A stretch of 64,000 nucleotides of DNA from contig JNEU01000898.1 in NCBI GenBank assembly GCA_000697475.1, positions 1 to 64,000 of the forward strand, written 5' to 3'. The notes beneath the pieces are model-generated. The model worked only from the letters and a program-made list of their open reading frames with translations. It had not been told where the DNA came from and ran no database searches. This DNA comes from Lichtheimia corymbifera B2541 (taxonomy: Eukaryota > Mucoromycota > Mucoromycetes > Mucorales > Lichtheimiaceae). Shown here piece after piece: positions 1-64,000 of the stretch. Made by a program: the position numbers and the translations under genes. Numbering within the stretch: position 1 is the stretch's first letter; each line of letters starts with the position of its first letter.

Positions 1-2556
1 ACCGATGAAATCCAAATGCCAACGAGCAAAAACTGGTGGCACATCTAATGGTACCATAGGCGCATGATGTGTTTTACGGTCCGCATTAGCTGCTAATTGG
101 CATTCCGGGCATCCAGCAAGCCATTCTTGAATATCCTTGCGCATCTGAGGCCACCACCAGCGTTTAGTCATAAGATCCACCATTGTTGTTTTTCCAGCAT
201 GTCCCACCGAAAGGTGAAAGTCATGAATAAGATCAGCACGTCGAGCGAAAAATACATATCGCCGTTCTTCTACATTGTCACCAATACGCACTAGCCGATA
301 TACTTGATTTTCCTTGACCACAAATTTGTCCTTATGCTTCTCCAATACGTCCTTCAACGTGATGGGCCAATTGTCAGGTGATGAAGCGTAGAACTTAGGC
401 CAATCAGTATCTTGCACTGATTTCATCGCATATAGATATTCCGGTTCCATCGGTTGTTCCTTGGTATCACAATTAGGTCCATCACGGCGAGACAGCAAAT
501 CGGGTATGTAGTTCTCCTTCCCTGGCTTGTATTGAATGTCTGGATCATATAATTCAATATCGGCTATCCAACGAGTGAGACGTGTGGTGGGTTTGGACTG
601 TGTACGGAAATAGTGCAGAGGATTGTGATCTGAGAACACCGTATATGAACGACCTTCAATAAAGCAACGCCACGTGCGAAGAGCATGAAGAATTGCCAGC
701 AATTCACGTTCTTGTGCAGGGTAAGATCGTTCTTCTTTTGACAGCTTTTTAGATTCAAAAGCAATCGGGTGCGCGATACCATCTGATCCTTTCTGTAGTA
801 AGACAGCTCCTACTCCATAGTCGCATGCATCCGTCTCAATGATGTAAGGTTTGCTGTCATCAGGTGAGGCTAGTATTGGTGCTTGAGTGATAAGTGATTT
901 GATCTTGTCAAAGGCTTGTTGGCATTCATCTGACCATATAATTGCTCGTGTTTTGGTACCTGTGCCCTTAGTCAAATCAGTGAGAGGAGAAGCGATGGCA
1001 GCAAAGTTACGAATAAAACGTCTGTAGTGCGATCCTAATCCTACAAATTGTCGCACCTCATGAACGTTCGTTGGTGTGGGCCATTCTTGAATAGCTTTCA
1101 CCTTTGCACGTGATGGCAAGTAACCGCCAGCAGAGATGTGGAATCCGAGAAACTCCAATTCGGTCTTGTAAATCTCACATTTCTTGATGTTCGCTATCAA
1201 CTTTTCATCCCGCAAGCGTTGAAGTACTTTACGTACATGCAATTCGTGCTCTTCTTTGCTCTTGCTGTAGATTAAGATGTCATCCAAGTAAACCATGACG
1301 AAATCATCAAGATATTCGTTGAGTATGCGATTCATGGTGGATTGAAAAAGAGCTGGAGAATTGCGTAAACCAAATGGAACAACTAGCCATTCATACGAGC
1401 CATATCGAGTGTTGAAAGCTGTCTTCGGTACATCATCATCTTGAATACGGAGTTGGTGATAGCCACTTTTAAGATCCAAGCTTGTGAAGAACTTAGCACC
1501 ACTAAGTTGCTCGAGGCACTCGTCAATCCTTGGTAATGGATGCCCATGTCGTTTGGTAACTTGATTAATCGCACGATAATCAATACACATACGAAGGTCA
1601 CCTGATTTCTTCCGGACGAATAGAACAGGTGCACCCCAAGGTGAAGTGCTAGGCCTTATCAAGCGTAGGTCCAGTAACTCTTTCAGCTGCTTACGCAGCT
1701 CCTCAAGCTCAAGTGGGCTCATCTTGAATGGAGGGCGGTTGATAGGTTCCGCGTCACCCGTATCGATGATATGTGCGACCTCACGATATGGTGGCAACCC
1801 AGGTAACTGATCTTGGAATACATCTTGATATTCATGCAATAATGCTTGTACGGATCCGTGTGCTGATTGATCATGATCAGAAGGCTTAACATAAGCGAGA
1901 TAAAATTCATCAACCTGTTTGGCACGTGAATAACGCTGTAGCTGTCGGTGCGAAATGAGATATGCCAAATCAGGGATTGCTCGAGTATGCAAAGGACGAA
2001 GCAAATACTGCTTGTCGCCTTCATTGATCCTCCATGTATCCATGTCCCATTCTGGTACCGGTGCCACTTGCTTCAACCAATTATGACCGAGAATCAAGTC
2101 AAACTTGGTATCGAGTACATATGCTTCCACCGAATGATGATACCCTCCAGCATTCAATAGCAAGGTGACTCGTTGAGTGATAGGCAATGTGTGTCCACCT
2201 GCCGTTTCCACAGAGCGATCAGTTACTGCAGTGGTAGGCAACCCATCAATAACACGAGGTGATACATATGAGCATGTAGCACCCGAGTCAATAAGCACTG
2301 TGACATTGTGATTGTTGCAACCCATGGAGTAAAGTGGTAAATCGGCTTCTTTTATTGTACACAACTCATCAATATATGCACGATCTTTGTTACTGGTGTG
2401 ATTCATGGTTTCTGTATGCTTGACATTGGTAGGCTCATCCGATAGATCAATCAAGTTGCCTTCTTGAACATGTGCACTAGGTTTCAACATGTTGAGGGGT
2501 TGTGATGGTTGAGATACGCGTGGTGGATCACCCCTTAAGTCCGCCACGCTTTTCCT
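1..2556 (-). CDS. gypsy pol polyprotein (PR-RT-RH-IN), partial
   Basis: An uninterrupted frame runs from the gag end to base 1. Visible in order: an aspartic protease site (LIDSGATC, near 2275-2295); the reverse transcriptase palm with MVYLDDILIY (YLDD at 1279-1290); an RNase H start with ETDACDYGVGAVLLQK (about 790-845); the integrase HHCC zinc-binding region, with the CPEC pair near 100-111; and the start of the integrase core (WHLDFIG) at the window edge. The frame is -1 relative to gag and has no obvious start of its own, so it is expected to be made as a Gag-Pol fusion through the heptamer at 2556-2562. Function in the family: reverse transcription and integration of the element. The integrase C-terminus is missing only because the window ends. 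Confidence 0.92.
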
Positions 2557-3713
2557 TTTCCCGAGCTGCTTTTGCCTGAAGGACAAACACGTGCTACATG
2601 GCCCCGGCCACCACATTGGAAACACGTTGGCCCTTGATTAAAGCGTGGTTGCCTTGAAAAACGATGTTGCTGGTTGCCAGTGTAATAAAGCTGTTGAGGT
2701 GGTCCTTGAGATTGGAAGTCGCCATGGTAATAGAGACCTTGTTGACCATGATGTTGATTATTGTATGACGAGTTGCCAAGTTGTATGCCTTGTGGACTAT
2801 TGGTGAACCCATTGTGATACCCGCCGTGGTACATGTTGTTCCGTCCTTGTAGTTGTGGAGTGGGCCGTTGATTGATAACATCCAAGTCCATAGGTACGAC
2901 TCCATTGTTCGAAGATGGTGGTAATATTGCTTGTGGATGTGACTCGGGACGAGGTAATCCTTTTTCAATAGCATCTTCAGTAGCTTGTGCAGCTTCCCAT
3001 GCTATTGCTCGTTGTGCAAGCTCATCGAAAGATTTCGGGTAATCTGGCGTCATAACATCTTTACGTACTCTAGGAGCTAGATTACGCCAAAACCGATCGT
3101 AAGCTTCTTCCTCTGTCATGCTTGGAAGTTCCAACCAAATGTCACGAAATTCATTCAAATACGCTTCAATCGTCGTTGTTTGTCGCAAAGCCGCCAACCG
3201 ATCCCTTGCTGCTTGTTTAGCATTTCTCGGCTTAAATTCATCCATCAACTTGTGTACAAATTGCTGCCAGCTATCGATCACTACTCCATCTTCCTCCTGT
3301 TTGCGCCACCAAATAGCTGCATTGTCGCTGAAAAGAGATGCAGCGAACGTATGCCATGCCCCAGGGTTATTCTTGTATTGACTAAGCTTGAGATATCGTT
3401 CCACAGATGCCACCCAGTTTTCTATCACTTTAGTGGATCTTGTTCCATCGTATCTTTCCGGTGTTGGAAGTTTCAGTGCGAATCCACTTGGCTCTTGCTG
3501 CTTTGCCAATAATTGTGCCATCATTGCCATTACTTGTTGCATCATATCTTGCTGATTTTGTCCTGTTTGCCCTTGACCTTGTGCTGTGGGCGTATCATTG
3601 TTCATGGTAAACGAAGGTTCTGTTCTCGTAACTACGTCTTCTTCTGAAACTGAATCCGATACTGGTGGTCGATATTGCGAAAATGATGGTTTCCTTGGAT
3701 CGATGCCTGACAT
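2535..3713 (-). CDS. gypsy gag capsid protein
   Basis: 392 aa. A Gln/Met-rich N-terminus is followed by a retrotransposon-gag capsid domain (about residues 85-250, with Trp-rich WWRK and a RDIWLELP-type segment), then a Gln/Asn-rich linker and one CCHC zinc knuckle near the C-terminus (CFQCGGRGHVARVC). In the family, Gag forms the virus-like particle and the knuckle binds element RNA. The ATG at 3713-3711 lies inside the putative primer-binding site. Gag ends at a TAA (2535-2537) about 20 nt after a slippery heptamer in the proper phase, which would shift ribosomes into pol. Confidence 0.92.
   Translation of the reverse strand: MSGIDPRKPSFSQYRPPVSDSVSEEDVVTRTEPSFTMNNDTPTAQGQGQTGQNQQDMMQQVMAMMAQLLAKQQEPSGFALKLPTPERYDGTRSTKVIENWVASVERYLKLSQYKNNPGAWHTFAASLFSDNAAIWWRKQEEDGVVIDSWQQFVHKLMDEFKPRNAKQAARDRLAALRQTTTIEAYLNEFRDIWLELPSMTEEEAYDRFWRNLAPRVRKDVMTPDYPKSFDELAQRAIAWEAAQATEDAIEKGLPRPESHPQAILPPSSNNGVVPMDLDVINQRPTPQLQGRNNMYHGGYHNGFTNSPQGIQLGNSSYNNQHHGQQGLYYHGDFQSQGPPQQLYYTGNQQHRFSRQPRFNQGPTCFQCGGRGHVARVCPSGKSSSGKGKAWRT
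2556..2562 (-). promoter_or_regulatory. -1 ribosomal frameshift heptamer (GGGAAAA)
   Basis: In the gag frame the codons are TCG GGA AAA, so the seven bases G GGA AAA fit the X XXY YYZ rule. A -1 slip leads straight into the open pol frame, which is -1 relative to gag. I did not fold the downstream RNA for a stimulatory stem or pseudoknot. Confidence 0.65.
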
Positions 3714-3722
3714 CAGCTACCA
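3711..3722 (-). other. Putative primer-binding site, overlapping gag ATG
   Basis: On the minus strand, TGGTAGCTGATG lies two bases after the proposed LTR end. TGGTAGC would pair with the 3' end (GCUACCA) of a tRNA, as initiator-Met tRNA does in Ty1. The last three bases are the gag start codon. Confidence 0.6.
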
Positions 3723-3724
3723 AA

Positions 3725-4109
3725 TGTCGATATCTCTTTTTGTCTTGGCTGGATGAACCAATGGCCAGGATATGAGATGACTTAAAAGTAGAAGAGAGTT
3801 GTTCTTTATTCATAGTGTGATTATAGAAATATATATGTATACAAAATGATGGGTACTGTGGTACCAGAATATGTTGTGTGTTACTATTGCTTGTATCTTG
3901 CTATTGATTGCTACGACAGGTGTGTAACGTTGCACAAGCGTTTTGACAGTGTCGGATGATATTTTAGATTTGTAATGTTGCACATGCTGCGGTGCTGAGC
4001 AGCCTTTATAAAAGGCTGCTGCAACACCGAGAATAAATCTTTAGCTTTTGATCCGGTGAATCATAGTTCTTGTCTATATTGAGCGGGTAGTTGTAAAGAG
4101 GTGTTTACA
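3725..4109 (-). repeat. 5' LTR of the gypsy element
   Basis: On the minus strand the segment begins TGTAAACACC and ends GATATCGACA, so it carries the TGT...ACA ends usual for gypsy LTRs. It contains a TATA-like TTTTATAAAG near 4001-4015 and an AATAAA followed by the gag-proximal end (near 3808), in promoter-then-polyadenylation order. About 385 bp. The outer boundary at 4109 is inferred from the terminal bases only, because the partner LTR is outside the window. Confidence 0.6.
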
Positions 4110-5015
4110 TCCCTGGCTACGGTGTTATACCGCCAGACGACGCAAAAGGATATACGACAACAGCGGCATTAATGCCACGTGGTTATTTCTATCGTATTTG
4201 TTTATGAGCAATATTATCGTTGTTGGCCTTTGGCAGTTGCGTTGAATACTATGGTAGCTAACTCTTGCAGATAATGTCTGTGAAATAAACGAAGATACAA
4301 GAACACAAGAAAGGGGCAAGGATAAGCCCTTTGAGATTGATGTTTATTCTGAAGACAATATAATGGTTCTTTTATATCTTTACTATCTGAAACTGCAGCT
4401 GTATGGAAAAGACGATTAGGATGAAGAAAAGATTTGCATGGACGTATCGGGTGAGAGAATGATGATGAGAGTGTAAGATCTTTTCTAAGATGTCGGATCA
4501 AGTTGTGAGTGCATTATTGCCATTGGTGTGCTTACCAAGAGGTCTATATTTTCTATGTGCCATTGGCTGTATGTTTAATCTCATTCTCTTTCCATGGATG
4601 ATCTTACTTATGTAATCCTGTGTGGACCATTCATGATGTAGGGATAGTTTAACCGTTGTTCTAGATAACGGGTGATATGCTTAAATGATTATCATGGATG
4701 TGTGCCTGATATTGATGTTGGCTAATGTCACGTGTCTTTATTGAAGAAAATATCTATGTACACAACAGTCTGGATCACCAGCACTATGTGACTAATATGA
4801 GGTGAAAGTGGGGTTTATTATGGCAAGAGACACGCGATCTATGGATCATATTTGTCTGCCCAGATGTATGCAAGATTGATACAATGTAAAGGAAATGAAA
4901 AAACCCATATGGTGATGGGAAAAAGGTGATGAGATCTTTGGCCTGGCGACATGCATGGTGGTTCATGCGGGAATAAAGCTACAGAAGGTGGATAAGTATA
5001 GGGGAGATATATATA
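4110..5015. other. Spacer between the LTR and LINE elements; no gene seen
   Basis: About 0.9 kb of AT-rich sequence between the gypsy LTR and the A-rich tail of the LINE. I see no coherent coding frame, RNA gene or repeat in it. Confidence 0.5.
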
Positions 5016-5130
5016 TGTTTTTTGTTCTTTTGTTCTTTTCCATTGTTTTTGTTCTTTCTTCTTTTCTTCTTTTTTTTGTTCTTCTTTTCTTCTTTTTGAT
5101 ATAAATATAAGGGGATAATATATAAAGGGA

Positions 5131-8100
5131 TCAAACATCAGTGGATGATGTGGGGGGAGGGGGATGGTCTGTGCGGAGCCATTGTAGAAATTGGGCACCG
5201 AGATTGGCAGCATCGGGTTTGTCTTCATGTGGGTGGCATCTTTGGTCAATCTCCGAAAGGATATCCATGAGATGTGGCCAATGCGTTTCCCAGAAGGAAA
5301 TGACGGATTGTTTGCGAGGACGAGTGGTAGGGAGTTGGTTGAGAAGGTGGTCGATTGGGTTGGGTTGAGCATCCATGGGGACTTGTAGGCGTGTGGCAAC
5401 ATCCAAGCAGGTGTATAGATGGCGACGACTGGTGTGATCATTACCACATACGCACTCAATTGGTCTGCCTGGTAACCATCCCATACGCCATCTCATAAGA
5501 CGGCTACGTTCTCTTGAGGTCATTGGTAAAAATAGGATCGGATCAAGAGTCAATGTAGGGCGGAGGTAGGAGAGGTGGACACCAGAATTGGGTTTTTCCC
5601 GCATTTCCTGGAAACGTTCAAGACGCATCTTCTTGACCGTGGCTTTGAACACTTTTTTGTCAACATCGTGAGGTGGTGATGGCAGCATGTTCCAGATGGT
5701 GTTGTTTTTGGTGAGCTTGTACCAGAGGTGGACATTGCTGTTGGATATGAGAGGCTTCATAATGGGCAATAAAGCGTCATCAGGTAAGGAGAAAGCACGA
5801 ATGAGAAATTTGGCTCCGAGAATAGAGACCCGATCATGCATGGTGGGCAGATTGGCCATATGGCGAAAGACTTTTGTTGATGAAGTGCGGTGACCTCCAA
5901 AAATCCTTCGTAAACATTGGTCTTGAGCTTGTTCAAGCCGTTTGAGTTGGTCTTTGTTGAAGTGTGTGATAGCCAAACCGTATTCCATCTTTGGTCGGAT
6001 GAATTGTTGGTAAAGGCGTATTGCAAGAAGACGAGGGAAACCACGAGGATTGCAACCCAATGTTACAAGTGTTCGCATTGCTGCTGTAGCTGAACTGGAG
6101 TTGCGTTGGATGAGGAGAGAGGGATCGATGCGTGTGCCATTGTTGAAAGGTATACCCAAATAGGCAAAGGAGTCAGCTGTGGGAATAGGATGGTTGTAAA
6201 GTTGTAGAGGTGAAGCATTGCCCATACCAGCTGCATTGATAACAACACATTTGGCAGGATTCCAGCGATATCCAAGTTGATATGAGTGGTTTTCAGCAAT
6301 AGTGAGAAGGTGTGGCATGGTGGCGGCATCGGCTATCAAAACAACGTCATCTGCGTAAAGTAAGCAATTCATCCACAGACCACTTACCGACCGATACAGA
6401 GGACGCACAGGCACAAAGTCATCATCAAGGGGTGGAAGGGAGTCTAAATTACGGAGGGCATTGGGGAGCGAATTGATATATAAAGAATATAAATGTGGAG
6501 AAAGAATGGAGCCTTGAAGGACACCAGTAGCAGGAGAAAAAGAATCAGAGGTAGCACCAGAAAGCAAGACTTGAATAGAGACATCATCAAATAAGCTGCG
6601 AAGGAGACCAAGTAGAGGATCAGAAGCACGAGTTTCCAGTTCACGCCAAATAATATTGCGATCCACTGTATCGTAAGCACTCTTGATGTCGAGGAAAACA
6701 AGGATGGGATTGCGATTGTTGTTCCTGATACGATGGCGTTGAACCAGTTCATGTAAACATAACGCTTGATCCATTGCACTACGTTGTGGTCTAAAGCCAC
6801 CTTGAGCGAGATCCAGTTGTGGGGAAGCATGGTGGAGAGGAACACGGAGACACTGTTCCATAATCTTGCGTAAAATAGATAACAAGCTAATGGGACGATA
6901 GTTAGCAGCATCTGTGGGCTCACCTTTTTGTTTGTAGATAGGCACCACTTGTGCTAATCTCCAGGATAATGGCGTTATAGACCATTTCCAGCAAAGTTGA
7001 AAAAGTAATGCAAGTGCAGGTGCAAGTATATCAGATACAGGTGCAAGCATTTCAGCTCGAAGGGTGATCAACACCAGGAGCCTTCCTGCGAGCAGCATGT
7101 TCGATAGCTTCCTTGACTTCAAGCACAGAAAAGGGATGGTGATCAATATTGTGTGGGCCGGGTTCTAGTGGTGGTGGTGATGGGCGGAGTGTTGGGAGTG
7201 ATGAGCCTGCATAAACAGTTTTGAGGTGGTTGGCCATTGTGTTGGCAGCTGCAGTGGCAGCATTGGGGTGTGTGAATGTGTGGGAAGTCATGCGGCGTTG
7301 GCGTATTCTTTTTATGGTGGCTGTTGTTTTCCCAAAGTCGTCTTTTGCCAGCTTTTCACAAAACTGTTTCCATGTCTCTCGTTTTCGACTTGCAATGAGA
7401 CTTCGCATGTGTCGCTTGGCGTCATTGTGTTGTTCAACCCAGAATGGGCGTTCTATTTCATCAGCATGCCGTAGTCGTTGATAGCAGTATTCACGTCGTT
7501 CAAATGCTGTTTGCAGCTCATCGTTCCAAAACCATTTGTTGCTGTTGTCACGAGTACCTGGTTTCTTTCTACCAATGGAGGTGTCAAGAGCATGGTGAAT
7601 TGCATCGGTGAACATGGTGGATAAGGCGTCAATATCTGGTGGTGTATCATTATTGTCGATTGCCAAGGTGAGTGAGTCGAGAACTGGTTGTATGTTGGTG
7701 GTGAGGTGTGTGCCGTATTGTTGACGGATTTCTGGATCTGACAGTTTGCTGAGATGCCATAGTTGTCGCGGATGTTGCTGTGGAGGAGGTGCAGGGCTGG
7801 ATGGTGTGAATGTCAAGCGTACTGGTTTATGATCAGAGCCAAGATCCATGTCGTTTTCTATTGCTATGGAAGGTGAGTCAAGGGGGTTAGTGGATAAAAA
7901 CAAGTCAATAATGCTGGTGTCTTCACGTTCGTTAGTAAATGAATGATAGGTGGGCTGTCCATAGGCAAGAGTAGCATTCCAACATGTAAGATTGTTATGC
8001 ATAATGAAGTCATACAAGGCTGTACCACGAGTATTGGATCGAGAATCACCCAATAGACCACGGATACGAGCATTGAAGTCTCCACAAATGATGGTGTTGG

Positions 8101-8500
8101 TTTGGGAGGGATGGGTGGAGAGGGGTAGGGATTCAATGAAGCTGATGGCATCATCGTTGGAATATGAGGCGGATGGTGGGAGATATACACAATGGATGAG
8201 AATGTCGGCAATTTGGCATGAGAATAAATAAGGCGAGGTGGTAGGAATATGATGAACGGGATAAGGGCAATCAGGATGGACTAAAAGTGCAATGCCCATC
8301 TGACCACGTTTGGTGTTGGGGACAGGTTGGCCATATGTGTGGTATTGTTGCCATTGAATGGGATAACGAGAGGGAGGTAAAAGCCAAGTTTCTGTTATAA
8401 ATATTAGTGTAGAAAAATCGAGTATACTTAAAATTGGGGTGGCTGCTTGTTTTGCAAGACCACTAGCATTCCAGAGAGTGATTGTTATTTCACTACTCAT
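5131..8500 (-). pseudogene. LINE ORF2 (endonuclease + reverse transcriptase), frameshifted
   Basis: The first frame (8500 to 7052) is an apurinic-type endonuclease: TLWNASGL start, ETWLL, ICGDFNAR, and LGSDHKPV near its end. It ends in KAPGVDH, the start of the RT domain. The second frame (through 5131) continues the RT: ANYRPISLLS, GGFRPQRS, FLDIKSAYDTVD, GVLQGSILSPHL and the catalytic LLYADDVVL (YADD at 6346-6357). Its C-terminus has a Cys/His knuckle (CVCGNDHTSRRHLYTC). The frames overlap from 7052 to 7146, and the join near 7060-7070 needs a single-base change. Family role: nicking the target and priming reverse transcription. The frameshift could be decay or a sequencing error. Confidence 0.85.
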
Positions 8501-9786
8501 TGATTCTCGATGTTGTTGTTGGTTGCTGGTGGGGTGGATGCTGAAGGAGGTATGGTATCCTCATCCATGGCAGTGTTGTCATTGTTGTCATGGTCTTCTG
8601 GGGTCGAAACAAGTGCCCCAAGTGCATGAAGTGCTGCTTTTTCTTGTTGCTCCTGTGTTTTTGGGCGAGTGGGTGGGCGGAACTTTTCAAAGTCGGCTTG
8701 GCTAATCATGTCTTTAGTATAAAAGTAACGAGCTACAGAGAATTTGACAGGTTCTCGGATGAATGCTAAAGCTTTGGTTAGTTTTTGTTGGTAAAGGATA
8801 CGGCATTGTTCTTTGCGTTGTTCTTCAGTGACATTCTCTTCATGCCATTTTGGATCTACCAAGTTAGCTGGGTCAAGGGGATCATAGATTTTGGTGGGGA
8901 TGCCCTTTTTGGTGAGAGCTAGTTCAAGGTCATCGGCAAAATCATTGTGCGCAAGTAATGCTGCAAGAAGTCGTTGTGGGAAATGAATATCAAGAATACG
9001 TGCATTTTCAATACGTAGAGTACGTAAAGATTGACGTAATTTGCTGGTGGTCATGTAATGGCGCAATGGGATATATACAAATTTGTATCCATGGTTGTCA
9101 GTAGTCGGTTGAAAATGGCGAGCAACAGCAGCAATAGCTTTGCGTGATGGTGTTGGTTTACGCTTAGCAGCTACACGAGCTTTATCAGCCCATGTTGATT
9201 TGGGTGAGCTTTTAGGTGATGGAGGTGGTGGTGGTGTTGATGGTGTGCTGGTTGCTGTTGGCTGGGTGGTGGTGGGCTGTTGAGAGGGTGCGTGCTTAGA
9301 TGCGGCTGTGCCTCCATGGGCGGGATCATGTTGGCTGCGTAACATTGCATTTTCACGTTCCAAGTCGTTAACACGCTTTTTCAATGCTACATTTTCCTCA
9401 ACCAACTTTTGCATCTCTACACGAAATTCATTAAAGTCGTGAAGCAATTGATCATGGGCGTCAAGGCGTTTGTTGATATCAAGTATCCATGCTGGTGTCT
9501 CTGTTGATGTATGATAATCGATGGGTGGTGGTACAGCGGTGTTGGGCTCAATATTGGTGGTGGTCGTTGGTGTCACGTCTTGCATCGATGTTGTTGTTGG
9601 GTTGCTGTTTTCTGTTGCTTGCTTTTTTAAAAGCATCAAGACAGGGATCAATTTACCATGATATATATGACTCTTGCATTGAGTACAATCAAACATGGGA
9701 GCAGGGGGGTCAAAAGCAGCGTTAGTATCATTGGCATACACGAGTGTACCTGTTTTGTGGCACGTATCAACGTTCACTAGTATCAT
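8497..9786 (-). CDS. LINE ORF1 protein
   Basis: 429 aa. An N-terminal Cys/His set (TCHKTG and DCTQCKSH) is followed by a low-complexity Thr/Pro region, a short leucine/charged coiled coil (about residues 105-135, EENVALKKRVNDLERE), a second Thr/Pro-rich linker, a basic WADKARVAAKRK patch and a C-terminal globular part. ORF1 proteins of LINEs bind element RNA and usually oligomerise by coiled coil. The stop codon overlaps the ORF2 start as ATGA. The C-terminal fold is not one I can name from sequence. Confidence 0.75.
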   Translation of the reverse strand: MILVNVDTCHKTGTLVYANDTNAAFDPPAPMFDCTQCKSHIYHGKLIPVLMLLKKQATENSNPTTTSMQDVTPTTTTNIEPNTAVPPPIDYHTSTETPAWILDINKRLDAHDQLLHDFNEFRVEMQKLVEENVALKKRVNDLERENAMLRSQHDPAHGGTAASKHAPSQQPTTTQPTATSTPSTPPPPPSPKSSPKSTWADKARVAAKRKPTPSRKAIAAVARHFQPTTDNHGYKFVYIPLRHYMTTSKLRQSLRTLRIENARILDIHFPQRLLAALLAHNDFADDLELALTKKGIPTKIYDPLDPANLVDPKWHEENVTEEQRKEQCRILYQQKLTKALAFIREPVKFSVARYFYTKDMISQADFEKFRPPTRPKTQEQQEKAALHALGALVSTPEDHDNNDNTAMDEDTIPPSASTPPATNNNIENQ

Positions 9787-9790
9787 GCCA

Positions 9791-10133
9791 AGGTTGACAT
9801 GTGCCTTTTTCGTTATTCGTGTTAGACTTATACATCCATGTCATCTTCCTTAATACTACTGGTACATGTGATACATACATCGTCGTCATCATCATCATAA
9901 CAAGAAGAACCTGCTATTGCACCTTCATGAACAAAGAGCATATTCGAAACATCAATGCTCAAACATTAAGCAAGAAGAAAGGGTAATCCTAAACGTATGG
10001 AACGTATATAGATTTGCGAAATGGGTATTGACCATGCTGAAGAAAAGAGAGCAAGAGAGTAGCAATGTTGAATATTGTATTAAACGACATAATTAGGAAG
10101 ACCAATATCATTAACGACACAGCTGAATCTATA
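9791..10133. other. Intergenic, downstream of the Kre9-like gene
   Basis: About 340 bp that should contain the 5' UTR of the LINE and the 3' end of the next gene. A run of ATC/GTC triplets (about 9883-9899) is the only pattern I see. Confidence 0.4.
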
Positions 10134-11061
10134 CTATAATAAAGCGTCCAAAATGGATCCTACAATAACACTACCAATAGCAGTGGCCCAAACACACTTT
10201 GGGGTGATACCATTTCCTGATGATGAAGGACCTTTCGTTTGCATGGAATCAACCACTGGCTTCGAATGGCTGGGTTGGCTTGATTGATTCGCTGCAGGTC
10301 GTGTTTTTGGCGATGCATCATGTGTCTCACCAATGTTAGTATTGACGGCGGGGGCGGATGTTTGTGTACCAGTTGCCTTGGATAGTGGTGCGGTACCGAC
10401 TCCAACGGGCTCTACTGAAGATGACACCTGATCCACTGGCACCACATTCCCAACTATTGTTATCGCGTCAATTTGCCATCATTATAAAAGCAGGAGCACT
10501 AGTAAATTGAATACCTACCATTGTGTATAGCCAAAACGCCTGATGCACATTCAAAATCTTGAGCTTCACCGAGAAGAATAACATCTATAATAATGGCACA
10601 ATGATGAGCGATGTTATACAAAGATGCGTGATTATCAACATACAATCATCTGACGATACAACGTTGGAAGGAACCCGCAATGAATATTTTCGAGGAGCAG
10701 CAGGCACTGAAGTGACTAGCTTGGCCACATCATTGTATGTGCCATCCGCATACTTTTGAGCCAAGGTGATAGATGGAATGCTGTCTTTCTCAACACCGCT
10801 CCTACAAGTTAAACGAGAAATGAAGTCATTAAAAGATGAAGAGCAATTGCTCTGAGATAAATCATATTACCATCCAATGGTCACCTCTTCCCCAGTTTTC
10901 CATATTGTTCCTTCCATTGGCATAGTAACTATAATCATTTTATCGTTAGGGAGGAGCTGGGTTGTTAATTGAAGTCGATGCTGCTTACCCGCGCATTTTT
11001 GAGCAGCGTTTACCGCATAGACAGCTATCACAGCGAATAGGATGGAAGCAGTTGGAAGCAT
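10134..11061 (-). CDS. Kre9/Knh1-like secreted, GPI-type cell-surface protein
   Basis: Four exons: 10871-11061, 10644-10801, 10519-10584 and 10134-10453, all GT-AG, giving 244 aa. The N-terminus is a signal peptide (MLPTASILFAVIAVYAVNAA). The region after it contains MEGTIWKTGEEVTIGW, the start of the Ig-like fold of the Kre9/Knh1 N-terminal family, continuing with ITLAQKYADGTY and YSLRVPS. A Ser/Thr/Pro/Val-rich stalk follows, and the protein ends in a hydrophobic tail (VWATAIGSVIVGSILDALL), as in GPI-anchored proteins. Family members act at the cell surface in beta-1,6-glucan or wall assembly; that role is inferred. The start is the ATG just before the signal peptide. It is divergent from the helicase gene, about 290 bp away. 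Confidence 0.8.
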
Positions 11062-11350
11062 TTCCTGTAATGACAAGGTGTCACCAAAAGAAAAAGAATA
11101 CTTTAATCATTTGTACATCACCTTTTATAATTCCATGTGTTTGTTCCGAGATGGGGAAAAGAAGCATTATTTCTCAATAACATTCTGATTTCATCCAACG
11201 TACAAAAAGACCGTCGGCAATAGTAAAAGGATTGAATGCAATATTAAAGTCATTAAGGCTTTTGGGTGTATGGGTAGGGACGTGTATGAAGAAGAAGAAG
11301 AAAAAAAAGGCAAGAATGAAGGTTGTACAAACACAACTTTAAGCGTTGCC
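11062..11350. promoter_or_regulatory. Divergent promoter region
   Basis: The Kre9-like gene (-) and the helicase gene (+) start at opposite ends of this 289 bp segment, so both promoters must lie within or next to it. I do not see a clear TATA box for either. Confidence 0.5.
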
Positions 11351-12750
11351 ATGTGTGGAGTTAAATTTGACAGCTTTCTCTTTCGCATGTTTGTTAGAAT
11401 CCAAGCCCGATTGTACAGCTCCAAGGCATCCTTCGAGGTGTGTGTGCGACATCCCCAACCCCCACTCACTATGGCTAACAATATCGATAGCACCTTGGCA
11501 TTACGACAAATGTATGTCGAAATCTACAGCAGCGATTTCACGTCGATCGACCTACAGTGGCGCAAGAGCAATTCATACCCTTAATGCAGTCAGGACGAGA
11601 TTTATTTCTGCGTGATCGAACAGGATCTGGAAAGACATTTGGAATGGCGGTTGTGTTGGCATCGCGACTAGCTACAGCAGCTGAGGGGGACACGAACAAT
11701 AGTCTACGGTCACTTTACGTGGTGCCAAATCACGAGTTGGCAGTACAAATCAGCGACTGGATACAAACGTTGCATGGTTCACCATCGCCATTGATACAAT
11801 CAACAACAGCTTCAGCATTCAAAAACATCCAATCAACTACAGTACCGCATACGCTGATAGGCACCCCAGGACGACTCGTTGATTGTATTGACCGGATACC
11901 AACACATTTGCTTGATTGTATCATTATTGAAGAAGCCGACCAAGCTCTACGACTACCGACACGTTATGCGCCTTTGAAGAAGCAAAAAAAGAGAGCAGCT
12001 AATCCAAAACCAACCCAAGTGCTTGTGGATCAACTTTTGAGCAAATCTCAGGGACGCAAACCACAGCTCGCTGCTATTTCCGCAACTCTCAATCGACCCC
12101 TTAGACATTGGATGCGTACACATGGATGGGTGCATAATCCAGCCTTTGTTGATATTACTCAGAACGTGCAGGCGATCAATCACCATATAAAGCATCATTG
12201 CCTTCTCGTCTCACCAGGAGCTGTCAGAAACATTGGTTCAATTTATGAAGATGAAGATGAGGAGGAGGAGACTATATCGCAGGAGGAGCAACAACAACAT
12301 CCTTTATTGGAAAGCATCGCTGTATTATTGGACATCGAATCTGTGCATAATGGGATCCTCTTTGTTGATTCATCCGTCAGTGTAACCACAGTAATAAGGC
12401 AGCTGCGTACGTTTGGTGTTGATGCACTCGACATCCGAGGATATAACGATTGGAAGGCACAACTTACTGATGATCAAATACCAACATCACCACCACTTTG
12501 GGTTGCTACCGAGTTTTCTGCACGTGGCATGGATATACCCAATGTTTCCCACATTTTTATTCTCGGTGAACCATCTTCTATTGCAAGTTATGTACACATG
12601 GCAGGACGTACAGGACGATTGGGAAGGAATGGCTTCAATGAGGGCAAGGTGATCACCCTTGTCGAAGATAAAAGCCGTGCTGAGGATCGAATGTGGAACA
12701 TGTATAGACTTATGAATGCAAATGTAGGTCATTATCAACACGTTCAATAA
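11351..12750 (+). CDS. Mitochondrial DEAD-box-like RNA helicase (Mrh4/DDX28-like)
   Basis: Two exons, 11351-11437 and 11491-12750, about 448 aa. The 53-nt intron has a GTGTGT donor, a GGCTAAC branch-like site and a GATAG end; without it the helicase frame is closed upstream. Exon 1 encodes a basic, Ser-rich presequence (RIQARLYSSK) that looks mitochondrial. Helicase motifs in order: SFEHLGI (Q-region), RTGSGKT (I), TPGRL (Ib), IIEEAD (II), SAT (III), a RGMDIP-type motif V and HMAGRTGRLGR (VI). Motif II reads EEAD rather than DEAD. A Glu-rich insert lies near 12246-12300. Mrh4-type proteins act on mitochondrial rRNA or ribosome assembly; the assignment to that group is inferred. An alternative start is the in-frame ATG at 11387. 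Confidence 0.8.
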
Positions 12751-12857
12751 AGATTACTGTAAATAAAAGGTGTTTCATAAAAGAGCTATTTACAAGATAT
12801 TATATTGTGGTTTGAATATAGTACAGGGATGGAGAATATGAGGGAAAAAAGTGGGAA

Positions 12858-14588
12858 TCATGGTAGCTTGATTGCAGACTCGGGTTCCTGGTCAGACGAT
12901 TCTTCTTGTGGCATATACCTTTCAATATATCGCTCTAGAGATTCACCAGGATCGTAACCACATGTTTTCATATCATGCAGAGCCATGTCAATCCGTGCAT
13001 CACCAGAGATCGCTAGCTTTTTAACGAGTCGATAATAACATCCACGAAGCGGTACGAGTCCCATCGCCTTTGTATCTTCAAGATACCTAAACGCGTCCTC
13101 GTAGTTGTCCTGTGTGCATAGCAAGGCCACCATTTTGCTCATCGTTGTCGCTGTTGGGATAATGTCGCCACGCACATACTCGTTGAAAATGCTCACGCCC
13201 ATGGCGGCATCTTTCATATGGATACACGCGTCCAGAACAGAGTCGATGGTCTCGATATTGATTGATAACTCGAGTTCTTTGGCTTTTGCAAATGTTTCAA
13301 ACGCTTCTTCAGCTTCATTGTTGAATGCAAATGCATGGATAATCAAATTGAACGCAACAATATCCAATGCACCTTCCTTGTGGAGTTGCAAAGCCGCGTC
13401 ACGTGCTGATCGTATTGCCTTGGTGTCTCTTCCCAATTTGTATGCGATTGGCCTGGCTGTTTCTCGAGATGGTGCCACACCCGTCTTACGCATGATATAC
13501 AGAACTTTGAGCATATTCCTCCAATCCTCACTCGGCGTGTATGATTCAATCAATGCTGCAAAATGGGACTCCTTATAGCTGAACCCAAGCGATCCAAGAA
13601 TACGGAAAACATCGATGCTGAGCTGAGAATCTCCATGTCGACCTGCGACTTGCAATACGTATTGACATAAACCTTCATCGGGCGATAGCTTTTTTTCATT
13701 GACTGCTATTTGCCAAGCAGCTTTAACGATATCATACTAACGGAATCCATGATGAGTATTATAGATGCATAAAGTTCGCTCTTTACTTACTGATCCTTTA
13801 ATTGCTGCACAACGTAATGTTTTGATAAAGATGGGATGAAAGTGATCCGGCAGGGTATCGATATCAGCATGTCTTTCAAGGTGAACACGTTCTGCCTCCT
13901 GAAGATAAGTGAACGCGACATCTGGTTGTCCATATCCAAGGGCGGTATCCACGATAGACATGTAGGATTGTAATGTTGGTATTATCTTGTTCCGCTTCAT
14001 TGCCTCCAATATATCAATCGCATGCTCCAATTCGCCATTATAGCACGTACAATGGATCATCTCCACCAGGACCCTTCGAGCATTCGGGTTGTATCCGCAG
14101 TGTTTGAATACCTCTCTCAGCCTGGCCATGAGTCTGACTTGACCGAAACGTGCTGCAAGCTATAATGTTATTGATTAGTTTTATGCATGGTGATAGTATA
14201 AATGTCAACATACTCCAAATGATCGATGAAAAAAGGATGGTTTTGGAAGAATACCCTTGTCAAGCATTTCTTCAAGCAATGGCATGATCATACTGTAATC
14301 GTGTGATTTGGCGTAGGCGCTTAGAAGGAATTCGTACGTGTGTGCGTCGTATGGGATGTTGTTTTTGTCAAGGATGTCTGCAAGGCCAAGGATTGTTTCT
14401 CGAGTATGAGCAGCAGGCAACGCCATGTCAGCGATTGCTCCCAGCGACTGTTGCATTTTCTTGTGTATTATCTGCTTCAATTCTTCTGGTGATAGTGGTG
14501 TATCTCCTCCATCGAGTGTAAGCTGGTGAGCAGGTTGTCGCCAACGGTGACGACGTTTTGCTTTGTTGGTTGTCTCCTTAGTTGCCAT
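12858..14588 (-). CDS. Pentatricopeptide-repeat (PPR) protein, probably mitochondrial
   Basis: Three exons: 14214-14588, 13791-14159 and 12858-13736, at least 540 aa. The protein is a chain of helical pairs with the PPR pattern, for example YDAHTYEFLLSAYAKSHDY, HAIDILEAMKRNKIIPTLQSY and ALDIVAFNLIIHAFAFNNEA. PPR proteins bind organellar RNA one base per repeat and help its processing or translation. The frame stays open upstream of the first ATG (14588) to about 14720, and that stretch (RLLQRYVSTAT) looks like a mitochondrial presequence. There is no ATG in it, so a further 5' exon or a non-AUG start is likely. I could not resolve it. Confidence 0.8.
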
Positions 14589-14719
14589 ATCCGTTGCCGT
14601 GGATACGTATCGCTGCAAAAGTCGACTCTCACGAAAAAGTAGCGTGTCTCGTAACGTAGCTGTTGCTGTACCTAGATTCAAGAGTGAGCGAAATGACAAC
14701 TTTTGAAAGAGAACCCATC

Positions 14720-15156
14720 TTTACACTGTAGAGATCGAGGCGGCAATCGAACACGAGCAAGCGTGCATGAAGCACGCGATAAGGGTCGAGACATGATCAG
14801 CCAAAGAAGCGCGAGTTGTGGAAGGATCGATGACGGGGACGAGAGCGAGTCGTATTTGCAAGGTGGAAAGCAAGAGCGGGTGTTCACTGCACAAAAACAT
14901 TGCGGTCTTGGAAATCTTAAGTCTTTCTTTGTCACACAGCACAGCTACTTGACAATTCATTCATGTATGCATGTACTCTTACTATATCTTCTTGTTCAAC
15001 CACACAAACGAAACAGGAATACATCGGATATAAAAGACTTTATTGTCATGTGCATGGTATTAGAACATGATTATAATGGCATCATGTTGTTGTTAATCCC
15101 CTTTCTGCTGCTTATGGTCCAAATCCTCCTCCTCTATCCATCCATTCAACACCATT
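14720..15156. other. Intergenic region upstream of the PPR gene
   Basis: About 430 bp between the PPR gene and the next small minus-strand gene. It probably holds the PPR promoter or first exon. No convincing coding frame or structured RNA was seen. Confidence 0.4.
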
Positions 15157-15214
15157 CTAGTCCCCAACAAGCGTGATATTCAAATCAATAATAGATATAT
15201 TGTTATGCAAAACT

Positions 15215-15538
15215 TTAAAGAGTACGCTGTACTGATCGACGCAACGGCTTGTTCCCGCTCTCCTCAGCTTGGTGTTGTTGTTGTTGTTCAGATTGATAAT
15301 GGGCTTGTTCTGGTGAAGGATTGAAGCCTTGAGTAGTATATTCCTTGAGTCGGTTGCTAGTGTACGCCTTGCTTCCAAGATATCCTCCCAATGCACCTAT
15401 ATTAGTGATACTACTATTAGAATAGCTCGCCGTCAACTCTCCGGTTCCACATACAAACTGCCAACCCTGCCCTATGATAATAAAAAGCTAATGTCAGTAT
15501 TCTTGTTGTCTGTAATGGCGAAATAGCAAGCGTACCAT
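15215..15538 (-). CDS. Small hypothetical protein (tentative model)
   Basis: A 15215-15466 exon encodes about 84 aa with a hydrophobic, Gly/Ser-rich first half (TGELTASYSNSS, ALGGYLGSKA) and a Gln-rich second half. It can be joined to an ATG (15536-15538) that sits directly against a GTACGC donor, with acceptor GGGCAG. This makes the start codon the last coding triplet of exon 1, which is unusual but in phase. I do not recognise the family. Its start is only about 125 bp from the divergent phosphoesterase gene. Confidence 0.35.
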
Positions 15539-15664
15539 CCGAGGAAAATGGATCGTGGACTATTCTTCATGTTGAGTACAAATGATAAAGCTATAGCAGT
15601 GGCTTGGAGAGTTTAGACAAGGTACAGAGGAGGAGGCGCTGGGTACTCAGCTCCATGCAAATCA

Positions 15665-16390
15665 ATGGAACTTATCCTCTACTTGGAACCGGCTCCCTCA
15701 TCACAATTCAGACACCATGTCGATTCCTTCATTCAAAGTACTCGAGTTCAGCCTGCCGTGTCAACTGCTTGTAAATATCATTGCCATATATCCATGACTG
15801 GCTTCTTTCATGTTCCCAAGGAAACGCTCTCGTTTGTCATAACAACGCTTGATCATTTATTGAACCAGGATTCCACTACTCTGACAACATCGAATACGCT
15901 CCTCACCAAGCATGAACCCCCATCTATCCATAAAGATCCAGTCCTTGTCAGAAAATCCACCACCATCCAGGATCCTGCCACTGGACATGAGCAAACTATC
16001 AATCAAATGCCTGTACACCTTTTACTCTCTATAACCGTTCCACCCATTTACCATGAAATCGTCAAAGAACTTGCATGCCGCATCAAGGGTATACGTGCAA
16101 AGGCTATAAATCACATCAGCCTTGCCTACTGGGATGAGCCTGAAGAATCACGGGACTTGTACTCCGTCTGGAATCGTCGTGTGCTTGAGGATGGCATGAT
16201 GGATGATATGTATCGACGTGCATGTGAGGAGTTCGGTAAATGCGACTTTGAAAGAGCGATTGAATGGGACATCGTATTGTATGAAAGGACAAGCAAGAGT
16301 ACCCGTGCAGGTGTGCCGCATGTCTTTGAAGAAAAGAAACGATGGTGGGCTACCGATCGCTTAAATGATCTCAATGGAAGTAGTCGTTGA
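15665..16390 (+). CDS. 2H phosphoesterase-superfamily protein
   Basis: 241 aa, single exon. Two His-x-Ser/Thr motifs spaced as in the 2H superfamily are visible: HIS at residues 41-43 (in KYHCHISMTGFF) and HIS at 150-152 (in AINHISLAYW). In this superfamily (2'-5' RNA ligase, cyclic phosphodiesterase, AKAP-type) the two histidines hydrolyse 2',3'-cyclic or 2'-5' phosphoesters of RNA or nucleotides. The exact substrate cannot be read from sequence. The last 20 bases of the coding region overlap the end of ARMC7 on the other strand. Confidence 0.7.
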   Translation: MELILYLEPAPSSQFRHHVDSFIQSTRVQPAVSTACKYHCHISMTGFFHVPKETLSFVITTLDHLLNQDSTTLTTSNTLLTKHEPPSIHKDPVLVRKSTTIQDPATGHEQTINQMPVHLLLSITVPPIYHEIVKELACRIKGIRAKAINHISLAYWDEPEESRDLYSVWNRRVLEDGMMDDMYRRACEEFGKCDFERAIEWDIVLYERTSKSTRAGVPHVFEEKKRWWATDRLNDLNGSSR

Positions 16391-17146
16391 GGAATAAAGT
16401 TGCCATGGTGCGTATCCGGGGATTCTTGCCTTCACTGGATCGTAATTGCTCAAGCCCTTTCTTCAAGTCGTGGGTACAAATCGCTATGAAAGCAATATAA
16501 TGTCAAAATACATATCTCATACACGATAATAAAGGAGACATACTTGGTTGGGATGACGGCTCAATAAGGAGCATCAATGTGGTCATTGCATTGATCACGG
16601 TGTCATCTTGTGTCTGGGTACTGTTGACGGCATCCCATACTGTTTTCTTGAGGGCATCGATGCATTCCGGTTGCAAAAAGATGTACTGCCGATGATTGGG
16701 GTCTACAAACGGATGCTTTTATTAATCCCTTATTCTCGTTTCCATGGTATCGATAGGTCCTTCGTTACCTGAGCAAATATTTGCTAACCCACCCGTACCA
16801 AATTCCTTCAGCGTTGGATCAGGATCCTCAAGGCCATCTATAGTCATATCCATACTTTAGATACCAGACGCGCAAATAGTAACCCATGCCATACTTATAA
16901 AAAGGTCGATAGCGTTGGCCTGCCACAGGTGTTCATAATTGATGGGATCGTATGCGAAATTGGCCAGATTCGCTAGCACTTGTTGTTTTGCCTCTGAAGC
17001 ACAATTTAGACCGTGGACATGGTTGTCAAGGTATGGTAGGGTTACTTGCCTAAACTCCTAGTCACTAGATACTCTTGCACTAATTGACTCAAGAATTCGC
17101 CACGGTCAGATTCCTTTTTGCTTGGACGTTGTCGTCGCTTTGACAT
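16371..17146 (-). CDS. ARMC7: ARMC7-like armadillo-repeat protein
   Basis: Five exons: 17050-17146, 16895-16993, 16769-16837, 16544-16702 and 16371-16483, giving 178 aa, close to the human ARMC7 length. The first armadillo repeats are highly recognisable ([35 protein letters not shown]), followed by [14 protein letters not shown]. Intron 1 uses a GC donor (G|GCAAGT at 17044-17049) and an ordinary TTCAG end; the phases only close with this donor. ARMC7 proteins are linked to the spliceosome in animals and plants; that role is carried over from the family. The 3' coding end overlaps the phosphoesterase gene. Confidence 0.88.
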
Positions 17147-17367
17147 TTGGGGGAACGGGTGGTGTGGTGTTCTGGTACAAGCTGAGGATCGATATTCCCG
17201 ACGTCGTCCTTGGTGTTGACATGGTTGCATGATCTACTAAATAGTGACCTATATACTTCATTAGTCAATAAATCTGCTTTGCAATATAAAACTTGTCTGC
17301 TCAATAGTGTATAACCGTCATATTTACAAAAGTATTATCCATTTGAACTTGAACAAGGCATTTAATT

Positions 17368-17877
17368 CTAATAAGAGGAGAGCTGTCTATCATAATTCGC
17401 ACCTCCAGCACGACGAAGTCTAGTCATAATATCGTTCTCTTCCAAATCATGCGTGCTTGAAGCTGGGACCTCAATATGGAAGTTGCGTAGGATGTTCTTG
17501 ACGTCTGCGATTTGGATACTGAGCTTGGCCTTGCGCATCACACCCACCGAGTCGCCACACCAAGGCACAAGGACGAACTTTACACGTTGGGAATATCTAC
17601 AACAGCCCCAAATCAGAAATCATTCACAACCCTTCCTATGCTCTTGGATACTTTACTCGTCGTTGCTCATGTTCATGCGGACGTATCCCCAACCAGCAAG
17701 CTCGGGCTTGAGTTGTTCAACAAACTCGGATAATCCTCCAGAGCCGGTACCAGCGACTTTGAGGCGATCAGGCTTACCATCGGCGAAATCGAAAAAGGCC
17801 CAGTTGGTGGATGACTTGTCATCTCGAACATCCTCATAGGCTTCGGCAATGGCAGGGTCGGTGACGTTCAAGGACAT
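17368..17877 (-). CDS. Coactosin-like actin-binding protein (ADF-H domain)
   Basis: Two exons, 17657-17877 and 17368-17596, with a 60-nt GT-AG intron, giving 149 aa. One ADF-homology domain fills the protein: AYEDVRDDKSSTNWAFFDF, then FVLVPWCGDSVGVMRKAKLS, and the characteristic end RRAGGANYDRQ, which matches the KKAGGANYD end of coactosin rather than cofilin. Coactosin binds F-actin and counteracts capping. Length fits the family. Confidence 0.9.
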
Positions 17878-19137
17878 GATGCTAAAAGATGATGAAAGGA
17901 ATACTGGAACAAGGAGAGCACGAATAGCGCTTGGTTGCCACTGTACCTCTTTTTGGTGTCCGAATCAAAGATGTACGTGGTTGGTTTAATACAGCAACCC
18001 CAGTGAATCGCCCCTCCTACACAACAACACCTCTTCCATTCTCGGATATAGTCATCCAATAGCAATAAAGAATCCTGATTATTCTATTGCTACCAAATGA
18101 TATATAATAGACCGGTCATATCCCTTGATTAATTACATTACTGGACAGCATGGTGTTCCTGAAAGGCGTCCAGTGGCTATTTTCATAAACAGGTGTAACA
18201 TGTGTGGTTTGCATGACAAAAATAGAGCAACTGGCTGCATATATATATCCCCATCATCCATGTTTGGATTGTACTAAGCTTATGTGATTGTGGGCACGTC
18301 AAAATAAAACCTTATTATGCTTCTTGTACTGTATCGAGGTGTAAATGTGGTGGCGCTTAAGCCATATGGTTTATATATGTTCCCCAGCATCGGGATGTAT
18401 CAATATCAATAAATCATTATGCTCCTCCTGGGTGACACTGCTCCATTTGGTAGTCCACAAACAAAGTTTGTCATTTGGACAGCTGATATGAATTTCTTCC
18501 CTCCGCGTGATGATGGGTCGCTTAAACGTCAGTAAATGGTGTACATGGGAAGATGTTGAATAGCGTACTACTACAAGTAGTAGTAGCCCAGCCACACCGA
18601 ACACTAGCTGCTACTACGTTGTACCATCATGCTGGTCCTTCTCACATTCAGACTTCTTCTACTTTCCTTTGTTGCAACACAGCATGAATACGCTAACGGC
18701 AGGCAGGCTAAAAATAACCTAGCACATTTTGCGGCTTCTGGACTTGAATGGTGCACTTGTTAGGGCAATGGTGTGTAGTAGTAGAAACATGTTATAGTCT
18801 GGCCATTCTACTACAGGATATGTGATGAGTGGATCTCTACAAGGAAATGTATTATGTTGATCCTTCACTGCTCTTAAATGTCAAAACATTTCTTTGTCAA
18901 AAGTTGTCGCTTTTGATTGGGTAAGAAATACGAGAAAGGCCTAGTGACCTTGTGATTCTCCAACAATAGGGCTCAGCAGTGACATGGAATTCTGCTAATG
19001 CTTATAGTTTGAGAGTGTCAGCTCACCCAAGACTCTATTTCTGCACATAAAAGAAGCCGCCATGTCAGTTATAATCTTGTTTCTTTCTTTCAAGCAACGG
19101 AACGCTTTCCCATTACTCATCGGGTCATCGCTTATCC
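17878..19137. other. Intergenic region, 1.26 kb
   Basis: It lies between the coactosin and protease genes, which point away from each other, so both promoters are here. A 20-bp inverted repeat of TAC/GTA triplets occurs near 18566-18585, with more ACTAC runs at 18600-18830. No coding frame I can support. Confidence 0.4.
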
Positions 19138-20593
19138 ATGAAACCAGTTACCATAGTTCTTTCGTTGACGACGCTATTACTGCTCGTTATCGCCGCAAAC
19201 GCAGTACCTGCATCAAGTGATAACTTGCCACCTCGACAACAGCAACAACAAAAAAGGGAATCTCATCCGTTGTCACTACCGTTGCGACGATATAAAGGGA
19301 GAAGAAATCACCAGATTCAGCGTCGACAGCAACCTAGCATGTCAACTTTGGATGGTGGTAATGACACAGTACGTGTGACACCAGGTCTTTATGATATGGC
19401 CATGACCGAATTTGCTATCCCTATCAGCATTGGTACACCTGCACGAGAGTTTTTGCTTTTGTTTGATACCGGAAGTGCAGATACATGGGTGGTTGGACCC
19501 TCGTGTACAAATACAACCACCTGTGCTGCCGACAATGGTAAGGCGCATAAACCAATGATCGATGCCAAAACCGAAGCTGACTTTTTTTATTCTGTACACT
19601 ACAGTGTATGATCCAAATGCATCCACTACCTACGCATCCACCCCTTATGACTTTATCATCAACTATGCTATTGGCAGCTCCAACGGCACATATGCAGTGG
19701 ATCGTGTGGCTGTAGACGATGCTGTCCTTCCGCAACAAATGTTTGCAGTAGTCAATGACACCGAGCATTTCTTCACCACACAAGATCCCAACAGCCAATA
19801 CACCATCGATGGTATCCTTGGAGCGAGTTATCCATGGTCAACTTCACTGCAGGCGTATTACAATATTAGCTATCTTCCCATCCCATTTGCTCTTTATGCT
19901 GCACATCTTATTCCAGAGCCTGTGTTTTCAGTACACATGGGGCAGGCGTTCCAACAACACAATAACACCGACACGGCTACTACCGGAGAAGATGTCGATT
20001 TGTGGACCGGATCAGTGACATTTGGTGCTGTAAACACAAGCATTATTGATCCACAGGCTATCCGATACACTAATATATCGGTATGGCGACAATATGCTAC
20101 CAACGAGACCGGGTATATGTTCTGGGATGGTCGAGCCAACCAAATTACAATGGAGAACAACAATAATACAACCACGATTTTATCATCAAACATGAGCCAT
20201 GCTCCTTCTTTTATCATCGACACCGGTTCCAACTATTTCAGTATGCCTGAAAAAGACGCTCAGGAGCTGATTATCAACCATTTAGCCCCAGAGGCTCATA
20301 TCCGCAAAGAACAAGGTGGCTACTTTGTCGATTGCAATAATCCTAGATTATCCGACAACACAACCCTTTCCATTCACTTCTATGATAGCAGTGACCATAC
20401 AGGAGCTACTACATTCCCTTTGACCTTTCCCATCTCAGATTTGGTCTTTCAGGTGGACCAAGAGCAATGCATCCTTGCTATCAGCCCAGGCAATCAGTAT
20501 GTCGTTGGCAACTTTATCCTTTACCGATTCCTCAGCATATTTGATTTCGGAAATCATCGTGTAGGCTTTGCGCCTTTGAAAGATTCCCCATAA
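19138..20593 (+). CDS. Secreted pepsin-like aspartic protease
   Basis: Two exons, 19138-19537 and 19605-20593, joined across a GTAAGG...CTACAG intron, giving 462 aa. It starts with a signal peptide (IVLSLTTLLLLVIAANA), then a Gln- and Arg-rich propeptide with dibasic sites (KR, RR) where processing could occur. The two catalytic motifs are FDTGSADTW in the N-lobe and IDTGSNYF in the C-lobe. Many N-x-T/S sites predict heavy N-glycosylation. There is no hydrophobic C-terminus, so it is probably released rather than GPI-anchored. Family A1 enzymes cleave proteins extracellularly or in the vacuole; an extracellular place is inferred from the signal peptide. Confidence 0.9.
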
Positions 20594-20832
20594 GCAGCAC
20601 CCATAGATTGTAACTCCCATTGTATATAAATAGCATTGCATGCTACTATTTGACTATGCGCACATGTGTACGGTATCAAATGAGCGAAGTCATGATAAAA
20701 AGTGTCAGATGCGTGCAAAGGTAGTATCATGTTTCATGATGTAAAAATGTTATATAGATGACAAGCTTGATTGATATGTTGATGGGTGGTGTATTCTATG
20801 GAAATTACTTGAGTGGATTGATTTCGTGGGCT

Positions 20833-22698
20833 TCATCGATAACGGAGTACTACACGTCGACGCTCGATATCACGGAAAGTAATTTCATTAGCAACACCGG
20901 TTTTTGAAAACACTGCCTAATTGTGCAAGAAAGCAAGTCAATGGGCCATGCCATGGCGATGTAAAGTATGTGCGTCTCACCTCCAAAAATGCATCGCAAT
21001 CGATTAATCCACGAGGGGTGTTCTGGAGTATCCGAGATGCTTGGATGTCATCTGCAGCATGATGGATGTGGGACTCGTTGAGCTTGAAAATGGTTAATGC
21101 CACTCTAAACAGGACTTGGTATCCCTCACTAGCAGTTACATATATAAGCATGCGGAGATGAATAATAGCACATGTAGAAAAGGAGATCACTTACATGAAG
21201 ATACAATCCCATATTCTGACGATGGTCTGATTGAAATATAACAAAGGACGTTAGGTTGGGATTACGTATAACGAAGATGAAATGGGATTGACAATCTTCT
21301 TTGCTTACCTCAATTGGTAGTATATTGATGAATCCATCCAGGAACCAGTGGCTCGTGACTACAGTGACAGGAGGCATTTGGCCCTTTTTGCTGCTGCATT
21401 CCCAAAAACACCGCTTATTGCTCAACTTGTTCCATACTCCAGGCATCTTATCATAGACAAGCTGCATAAGCACTGATTGATCAATCGAGAGATCACGGCC
21501 ATTAAAGGCATTCTCAGGATAATAATATAATACAACTTGCTCAAGCAACCGGAAAGCCTTGTGCTCATCATCCACAATAAGCACAAAGAAAGCAGCAAGT
21601 GTCGCAAATGACGGATGATAAAATCCAAGATGGGTGGTGAATGCAACAAGCACGTTTTTCAGTGCTCGTCGTTTGGGATTGCTTTCTTCTTCATCGACTG
21701 ATGCAACAGGCTGTGAGAAATAAATGTTTTCCGAGAACGTACGCCGAGCATCTGTTGACGCCAAAAGCAACTTAATTGGATGGGTATTAACGAAAAATAT
21801 CGTTGTTGGCGTTACCTCTCTCGATCATCTGTACATGTTCATTGCTCTCCTTTCCCATATCGAGACACCTTTTGTACAACCCAGGGTCGGCATTCATTTT
21901 GGCCTGTGCACCGCTATAATGCATCCATACGCTACTTCGTAGGTGGCGAGGCACACCTTTGCGAGTATACCGTTTCACTAATATCAAAAAGGCAAGCATG
22001 TGGTTAGCTGTGTTTACGAAAATGGGGTTGTGAAATACACTAACATTTGCAGCATAAAGGGGGCAAATGATTGCCAGCCTCCGCCAGGAATGTAGCCCAT
22101 TTAGATGCTTGTCGCTCGAGAATAGGCTTGTAACCTCGGTCAAATCGATAAAGCTCTTCGATAGACACCCATTCTGTAGGCAACTTGAAGCCATAAAAGT
22201 CTCTGCAATGGATGGGTGAGCAAGCTGTTGCTGCTTGACAAGTGCCCTTTCGTCTTTTGATTATGATCCTTACCGCTTGCTTTCGATATCTTCAGAATAC
22301 GCGATTATATCGTTTGGATTTTCCAATGAAGGTTCCATGGTGCAGGTCGTTTTCTTGGAGCTCGATTTTTCTCGCTTCATTGCTTTTTTACCAAAAGCTC
22401 GGAGTTCAAGCAATGGATCAAAGTCATCCGAGGAGGCAATCGATGTTGAAGAACTTATAGATGTAAAACTGGACGCACAGCTGTTGTTGCTGATACCAGA
22501 CGAATAATAGGGCGAATAAGGAAGGTGTTCATCTCCAAAGGCTGATACTGAAGGAATGGTGTGGGAGTTGAGCCTGTTCGAAAGGTACATATGTGAAGAG
22601 TGGTCATTCTTTGGATGCTGATATCGAGGTTTGTATTCGGCGAGACTTTCGAGTGCCGTATGAAAATGTTGATAAGCAATATTTTGTTCGGTTGTCAT
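20833..22698 (-). CDS. TBC-domain Rab-GAP-like protein A (degenerate glutamine finger)
   Basis: Seven exons: 22274-22698, 22045-22202, 21816-21977, 21309-21751, 21195-21226, 20981-21128 and 20833-20916, giving 483 aa. After a low-complexity N-terminus, the TBC domain begins at LKRYTRKGVPRHLRSSVW. The arginine-finger motif IxxDxxR is present (IERDARR). The YxQ motif of motif B is replaced by FYH (GFYHPSF), where the paralogue at 51-53 kb has YCQ. Catalytic TBC proteins use both residues to stimulate GTP hydrolysis by Rabs, so this one is probably inactive or atypical as a GAP. Several introns sit at the same positions as in the paralogue, so the two arose by gene duplication. Confidence 0.88.
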
Positions 22699-22921
22699 TG
22701 TAAAAGGAGTGTGTGAGGGGTTGAAGTGGGTTGCGAAAGCAGTAAGTGGTGAAGAAGGAACGGCAGTAGGAGGGCGTGTCGGCTGAATATGCTGCTGACG
22801 ACAGGGTGAAGGATTGGAGTTGAAAAGAGAGAAGAAAGAGGATGAATAAAAACCTGACAGCAGGATCGAGTGGTGAAAAAGGGAGACTCCATTTTTGCTA
22901 AAGTAATAGCCGTGAGATGTA
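22699..22921. promoter_or_regulatory. Upstream region of TBC protein A
   Basis: About 220 bp of pyrimidine/purine-skewed sequence between the TBC start and a possible small plus-strand gene. No specific site identified. Confidence 0.3.
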
Positions 22922-23161
22922 ATGGGGATTACTGGTCGTCATTTCTTGTCCTTCCCCCTTTTCGTATCAGCTGCAGGAGTATCTTTGTATAACATCCGAT
23001 GCCGATCACCCACATTAAATGATCCACGAAATGATCATGCATATCAGTGGCGACAAATCAATACTTGTGTGACCCATTCTATTCTTGCCTTTGATCGAGC
23101 AAACCAAATAAGGGCACAAATACCGGAACCCAGCAACCACTGGAACCATAATGAAGTATAA
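22922..23161 (+). CDS. Possible small hypothetical protein
   Basis: 79 codons from ATG to stop with a hydrophobic N-terminal stretch (FLSFPLFVSAAGVSL) that could be a signal or membrane anchor, then a polar tail. It is alone on this strand and divergent from TBC protein A. I do not recognise it; it could be a chance frame. Confidence 0.3.
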   Translation: MGITGRHFLSFPLFVSAAGVSLYNIRCRSPTLNDPRNDHAYQWRQINTCVTHSILAFDRANQIRAQIPEPSNHWNHNEV

Positions 23162-23397
23162 ACAATCAGCGCATCATTGTGTTATTAAATTTCATTGTAT
23201 AAATAAAGAACCAGAATGTATTAAGATGTTGCCAAACAATGTTCATCGTGGTGAATTTCTATTATTACAGAAGGGATGGGTGAAGTAGAAAGAACATACA
23301 TACATGGTTTCATTCAATCATCAATAATGATCCATCTTTGCTCATTTTTCATATATCCAAAAAAGCACAGCATCACTTGTATATGTGTTTATTTCAT

Positions 23398-26300
23398 TCA
23401 GAGACCCGTCTCCGGCCAAGATGAAATCATACGGGATATGAGATGTCGATTTTTAATCTCGAGAAGACTATCATGAAGGAGATCAATCACTCCAGAGAAT
23501 AACTGTGGGCAGCGTTGAAAAGCCGTTATGAACGCACGGATGAAGAGGCCACGCTCCATGTCCCTATCCACCGATTTCGATGCATCATAGGTTCGCTCGT
23601 ATATCTGCTTGGCGACATCTATTCAAAGAGGCGCTTATGCATTACTGCCTTGTCCAAACCAAATCGAGTATGCTCTACTTACTGTAAAGGTACATCGGGG
23701 GTAAGGGCCTCTTTCCATCTGCAATCCAGAGCTCTTTGCAATAAACGACAAGTTTCACGCCAGCAAGAAGGTATCTTTCATAGGCGTTGCGATATAACGT
23801 GTTGGTGCAGTTGTATAATGGATCCGTTAATATCAATTGTTGCTTCAATTTTATCGCCCTACAAATGCATCCTTGGTTGGTATGTAAATGGGTTATCATA
23901 TGCTATCAACTTACTGGGTAGCTTTGTGCACAAGGTCGAAGGCTGTTGGGGTATAGTTCACTGTGAGCAAGTCGTTCATGCCTAAGAATATGGGTTAGAA
24001 CCAACAAGCAGTGATTGATTTCTTGACCATCAAGGTACATACCAGTGTTTGAATATCGGGTATAGTCAGAGAAGACATCCAGTGTCTCTTTATGAAATAA
24101 GTAGCCGCACCAAGGGAATTCTAAGCCGTGTCGTTAGCAAACCAAGATCCTGATACAACGTGTTAATGATATATTTACCTGGTGTTGCACAAACAGTAAT
24201 GGAATCATTGGCTTCGATCCTGATCGTCGACATTGATTTTTGCGCGTTGAATTCACAGTTAAAGTCCTTGGCGCCTATACGATTACAAAGAACATGTTAA
24301 GCAAATGCCAAATTTGCCTATGATTGTGACAGTTACCATTCGATACAAAGGTTGCAAATGCATTGATAGTCTTTTCATTTGGTGTGATCAGTAAAAAGTC
24401 GTCCACATATCGCAGCAAGAGCTGTTTGGGAAAATGTTAGGACAGGTATATGTAGGGATTACAGGCACATTGCTTACTGCTTCACGATCGGATTGGATAA
24501 ATGACAGGTATTGCCGTTCCATACAAGCGTAAAAATAGCTACGATGATGAACGTAAAAGGCTTAGCATTGGGATGTAAGTAGTATGGGTAATGCGGTACC
24601 TGCAGAGGAGCGAGGATAAACATGATCCCTGGGGTATGCCGATTTTTTGTCGATAAAATTTGCTTCGATACTATATCCCAAGTCAGCAACAGGGCTGCCA
24701 TAAAGCTTATTATCCTATGTCACTCACCTTGATGATATTTGCTTTTATGTGCTCCTTCACCAACGAAAATAGTTTGTCGCCTGAGTAAGTCCTATACCGG
24801 TCCTGATACACACGTTATCTTGACAGGTCCAATCATCGTTTCAAGTTTACTGCTTACCCGATCACTTTTTGACATGCGACTCCAGTCGTCAAAATAGAGA
24901 ATGAGTGGAAGATCCCGTGCCAATGTACCTATCATCACCATGTCAATAGACGCATTATTTTTATGAATAGACACCTACCCTTGGTTCCCCTGTCATTCCA
25001 TTTGATGGCGTATCGTTTCTGAGAAATGAAATCAATAAGTATGTTGCCAATTGATTTCAAGGGGATATGAGACGATACTCACGTTTTGAAGCAAATCCTT
25101 CAAAATCAGTAGCAGTCGATCTTGTTCAATGCTATCAAAGCAACGCTTGATATCAGCCTTGAAAAAGTGGTACGAGCTGTAGGATCAAAGTTAGCTTGTG
25201 GCAAGTGATCTATGCATGTAGAATTGCTTACCTTGTTCGATCCTTCATCCGGCGTTTGTATGTTGTCAGCCGCTCCCAAAGATCCTTTGGGCTGATAACC
25301 GTACTTCCAAGTATTCCTGGATTTTTGGTCTGCAAATCGCCAAATAAGAACAAGAACAAAACGAAAAAAAAAGAAGTTCAAAGCGGTGGTCACCTTTTCA
25401 AATTGAAGAACCGTCAAAATGATTTTGAGATGATGGTTGTTATCCCTTCGTGCACCCGAACTCGGCTAATAATAAGTTAGTGAGATGATAGTTCCATCCA
25501 TCCACAATCTGATCAACTTACCAAGACCGCATTCTTCATATTAGTAATCGTCCGAAAGGTATCTCCCTTAGGAATCAGCTTTAATGGTGATGCACCCAGG
25601 TTAAGCTTGGACGTATACACCTAGAAAATCTCAAATGAGCTGGGAGCAACTACTCTTTTCCTTTTCCATACTTTATCCACAGATTCAAAGCGGAACGAGA
25701 GCTGATTAAAGAACGATTGTGACATTTGATCCCATACGTCGCGTCGAAAATAGAATAGCTTGTTCCCTTGTGATGAGCCCTCCGTAATATGAAAACATGA
25801 CTACAGAGCCGTATCCCAAGTCAGTCGTACAATAACAATCAAAACGCCCTATACTTACACGCATCAAGGGGATAAGATAGCTTTGATAAAACCAGTGCAT
25901 CACCTGCGATAAGATCTTGATACGCACTTTCATGTCGGAAGGAACAATGCCAGAGGTGCTAGAGCCGAGCCATGTACATTGGCTCACCTATTCACAAGGT
26001 GTTACCACATACACTGACTGCATGATGTCCCTGATCACTCACCTTGAAACCGCGTAAAAGATACGGGATGCGGACTGTTTCTCGTTTACGCATTATCACC
26101 AGTTTTCGAATGCCTGATAGCAGAAACAAGATATTAGCCATAGCTGATGACAGCCGCCAATGATGGGTCTCACCTTCCAGTATCACCGCATAGTTATGAT
26201 GAGATCCCCAGAATTCAGGAGGGAATACTTGTTGTAGTTGCTTGATAATGAAAGCGTATACTGCCTTGTGCGATGATGCCATGCGCTCAACGGTATCTCG

Positions 26301-26763
26301 TTGCTATATCACTCATGAATGAATGATTCAGGCACATTTGATCTCATGACCACAGGCACGTATATATTCACCTACCCCAGGTACTGCACATGTAGCATAC
26401 AACGTGTTCAGCAAGTTGACCTTCTTATGACGCTGGATCACTTGATGCATAATGTCGTTGATCGATCGAAGCCGTTTCTTCTTGCCCTATAGGTCAAACG
26501 TTAATACGCGTGCGAGTGTCAAATGTAACTTTTTTGACATGACTTGCCTCCAATCGCGGTGGGTTGACATTGAAGCGTCCAATTGCAGTGGTGGTAGTAT
26601 AGGTGAGTTGGCGACGATCTATCACGTTGGTTGGGGTACGGATTGTCATTGACAGTGGTGAAAGATATAGGCAACAAAGAAATTCGAGCACAGGACGTTT
26701 GCATATCCATGCATGACTGAGAGGGTCCCTCGCCCATACACTAGATATTTTGTGACAATGCAT
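23398..26763 (-). CDS. TERT: Telomerase reverse transcriptase
   Basis: About 21 short exons. The 20 downstream ones (23398 to 26486) all close in phase and encode 657 aa; a first exon at about 26548-26763 is tentative (GC donor), for roughly 730 aa. Telomerase motifs in order: QFP region QVFPPEFWGSHHNY; T motif with WLGSS, FYQSYLIPLMR and SCFHITEG; motif 1/2 LKLIPKGDTFRTI; motif A ADIKRCFDSI; motif B' IGIPQGSCLSSLLC; motif C LLLRYVDDFLLI; motif E FPWCGYLF; and a C-terminal extension ending in SSWPETGL. Catalytic aspartates of motifs A and C are intact. TERT copies the telomerase RNA template onto chromosome ends. The start lies only about 120 bp after the VPS35 stop, which leaves no room for a normal N-terminal TEN domain. 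Confidence 0.93.
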
Positions 26764-26880
26764 AATAAACCTGCAAAGGTATCATTCTTATTCCCACATA
26801 AAGACCCAGTATAGTTATACGATACAATAATGTCATTCACAAATTTGGGGTACATGTGTAAGAGTAAAAGGGTAACATTT

Positions 26881-29800
26881 CTACATGGTTTCAACCTCGC
26901 TGTACTTGGCACCTTCCCATTCATTACTGGAGGATGATTCCTTGCGCTGTTTAAGTAGCTTGAGAGTGTCTTGGAAGTGTCGTTGGACATACTCGGCCAT
27001 CGATCCTTGGATCTCCACAAGCGAAGATGAATTGGCGGTGGGAGGATGCTGATCAGGGTTATCCATGTTGCCCATATTTGTGTTGATAAGATCAATCAAA
27101 CCATTGAGATACTTGGGAGTTACCTATCATAAAATGAAACGATTAGCAGCTATTGACATAGTACCATGCGCCAAGAAACATACCGCATCATTGCCCTTTT
27201 CAAAGTAGTAAATGTACTGGTTCAAAATCTCCACGAAAAGCTCCACATTGGTGGCCGCATCCATGCAACTGTCAGCAATCTTGAGAGCCTTCTGGAGACA
27301 TTCAAGTGCACGTTTGCCGTTACGGAAGAGGCTCTCACGATCTTCTTGTTCAGAGCGTTCATTCATCCACCACAAATGCGATGAGAGATATACTGCACGG
27401 CATTGATCAGGCTTCTTGAGTAGCTTAGCGCCATGTAATGCTGCCTTGGTGATAAGCGTATCATAATTGTCGGCAGAGAATACGCGTGTTTGCTGGAGAG
27501 CACCAATGATGGAAATGATTGCTTGGTACTGTGCCCGTGATTCAGAAATAGCTTCTTCGTAAATGGTGAATGCTTCAACAAAGAATTCGTATGCAATCTC
27601 CTCAAAACCACTTTCGTCAGCGCTTTGACCTGCCACAAGGAATAGACGCAAGCAAATGTCTCCATAGTCGCACTTGTTGTTGAGCGTTGAAATGACCTGG
27701 TGGATGAAACGAAACAAAGCCGACGTTTTCTTCTCCCAAATATCATCCTAAAAAGCCCATCCATTCAGCATTAGCGTTAATATTAGAAGATCCAATCCAA
27801 TTCCTATACCTGGGTCTCTTGTAAACGGTATCGTCTGGCAAGTTTGACAGCTGAAATCACCAACGATGGATATGTATAGCGAATACGATCACCACCATTT
27901 GCAAGCAACTTGCGTGCCGTGGACAGCAACTACAGTTTACGCAAGTCAGCATCACATCGTAATCCGAACTCATTCACTCCTTAGCATTACCAAAAATTGT
28001 GTATCCTCATCCTTTGAACGGAAGAGATGAATCATCTTAGCCACCCAGCCTTGTTCTTCTGCAAATTCTTCATCCTCGATACTTGTGAATTCTGGTTTTC
28101 GGCTACGAGCATACATTGGCGAAGCGGCAGTGGTTGTGGCAACTGGAGCATCCTTTTGCTCATGCAGCAAGACGTCGCATAACTCTAATACACCATGAAC
28201 ATCTTCTGGAGTTCCAATGATTGTCTCATTGCGTAAAACACTGGAAACTACGGCATGGGCAACTGCACGTCGTGTAGTAAATGGCTGCAATGACAATAAA
28301 GGCTGATAGTTGTCAAGTGCGAGCAATGTGAGAACTGAGGTGTATTGGTTGATAGGTGCCAACAAGAGGGCGAGAAGGCTGGCTTCGGTCGCTTTTGAAT
28401 GAAGATCAGGGGAATCTGAGTATTCGGTCATCTTCTCCTTGCCATAACCCAAGATTTGGTCGACATAGTTGAGCTTATCAGGGTAGCATGATAATGAGAG
28501 GTTGATCAAGGAGACGAGCAATGCTGTCAAATCTTGAATGGAGAGATCAGGGCGGACCTATAAATGTATAACACGATTAATGCAAAATGAAGGGAAACAA
28601 TATAGACAAGCATACCTTGACCAATTCAACAATTTGGCTCCAGAAGACTGCAAATAACTCAACATCCTCGGGGATACCACGCACACGTTTAACATTGTCG
28701 CTGTCATCCACTTTCTCAGATTCCTCAGTAGTCGATTCCTTCTTTTCTTCAGTGGTAGCAGCTGTAGTCTCTTCTGTGCTTTCCTCCTTGGTTTCCTTCT
28801 CATCCTCATCTTCCTTTTTCTCGGGTTCGGCATCATCCTTTTCTTCAAGTGGCTGCTCAATTTCTTCTTCCTTGTCCTCCTTTGGCTCTTGAACAGTCTC
28901 TTGTGGTTGTTCCTCCTTTGCAGGTTCCTCTGATTCGACTTCCTCATCAGCGTCAGTCTTGCGTTTCTTTGCAAGTACAGCACGTCGTACACGATCTTCT
29001 TGTTCACGCTTGGCTTCGAGTGACATTTCAACATCCGCTTCACGGGCAGCATAGGCGGCTAAACGATCAATCAAAGCGATGATGATTTGCTTAACGTTGA
29101 CCTTGGGATGCAGCTGAGCAGTAGCAGAAAGGAAAGGTTGGAGAGTGCGAAGATGGAATTCATCAGGGAACACCTATCAAGAATATCAAGAACGTTTAAG
29201 TATATATGCGCTCCAACAAAGTATAATCCTTATTACCTGGATGATGACTTCCATGAGATATTCCTGCGCAATCACATCACGACAGCTGACGACTTGATCC
29301 AGAATACCAGGGAGGATAGTCTAATTAGGCATATTTAACAATAGCTCATCACGTGATGTAAAACTCTCAAGGAGAACACTCACTGTTTGGTATGTTTCAA
29401 GGTCAACGCCTTCCAACTGACTCAAGCGTACAAGATTGGTGCCCACCAAAATACGTAGTTCACGACGTTCAGCCTCACGTTTTTCACGATCACGAGAATG
29501 ACCTTGATGTTGCAAACGAACCCAAAGCTTATTCATCTCTGTAAAGTTGGTCAGGACAAATTGGATGGATTCTTGGACATTGCCTTCGGGTCTGATAGCG
29601 ATAGGATTAGAGATTAGGCATTTCCCCTTCCGGTATCATCATACAGCTTACCCTTTGCTTTCTCCTTCGGGAAGGTTGTCGCGTGTGAGACCACTGAGAT
29701 AATGGCGCAAGAATAAACCACGAACGGGATGTTGTACACCTCGAGACATTTCCATCATGTCACGCATAATTTCTCGCACCGGAGCATCTGGCATTCCCAT

Positions 29801-30293
29801 GTAAGCAGCTCCCACTGTGATCATGAGATATAGGCGCGGCACTATGTTTCCCGCGTATTGAACGAGCTCATACAAGTCGGCAAGGTGATGTCGTCCACTT
29901 TGATGAGCCTCAGTAAGATATATAGACAAGTGTCGCAAAGCGTCAAAGATGGCCATATCTAGCGATGGGCAAGCGATACTCAATGAGTCATGTGTGTGTG
30001 CGCTATCGCCCAATTGACCAGCTACTTACAAAGCTCATAATAGTTCTTTGGAGTCAAGGCTGAAGTACGTAACTCGCCCAGCATGTTCGAACAGTGTTTG
30101 AGGCCATCCATAAGTCGATTGTTTTCCTAGTGCCAAGAATGAGCGACAAGCGACGTACGTACGCGTGGTTTCCATATATACATACAAGGCATTTCTTCAT
30201 TTGATGTGCTTGGACCTTGACGACATTGAGGACTTCATCGAGAAGCCTGTTCTGATCCTCGGTGGGTGCGGGTGAATTGGGTGCAAAGCTCAT
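26881..30293 (-). CDS. VPS35: Retromer subunit VPS35
   Basis: Ten exons: 30186-30293, 30030-30126, 29652-29958, 29384-29591, 29237-29320, 28616-29173, 27991-28557, 27810-27929, 27184-27747 and 26881-27123, giving 951 aa. Recognisable segments are [22 protein letters not shown] at the start, [16 protein letters not shown], and the conserved [11 protein letters not shown]. The alpha-solenoid continues to the C-terminal half ([18 protein letters not shown]). VPS35 is the scaffold of the retromer that returns cargo from endosomes to the Golgi. Between about 28690 and 28990 there is an unusually long Glu/Lys-rich low-complexity insert. TERT follows about 120 bp downstream on the same strand. Confidence 0.93.
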
Positions 30294-30890
30294 TGCGGAG
30301 AGTGGGGAAGAGCTGGTCTAATAGTAGTTCAAGCGGTTCAGTTGGTGTTCTTTCATGGAAATCAGCTCCAAGCTCAGCCAAGCAATACAGCCGGATTCAT
30401 TGAATAATAAAACGTTACGTTTTCCATCTCCAATTACACACTTTCGGGAAGCATAGTATGATCATATTTATGATACGGAAAGGGGGATCAAATCATGGAT
30501 TACTGCGCATAAATTCACAGGCTTGGTTATGTAATGGAAAAAATGTCATTGTTGTCTTTGATGGCATGTTCATTGTTAACCTATAGTCTAAGGTAGTATT
30601 AATCACAATCACCCATACCTCCTCGAATCATTCCCTCTCTTAATGTCATCCCACCCTTTATTGCGGCGTCATATGTAATAATAATGATAAGCTATGTAGT
30701 CAAGTCCAAGTGGGTTATAAGCAATGCTTTATTCTGTCGAGCTACTCGGCCCCCATCACAAAGCCAGAAATGATCCATCTTCATCGTCGAATGGATGGCC
30801 CAGATGTGGTGCCTGTATGTACATGGTAAAATAACCTATGTTACCATCTGTTCCCTTTCTCTTCAACATTTGGACCATCCCACTCAAAAA
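30294..30890. other. Intergenic region upstream of VPS35
   Basis: About 600 bp with the VPS35 promoter. No coding frame or repeat recognised. Confidence 0.4.
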
Positions 30891-31660
30891 CTCCATAAAG
30901 AAGCATGTGGTTTTGAAATGAATGGAGTTGATCAGCATGACTCAGCGAACCTTCTTACCAAGTTTCATGTTCGAAATGGGTAATGAATCCGACGGGTATC
31001 CAGTTTCCGACCAACATAGTAAATCCCACATTATACCCTCCCATTCCCAATTTTCAAATGAAGTATGAGGTCTTTATGAGAACGAAATTGATCAGCATGT
31101 CTGAGAGCACGTTGTCTGAAAATTTCAAGTTTGAGAAGGGTGATCTCATGGTTATGGGTCGTCCACCCTCCATATATTATTCCTGTGCGTTCAACGTCAG
31201 GCGCTCCCATTTATGATTTCACAATGAAGCCTGCAACTTTAATATGAATGGAGTTGATCAGCATGTCGGATCCCACGGCCTGACCAAGTTTGACGATGGA
31301 GGTGGGCAACGGCGGGGGTGTGCACTATACACCCTGCTTGCGTTCCGTCCGTCCATCGATTCTCCTAAATTTGAACCGCCCGATTCGTAAAACCTCATAA
31401 TGAAGCATGCAGTTATTAAATGAATGGAATTGATCAGCATGACTCAGAGAGCCTTCATACCAAATTTCAAGTCCAAGAGTGGGAATCCCAAGGTAATTCA
31501 TACTAAATGGCATTTCACAAATCCGGGCGGGGTACGGAATTTCCGTCCATCATAGTAAACCCCACATTACATCCTCCCATTCAAAATCTTTGAATGAAGT
31601 ATGGGTTCTTTATTAAGACAAAATTGATCAGCATGAGCAAGAGCATCTTGTGTGCAAGTT
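30890..31660. repeat. Degenerate repeat array, five units, core TTGATCAGCATG
   Basis: The 12-mer TTGATCAGCATG occurs at 30928, 31088, 31254, 31430 and 31624, so the spacing is 160, 166, 176 and 194 bp. About 30-40 bp before each core there is a variant of AATGAAG(C/T)(A/C)TG, and before that a CTCCCATT-like run in most units. Alternate units resemble each other more (GGAGTTGATC versus GAAATTGATC). No stable coding frame runs through the array. Confidence 0.75.
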
Positions 31661-32284
31661 TGGGGTTCGAGGTATGCAATCTCAAGAACATGGATCAATT
31701 TACAGTGTGCATGAATATGCCTGACAGTGCCTGACTTATTTAATTTCCAGCTCTTCCACTTGTAGCTTTTTTCTCTCTTCCTCCCATTCCCAACTGTTGC
31801 CCCATTCAACCACAACTACCACCTGCGAACGATTGTCCTGCTTCAACCCATCATGTCAATTCTACGATTGTCTTGATCCTATTTATCTTTGACTGAATGG
31901 CAACTTCATGGTGTGTGCACCCCACGACAACACCCGCGTTCCTTGACACTGCACGTTCTCTTGTACAATCCTCTGCCACAACCAATCGTAACAGCATTCA
32001 TTCCAGCAGTTGCTATTAGCGATGTCTTTACTCCATTGCCTCGTACAGCGTTCACAACCTTGTCACTCTACTACAACACACGCTCTTGCCCACTCCCCTG
32101 CCACGACCAAACGTAGCAGCAGTCGCCAATAGTAAGGTCTTTACACCATTATCTTCAACAGCGTTCTTTACTTGCAGCAGCATGCCTTGCAGCCTTTTCA
32201 CGTGGACAGCAGATAGCCATACTATAGAAGCAGCAGCTTTATTTACGTGTAGCAATTTCTCTTAATACATTCGGATCCCTATGG
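31661..32284. other. Intergenic, no gene seen
   Basis: About 620 bp, with two related pyrimidine-rich stretches (around 31945-32000 and 32050-32120, both with CTCTTG...CC(A/C)CTGCCAC words) that suggest an old tandem duplication of about 120 bp. No coding frame supported. Confidence 0.35.
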
Positions 32285-32338
32285 GTGGTATCATACCAAC
32301 CTTTTAGTATCCTGCAATACAAGCAATCTTCACCTGGT

Positions 32339-32730
32339 TGTGCTGCAATGAAAATGACTAAGAAAGAGATAGACCAGCAGCCGGATGGAAAAGGGAGCAT
32401 GCCAGCAGCGATCAGAGAGGTTCTTATTGTACCTGCAATGGTTATGGATAGGTGGATGGCTGCAATCAAGTGCAATGATGAGAAATCCAGGAATGTTGTT
32501 TGGTTTCTTGGCGCGTCGTCAGCAGGAACGATGGATCATGCCACGTGGATACGGCTGAGGATGATGATGAATTGGATGGAATTGAGCAAAGGGCTCATAT
32601 CTTTGACGGAGGGTGTTATACAGCCATGGATCATATTGGGATACTCGGTTCAACCATGCAGCAGCTATTTTACAATCATGAGCTCATGTATATGGAGGCA
32701 GCACACAATGACCCCTTTGACTTTATGTGA
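32339..32730 (+). pseudogene. Possible decayed or mis-framed gene, unknown family
   Basis: Two overlapping plus-strand frames look protein-like. The first has MTKKEIDQQPDGKGSMPAA and IKCNDEKSRNVVWFLG; the second continues in another frame with TAEDDDELDGIEQRAH and MYMEAAHNDPFDFM then a stop at 32730. They could be one gene with a frameshift near 32515, or with an intron I could not place. I recognise no domain. Confidence 0.3.
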
Positions 32731-33145
32731 TTATTCAATTTGCCCTGTACCATATTTACATCCACACTACCATGTCCTATTCTACCACCTTTATAAAAGG
32801 AACGTTCGATTCAACATGATTAGAGTACAATTATTTCATGTGAGTGAGAGGTGCATCAGGTGGTTGTTTCAGTATTGTTGATGATTAGGTGAAGTTGTAT
32901 TAGAAGGGAGTGCCGAGTGCGTGATATGCATGTAAATGGGATGGGAGAAACAGAAAAGGCACGTAGAGTGTGATACACGGCATAAGGGCTACTCTAGGTT
33001 ATGCAACCATGTTCGTGCAACTCATCCGAGACCCTTTGATGTTGTTTGTGCATATTAATCTATTAGAAGCATGTTTGAGTTCGCAAAGAGATATGTTTTT
33101 ATTGAGCAGCAATAATGATCATATCAGCAAGAGTCAAGTAGAGCT

Positions 33146-33951
33146 TCACTTGGCTTTGAAGGGGACTTCCTCTGGTTTGACTTGGACTGCAGATCCGGTT
33201 TGCCAATTGTCAGCACCCGCATGTGGTTGATATGGCTCAAAGTAATCCTTTCGTTCTTCCTTCTTTTTCTGGGTTGAGATGCCTTCGTCTCTTTCACGCT
33301 CCTCATCCAATTTAGGATCAAGCTGGCCATCAGCAGTCAGTGCCATCATCAATTGCGCAGGACCTACACAATATTTTGTTAGAAAGAGATGCATACTTAT
33401 GCGCTATCTTACTTACCATAGGGCAGGTTATCGCCACGATCTACTTGCCAAGTATGCCAAGTTTTGCCATATGTCTTTTGCAATGTGGCCAATGCCTGCT
33501 TTTCGGGCACTTGTACAACAGCTTCGGGTACACCCTTGGGCATGGGCATTGCCAAGCTACCACCACGCACCTCGTAATCATGTGAATGCCAATATTTTTT
33601 CTCATCGTCAGGCAAACCTACGCAAACGGCTTATGAGCATAATGAAATCACAATCAAAGTAGCGATTCATCACATACCATCGAATAGCTTTTCTGAGATG
33701 ATATACTCGATACCGATTAGACGAGCATCAGCTCGGGGTGAATCATAAATGATACATTGACGAAAGTCCTCATTGACACGGGTACACAAATGATGTGCAT
33801 GCACTTGACGTGTTTGATCGTGAGCATAAAAATGGAACCCACAGACATGCTCGCATATTCTGCTGATTTGATCAAAGCTTTGACTGGCCGATGAGAACAT
33901 GCCCTTGGCCTTGGAGCCCATTGTAAGCGGTTCACCAGGTGCGTTAGCCAT
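33146..33951 (-). CDS. OBAP/DUF1264 family protein
   Basis: Three exons, 33678-33951, 33417-33617 and 33146-33363, GT-AG, 230 aa. The DUF1264 signature is clear: ICEHVCGFHFYAHDQTRQV, HHLCTRVNEDFRQCIIYDS, GIEYIISEKLFDGLPDDEK and YWHSHDYEVRGG. In plants these oil-body-associated proteins sit on lipid droplets; the fungal role is not known to me. Length fits the family. The start ATG at 33951 is followed directly by a disordered stretch. The gene stands alone in a gene-poor region. Confidence 0.9.
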
Positions 33952-35296
33952 TGTTGTTGTTTTTTGAAAAAGTAAAAAAAGATAAAAATGCTTGCATGGA
34001 TCGCGGTATATGCCACTTATATGAATGTCCGAGGCAGATCATCATAGTGACGACATGTGTGTATATGTTTGTTTGCTGTTACGTCAAAATGGCCAACGAC
34101 GCTACATCAACGTTTGATTGACGTACTACAGAGAAGGTCACTGAGGAAAGAATACCAGTTTGAAGCCTGTAATGATACCTGTAAGCGTTGTTGTGGAGTG
34201 CATGTGGGCTGTAGCTGCTGATTTCTTTGGACTCATGATGCCATCATACCCATACGTGATTTTTCTCATTGACACTGCACCTCCTTCTTGCTCGGGGCAA
34301 AAAGAACCAAGGCTGGGATCATTTGAACATGACACAGGGTACCATTACATGCGTTCACTTCGTTTCATAGAGTGGCGCAATTAAAAAAAGAGCATCGTAT
34401 CCGCATCAATCATGCTCCTGAGTGAATTCCGCTTGTCATTTTCAAGCATTCATCATCCTCCCGGCGATCAATTTGATACTCGGCGTATTCTCGGATATCC
34501 GGGGACGTTATCTGCTCGAGTATATTATAGCCATCCGTGGTATTTGTATATCCAACGCCAATGATACACAAGGAACCATATTGTGAACCGTGCATTATGT
34601 TTGTTGGTTGCTGTGTCTAAGCAAGGGTGTTTAATCGCTCTATACTCTTTCTTGTTATGTCTCATACTGACGTTATTCCTTGTATTATCAATAACAGCAT
34701 TTCCCCTTGCAATAAACATGTTTATTTTCAGCTGTATTGATATCAGATTCTATCTAATGGTGGATATTGTTGATGACCCGGACCTTGTGTCGTTATATGA
34801 TCAGCTGTGCAGGCGTATTATGTCCTGTATGGCCATCTTTGTTTCTCCCCATTTGGTATAGTTGGTATAGTTGGATACAATGAAGACATCTCGGTGTAGT
34901 TCACAGGCTTTGGAATCCAAAACAACCATTACAATGGTGGGTATTTATTGACTTGAAGGGCATGATGGACAAACAAATGTACAAATCTTGAAAGGATACA
35001 GTGTGCTGGACACTTACTCATAAATGCAAACTAGCGTAAAGAAAGCGAGATGAGCATTTTGAAAGGAACGATAAGTTCATCCTTACCTTGGAGAGCTTGT
35101 TCATGAGAGCACAAGCATATAATGGAAGGAGAGGGGTATCTTGTGGGGTTGTTCTTCTTTCTCGCTCCAATAAACAACTTGTCGATCACAAGAGAACACA
35201 ATCCATTGCACATTCACCACAAACCCTCCAAATCAGTCGCTTACCTGAAAAAGTATATAATGAGAGCAAGTCATGGCCCAATGGATAGGGATATAA
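33952..35296. other. Gene-poor stretch, 1.3 kb
   Basis: A few short protein-like frames exist, the best being 34410-34595 (minus; YGSLCIIGVGYTNTTDGY, then DRREDDECLKMTSG). None has a recognised domain, a partner exon or a neighbour that supports it. It may be an eroded mobile element. Confidence 0.35.
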
Positions 35297-35947
35297 TTAA
35301 GTTTTGCGTTTCTTTGTTTTGCGTCTCCCATCATCCCGTCGTCGTCTTTTCCATTGTGGGTCAAGTGCTGATAGACAAAGAAAGAAATATGCATCTGAGT
35401 CAACGAGTGCTCCGCCCATACATCCTCATTCATTATCCCCCCCACTGTACGGAGTTGGACCTACCATCTTGTGATGCTTCACGTAAGGCAATGAGCACCG
35501 ACAGCTTTTCTGATGTGTTCTTGTTGGCACTGGGATGATATCGTGAGTCAACTTTTTATGAGATCCAATATTCTCATTGGAGAAAAAGGGAGTATCAAAG
35601 GTGGTAACTTACTTGAGTTCCTTCATTGACAGCTCGATGCCTTCTGCATAATACTGTTTCAGCTGATCCGCCAGGTTTGCAGGGATACCTGGAAAGAACC
35701 CATCCAATCTCGATTAGCTATCCATTCCTTATACCAGAAGAAATGATTACAATCAAAGGTGATACTTGCCTTGGTCAAAATCCGTTGTGCTTAATATGGC
35801 GTTTATCTCCCTTAGCACGAAGGCTATTCGCTTCTGAATGCGGTCGAATTCCATAAGGGCAATGCATATTTCTTTCCAAAGACGATGTTCTTCATTGGCA
35901 TCTTCAAGTGTGGACCGAGACGATCGTGTGCGTTTGTGATCTGTCAT
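35297..35947 (-). CDS. SGF29-like N-terminal coiled-coil protein, no Tudor domain
   Basis: Four exons: 35770-35947, 35613-35688, 35465-35529 and 35297-35367, 129 aa. An in-frame ATG at 36067 would add 40 residues. The helical part (EEHRLWKEICIALMEFDRI, then LKQYYAEGIELSMKELK and KLSVLIALREAS) follows the SGF29 N-terminus, a SAGA/SLIK subunit. The reading frame then ends in a basic tail (KRRRRDDGRRKTKKRK) without the tandem Tudor domain that reads H3K4me3. Intron 1 has a GC donor (G|GCAAGT at 35764-35769). It may be a truncated paralogue, or the Tudor exons may be lost. The SGF29 match is by eye and moderate. Confidence 0.5.
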
Positions 35948-36067
35948 ATCCAGGAGTAGTGGAAGATAAAGGTGAGAAAGACGTGTGTATGCGTCAACCT
36001 TTACGTTGCTTCGTTCTTTTTTGACGCCCTCTACTTGTGACTGAGCTATTAATGGTCCACCATGCAT

Positions 36068-36455
36068 CCCTTTTTACATTATATCAAGCTGTATTATCTA
36101 TCATACACTAGAGAGATTGATGTATTATTAAAGGCTATCATTGGTTAATAGAACGGGAGATTGTATTATGCACTACCGGATGGCGACATCTTGCTTCTGT
36201 GTGCCATTTTAAAATGTCCATTTTTCGTGGTATAGTCTTTAATAATGTTGTTACATTGTACTAAGCGTTGCAGTAAACAGAGGATCGAGTACTTTCGATT
36301 GATGGCTCTACTGATGTCCTTTTTGTAGTACTGGAATTCGTGAAAGATTTGGGCTGTTGCATGACATGTAGTATAGTCGTAAATGCTGCTAGAGTGCCGA
36401 TCCAAATAGGTAAATAGCCGTATCCTAGCAACAAGCAGAGATGATAGGATTCAAT
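36068..36455. other. No supported gene
   Basis: Short overlapping minus-strand frames (for example 36166-36405) look weakly protein-like but have no recognised domain. They stop at the edge of the dispersed repeat. Confidence 0.3.
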
Positions 36456-36865
36456 TTCACACACATCATGGGTAACAACGAGGTATTCAGGTAAGCAAGC
36501 CTATTGGGTGCTGTAACGTAGGTATCAACGAGGTATCAACGAGGTATCATGGCTGTGTTTCCTCACTGTCACACGCCAAGGTCGTTTTATCATTCTATTT
36601 AACCACACATCATGGGTAACAGAGCAACTTGGTCAAGAAACGCGTCGTTGGTTGGGGGTTGAGGAATTGTCGTGCCAATAGATTAGCCATTGCGTGAATA
36701 CAATTCGTGTGGAGGAAGCAGTTGAGAGAGTCATTGTCGAGTCGAGTGAAATCCGATTGGATATTACGAAAGGAGCGTTACTCAGCATGTTACCACGCGG
36801 CGAGCGAAAAGAGCGTTACTCGGTAACAACCCGAAAGCTGCTGAGTGGTGCTTGTTTAACCTCAC
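36456..36865. repeat. Dispersed repeat, copy 1 (about 410 bp)
   Basis: The block starts with ACACATCATGGGTAACAACG, carries three nearby ACGAGGTAT words and one partial restart of the unit (36603), then a unique body, and ends with GTTACTCGGTAAC and CCCGAAAGCTGCTGAGTGG. The same sequence, in the same order and orientation, recurs at 44141-44955. Confidence 0.85.
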
Positions 36866-39800
36866 CTCTTTTTCTTCCTTCAGCGTCAAACGAAATCTGC
36901 CGTGAATCCTGAACCCAAGATATTGCCACTGCCTTTAGTACCGCATGCCTTTTGCTTCTTAGCGATTGGCGCTAGGCTATAGGGGCGTATCCATGGCCAG
37001 GTTAGCAGTAGTGTCTTGCTCTATCTACATCGCATCAGATGTTATCGGATGGCGGTTGCCTTATGGCGTAAATCCTGAGTGGATACGTGTAATATCTTTG
37101 AGTGATGCTGCAAAAGCAGGTAAGGAAACACAAAGTGCAATGGACTCACTCTATTAGCTCTAGTAACCAAACGGCAAGACGATTGAACAAGGTCAAGAAT
37201 GCTAATGCCATGACGACTGAGCAAGGTCAACGGTGCTAAAGCCAAGAATACTGACATACCATATTCCTTGATTTCGATACCATCAATACACAAGCGTACA
37301 CATCCATCAAGACCCATAGCACACTTTGTCAAATATTATCCATCATAAATTGTCAAACCAAGTTTGGAATGATGCATCATCGCTTCTCAGTATTAAGTTT
37401 GAATTCTTGTGGTTATTGGGGGAATCGTGTCTATTGTCACTGACAGACTTATGACGAGTCTGACACCTCTTGGTCATTAGACTGTTTCTTGGGCTATTAT
37501 AAAATGATATGATTATTAGCGGTACTTGTTATCTAGTGCATTAATATGACATTATATCAATTCAAGAAGCATATACTACACATTTGTCATGAAAGCTGTT
37601 TGTCGAACAGTGATCTTTTGCAATAAGCATATGCCTTTTGTGATACAATAAGGAGGAGTGGGATTACCTTGAGAGGAAACGTAAAGTGGTCCCTCCATTG
37701 AATTGATCACTGGCTAGGTGGTTTTTTATGTACATATACAAATTGGTTTCTCCTACGTACAGCATGCAAATGTGATGTGTGGCTGTTATTGCCATACTAC
37801 ACACACCTTCATTATTGGAGGATGCTGTTTACTTGCGTACCTTCCCAAAGGCAGTCATCAACATTATCCATTTATGCTGCAACCTGTCAACGACGTGTTT
37901 GTGTAACCACCACGTGCCATTTCATTCAGGTCTCCATGTTTCCGTTAATGCAGCCGACACCATCCACTAGGAAAAAGCAACTGCTTCACGCTACAGGAGC
38001 ATATGTAAAACATAAAGATGTCTGTATCTCTAAACTTTACAATGAAACGTGGGGTCTTCAATCGAACAGTGTTGCTCGTCGTGGGCAAGCGCACCTTGGG
38101 TGCATGTACGCCTATGTGTTTATAGTAGGATCCGCCTATGATAGCCCGTATGGCGCTTTTTTCAGGTTGACCATGTTATGGTCAATAAGCCAAAAATGAT
38201 CACTGCATCCGAAAGTATCATGTTTGAAAGCGGATGAATCGTGAGACGTAAAACTGTTGGACATCATGTCTCGCAAGAAGGTCGCCCAAGGATGACTTTA
38301 TTGTAGTTGACAACAGCAGAGAATGACCATCGACGTTTAAGCCTGAGCGGCTCTTAGCATCACAAGATGCCTTTCGATGCGCTTCCCATTTCTGGAATAT
38401 TAACCATGCCATGTTTGATTGTGCAATCTTTAAGTATTAGTACGAGGTGCTCTTTTTATCGATAGGAGTGTGATTGGTACATGTATGCAAAGTGAACGGC
38501 TTATTGTATAAGGACAACATCAAGCATACAATAGAAATGGATGCTTCGCAATGGATTGCGTAAAAAAAAATGCTGATGGCTGGGGACCTGGTAGTAATGC
38601 AATGGCTGTTGTTGGATCATCATTATCATGTAAAGTGTAAAATGACACACGCACCCTTTTGCTATACGTGAGGATCATTCATTTTATTAAGGCAATAATG
38701 GCTCCAAATCACATTTGGGGATAGGAGAAGGGCGAGTTGTATAAACCAATTTTAATTAAGAGGGTGATAGCGCTACAAGCAGATTGGATGAACTGCTAAA
38801 TGATAATATAATGATGGACGAATGCAGACGACATGGGATAGCAAAAGTGGTGGGCGCATGGTCAATAAGGGATTGATGAGGGATATGTTTATTTGCTTGG
38901 TTGGGCTGGATTACGTTACTACGATGCCTATATTTTTGGTGTGCGCGAGCTCGAATTTTGGTGCGCGCGTAGTAATTCCCACTAGTACAGAAGCTGGATA
39001 AGATGCAAAAACTATCGGTGCGTCCGCTGTTGAGGTTCATGGCGTAAATGTAGTGGGGATGAATATGACCTCTTGGGCCGTTCATTGTTGGAAAAAGAGG
39101 ACAATAATAAACTAGCAGCTCGGGCTTCAATGTCTTAACACTGCTTATGGAGCACGATGATCTTACAACAAGCATATGTATATGATTTCCAGTACTCTGC
39201 TTTCTCAAGCCCTAGACGTTTATGCCACATACATGCACGATGTCGATCAAGGTAGTCTTCCAGGCAATCATTGACATATACCAATTTATAGCTACAATCT
39301 CAAAAGCCAGTGAGGAATACAGTTTCAATTAGAGAGAGAATGCACATAAAAGAGTAGATCAGGGTGGGGAAGAAGCATATGCATGTGATGGAATGATGTA
39401 TCACCAAAGGAACAATTCGGAAGGCAGTGCATCTGTTGGCGAGATCCAGTTGTAACGTGGCATGACGTTCTCCTTCCCTTCCAATTCAACCGGCAAAGAT
39501 GATGATAAGAACAAAGACGTCATCACCCCTTTACATATACGAGATCATAGTATCCCAAACCCAAGTAATATGCTGCATCTGATGTTCATTCAATAAAAAA
39601 ACTGGAAAGCGAGATATGATATCGATTGACTTTTAGTGGTGTATGTGACAAAGAAAACTGTAGCTAAATCAAAGGGGTACACCTGGATTCCATCGAGTCA
39701 ATTGGGGGGTCATTGTGTAGGAGGCTGGTCCATTGTTGTCTTTTTGCATCCATAATTGCATCAGAGAATAACAACCATTGATTGCCTTGTTCCGTCCAGT

Positions 39801-39973
39801 ATCGCCAGGTAGCTTTGCATCCGCCATTGAAACACATGCATTGATCCATTCTTGGCGCTGATCACCGTGCAATGCAAACATGGCCATATTGGAAGATCGC
39901 TGTGCTTGACTGCATCCATCATATGCTTGCTTTCCCATGCACCTTTGGGCCATCCTCATTCTTGGACATCGAG
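36866..39973. other. Gene-poor region with eroded frames
   Basis: About 3.1 kb. Fragments such as 36990-37157 (+) and 38218-38412 (-) read like protein for 50-60 residues but end without partners. I see no domain, RNA gene or repeat that I can name, apart from short A/T runs. Confidence 0.35.
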
Positions 39974-40756
39974 TCATTGCAGTTTGACATCAGGTTGTGA
40001 CATGGACATTGTGGCGAATACTGCATGGAGGCGTAGTATCGCTGGGTATGCATAAAGCATCATTGATCCATCACTTGCCGTTTTATCTTCTTGTACCTTG
40101 TCGAAACGGTAGCCCATAAACGGATGTTGAAGCTCCTTGTGATCATATCCAAGAGTGGTGCAAGTGGATACAGTAGTCAATGGATGATACCACCAACGAG
40201 TGGGATTCCCAAGCAGTTTAAACGTGGCTATAGGGTCCTTTGCTTGCTTCTCGTGCGACCGAGGCAAATGAGTGTTGAAGGTGTTGTGCATGCTGTCATT
40301 TTCTTCATAGCCGACGGTAGCGAAAAGCCGTTGGAGTTGTTATTTGAGATGCTGAGCCTATGCTGTAGCATTCGACAGAGAGAGTCTGACACCTGTCTCG
40401 ATTTCAATCACATAGAATGGTCTCCAGAGAGCAATATGGGATGACGTAGTTGATTCAATGCCTGTAGGATTGCCGAATAGTCTCTTTTTGCCATCTGCAG
40501 GATATGATGCCGAGTATGTTGTGTCAAAATGCAGAGTCGTCTCAATGTTTCAGCACCACCTGCTGATAAAGGACCCATCATGCACAAATGAATATCGTTC
40601 GCTACGCAATGGACATGTCAATCCCTCTTTCCAAACATATCGCCCCCATCCACTCGTTACCTGGACACGCAACGCCAGGAGTGCAACATCCAAACCAGAA
40701 AGCCATGACTTGAGCCATTTGTACTGCATCATGTTCACGTGAGAAGATTGCCACAA
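39974..40756 (-). pseudogene. Decayed protein-coding gene of unknown family
   Basis: One minus-strand frame reads as protein through three in-frame stops (TGA near 40550, TAG at 40358-40360, TAA at 40340-40342). Pieces include MQYKWLKSWLSGLDVALLAL, GRYVWKEGLTCPLRSERYSF, LHFDTTYSASYPADGKKRLF, HIALWRPFYVIEIETGV and FKLLGNPTRWWYHPLTTV. More protein-like sequence continues below 39974 in other frames (CKATWRYWTEQGNQWLLF), which implies frameshifts. Upstream, 40800-41136 may hold its N-terminal part. I do not recognise the family; a lost transposon or a host gene are both possible. Confidence 0.5.
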
Positions 40757-41136
40757 TTATGATATCCCACCATATCATCCTCCTACCTTGGTAAATGGTG
40801 AACTAGCACACAAAAGCTTCATGAAGAGATGCTGTTGTTGTATAATGAATAAAGCTGCTGCATGTCATCGCCAACATGTTGTCTGTCCAGGCTGGAAACA
40901 AAGGCCTCTTGGAAGCCGTTCGCTATGGACTGTCAAGCAAGAACACTGTCGTCGGGTTTCTTCATGGACTCGATGCTGAATCGTAAATGTGGAAGGGAAG
41001 CAGTGGTTGAGAAAGGCAATGTCAAGTTGAGTGGGAAGAAGGGTAGTGTGTGAAAGAAAAGAGCATCCAAATGAACATCGCCGCCTTGCCCCGTGTTACA
41101 GATATCACCCAGTCTACTGCTACAACAATGATGCAT

Positions 41137-41770
41137 TAATAATCTTCCAAGCAGTAACCTTCATCATCTCTTAAAGTGGATAATCTCTTAAGGTGGGTAA
41201 AATACCTTCAACTTTTCAATAAGATGATGATCAGTGCCCTCGATAATGGCCAAAGAACTTTGGCCCACAAGAAGCGCATATCCAAATTGACTTTGCATTA
41301 AAGTGGATAAGAGTTCAATCAGTTGAGAATATTTATCATCGTATGTAAAGTTGCAAGTTATTTTGCGTTACAATGCTTCCCATTAGTGCTCTATAGAGAG
41401 TCCCTTTGTCGCACAAAGCATGGTGTATGTGTATGGAGCTTGGGGGTTATCAAACCAGGTTCAAATACAATTTCTTGTTACCGGGTAACGCTATTTTTGC
41501 CACTCTACCATGTAGCACCCTGATACTCACTATTGCTCCTCGACTTCAATTTCAAAACCTTCTATTTGAATTATAAGGTACTCAGGAAGCATTACTTTTA
41601 ATGACGGCATCAATTTTTCGATCGGTGGTGGACACGTATAATGTAGGGTGCGCAGCTGTTTTTTGAGAATTCAATCACCGCCCTACCCTCAGGTTGGGTT
41701 GTTACCGGGTAACACTTCTTTGTCTGCTTATTTTCACCTTTGTTGGTAACAGCGTTACTCATCGCCACTG
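41137..41770. promoter_or_regulatory. Upstream region of the nuclease ORF with two GTTACCGGGTAAC palindromes
   Basis: The 13-bp palindrome GTTACCGGGTAAC occurs twice, at 41477-41489 and 41701-41713, 281 and 57 bp before the ORF. A third related site, GGTAACAGCGTTAC, lies about 15 bp before the ATG. Similar motifs (GTTACYBGGTAAC) close the dispersed repeat. The half-site CGGGTAA also resembles the yeast Reb1 site, but that link is only a resemblance. Confidence 0.55.
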
Positions 41771-42853
41771 ATGTCAAGTCTGCCAACTCCTACCATTCCT
41801 GTCGACCTCTTGGCCTTTTCTCTTCCTCACCGCACTGATTTGATGTCGAAGCTTCTGCTAATCGATAAAACAGTAATGAACATGGTAGTCGAAGCCTTGG
41901 TGAACGAATCAGCACGAGACGAATACACCCCATGGCCCACTGAATGGCCAAACCGTCGCGTATCCGATGTGCTGTATATGCCCAAGGAGCCGAACACTGA
42001 CCGGCACCCACCAATCCTCATCGAGGTTCAACGCACTGTTGATAACGACTTCATCCTACGATTAACGTCATATGCCCTATCCATCATCCAACAATATGGC
42101 ACTCCACCTATCATTCTCACCTTCGCCACAGCAACCATGAAATACGAAGTTGTGAAGCGCACCAAACGCAACAAACAACTCTCATTCTTATTACAATATC
42201 CATGCCATCCCTGGGCTTCTGCTTGTTACTTTGTCGATGAAAAGCAAGTGGAATCAATGACCCCGCCTCTTGATCCTTTTCCCTGCATAGCTGCATTTCT
42301 CACTGGTCAGCATACTTCGCTCACTCGCAGTCCTTATCGCAACGACCCAACAATGAAACTCCTGTATACCATTGCCACTCGTTTATTCCATGATCAGATT
42401 ATCCAGCACGACGAAGCAGCCACAGATCTCGTGGATCTTTGCCAGAATACGATCAATGACATACAACAAGCTATCGATACATTTCAAGATGATTCCACCG
42501 CACAAGCATCACGAATTCTTCAAAACACAATTGATCAGTTAGCTGTCTACAAAAACAAGTACGAGTCTGTAGAAGTGGAATCTTCGTCGTCGTCTTCTCT
42601 TCCTTCTCCGTCATCCTCCTCTTCCGCTCCGACTGCTCCCCCTGCTCCCCCTGCTGCCAATGCCGATGCTAATGCCGATGCTAATGCCAATGCCTGCTGG
42701 GGGTACGTTGATCAGCGTGTGAATGATTGTCAAGGCCATCCCATCCCTTGGGAGTCCATCTTCGACGACGGCAAAAAGAAGGGCTTATTCTCGTACAAAA
42801 ATTGGAGGGTATTGAAGTCTTCTTATTACAGATGGTCAAAGCAAAGCGCTTGA
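41771..42853 (+). CDS. PD-(D/E)XK nuclease-family protein (PDDEXK_2/Rpn-like), copy A
   Basis: 360 aa, single exon, intact. The core fits the PDDEXK_2 (transposase-associated Rpn-like) pattern: D66 in SDVLYMP, E85-V-Q87 in PILIEVQ, and R97 plus Y101 in ILRLTSYALSI. The family's third catalytic position is Q rather than K, as is common there. After the core come FATATMKYEVVKRTKRNK, a helical section, and a Ser/Pro/Ala/Asn-Ala low-complexity tract (about residues 275-310) before a Trp-rich C-terminus (YKNWRVLKSSYYRWSK). Bacterial relatives act in recombination or as transposase-like nucleases; activity here is not shown. No intron and a related broken copy 1 kb away suggest a mobile or amplified gene. 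Confidence 0.65.
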   Translation: MSSLPTPTIPVDLLAFSLPHRTDLMSKLLLIDKTVMNMVVEALVNESARDEYTPWPTEWPNRRVSDVLYMPKEPNTDRHPPILIEVQRTVDNDFILRLTSYALSIIQQYGTPPIILTFATATMKYEVVKRTKRNKQLSFLLQYPCHPWASACYFVDEKQVESMTPPLDPFPCIAAFLTGQHTSLTRSPYRNDPTMKLLYTIATRLFHDQIIQHDEAATDLVDLCQNTINDIQQAIDTFQDDSTAQASRILQNTIDQLAVYKNKYESVEVESSSSSSLPSPSSSSSAPTAPPAPPAANADANADANANACWGYVDQRVNDCQGHPIPWESIFDDGKKKGLFSYKNWRVLKSSYYRWSKQSA

Positions 42854-43319
42854 GCTTTGTTGTCACTATCCACTATACCAAGACTTGCCTCGTTCTCATG
42901 CTTATCATGTCCATATATCCCCATCCCCAATTGTACCATTCTCATTATCGATCATTACTCTTGTCGTCTTTTGTTTTCATATAGCTTCATCCACAATTGT
43001 GCATCTTTGAACATGTTCTCGTTAATTCAAGCCACTATATGAACACTCTTTCTCTATCAAAACCAATGTCTACTAAACAGCCAATTCCTCGCTTTTCAAG
43101 AATCTTTCTGTTATTCATGTTGATAAAATACGTCGTGCCTTTATGTATCATTGAGTGAAACGTTGACAATATCTGCTCCATGTTTATTTGTGTGTGCTAT
43201 GCGATTCAAGTGACCACATTGCTGGTCACTGATAGTACGTCTGGATCCTCAGGCGATTCATAAGCTTCACTAGCAGCCTTTTCTATACCAATCCATAATA
43301 CGGCCCACAAAAGGAGAGA
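42854..43319. other. Spacer between the two nuclease copies
   Basis: About 470 bp, AT-rich, no gene seen. Confidence 0.4.
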
Positions 43320-44145
43320 TCAGATTGACACCTGCTTGCGGCACATGCGACTGCTTGTGGGAAACCAAACAACAATGTCAAGGTGCAATGGACACCATGT
43401 TGCTTTTCTAATACTTAAATGCACAATGCATTTATCAGTGTCACTTTTCCATGCATAGGATACCGAAAAGTGCTTACCGATGCAGCCTGGATACCTTCCC
43501 AAGTGGATGCAATCTTTCTTGATACTATCATCTTCATACATCTCCATCAAGCGAAGAGCCTTGGCAATAGTGGCATCCATTTCAAATGACAAACAAGCAT
43601 CCACCTCGGTTGATACACGGCCGAGCACAATCTTGAGAATCTCCCTGCCGAAATCGACCAACAAACGATCCATGGCCCATTCAGCTTGCTCCTCGTTGGA
43701 TCTATGAGATGTGAACAGTAATGATGGGATAACCCACACGCATAACAAACAAACAAAGGTCACTTACCCTCCCTTACTCTTCCCATACTCAATAGCTGTT
43801 GTGCGGTGGAGTCATCAGCTTGTTGTATGTCGTTGATAGTATATTCTGGCAAAGATCCACGAGATCTGTGGCTGCTTCGTCGTGTTGGATTATCTGATCA
43901 CGGAATAAACGAGTGGCAATGGTATACAGGAGTTTCATTGTTGGGTCGTTGCGATAAGGATTGCGAGAGAGTGAAGCATGCTGACCAGTGAGAAATGCAG
44001 ATAGGCACACAAAAGGATCAAGAGGCTGGCTTATTGTTTTCATCGACGAAGTAACAAGCAGAAGCCCAGGGCTGGCATGGATACTGTAATAAAATGAGAG
44101 GCGTTTGTTGCGTTTGGTTCGCTTCACAACTTCGTATTTGACCAC
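43320..44145 (-). pseudogene. PD-(D/E)XK nuclease-family copy B, truncated and disrupted
   Basis: The minus-strand frame starts abruptly at VKYEVVKRTKRNKR, equal to about residue 124 of copy A, so the catalytic D and E-x-Q are absent. It runs nearly identical to copy A (GQHASLSRNPYRNDPTMKLL, IIQHDEAATDLVDLCQN), then breaks by small indels. A further family-like segment ([20 protein letters not shown]) follows in 43500-43700 after a possible intron. Its 5' end touches the first unit of the tandem repeat at 44141, so the N-terminal half was replaced by or recombined with the repeat. Confidence 0.7.
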
Positions 44146-44955
44146 ACATCATGGGTAACAACGAGGTATTCAGGTAAGCAAGCCTATCGGGTGCTGTAAC
44201 GTAGGTATCAACGAGGTATCAACGAGGTATCATGGCTGTGTTTCCTCACTGATACCATGATCGAGTGCGTGCTCATTTCTTTTTTTGCTACAAGTACACG
44301 CCCAAGGTCGTTTTATCATTCTATTTAACCACACATCATGGGTAACAACGAGGTATTCAGGTAAGCAAGCCTATTGGGTGCTGTGTAACGTAGGTATCAT
44401 CGAGGTATCAACGAGGTATCATGGCTGTGTTTCCTCACTGATACCATGATCGAGTGCGTGCTCATTTCTTTTTTTGCTACAAGTACACGCCCAAGGTCGT
44501 TTTATCATTCTATTTAACCACACATCATGGGTAACAACGAGGTATTCAGGTAAGCAAGCCTATTGGGTGCTGTAACGTAGGTATCAACGAGGTATCAACG
44601 AGGTATCATGGCTGTGTTTCCTCACTGTCACACGCCAAGCAACTTGGTCAAGAAACGCGTCGTTGGTTTGGGGTTGAGGAATTGTCGTGCCAATAGATTA
44701 GCCATTGCGTGAATACAATTCGTGTGGAGGAAGCAGTTGAGAGAGCCATTGTCGAGTCGAGTGAAATCCGATTGGGGAGAAAGACAAGACTGACCGGATA
44801 TTACGAAAGGAGCGTTACTCAGCATGTTACCAGGCGGCGAGCGAAAAGAGCGTTACCTGGTAACAACCCAAAGCAGCATGTTACCAGGCGGCGAGCGAAA
44901 AGAGCGTTACTCGGTAACAACCCGAAAGCTGCTGAGTGGTGCTTGTTTACTGTAT
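44141..44955. repeat. Dispersed repeat, copy 2, with 187-189 bp tandem units
   Basis: Units start with ACCACACATCATGGG at 44141, 44328 and 44517 (spacing 187 and 189 bp). The third is partial and passes into the same body as copy 1 at 36.6 kb. Within the body, a block of about 50 bp with AGCATGTTACCAGGCGGCG and a GTTAC...GGTAAC site is itself duplicated (about 44820-44918). Compared with copy 1 there is an extra insert of about 29 bp near 44776-44804. Confidence 0.85.
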
Positions 44956-44958
44956 AAT

Positions 44959-44983
44959 ACACACACACACACACACACACACA
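44959..44983. repeat. (AC)n microsatellite
   Basis: About 12 AC units directly follow the dispersed repeat and precede an AATAAA. Confidence 0.9.
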
Positions 44984-45205
44984 ATAAAGCCGTCGCTTTT
45001 GAAGTATCGAAGTATTGCATGAGAAATTCTTTCAATGGTGGATGAATGTTCTTTTAATATGGTCGACGATAAGCTAGGATGTCAGTGCCATGGTAACCAG
45101 AATCATGCAGCTGGAGGATCACCCGCTTGAAACGTAGGTATTTGATGTCGGTGAGCGAGTTCCCGCTATTCCCGCTCTTTCTGCTGCATTTTTACCTATT
45201 GCAAT

Positions 45206-46483
45206 ATGCCACCAAGGTTTGGAGGTGCACCTTTGTGCCAGCGCTGTGATAAAGGTATGCTTTTACTTCTTTGTCGCAACACAATGCATGGGCATTGATC
45301 CGTTTCTCTTTAGCTGTGTATATGGCTGAGCAGGTATAGCTTCATGCCTCCCCTCATCAAGCATGAAGGTGTATGTTTATTCATCGAATCTGCCATAGGT
45401 GATCGGCCCGGGTGGACCCTATCACCGTACTTGTTTGACGTGCATGGTATGGCTTTGGATATTGTTTGACATCCATCTATATGGTGGGCTGATATCCTCC
45501 TTTAGGAATGCAATAAGCGACTCGACTCGACCAGCTTGACTGAACGTGACAACCAGGTAAATGTGCCATCAACGAACGCCGTGATGTTTATTAATCTCAT
45601 TACTGTATAGGCCTATTGTAGAGTGTGTTACAATCGAAAATGGGGACCAAAAGGATATGGATTTGGTAATCATGAAGTCGAAGGATGGTGAAGACAAGTG
45701 GTATCTAATATTCATGGAACAGCTTCAGGTGCTTCGTTCTTGAGTACTGAAAGTAAAACACCCAAGGAGATCATGGAAGAACAACAGCAACAGGATCAAA
45801 CAGTGATGAGTCAATCTCAGCAGCTCCCACCTCAACGTACCCCAACACCACCGTCATCATCCTCGCCACAACTTCCTCCAAGGCCAACGAATAAGCCTGA
45901 ATCACCTTCTTCTTCGTCGTCATTATCATCGACTCCTGGTGTACCGCTAAGTTCATTCTGGTCTTCTCGTCCAACACCACCACCACCACCACCGTCTTCA
46001 TCCACTGGTCCCAGTCCTGCTGTCCCAACAAGTACAAACCCTGCCACACCGCCAAGACCTGCTGTTGCTTCTAAACCAGCCTATCTCAACACAAGCTACG
46101 TGCCTAAAAAGGTTAACATTGCCGTCCAAAATGATACATGCACAAAATGCGGAAAAGCTGTATACGCAGCAGAGTTGGTAAGCAATATCAGGATGTCAAG
46201 TTGGAAAAGAGGATTAATTTTAATGGGTGTGTGTGTGTGTGTGCAGGCACTTGGGGCTGGAAACAAGTATCACAAGCTTTGTTTGAAGTGCATCGAATGC
46301 GGCAAGTTGTTGAGTTCGACCAATATGGTGGACAAGGATTTTGATCTCTATTGCCGTAGTTGCTATACCAAGCTTCATGGTCCAAAGGTAAGGTTGCAGC
46401 TTTGTGATATACAATAATAGTAGAGTCGTCTGCTCATCATCATCACTATCATCCTCTAGGGTTGGAAGCCGTTTATCTCCTAA
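45206..46483 (+). CDS. Two-LIM-domain protein (CRP-like)
   Basis: Eight exons: 45206-45254, 45314-45333, 45399-45446, 45506-45556, 45611-45665, 45729-46177, 46247-46387 and 46460-46483, giving 278 aa. LIM1 (CQRCDKAVYMAEQ, YHRTCLTCMEC, YCRVCYNRKWGPKGYGFG) ends in the YGFG signature of cysteine-rich proteins. A Gln-rich and Pro/Ser-rich linker of about 130 residues follows. LIM2 (CTKCGKAVYAAEL, YHKLCLKCIEC, YCRSCYTKLHGPKGW) ends the protein. LIM domains bind zinc and partner proteins, often at actin structures; no enzymatic role is expected. The intron before exon 7 ends in a (GT)n run followed by GCAG. Confidence 0.88.
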
Positions 46484-47203
46484 GCGTTGCTGTATGATAG
46501 ATGTTATAAACTAGTATACAATGATTTGACACGCATAAAAAAAAGTATTGAATAGCATTCTTGATGGGGAAAGTGGATATCAATGCTACGTATATGAAAA
46601 ATCAGAATGTGTCAAATGGCTTTGGTTGCACAATCTCTGATGATGCTATAATACCACCACCACCATGATTGATAATTCGTATTCATTTACCCTGTCAACA
46701 CTCCAGATTTAGAAAATTGTTTACTGCTTACTACGCGAGCGTGCTGATCCCGACATTTTGAGTCAAATGAGTTCCGGGTAAAGCACTGTGCGACATGTCA
46801 TTTCAATGCCAACAAAAGAAATTCCAATACAAGGAGATGGCAGATGTGATTATCAACTATAACAAAAACAGCAAGTAGAGTTCCTCTTGCAAAATGGTTT
46901 TTGGTAGAGATTGTTGACGGCAACAACAACAGCTGATGATTTATATATTGACCCCTTTTTAAGCGTAGTATAATGGTTGCTACTTTATTGGATAACATTA
47001 TATTTGTATCATCTATGTATGCTTCCTGAATAAAGGGTAAGGAGGAGGGGTAGATAGTTAAGTAAAGGAGCCATTAGCCGTAAGCATGAAAGCTGAGTAG
47101 TATATGCAACCATGGAATCCGAGACAATCCGTAATGAAGCTGTGTGACGTTGACGACCCAGTTCTTTGTTCACTTTTACCTCTTTTCTTTCATACGCACA
47201 ACA
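46484..47203. other. Intergenic region
   Basis: About 720 bp between the LIM gene and the transcription factor, both plus. No feature recognised. Confidence 0.4.
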
Positions 47204-50048
47204 ATGGATAACGATCACTCGACCGACGATGGCTCTGAACCGAAACGAAAACGGTTAGCACAAGCATGCGACTCATGTCGAAGAAAGAAGGTGTGCAAAA
47301 GTTTACTTTTGAATGGTTGGCTCCATGACAACCCGACTAAAGAGGCATTTTCGTTATTGCAAGGTTAAATGTGATGGCACCCGACCTGTATGTGGCACAT
47401 GCAACAAAATGGGCAGGACGTGTACATACAACCCGGTTGTTCAGAAACGTGGACCGCGACAAGGATATATCGAGATTATCGAGAAGCGTCTAGACAAGAT
47501 GGAACGATTACTTTCTCAGCATCATCAACAGCAGCAACATAGCACGGACCATCATCATCATCATCCGCAATCACCCATGAGTGATAAGAGTAGTCTACAA
47601 CATACCAACCATGATCGATCTACTTCATCCGGTTCATTTCCATCACCCTCCCTTGGAACGACTCCCAATGCTGCTGCTATCATACCTTTATCATCAACCT
47701 CATCCAACATTCAACCACCGCAATCCATTCTTCAAGAATCAATACTACCGCCTTCCGATGTGGTCGATCATCTTGTCAAAGTCTTTTTCAATTGCATCAC
47801 CAATTATGTGGGTATCTTCAACGAAGAATCATTACTACGAGATATCCGTGAACGTCGTTGCTCCGATTTCTTGATCTTATCCATTCTTGCTGTTGCTGCA
47901 CGGTATGACTCTCATTCTCTCTCTCTCTCTCTCTTTCTATTGACCTCATGATATCATTTATCAGGTATTCGGATCGTTCTGATATCTGCGAAGACCCGCC
48001 GTGGCATTCAGGAGAAAAATATGCTTGCAAAGCACGTTCTATCCTCTTTTCATCCATCGATATACCAAGTCTCAGTAATGTACAAGCATTAATACTTTTG
48101 ACAATGCATGAATACAGCTGTGCAAGAGGTCCAAGGTATATTACAGTCACCTTTTCTTTGTTTGTAATTGTATGATTGATTGAGAACCCATGCTTGTTGT
48201 AGGAGTTGGATGTATTCCGGTATGGCTGTCAGGTAACTATCATAGCAATAAAAAGTGATAGGGATACTAAGATTGCTATCTTTATTAGAATGGCCTTGGA
48301 ATTGGGGTTGAATAAGGATATTGACCTGAAAGAGGATGGGAAAAGAACCATGTCAGTGGATCGCTGGATTGAGATTGAAGTACAACGCCGAGTATTCTGG
48401 GCGGTGTTTACATTAGACAAGTAAGTGCACACAAGAAATTACCCTTATTATGCAGCTGAAAACTCACGCACAGACATTAAAGATTGCTAAGTGCATCCAC
48501 TGGTCGACCCTCCATTCTGCAAGAAGATGATTGTGAGACTTTATTACCCTGCGACAAATATGAACAATGCACCGGTGAAATCTACACTGAATCCATATAC
48601 AAGGAGAGATCGGTCCTTTTTACCGTGCGGCGCCTCCCAGAAAACAGCAACATGCTTGAAGTCGTAACGACATTGAACCCGGCATCATCTGACAATACCA
48701 AGAAACGACGACTCAGCTGTATAGCTTACATGCACCGAATGTCATCATTACTTGGCAAAGTTACAGCTCACGTCAATCGTAAGAGCCGCCAAGGCACGCT
48801 ATTGAGCTTGAATGGACCACCTCCTGAAACGATGGAGCTTGATCAAGAAATTGAAAAATGGGATAAGGAATTACCACCAGAGCTACAAGATACGCAGGAG
48901 AATGATAAGCGCTTCAAAGAAGGTCAGCTCTCTGATGGCCCACGGTATATCTTGGTAATGTTTGCTCTTGACAAGTAAATGTATTTTTCACTCATTGTAT
49001 TCAATATGTATAGCTTCATATGTCGCACCATTCTTTGATTGTTCTTCTGCATCGTCCTTCGTTGGCCGTGATGGATTCGTTAAAAGATCATCCAGTGGCA
49101 AGTCATGTGAAGGACATCATTACTCGCAACGCGTCAAAGTGTCTTGCTGCAGTGGATCGTGTTACAGACCTTTTGAGAAGGATCAAGAATGATCGAGCCA
49201 TGATATCTCCTTTTGTATCATACCTGACATATACAGTGGCAACAATCACAGTCAATACCGTATTCAATGGCACGCCTGAAGAATCCAGCAAAGCGAGAGC
49301 AGCACTTGCAGATCATTTTGCAGTACTTCAGGTAAGTAAAGTATCAGATTTGGCACAAAAGGCTAGTCTTACTAATGGATGATTTCAGATCATGCGCACA
49401 CATTGGGCGATGGCGGATAAGCTATATTTTATGATCCGTGATCTCTACGCCATGCATAGCAGCCATAGTATGTTACAGCGCAATGCATCAACATCCTCAG
49501 GGCGTGATCAATGGCAGCAGCAGCGACAGCAACAACAAGCACCTTCACAGCAATTAATGAACAATGGTAGCTGTGGATCCATGATGATGGGAGCCACTTC
49601 TCCAAATAGCAGTTGGCCAGCAGTATCTCATACAAGAACAACGGCAGGACCTGATTTGGAAATACAGCAACATGCCATAGGATACCCAGCTACATCATCA
49701 TCTTCTTCATCTTCAGCACCTATACAAGTATCAGCATCGATGGAAGGTAACACAGCACCCGCAGCAGCAACAACTGCATCATCATCATCGATCCGAGGCA
49801 TGTCATTAGCCGACTTGTCATTATCCAGCTGTGATGGTGCATCATGTACTGATTGGATTGTGGGTGACAATAGTAAATACCTTGCAGCTGCCCTTCAGTC
49901 ACTCGGCCGTACATCATCTACAGACGATAGCCTTATTGATATAGCCAGCATGCCTCCTCCTCCTTTTGTACCAGCTGCCGATACACAATGGCCATTTGAT
50001 TTCGGCAACAACGCTTCAACAATGCCCCCAAATAGCCGACCTAGTTAA
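47204..50048 (+). CDS. Zn2Cys6 fungal transcription factor
   Basis: Eight exons: 47204-47290, 47364-47902, 47965-48135, 48203-48232, 48289-48420, 48483-48954, 49014-49331 and 49389-50048, giving 802 aa. The binuclear zinc cluster is split by intron 1: CDSCRRKK, then VKCDGTRPVCGTCNKMGRTC. A coiled-coil dimerisation helix follows (IIEKRLDKMERLLSQH) and a His/Gln/Ser-rich linker. The middle part is the fungal-specific transcription factor domain (SWMYSGMAVRMALELGLN, IEVQRRVFWAVFTLDKLLSA, STGRPSIL). The C-terminus is Ser/Gln-rich, as in activation regions. Such proteins bind CGG-type sites; the targets cannot be told from here. Confidence 0.9.
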
Positions 50049-51073
50049 TCAGCTAGACAATCCAATACTATTATAACAATACAATTTGCTTTTGTTTCAT
50101 CACTACTACTACTTTATTAGATCCCTCATCGGTTTCATTTTAATACGTGCTATATCAAAATCAATTGATATAGGGCAAGTGAACGGATTAAGGAAAGGCT
50201 GGAAAACGCCACTTCATATACCACGCGATTTGAGATTGGGTCTTACGCTGTTGCTATGTGACACAGGCCGATCGGCTTGGCATATCCGTGCGTTGCGATG
50301 TATGTGCATCTGATATACACGAAGAGATATGGATAAAAAAAAGGAGAAACTTATGCCGTGTCTATCACATTGGAAGGGATATATGATGATGGGGGTGGGA
50401 ACAACAAGGCATTAGGGCAGAGTTTTCAGCTTAACGAACCAAGAATGCTTGTTAATGGCATGCGTTGATGTCAATCTGAGTACAGCAAACGGAGCTCATT
50501 CCTTGTACAACTCGAGGGATACTTTTTCAAACGTATCCGCCGAAAAGCGAAGACGTAATTGCTCGAACAATGGGATCAAGGCGGTTTTTAATTATTTAAC
50601 CGTACTATTGTGCACACATACAAGGACATGACACAGTATGTGGGATCAATCTGGGAAAGCTAACGTTTGATGCGGAGCCTGCAGCAATCGTTATATATCC
50701 CGTGCACATGCATTGTTATTGCCGCTGCAACAACAACGGCCTTGTTGATTGCTTTCTAGCACACGACAATATATATATGTGCGTGTGGGAAAGAAGGGGA
50801 GAGAGAAAGAAAAAAGGAACTGCGATCAGGGATTGGCAAGAAGAACGATATAAAGCCTTAGGGGAAGGAGGATGTGGTGAGGATTGACTCCTTAATGCAA
50901 ACAACCTATTCTTTCGCTTACAGCAGGGAGGTGATTGACTATATATATACACACCCAAGTCCCAAGACCATGCACACTCATCTTGTTCTTTCTTTTCTTT
51001 TCTTTTTTCTTCATCCCCTTCACTTTCCTTTTTCCCTTCCTTTCTTTCAAGCACGTTAACATACATCTATATC
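50049..51073. promoter_or_regulatory. Upstream region of TBC protein B
   Basis: About 1 kb. A long pyrimidine-rich run (about 50985-51055, C/T) lies just before the start codon, as is common in fungal promoters. The strand-complementary frames here are low complexity and not supported as genes. Confidence 0.4.
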
Positions 51074-53269
51074 ATGGCAACACAACAACAGTCGAATTGC
51101 GTGGTGGAGGAATCATCATTGCTTAAACAGCACCAACAAAGCCTACGACGAGCATTTGAGAATTTGTCGGTATCCAACAATAATCCTCAGCTCAAGCGGC
51201 AACAATCAGATCATCGGTTATCTGCCGGTGCTTCTTTCTCCTCTTCCACCACTACCAACAACAATGCACAGCAATCGACAAAGAGGAAATACCTCACAGT
51301 GTGCCCACCACCATTAACATTGAAACCATCCATGAGCTCACCCACAGCAACGTCACCAAGAACACCAGCAGCATGTTCACCAAGAGGATATTTTAGTAAC
51401 AGCCCCATTGCCAGCCCCCGAACGCCGCGATTGGTATCTCCGCAGGAACGACCTTACTCGCCGTATTGCAGCAGTGCCATGAATGTTTCCACATCGAGTC
51501 TTGCTAGCACGCTATCTTCAGCCAGCTCAGCACAGCAATCGACATCAGAAGGATACAGCACGAGTAGTTTGGAAGATGATGATCTCTCCTTGCCATCAAC
51601 TCCTCCTGCAGCAACAACGACATCCCCCTGCTGGCCGCCATGTAAGATTTCAAAAATCATCTTCTCTTTTTTTTATACCTAACATAATATAATAGCAAAG
51701 CTGGATGAACATGAAATCGAGCGTGAGCCCAAACCTGTAGAACGGTAAATGTCAACATTGTATAACTAAATGTCCTGTTTCTAATATGCATAATTTTCAG
51801 ACGGGATGCATATGGATTCAAACAACCCACTCAATGGGTCAAGCTTGCTGAGCAACTTGAATTTGAACAAAGTTATCATCCGATTCTAGAACATCAACAC
51901 GCCAAGTGGAAGTCGTTTTTGGAAGAGCATCAAGGTCAATGGCCCCCCGTCAGCTCAAAATGTAAGCTCTTTGTACTTTTAGCAATTCAAAAACTAAGCC
52001 CACTTTTCTTTAGTGAAAAGATATGTGCGAAAAGGAATACCACACGATCTTCGAGGCAAGGCAAGTGGATGAATGATGGGCACACATAATCGCATATCAT
52101 CTGTATCATTCCTAACGTTATGCTGTGTATATAGGCGTGGATGCATTATAGTGGTGCCAAAGCCAAGATGGAAACCAATGCAGGGTTGTACCAATCATTG
52201 GTGAGAACAGCTGAAGCAATGGGCGAACACAATGAGTACGCAGAAATCATCAATCGAGGTAAAAGAGAGAGAGAGAGAGCGTCTATACACAGCCTCCCAT
52301 GACAATGACTAAAAAGGGATGTTTTGTCACACCCCTTAGATTTGCATCGCACATTCCCAGACAATGACCAGTTTGCATGTGCAGTTACAGCCGAAGATGG
52401 ATCTGTGTCCATGGTACCAGAGACAAATGCCAAATTACGTGCTTTACGCCGTGTTCTTTTGGCGTTTAGCATGTATGCGCCCCATATTGGTTACTGTCAA
52501 TCGCTCAATTACTTGGCTGGTTTCTTTCTTCTATTTGTCCACGACGAAGAGTCTGCATTTTGGATGCTCATTACTACCGTGCATGATTATTTTCCTGAAA
52601 ACATGTATGATGTGACCATGGAAGGTGCTCATATCGATCAAACAGTATTGATGATGATGGTGTATGAGCGATTACCTGGTGTATGGAACAAGATTGGCAG
52701 CGGCAAATGCTTTTGGGAATGTGTAGAGTCTGACGGCCTACCCTCCATCACACTTGTCACCAGCCATTGGTTCCTCACGCAATTTATCAACGTTCTACCT
52801 GTCGAGACCGTATTACGAGTATGGGATGCTCTTTATATGTAAGTCTTACTGAAATACTATGTCGAAATTACGTTACTCATGTTGTTGCTTGTATAATAGT
52901 GAGGGAAGCAAAGTGCTATTTCGTGTTGCACTCACCATCATCAAGATGAATGAGAGGCGGATATGGGCATTGGATGACCCAATTGAGATCTTTCCTATTC
53001 TTCAGAACATGCCACGACGTTTGGTGGATTGCCATGCATTTATGGACGCCGTATTTGCAAAAGATAGCGTAGGAGCCGATTTGACAACCGCAGAGATTGA
53101 ACGACGGCGTGTGTTGTTTAGAGATCGACGTAAACAACAACGTGCAGCTGCAGCAGCTGCAGCAGCCTCCAACAGCCCATCCTCTCAGCCATCCATGTCA
53201 AGTCCTGTATCCTCATCGACCACGAGTTCATTTTCCAGCTTCAAAAATCTGTATTTTGGAAGACGCTGA
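51074..53269 (+). CDS. TBC-domain Rab GTPase-activating protein B
   Basis: Seven exons: 51074-51641, 51696-51744, 51801-51961, 52014-52060, 52135-52258, 52340-52838 and 52900-53269, giving 605 aa. A long Ser/Pro/Gln-rich N-terminus precedes the TBC domain, which starts at LKRYVRKGIPHDLRGKAW. Both catalytic fingers are present: IxxDxxR as INRDLHR and YxQ as YCQSLNYLAG. It is therefore expected to accelerate GTP hydrolysis on a Rab in vesicle traffic. The C-terminus has an Ala/Gln run and a Ser-rich tail. The intron after exon 4 uses a GC donor (AAG|GCAAGT). Paralogue of the gene at 20.8-22.7 kb. Confidence 0.93.
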
Positions 53270-53514
53270 AAACATACACACAACCGAACCCGATTTTTTT
53301 TTGTAGAAAGCTACCCAATGTGTGTACGTAGAGCGTATATGTCGCTGGTCGTCCATATGTAAGCTCGTTTTGCCCATATCCTCATTTTCCTGCACCCATC
53401 CCATTCCTCTGTACAAAACCCGACAACAACAACAAAAAAAACCACATAAATGAAGTGTGAACATGTTTGAATACATATATTACGGATGCCATGTTGGATA
53501 TATAGATGCTACAT

Positions 53515-56257
53515 TTATGGTTTAGACAATCGGTTCCAGAAAAAGCCAAGTACTTGTTCCTTGAGCGCACCAAGTCCCAAATTATCTTGGCCATCTGTGT
53601 CAAAGTCCGTTGAACCAGGGAGAAGAAAGTCGAGTTGCGAGGGATTAGGATGTTCATCGTCCAACTTTCGCCAAACATTCAATACGTCATGAACATGTTG
53701 CACCGGACTCAATTCCAAAGCCATAGCCAATGCATCATATCGCCTTGGATAGTCGGTAAAGGTGTTTACTTTGCCAAGGTTGAAACAAATTTGCCATGCA
53801 CATTCGTATATTTCATCCATGTTGTATCGTCGTCGTAAAGTCTGGTCGTCAGCGATTGCGTGCACCTTGTCGACAGTATCGCGACATAAAGTGTATGCAG
53901 TGTCATACTCCTCATCCACTAAAGCCGCACTTGCTAACATGGCCAATACTTTGACTTCAGCTGAAAGGTCATCTTGATATCCCAATTTCCGTGCCAATGC
54001 GACAACATCGGCTGGATGCTTGTATACGCGTCGTCGTGTGTTGATCAGCTTGGATATCAGATTGAGTCGATTGGATGATTGTCGTACTTGGATTGGCATA
54101 AGCTCGATACCAGGTCGATCCATTACTTGATATTCATAGATAAGTTTGTGTGTTGCTTCAATTAACTCGGTCTCCTCTGTGACAAGATCCGTAGGTGGTA
54201 AAATCTTCAAACTATAGATTGCTATGAGTATAACACTCTTATTTACCGATAAAAATACATACCATTCCATCGCAAGTTTCATGTTGCCTGCATACATGTT
54301 ACCCGAAGTGGCATTATCGAAGAATTCTTGCTGTGCTTCAATCACAAGCTGCTCAGCTCGGCCTATATCCAAGGTCTTGTCACGATTGGGTCCCACCATA
54401 AGATCCTTGGCAAGTCGGAAGTCTAAACAAGTCTTTAATACTATACCACTCATCCTTTCCAAAAGAGAGGTACTTACGACCACAGCGCAGTAAGGATGTA
54501 AAGAATGTCTCGAAGATATCAGTGCGACTCAAGCGTCCAAATACACCCTTGTTGTCCTCCTCTTTCAAAGCCATCATGTCGTCCAATAGCTCTCTCCAAT
54601 CATTGTCGCTGTCAAAATGCTTCCCACCAGTCTCCACACCACCAGCTGCTTGTGATGCCATCCGAATACAAAGTTGTTTTTGTGCTTCTACAGGCTGCTC
54701 TTTAAGGAACCATCGTAAAGGAACACCTGAATGATATCGAGCAAGCACTTCTGCAGCGCTCAAATGTAATTGTAGAGCATCCATCATTTGAGTCAAGTTG
54801 TGTGCGTTCACTGATTGCAATGCTGTGAATAAACCAAGAGGTGTTTCTGCCAAAGGAAGAAGCGTAGCCATGTCGGATATCCGGTTGTCATCATTCTGTT
54901 GCTGTTTGACATCCTCGTCCTCTTGATCCATATCCCATGGGTCAAATACTGGTAAGCATTCAAAAAGTCGTACTTGCAAGTCGATAGGCGCATCATCATT
55001 TGAATAAAGCAAAGCCAAGACCAATCTCGATAAATCCAAGTCGTTTTGTACAATGCGTTCGTCTGCTGGTAATGTTGGTTTGGATGCTTCCAATACGACG
55101 CAACACCAATCCAATCGTGTGCCGAGCAGCCACCGATATAGTAACATCTCGACGCCATCCTCTTCAATTTCTTCATCCTTCATCTCACGTTCACGACAGA
55201 CTCGAAGCCAGGGTAGGATCAGTTGGCGCATATCATTCACGATACTGGTATCATTGGTGTGATCAAGGAGGCCATCAAGAACGTCATAAGATGGAATGGC
55301 TTTGAATTGGTCAAGACATACAGCAGTCGTCGGTTCATCCTTATCCGGTTGGCATGTGTAGACGTATTTGCATAACCAATCCAATTGAGCTTCTTGCTTT
55401 TCCAGATCCTTGATACCCATTCGTCGCCCATACCGAATCCATTCCAGTGCTTGACTGCATAAACCCATACGATCTGCTTGGATAGCTTTACTCAAGTACC
55501 AATCACGAATCACTGCTGCTGGTGCTGGAAATTCACATCGTTCGAATCGTTTGCTGAGATTGGATAAAGGCGTAGTATGCTCTGGACTCATGATCATGTT
55601 GGTGTCTTGTTGCCATGGTTCCTCTGTTAACCACTTTTCATCCTCCATGTCGTTGCTATCCACACGAGGTAGATCAAATTGATTGGGATTGGCTGTTTCA
55701 GGGATCTCTGCAAGAATGGCAAGTCGATAGGGCCATACAATAGGTGCATGATGAACAAGTAAACATCGTAAGGCATGGCTGTTTTCTGCATGTGCATATT
55801 CCACGGCTTGAGCTACCAAGTTGGTATCACGAAATGCTGCATACATTTGTCCAAACGATTGCTGCTGCTGCTGCTGCTGCAAGCTCGGCCAGATCTCAAT
55901 AAACGTTTCCAGTCGTTCGATATAGTCGTTCAGTAACCATCGCGTTTGCTGCCATATTGAATCATCCTCATCCTTATTCGAAGCACGTGTTTTGCCCACT
56001 GTCAGAATGCGACGTTGTAAACTCCAGTCATCTACTATCGTCTCGAGACATTGATTCACCACCCAAGCGTCATCGTCAATGGACTGTAACAAGTCGACAT
56101 GTTCCGGTTGTAGATTGCCGGATCGTTGCTGTTGTTGCCACTGTGCTTTGAATACTACATTGGTGTCAAGTGACAAGTCCTTTGCAATGTCGAGTGCTGC
56201 CTGATAATTTCCTTGTGTGAAATGGAATAGGAAATCTTTGTGAGTTGACTGGTCCAT
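53515..56257 (-). CDS. SEC39: Sec39-domain protein (Dsl1/NZR tethering complex)
   Basis: Three exons: 54478-56257, 54263-54422 and 53515-54211, giving 878 aa. The alpha-solenoid has the Sec39/NBAS features: DDAWVVNQCLETIVDDW near the start, WIRYGRRMGIKDLEKQEAQLDWL in the middle, and the C-terminal EIYECAWQICFNLGKV and YDALAMALELSPVQHVHDVL. Sec39 is a subunit of the ER tether that captures COPI vesicles returning from the Golgi. A CAG-type run (about 55860-55880) encodes a poly-Gln stretch. Length is between yeast Sec39 and animal NBAS. Assigned by eye from pattern. Confidence 0.75.
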
Positions 56258-57649
56258 GAAGACTGCAGCGGCAAAGTAAGAGGGCTTCTTGGTGGATGCG
56301 GAAGGAAGAAGACGCGTTTCGGAGAGAGATCGCTTTGCCCATTATTGACACTGTTTGCATTTACGCACACCCACTGACACACACACACACACACATAAAA
56401 TGGATGTTCATGTGACAGGATATGTCATTGTCATTTTAAACCCTTAATGCTGACCCTTTCCACTGTGCCTTCAACGTTACACCTTCATATGCGACCCTTT
56501 TACAAGTAAACTTGACCATGCCATTGATTAGGAGATGAGGTGTGTGGGCGGTGGGGGCGGTGGGGGAAGAGAGACTTCGTTTTCGGATATAAGGAACTCT
56601 CGATATGGGTCATCATCATTCCTGACAAAGAACCAGGGGGTGATTGGATTGTTGAGAAACAAAGGAGTTGTGATCAGATAATGAATGACGAGGGCGTCTT
56701 TGTACTTCCGAGGAGTCGATTTGAATGAAAAGAAAGAGCACCTGAATATACAGGATCGACATGGTTCCAGGTATGACACATTTTACAGCAGACAACAGAT
56801 GGTGTCACAGCAAGCAATTAAGCACGGTTGATGACGGCGACCTAAAATAGCACAACCACGTTGAAAGAAAGAGTGGAGAACAAACGAGCACATGCAGGTG
56901 GTCCGTGTTTGCAGTAGAAAAAGTTATGACTCGTTCGGGCAACCACGGAAAGGTTTCCCCTTGGAAGAGCCGAGGAGCAAAACGATATTGGTTGCTCGTG
57001 CAGGAAAAGAAGCCATCACCCCCATTGCTATACATGTGCTCAAGTGCGAAAAAGAGATACGGCATTAGTCGGATACTGAAGCATAGCGCGTGCCAAGTAC
57101 TCAATGCGGCATGGAATATATAGGGAAAAACTGAATCCCGGCAACAGTATGTACTATCCATCATCATGATCATCATCACCATGGCTACCATCGCCTTGAC
57201 GACAATAAAAGTGCTGTCAGGCGGAGTACTTTTGGAAAGACAACAAATTCATAAATCAAGCGAACAAAAGGGCGCTGTAATACAATGACAAACAAGAACA
57301 TGAAGAAAGCAAAAAGGAAAAGGACGAGCAATGAGATGTACGACCGTGCGGATGATATGCGACAATGGGTTTTTTTGCCCTGTGGAGTTGAAAAATAAAG
57401 GGCGAGCGACGACAAACCTTGTTTTGTTGGATTTCTTTCCCCTTTTCATAACTACTTCAACAACTACTACTACTACCAACCACCCCTCTCTGTGTGCGAA
57501 TACCCTTGATTGATCCACTTTATAACCAACACTCAGGCTTTTCTGTTATCAGTAAAGCATTCATACTCTTCTTGTTACCAACCAACCAACCAACAACCAA
57601 CAAAACAAACCCACCCTTCTCCACCTTTTTGTATAAATAACACAGCACA
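56258..57649. promoter_or_regulatory. Divergent intergenic region, 1.4 kb
   Basis: It lies between the Sec39 gene (-) and the acidic coiled-coil gene (+), which start at its ends. It contains a (CA)n run at about 56375-56395. No gene supported inside. Confidence 0.4.
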
Positions 57650-59239
57650 ATGCTTGCTAGAGAACAGCCGCCACCAAAGGCCGTCAATATCATCCGGCCT
57701 TCGTCGCCTTTTTTGCACCACTTTAAACCACCACACCACCATCTCGCCTCGCATCATGACTCGTCGCAATCGTCATCGACAGCATCGTCTTCTTCTCCAT
57801 CGACCTTGTCAACTTTATCGTCGTTTTCTTCAGTAGCAACTCCTCGTCCAACTGTGCTAGGTCCAGCCAATTTCTTATCACTTTACGCTCCTCAGCATAA
57901 ACAACCACCCGGCTTTGCACAACGTCTATTGCAGCGTGCCAAAAGCCATTCGAATCTTTCTAAACTCACCGTTTGCACTACCAACAATTTGGATGATTCG
58001 GAAGATGATAATGCAAGTGATCAAGACGATGACGATGATAGTATCGATGGCAACGATGATGATGATGATGATAATGACGATAATGACGATGATACAGCAC
58101 ATCATCATCAGTCATCATCGGTAATTCCTTCGGATGATGATGATCATTATTCTCCAGCCAAAGTCGTTGCACGGATTAAGCATGGCACCATCATGAATGG
58201 CAAAGGCGAATTTGTATCCAAAGGAGACGACGAACATTCCGGATGGCTTGATGAAGCAAGAGCCAACCGCAAAGTATGTATGGAATGAAAAAAGTAAGAG
58301 AGACTCCCCATGTTGGGCGTTCATGCTTATAAATTATGTATAAACAGATTGCCGATCTTGAGATTGAAAAGTCATCGCTTTTGGCGGTCAATACAACACT
58401 TGAAGCGACTCTTAAACGACAAGCAGCAAGAATAGCTGAACTCGAGAAGCGTTTCGAAATGTACGTGGTGCATGATTTAGAATCCAAGTGACATGATGCT
58501 AACCCATATTTGATATTAGGAACGATGCTCCTTTGACACCTGTATCAGATAAGCCTGATGATGAAGCATCTGAAGAATTTGCCGAAAAACTGTCGGATGA
58601 GGAGGTCGAGAATGATGAAGTTTTTCAACGCATCCGCCAAACTATGCAAGGTCTTATTGAGCAGGCTGAAGCCGCTTTAATATTGAAGACCAAAGTCTCT
58701 GGACGTGTTCTTACGGATTATCAACCACCCAAGAATAATGTCATCAACAACAACAACAATGAGAACCATGATGAAGGAGGACGAGGTAATTAAATTCAGC
58801 TGAAAAATACTCAGGTACCATGTTTCCTTTTTTGTTAATCCTTGCATTAGTGACCACGATTCGCAAGTTGGCCGCTCGTCGATCATGGTCACCACCATCC
58901 ACCACTATGCAACAACAACAACCCACACCTATTATGAATCAAAGAAATCAACGACCATCAAGACGTGTTTCAGATAGCCATCAACCACAACAACGCGCTC
59001 GACCTGCTTCTTTTCATGGACAGCCACAACCTCGAGCAGCCATTCAACATACAAAAGCATCCATGGCACGTACCCTTTCCCGCTCGTCTTCTCCAGCTGT
59101 GATGGTATCATCACCATCACCTCCTACGTCGCCTCGATCTTTTAGTCCATCTGCATCGCAACAGCGGCCATCACGTCCTCCAAGTCGAGCGTCTTCTTTA
59201 AGACGATCATCACAAGAGCAACAACCAAGATGGCGTTAA
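57650..59239 (+). CDS. Acidic, coiled-coil, largely disordered protein
   Basis: Four exons, 57650-58273, 58348-58460, 58520-58785 and 58851-59239, giving 463 aa. The N-terminus is Ser/Pro/His-rich, followed by an almost pure Asp run (about 58010-58095), then a conserved-looking segment (ARIKHGTIMNGKGEFVSKGD) and a heptad-rich coiled coil (IADLEIEKSSLLAVN, LEATLKRQAARIAELEKRFE). A second helix (FQRIRQTMQGLIEQAEAALILK) and a Ser/Arg/Pro/Gln-rich tail end it. I do not recognise the family. The exon structure and the helical middle support a real gene. Confidence 0.7.
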
Positions 59240-59692
59240 TGAATGCTCTCTCTTTTCTTTATGCACCCACCCTTATTTTTATATGCGGTGGTCGTTGTGT
59301 ATATGCTCATACCTCTCTTTTACCCCCATCCTCTCATTGTGAATTTATAGCTTCATCCATCCCCTTCCTTTTTTTTCATGAAAAGTTTGTTATATACTCT
59401 TCTCTTTTCTCTCTCTCCTTCTCTCTCTCCTTCTCTCTCTTTTCCTGCAACATATATACTCAAACAATGCATGTGTCCACTTGTATCCCAAATAAACCTT
59501 ATGGGTTGTGAAAGAATAAGAAAAGCTCATTGTACACTAGTGGGGGGGAAGCTCCCATTCAACACCCGAAACATCAAACTGAGAGCAGCCACACACATGT
59601 CCCGCTGCAATTCAAATAACAACAACATCCGAATTTGCTGCTTGTCTCTTTGTTCTCCCTGGTTTAACACACACACATACATACACATACAA
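59240..59692. other. Intergenic region
   Basis: About 450 bp with a TCTC-rich microsatellite at about 59400-59445 and a CA-rich run just before the next start. No gene seen. Confidence 0.4.
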
Positions 59693-60078
59693 ATGCCGCT
59701 ACCTTCCTCGATAGCAGATATTGCTCAAAAGTCAGTTGTTCTATTTCTTGCTGGAACTACAGGTATATATACAAAATACTTTATAGTTGTTGATTTCACA
59801 CGATTAAACTTTGACATGGCAGTATATTATATGGTCAATGTCGGTTGCCTTGTCAATCGTCGTATGGAGCTCAAGAAGCAGGGTAAACTCGAAGAAGAAT
59901 TGGTAAGAAGAATTGGATGGTCCAAGATGTGTGTATGCTCACCTTATGATGATAGGCGCGTTTGACGGGCACCTTTATGAAGAGTGATATGCAGGGTGCT
60001 CACGCAGAAACAGCCACCACACCTACGCCAATGCCTCCCACGGAACAACCCGGAAGAGAGTGCACTGGTGACGCATAG
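59693..60078 (+). CDS. Small mitochondrial-type membrane protein (Cox14-like)
   Basis: Three exons, 59693-59762, 59823-59902 and 59956-60078, giving 90 aa. One predicted membrane segment spans the first splice (SVVLFLAGTTG joined to VYYMVNVGCLVN), followed by a basic coil (NRRMELKKQGKLEEEL) and a Pro/Thr-rich tail. The size, single membrane span near the N-terminus and the following charged helix are like the Cox14 family, which helps assemble cytochrome oxidase. The match is by shape more than by strict motif. Confidence 0.5.
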
Positions 60079-60296
60079 TAGTTCACTAGCAATTGGATAT
60101 TACCCAACTTTTACATCATCACGTACACACTCGCACACACATACTTCATCTATAACACACACACCACCTCTCTCAATCACGTCTACATCTTGTTTCATAC
60201 ACACACATACACATATCTTGCTCTTGTTCTATGTACAACACATCTTTTCTTTTTTGGCAATGGAAATGAAAAATATATACACATATGCTACTACTA

Positions 60297-63200
60297 CTAC
60301 TTCTTGTTGGGGAATGATGGGTGCTCCTCTGCTTTTCGTTTCCGCTCATTCCATAGACCTCGAAGAGCCATCCCAAATAATTTATATCCAGCGTCCGTGC
60401 CATGTGTATCAAAGAAGTCCTTGTATTTCCCAGAAGCTGTGATAAAACAAAAGGATTAGTGTATGCAGTAATCAAAGTTTATATGTTTGTTACCTTGTCC
60501 TCGAGGATTAAGCATGATCTCTTCTGGCAAATGACGTGAGGTGGCGGGCATTGATTGACGCACGGATCGGTCCATTGTGAGACAAGCTTCGTATGCAGGA
60601 TGTTGTCTAATATGTGCTGGCATCGCTTCTAATTCCTTCGTCACTTTCAATGCACTGAACCACTCCTCTCGGCTCTCGTAGTAATGCATTAGGGCAAGCT
60701 TCGCAATAGGGGATGGCGACTCTTTGGTATGCTTGAGAAATTGCTGGCATCGTTCTTTGGTATAGTTGAAAGTTCCAAGCGTTTTGGCATCTTGAGCATT
60801 AAACTTGGCATCATCTTTTCATCCACACAATTAGCTTCCTAGTCTAGATCGATATACATCCAACTTACCTTGATACACCCTCTCAAGTATCCATTCTAGA
60901 CAATGATGCTGCCAATCCATATTCTCCATCGATCCCTACAACATACAGCTGTCAATAAACAAACCTGATATTATTGATCCATTGACACCTTGCATACCAT
61001 GTACTCCAATGCTTCGGCAAGTGACTTGTCCCACAATAACTCAAGATAAGCCATGGCATCATTCAATGACCTTTCGGCAATTCCCGTTGTTCGCACAAAG
61101 CTGATAATGTCGCAATGCTTCTCCAAGGTTTTGAGGATCTTGTATTGCAAAGTATCACCCACCCAGGTGGTATCTGAGATATACTCCATGGCATCCTATA
61201 AGCTGCAATTAGTACACATCCGTAGTTTTCATGTAACTGCTTACCTTGTATGAACCTTGATCCAGCATGTGATATACTTTGATCTTGCTTCGCTCATGTT
61301 CTGACATTTTGTCAAGGGATGCTAACGTAGGACCACAATCCACATCTTCCAAAGAGAGGTAGTACAAGGCCTGGCTACCTTGAGTGCCGTTCTGGGTCAA
61401 CTTCCTCAGCAGATCAGAGGCGTTCTCTTTCACGTAGGTATCATTGACTACGTCTAAAATGACATCAGTACCGTGTATCCTCATAGACAACATGAACTTA
61501 CACTGGGGGTCAACTTGCTTAAGTAAGAGGTCAATAAAGAGGGTTTCATTCACTGCCTTTGGACGCCATTGGTTCAGCTTGTCAGCAAAGTGCTCCATCG
61601 AGGGATTCTGACCGGCACCACTTCCATTCAGAGCATCCAGGATTGCTGTAACTTGCTGGTTATCATTCAAGGCACCATTCATTTGAGACGAGTCCAAAGC
61701 CAGTGTTGATACAGTGGATTCACCGCGCTGAGTCATGTGATCCTCCAATGCGCCTGACAAGAGTTTGATGTTGTTTTCGATTGCTGTATCGCTCGCCAAA
61801 GGAAGGAAACCAGAAAACGAACTATTCTCACCAGCCAACGCTTGAACTTGCTCCTCGTCGTTGTAATCATCCAGACCATCAAGGAACACGGTGTTATCCA
61901 TAGTATCTTCTTCCTCCTCATCTTCTGTATTTGTAGGCTGTGTAGTCCCCTATTACCATCATTCCATACGTCATGACGTAGTTCCTTCGCAAAAAGTAGT
62001 AGTTGAATTTACCTCTTGGGTATAAATAGATGGTGCGTCAGGGATATCAACATTCGCATCGACCAAATCTAAGGCACTGGGTGTAGCATTCTACATATGC
62101 ATTTGATGAGCGAGAATAATGCACTTTCTATTGTCTTTATTACCTACCGCTTCATTTACGTCTTTGGCATCATGTGATTCTACTTGTGTAAGAGCCCGTG
62201 GTTCTTGAGAAACGCTCAATTCCTCCTTGTCCTGGGTAGCAGTCTATATAATCTCAATGTTAGGATATTATAGGTTTCCAATAGCAGTGACTGACCTCGT
62301 CGTGTATATCCATGGATGGAAGATCTTTTTGTTCTCGAGATGGTGGAATGTTGTCGGGAGTTATTAAAGGATTGTTATCCTGCCCAAGACGAGAAGAGAA
62401 ATTAGAAACAAATCTCTGTCTAATCATGCTGCCAAACTCACCTGTACATCAAGGGTATTTAAATCAGGGTATTTTGATTGTGTGCTATGGCTCTCTTCAA
62501 ATACGGTATAGACCTATTAGAAGCAAAACCGTTAATAGGAGCATTGTGACATAATGTGAACGTGCGTACCTTTTCAGAGCTGATATCCTGTTTTCCATCG
62601 AGCGGTAGTGTCGATTCGGAGGGCACCATCTGCTGATCTATTAGCGTCTTTGTATTCACTCATTACACAATAAACATACCCTATCCGTCGTCGAATTATC
62701 ATCGCTTTGCTGTTGTCGCTGCTGCTGGGCACCATTCATAACAATCCCAATCTCCTCAACAAGTGCCTGCAGTTGCTTTGGATCGTTTAACTGTGGCGGT
62801 ACAGTGCCAAGAGTGTCCACTTCTTTGTTCAAAGGTGCTGCAGCTAGCCCATTTTGCTGTTCGTGGTCCGCATCAATTCGAATGGTATCTTTTTGTTGTT
62901 CGTGATTGAATTCAATTTCATCTTCATGTTGGATACTTTGCTGCTCTTGGCCGAACTCGGTAATTTGCTGTGCATGCTGTATGCCGTTGAGGAAGCTGTA
63001 AGCTGTATCTTGTAACTCAGGGACTCGTTCCGGTGATGATGTTAATGAGCATTGCTCGTTTTCCTCATCTTCTTCCTCTGTATCGATATGTCGCACTACT
63101 AGTGGCTGACGACGTGCCCTTGCTGCCGTTATCTTTTCTTCAAAGCTATTCTCCTCCTCCAATACATGATGATCGATATCACGGGTATCAGAAGTATCCT

Positions 63201-64000
63201 ACATATGGGATATTAGTCTTGGCTTGTAGAGAAGAGCACTGACACACAAAACTATTTACCTCATGTCGCCGTATGATAGGAAATCGCCTAGAATTACTGA
63301 TGTTGTCCGGGCTGTATCCGTAGCCATCCTTCAAAAATGATTATGCATTAGGGGAATATCTGGTCGTAAAGCATCTTGAAATACACTTACAGTGTCGCTA
63401 CCAGCATATCTGGAAATGGGGCTATGGGGACTGACAGCCTAATATATAGGAAATGAATAATTTGCTTTCCATCACCTTGTGATAACCTTACCTCACTCTC
63501 CGTGAACGATAAATCAGATCGATCGTTTTTGATATCTGGTGTTTCCTCCTAAATTCTAAGTGTTAATAGCATGAATGCAACGACCCCATGAAGTACATAC
63601 TCTATATGGGGATGCCATGTTTCCATGTCCACGCTCTTTGGGTGTGAAAGTGTTGTCATGTATGTAATGCTGTGTATCGCTTTGCTGCTTTGGGCGTGGA
63701 ATGTTGTTCACTATACGGATACGATCATCATCCTAGTGATACACAGTCATATTATTAGCGAATGGTTCCTCATCACACTATGTGAATTGTTTACCTGGCC
63801 AGCCATCATAGCCACACATCCTGATCCAAGCTGGAAGAGATCCTGTTATGTAGCTTTTGTCAATGCCCGAGTCTCCTCCCATGCCGCCTTTGATATTATC
63901 AATCGACTTACCATTATGCCGGATCGACGAGGTTCTTTTATCTTGAACTCAAAGTTGCTACTCTCTAGCCTATATCCCACGTAAACGCAAAAGATTTCCA
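60297..64000 (-). CDS. ELYS-domain nucleoporin-type protein, C-terminal part (5' end beyond the window)
   Basis: About 17 exons, the last five in the ELYS-type helical region: 61245-61453, 60998-61195, 60869-60935, 60494-60814 and 60297-60436. Recognisable pieces are LYYLSLEDVDCGPTLA, YHMLDQGSYKDAMEYISDT and IISFVRTTGIAERSLNDAM, which follow the ELYS helical repeat; the protein ends in a basic tail (NERKRKAEEHP). Before this, from about 61500 to 63730, come acidic, Gln- and Ser-rich, probably disordered exons. ELYS-type proteins join the nuclear pore outer ring. The exon junction near 62640-62690 is uncertain, because the obvious acceptor does not fit the phase. Assignment to ELYS is by pattern. 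Confidence 0.55.

Follow-up and report, generated by a model that had tools for sequence, protein, structure and literature searches.

The initiator genes of iteron plasmids have a private array of direct repeats upstream, which represent the initiator's own sites. A nuclease gene with its own cognate repeats is also described for the RAYT transposases, bacterial enzymes related to the IS200/IS605 transposases whose palindromic REP repeats usually exceed 100 per genome (PMC2817692). In the Ac/Ds system of maize, a DNA enzyme is described as being flanked by many copies of a hexamer that is bound by the Ac enzyme (PMC3260210). The accounts of the Spok meiotic drivers of Podospora describe a PD-(D/E)XK killer nuclease that is combined with a protective function within the same element (PMC6660238, PMC9972908). 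Finally, RpnA of E. coli, which belongs to the Rpn or YhgA-like group (Transposase_31, PF04754), is described as requiring residues D63, E82 and Q84 and as having little sequence specificity (PMC5350276).

The locus compared here lies in the genome of Lichtheimia corymbifera B2541 (35 Mb, 432 contigs), within a stretch of 64,000 nucleotides of contig C257 that is referred to as the window. It contains the following features:

36449..36858 (no strand): solo copy of a composite repeat, with no nuclease match at this place
41477..41489 (+): perfect palindrome GTTACCGGGTAAC, distal upstream copy
41701..41713 (+): perfect palindrome GTTACCGGGTAAC, proximal copy, with the ATG 57 bp further on
41745..41758 (+): half-site pair GGTAAC...GTTAC, immediately 5' of the ATG
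41771..42853 (+): intact gene of a predicted nuclease (open ORF, 360 aa), with a nuclease domain (residues ~17-200), a helical hairpin (207-265), a disordered linker and a C-terminal three-helix domain
41966..42031 (+): active-site stretch D66 ... E85-V-Q87, with the same residues in 16/16 aligned rows
42656..42850 (+): C-terminal three-helix domain, with W327 and Y342 invariant in alignment A1
43799..44157 (-): decayed convergent second nuclease copy (~residues 118-245, stops inside)
44135..44627 (no strand): 189-bp tandem repeat, 2.6 copies, bearing GGTATC and GTAAC sites
44638..44949 (no strand): second half of the repeat block, with 54-bp units at 44820-44929 that carry window-type GTTAC..GTAAC sites
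44852..44864 (+): palindrome GTTACCTGGTAAC
44906..44918 (+): palindrome GTTACTCGGTAAC

The intact ORF with its two perfect upstream palindromes was thus recovered as the earlier note had described it, and the predicted fold together with the active site supports its assignment as a PD-(D/E)XK-type nuclease. The model shows the core fold and the D..(D/E)x(K/Q) active site of the superfamily, and its top-ranked structure matches are PD-(D/E)XK enzymes, although none of the Foldseek matches of the whole model had an E-value of 0.001 or lower. A Pfam search with the window protein returned no family. The spacing of D66, E85 and Q87 equals that of D63, E82 and Q84 in RpnA, and in the family as a whole these residues and an arginine are spaced like D63, E82, Q84 and R94 of RpnA; the arginine (R97) is missing in one paralogue (L008), and D23 was assigned by eye as the equivalent of RpnA D11. 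A profile-profile comparison also pointed to Rpn/Transposase_31 (P 7.2e-5, probability 62.7). Among the 16 aligned rows, 13 of which come from the window genome, three weakly matched the Transposase_31 profile (best E 9.7e-4) and two the NCBIfam Rpn model (best 0.058), neither of which amounts to a clear family match. No kinase family occurred among the Pfam matches of these rows, and a transposase domain of the IS200/IS605 (HUH) type was not found, the predicted fold being PD-(D/E)XK instead. The family differs from Rpn in being eukaryotic, in its C-terminal domain, in its association with repeat arrays and in the lack of a Pfam match for the window member. The C-terminal three-helix domain, for which a structure search gave no firm match, is a candidate for the DNA-binding part. 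Given the little sequence specificity described for RpnA, such specificity would be new in this nuclease family.

The genome contains 15 intact paralogues, the window gene among them, and four different queries returned this same set. These genes are single, old and deeply diverged according to the tree, and the closest intact pair among the matches listed shares 49% identity. A search of a database of 5.8 billion proteins with the family profile gave at least seven matches among up to 7994 candidates, and the five with a named source among the matches listed derive from Lichtheimia, Circinella and Hesseltinella. The neighbours of the window gene in the tree are a protein of Circinella and an unnamed one from a metagenome; L016 is nearly identical with a protein of L. 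corymbifera, and L010 lies close to one of L. ornata. The best explanation is that these genes constitute an old family of Rpn-like PD-(D/E)XK endonucleases of the Mucorales. The predicted N-terminus of a Circinella minor protein (P0003) consists of a run of I-C/I-G residues, which may stem from the translation of hexamer repeats where the gene begins.

To characterize the upstream regions, we defined a strong array as one with a Tandem Repeats Finder (TRF) score of at least 100 within 1.5 kb upstream. Such an array was present at 11 of the 15 intact genes (11/17 when the broken members L020 and L021 are counted), compared with 1/20 kinase upstream regions, 0/34 tiles of the window and 0/20 random pieces of the same contigs (Fisher P 1.3e-7 for 11/15 against 1/40). 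L014 has its strong array downstream instead, L016 has a short AACGT array (score 69), and the window gene and L008 (on C300), which lack a motif array, each contain two copies of one perfect 12-13-bp palindrome in the 400 bp upstream. A repeated palindrome of this kind was absent from all 277 control tiles of 400 bp (0/80 kinase, 0/137 window and 0/60 random). All 15 intact paralogues are thus accompanied by a repeated motif, albeit by three different criteria (strong array 12, short array 1, repeated palindrome 2) and in a survey of one genome, in which the array hypothesis came from array-bearing loci and was then counted on that same, complete, set. Of the 11 strong upstream arrays, nine end at most 262 bp from the conserved coding start; the distance is 459 bp for L012 and 847 bp for L017. 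The units, however, differ between members: AAGCGTAACAG is repeated 17 times at C248a, CGTATGAAG 70 times at C293 and a 50-bp unit 12 times at C342, whereas GTTGCA-based repeats occur at C227, GTTGAC-based ones at C414, GTTAAC-based ones at C175 and yet others elsewhere. When read in a fixed register, the units of L010 and L014 are part constant and part variable; for the other arrays in this comparison the core was chosen by hand.

The motifs are nearly, not strictly, private. The mean count of a locus's own motif per 1.5 kb was 29 at the home locus and 0.39 at the other loci; since the motif of each locus had been selected there, the former value is high by choice, and what is informative is the near absence at the other loci. 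Only seven of the 210 off-diagonal combinations reached a count of three, the largest being those of the L022 motif at L011 (13) and the L010 motif at L014 (7). A genome search with the joined motif stretches of 13 of the 15 loci recovered their own loci and at least five secondary places, numbers that are lower bounds because the DNA search skips simple repeats. The secondary places include a solo array at C158:80363 (4 kb searched without a nuclease match), an array adjoining a truncated nuclease start at C158:2323, a place joining two array types at C222:68267-68811, and two short or worn arrays at C173 and C308. The likeness to RAYT and REP is that a nuclease gene is accompanied by repeats, whose cognate role here is putative; the difference, besides the PD-(D/E)XK fold, is that the sites occur almost only at the gene's own locus and not as high-copy dispersed repeats. 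The layout also resembles that of iteron plasmid initiators, from which the fold and the replicon context differ. The array units are more alike than shuffled ones (reached by 0/500) and share the look CG-T-AAC-A, but members of one clade do not have motifs more alike than those of different clades (mean z 0.24 and 0.49, respectively), so that co-evolution along the tree is unsupported. Two further observations concern the surroundings of these places: a 304-bp tandem repeat (4.1 copies) at C158:78500-79774 (L069:1-1275) lies near the solo 50-bp array, and C222 holds within 7 kb a dead short paralogue (L021, 64771-65388), the composite array (L072, 68267-68811) and a broken copy of L016 (L020, 70782-71447).

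Considering that the motif differs by gene while its position is mostly the same, the factor that reads the motif should differ as well, and the neighbouring protein is the simplest candidate. This favours a reading in which each nuclease forms a self-contained unit with its own recognition sites, a proposal that we regard as evenly balanced between right and wrong. The nuclease would dimerise through the helical hairpin, and its C-terminal helical domain would bind the repeats of a short motif in the promoter of its own gene, an array in most members but a palindrome present twice for the window gene and C300; binding would regulate the expression of the nuclease itself. If the enzyme cuts or nicks the DNA there or close by, this may promote expansion of the repeats, inverted duplication leading to convergent second copies, and the rare export of arrays. 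That two decayed copies (the window remnant and C158:2092) also adjoin arrays counts against self-contained units, as do the little sequence specificity described for RpnA and the imperfect privacy of the motifs. The earlier note had taken the window palindrome itself to be a possible binding site of the nuclease or of a host factor. The idea that the repeated motif is the nuclease's own site gains indirect support from the repeated motifs at all 15 intact paralogues; the palindrome is not spread over the genome. GGTAAC/GTTACC occurs six times in the 1.5 kb upstream of the window gene, related palindromic sites are found at 36815, 44852 and 44906, and the five occurrences of the pattern in the window compare with a mean of 0.03 in shuffled sequence. 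Genome-wide, however, the search proposed in that note gave six GTTACCNGGTAAC sites in two clusters only (the window and C217) against seven for the reversed control pattern, and hence the palindrome is not a dispersed family.

A more restricted explanation is that the promoter array serves as an operator for autoregulation only, that the nuclease acts elsewhere, for instance against invading DNA, and that the arrays grow by slippage. The short distance between array and coding start in nine of the 11 genes agrees with this, as does the resemblance to operators of the repeated palindromes of the two array-less genes. We nevertheless consider it rather improbable, as it leaves the convergent inverted copies, the solo arrays without a gene and the composite of two array types unexplained.

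The convergent copies form a recurrent arrangement. Three intact genes (C248a, C248b and C314) have a truncated paralogue tail-to-tail downstream, with 48-84 bp between the stop codons; for C414 no partner was matched in the 1 kb downstream that was examined. The three partners comprise the nuclease domain only and, judged from their sequence, are catalytically dead, since the active-site glutamate is lost (IEVQ of the intact genes has become LAIQ, LNIQ and LRIQ). Despite very long branches, two of them have kept an open frame (246 and 177 codons), while the C314 partner is split over two frames. The C248b partner has a CGGCTA array directly upstream and the C248a partner an inverted copy of part of the nuclease promoter (83% similar). 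A fourth dead, short paralogue occurs at C222:64771. The dead partners allow an additional, unlikely, reading as a selfish system of the toxin-antidote type, in which the nuclease would read its private array, which would control it and grow by cutting, the dead paralogue, expressed from a matching promoter in the direction of the nuclease gene, would act as the antidote, and specificities would have diverged such that many non-cross-reacting systems coexist within the genome. In Spok the protection resides in a kinase domain of the same protein, whereas here a separate dead paralogue, found at three of the 15 loci, would be the protector.

The second copy in the window is also convergent, around 0.9 kb from the intact gene, but decayed. 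Its 43817-44139 segment (-) is 89.6% identical to 42140-42472, and TGA stops fall within the translated match. A fragment matching transaldolase (TAL_FSA, E 2.2e-12) lies between the two at 43320-43763 (-), and elsewhere in the window direct repeats of ~80-96 bp (83-85% identity) occur at 30886-31635. The earlier note had this copy fused to a tandem repeat; the inverted copy is real and the 189-bp repeat adjoins it, but the repeat type is that of the inverted arrays that flank the C136 nuclease gene, and the copy is therefore fused to the repeat type of a different paralogue. The block is in fact a composite of this C136-type repeat and, following it, the 54-bp units that contain the palindromes at 44852 and 44906. 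The same repeat without a nuclease ORF at 36.5 kb stands as described. Another solo copy is present on C217 as an inverted pair, with no nuclease match within the 9.9 kb examined; a 317-bp tandem repeat (2.2 copies) lies near it at C217:5833-6515 (L047:1334-2016).

The earlier note had proposed one selfish or mobile family. Its decayed and non-coding copies are borne out, but the palindrome is not dispersed, the intact paralogues are old and single, and the 189-bp repeat belongs with a different paralogue. In its most explicit form such a family would be a DNA transposon family, in which the arrays are subterminal repeats for a PD-(D/E)XK transposase, like the Ac hexamers, and the solo arrays and broken copies are relics. 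It is kept alive by the inverted arrays (at C136, where they flank the gene on both sides, and at C248b; ends inspected by eye only), by the solo arrays without an ORF and by the near-identical broken copies of four members (the window gene, 90% at the DNA level; L016/L020; L007/C373, 87% over 71 residues; L019/C158, 90% over 52 residues), to which the weak Transposase_31 match of three rows may be added. It is weakened because the 15 intact genes are old and single and because, in contrast to Ac with its terminal inverted repeats and 8-bp target duplications, neither was recognised at the nuclease loci when the ends were inspected by eye, so that mobility is unproven; furthermore, at most loci the strong array within 1.5 kb is confined to one flank. 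We consider a transposon origin quite unlikely. Variation commonly arises from repeats in promoters, and the arrays could be regulatory or passive minisatellites unrelated to the protein, tolerated by fast-evolving genes or bound by a host factor, but this is very unlikely, as a single host factor predicts one motif everywhere while the motifs differ by locus, the kinase and random controls are largely without arrays, and the units of L010 and L014, read in a fixed register, have a constant and a variable part.

Should the arrays indeed consist of sites of the neighbouring nucleases, as proposed for the self-contained units, a single genome would offer around 15 natural pairs, each of a DNA-binding protein from one related set and its sites. 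How DNA specificity evolves could then be read directly, and the pairs would hint at the origin of private satellite arrays beside genes. They would represent a eukaryotic counterpart of the bacterial units of a gene plus its cognate repeats, with a possible built-in inhibitor.
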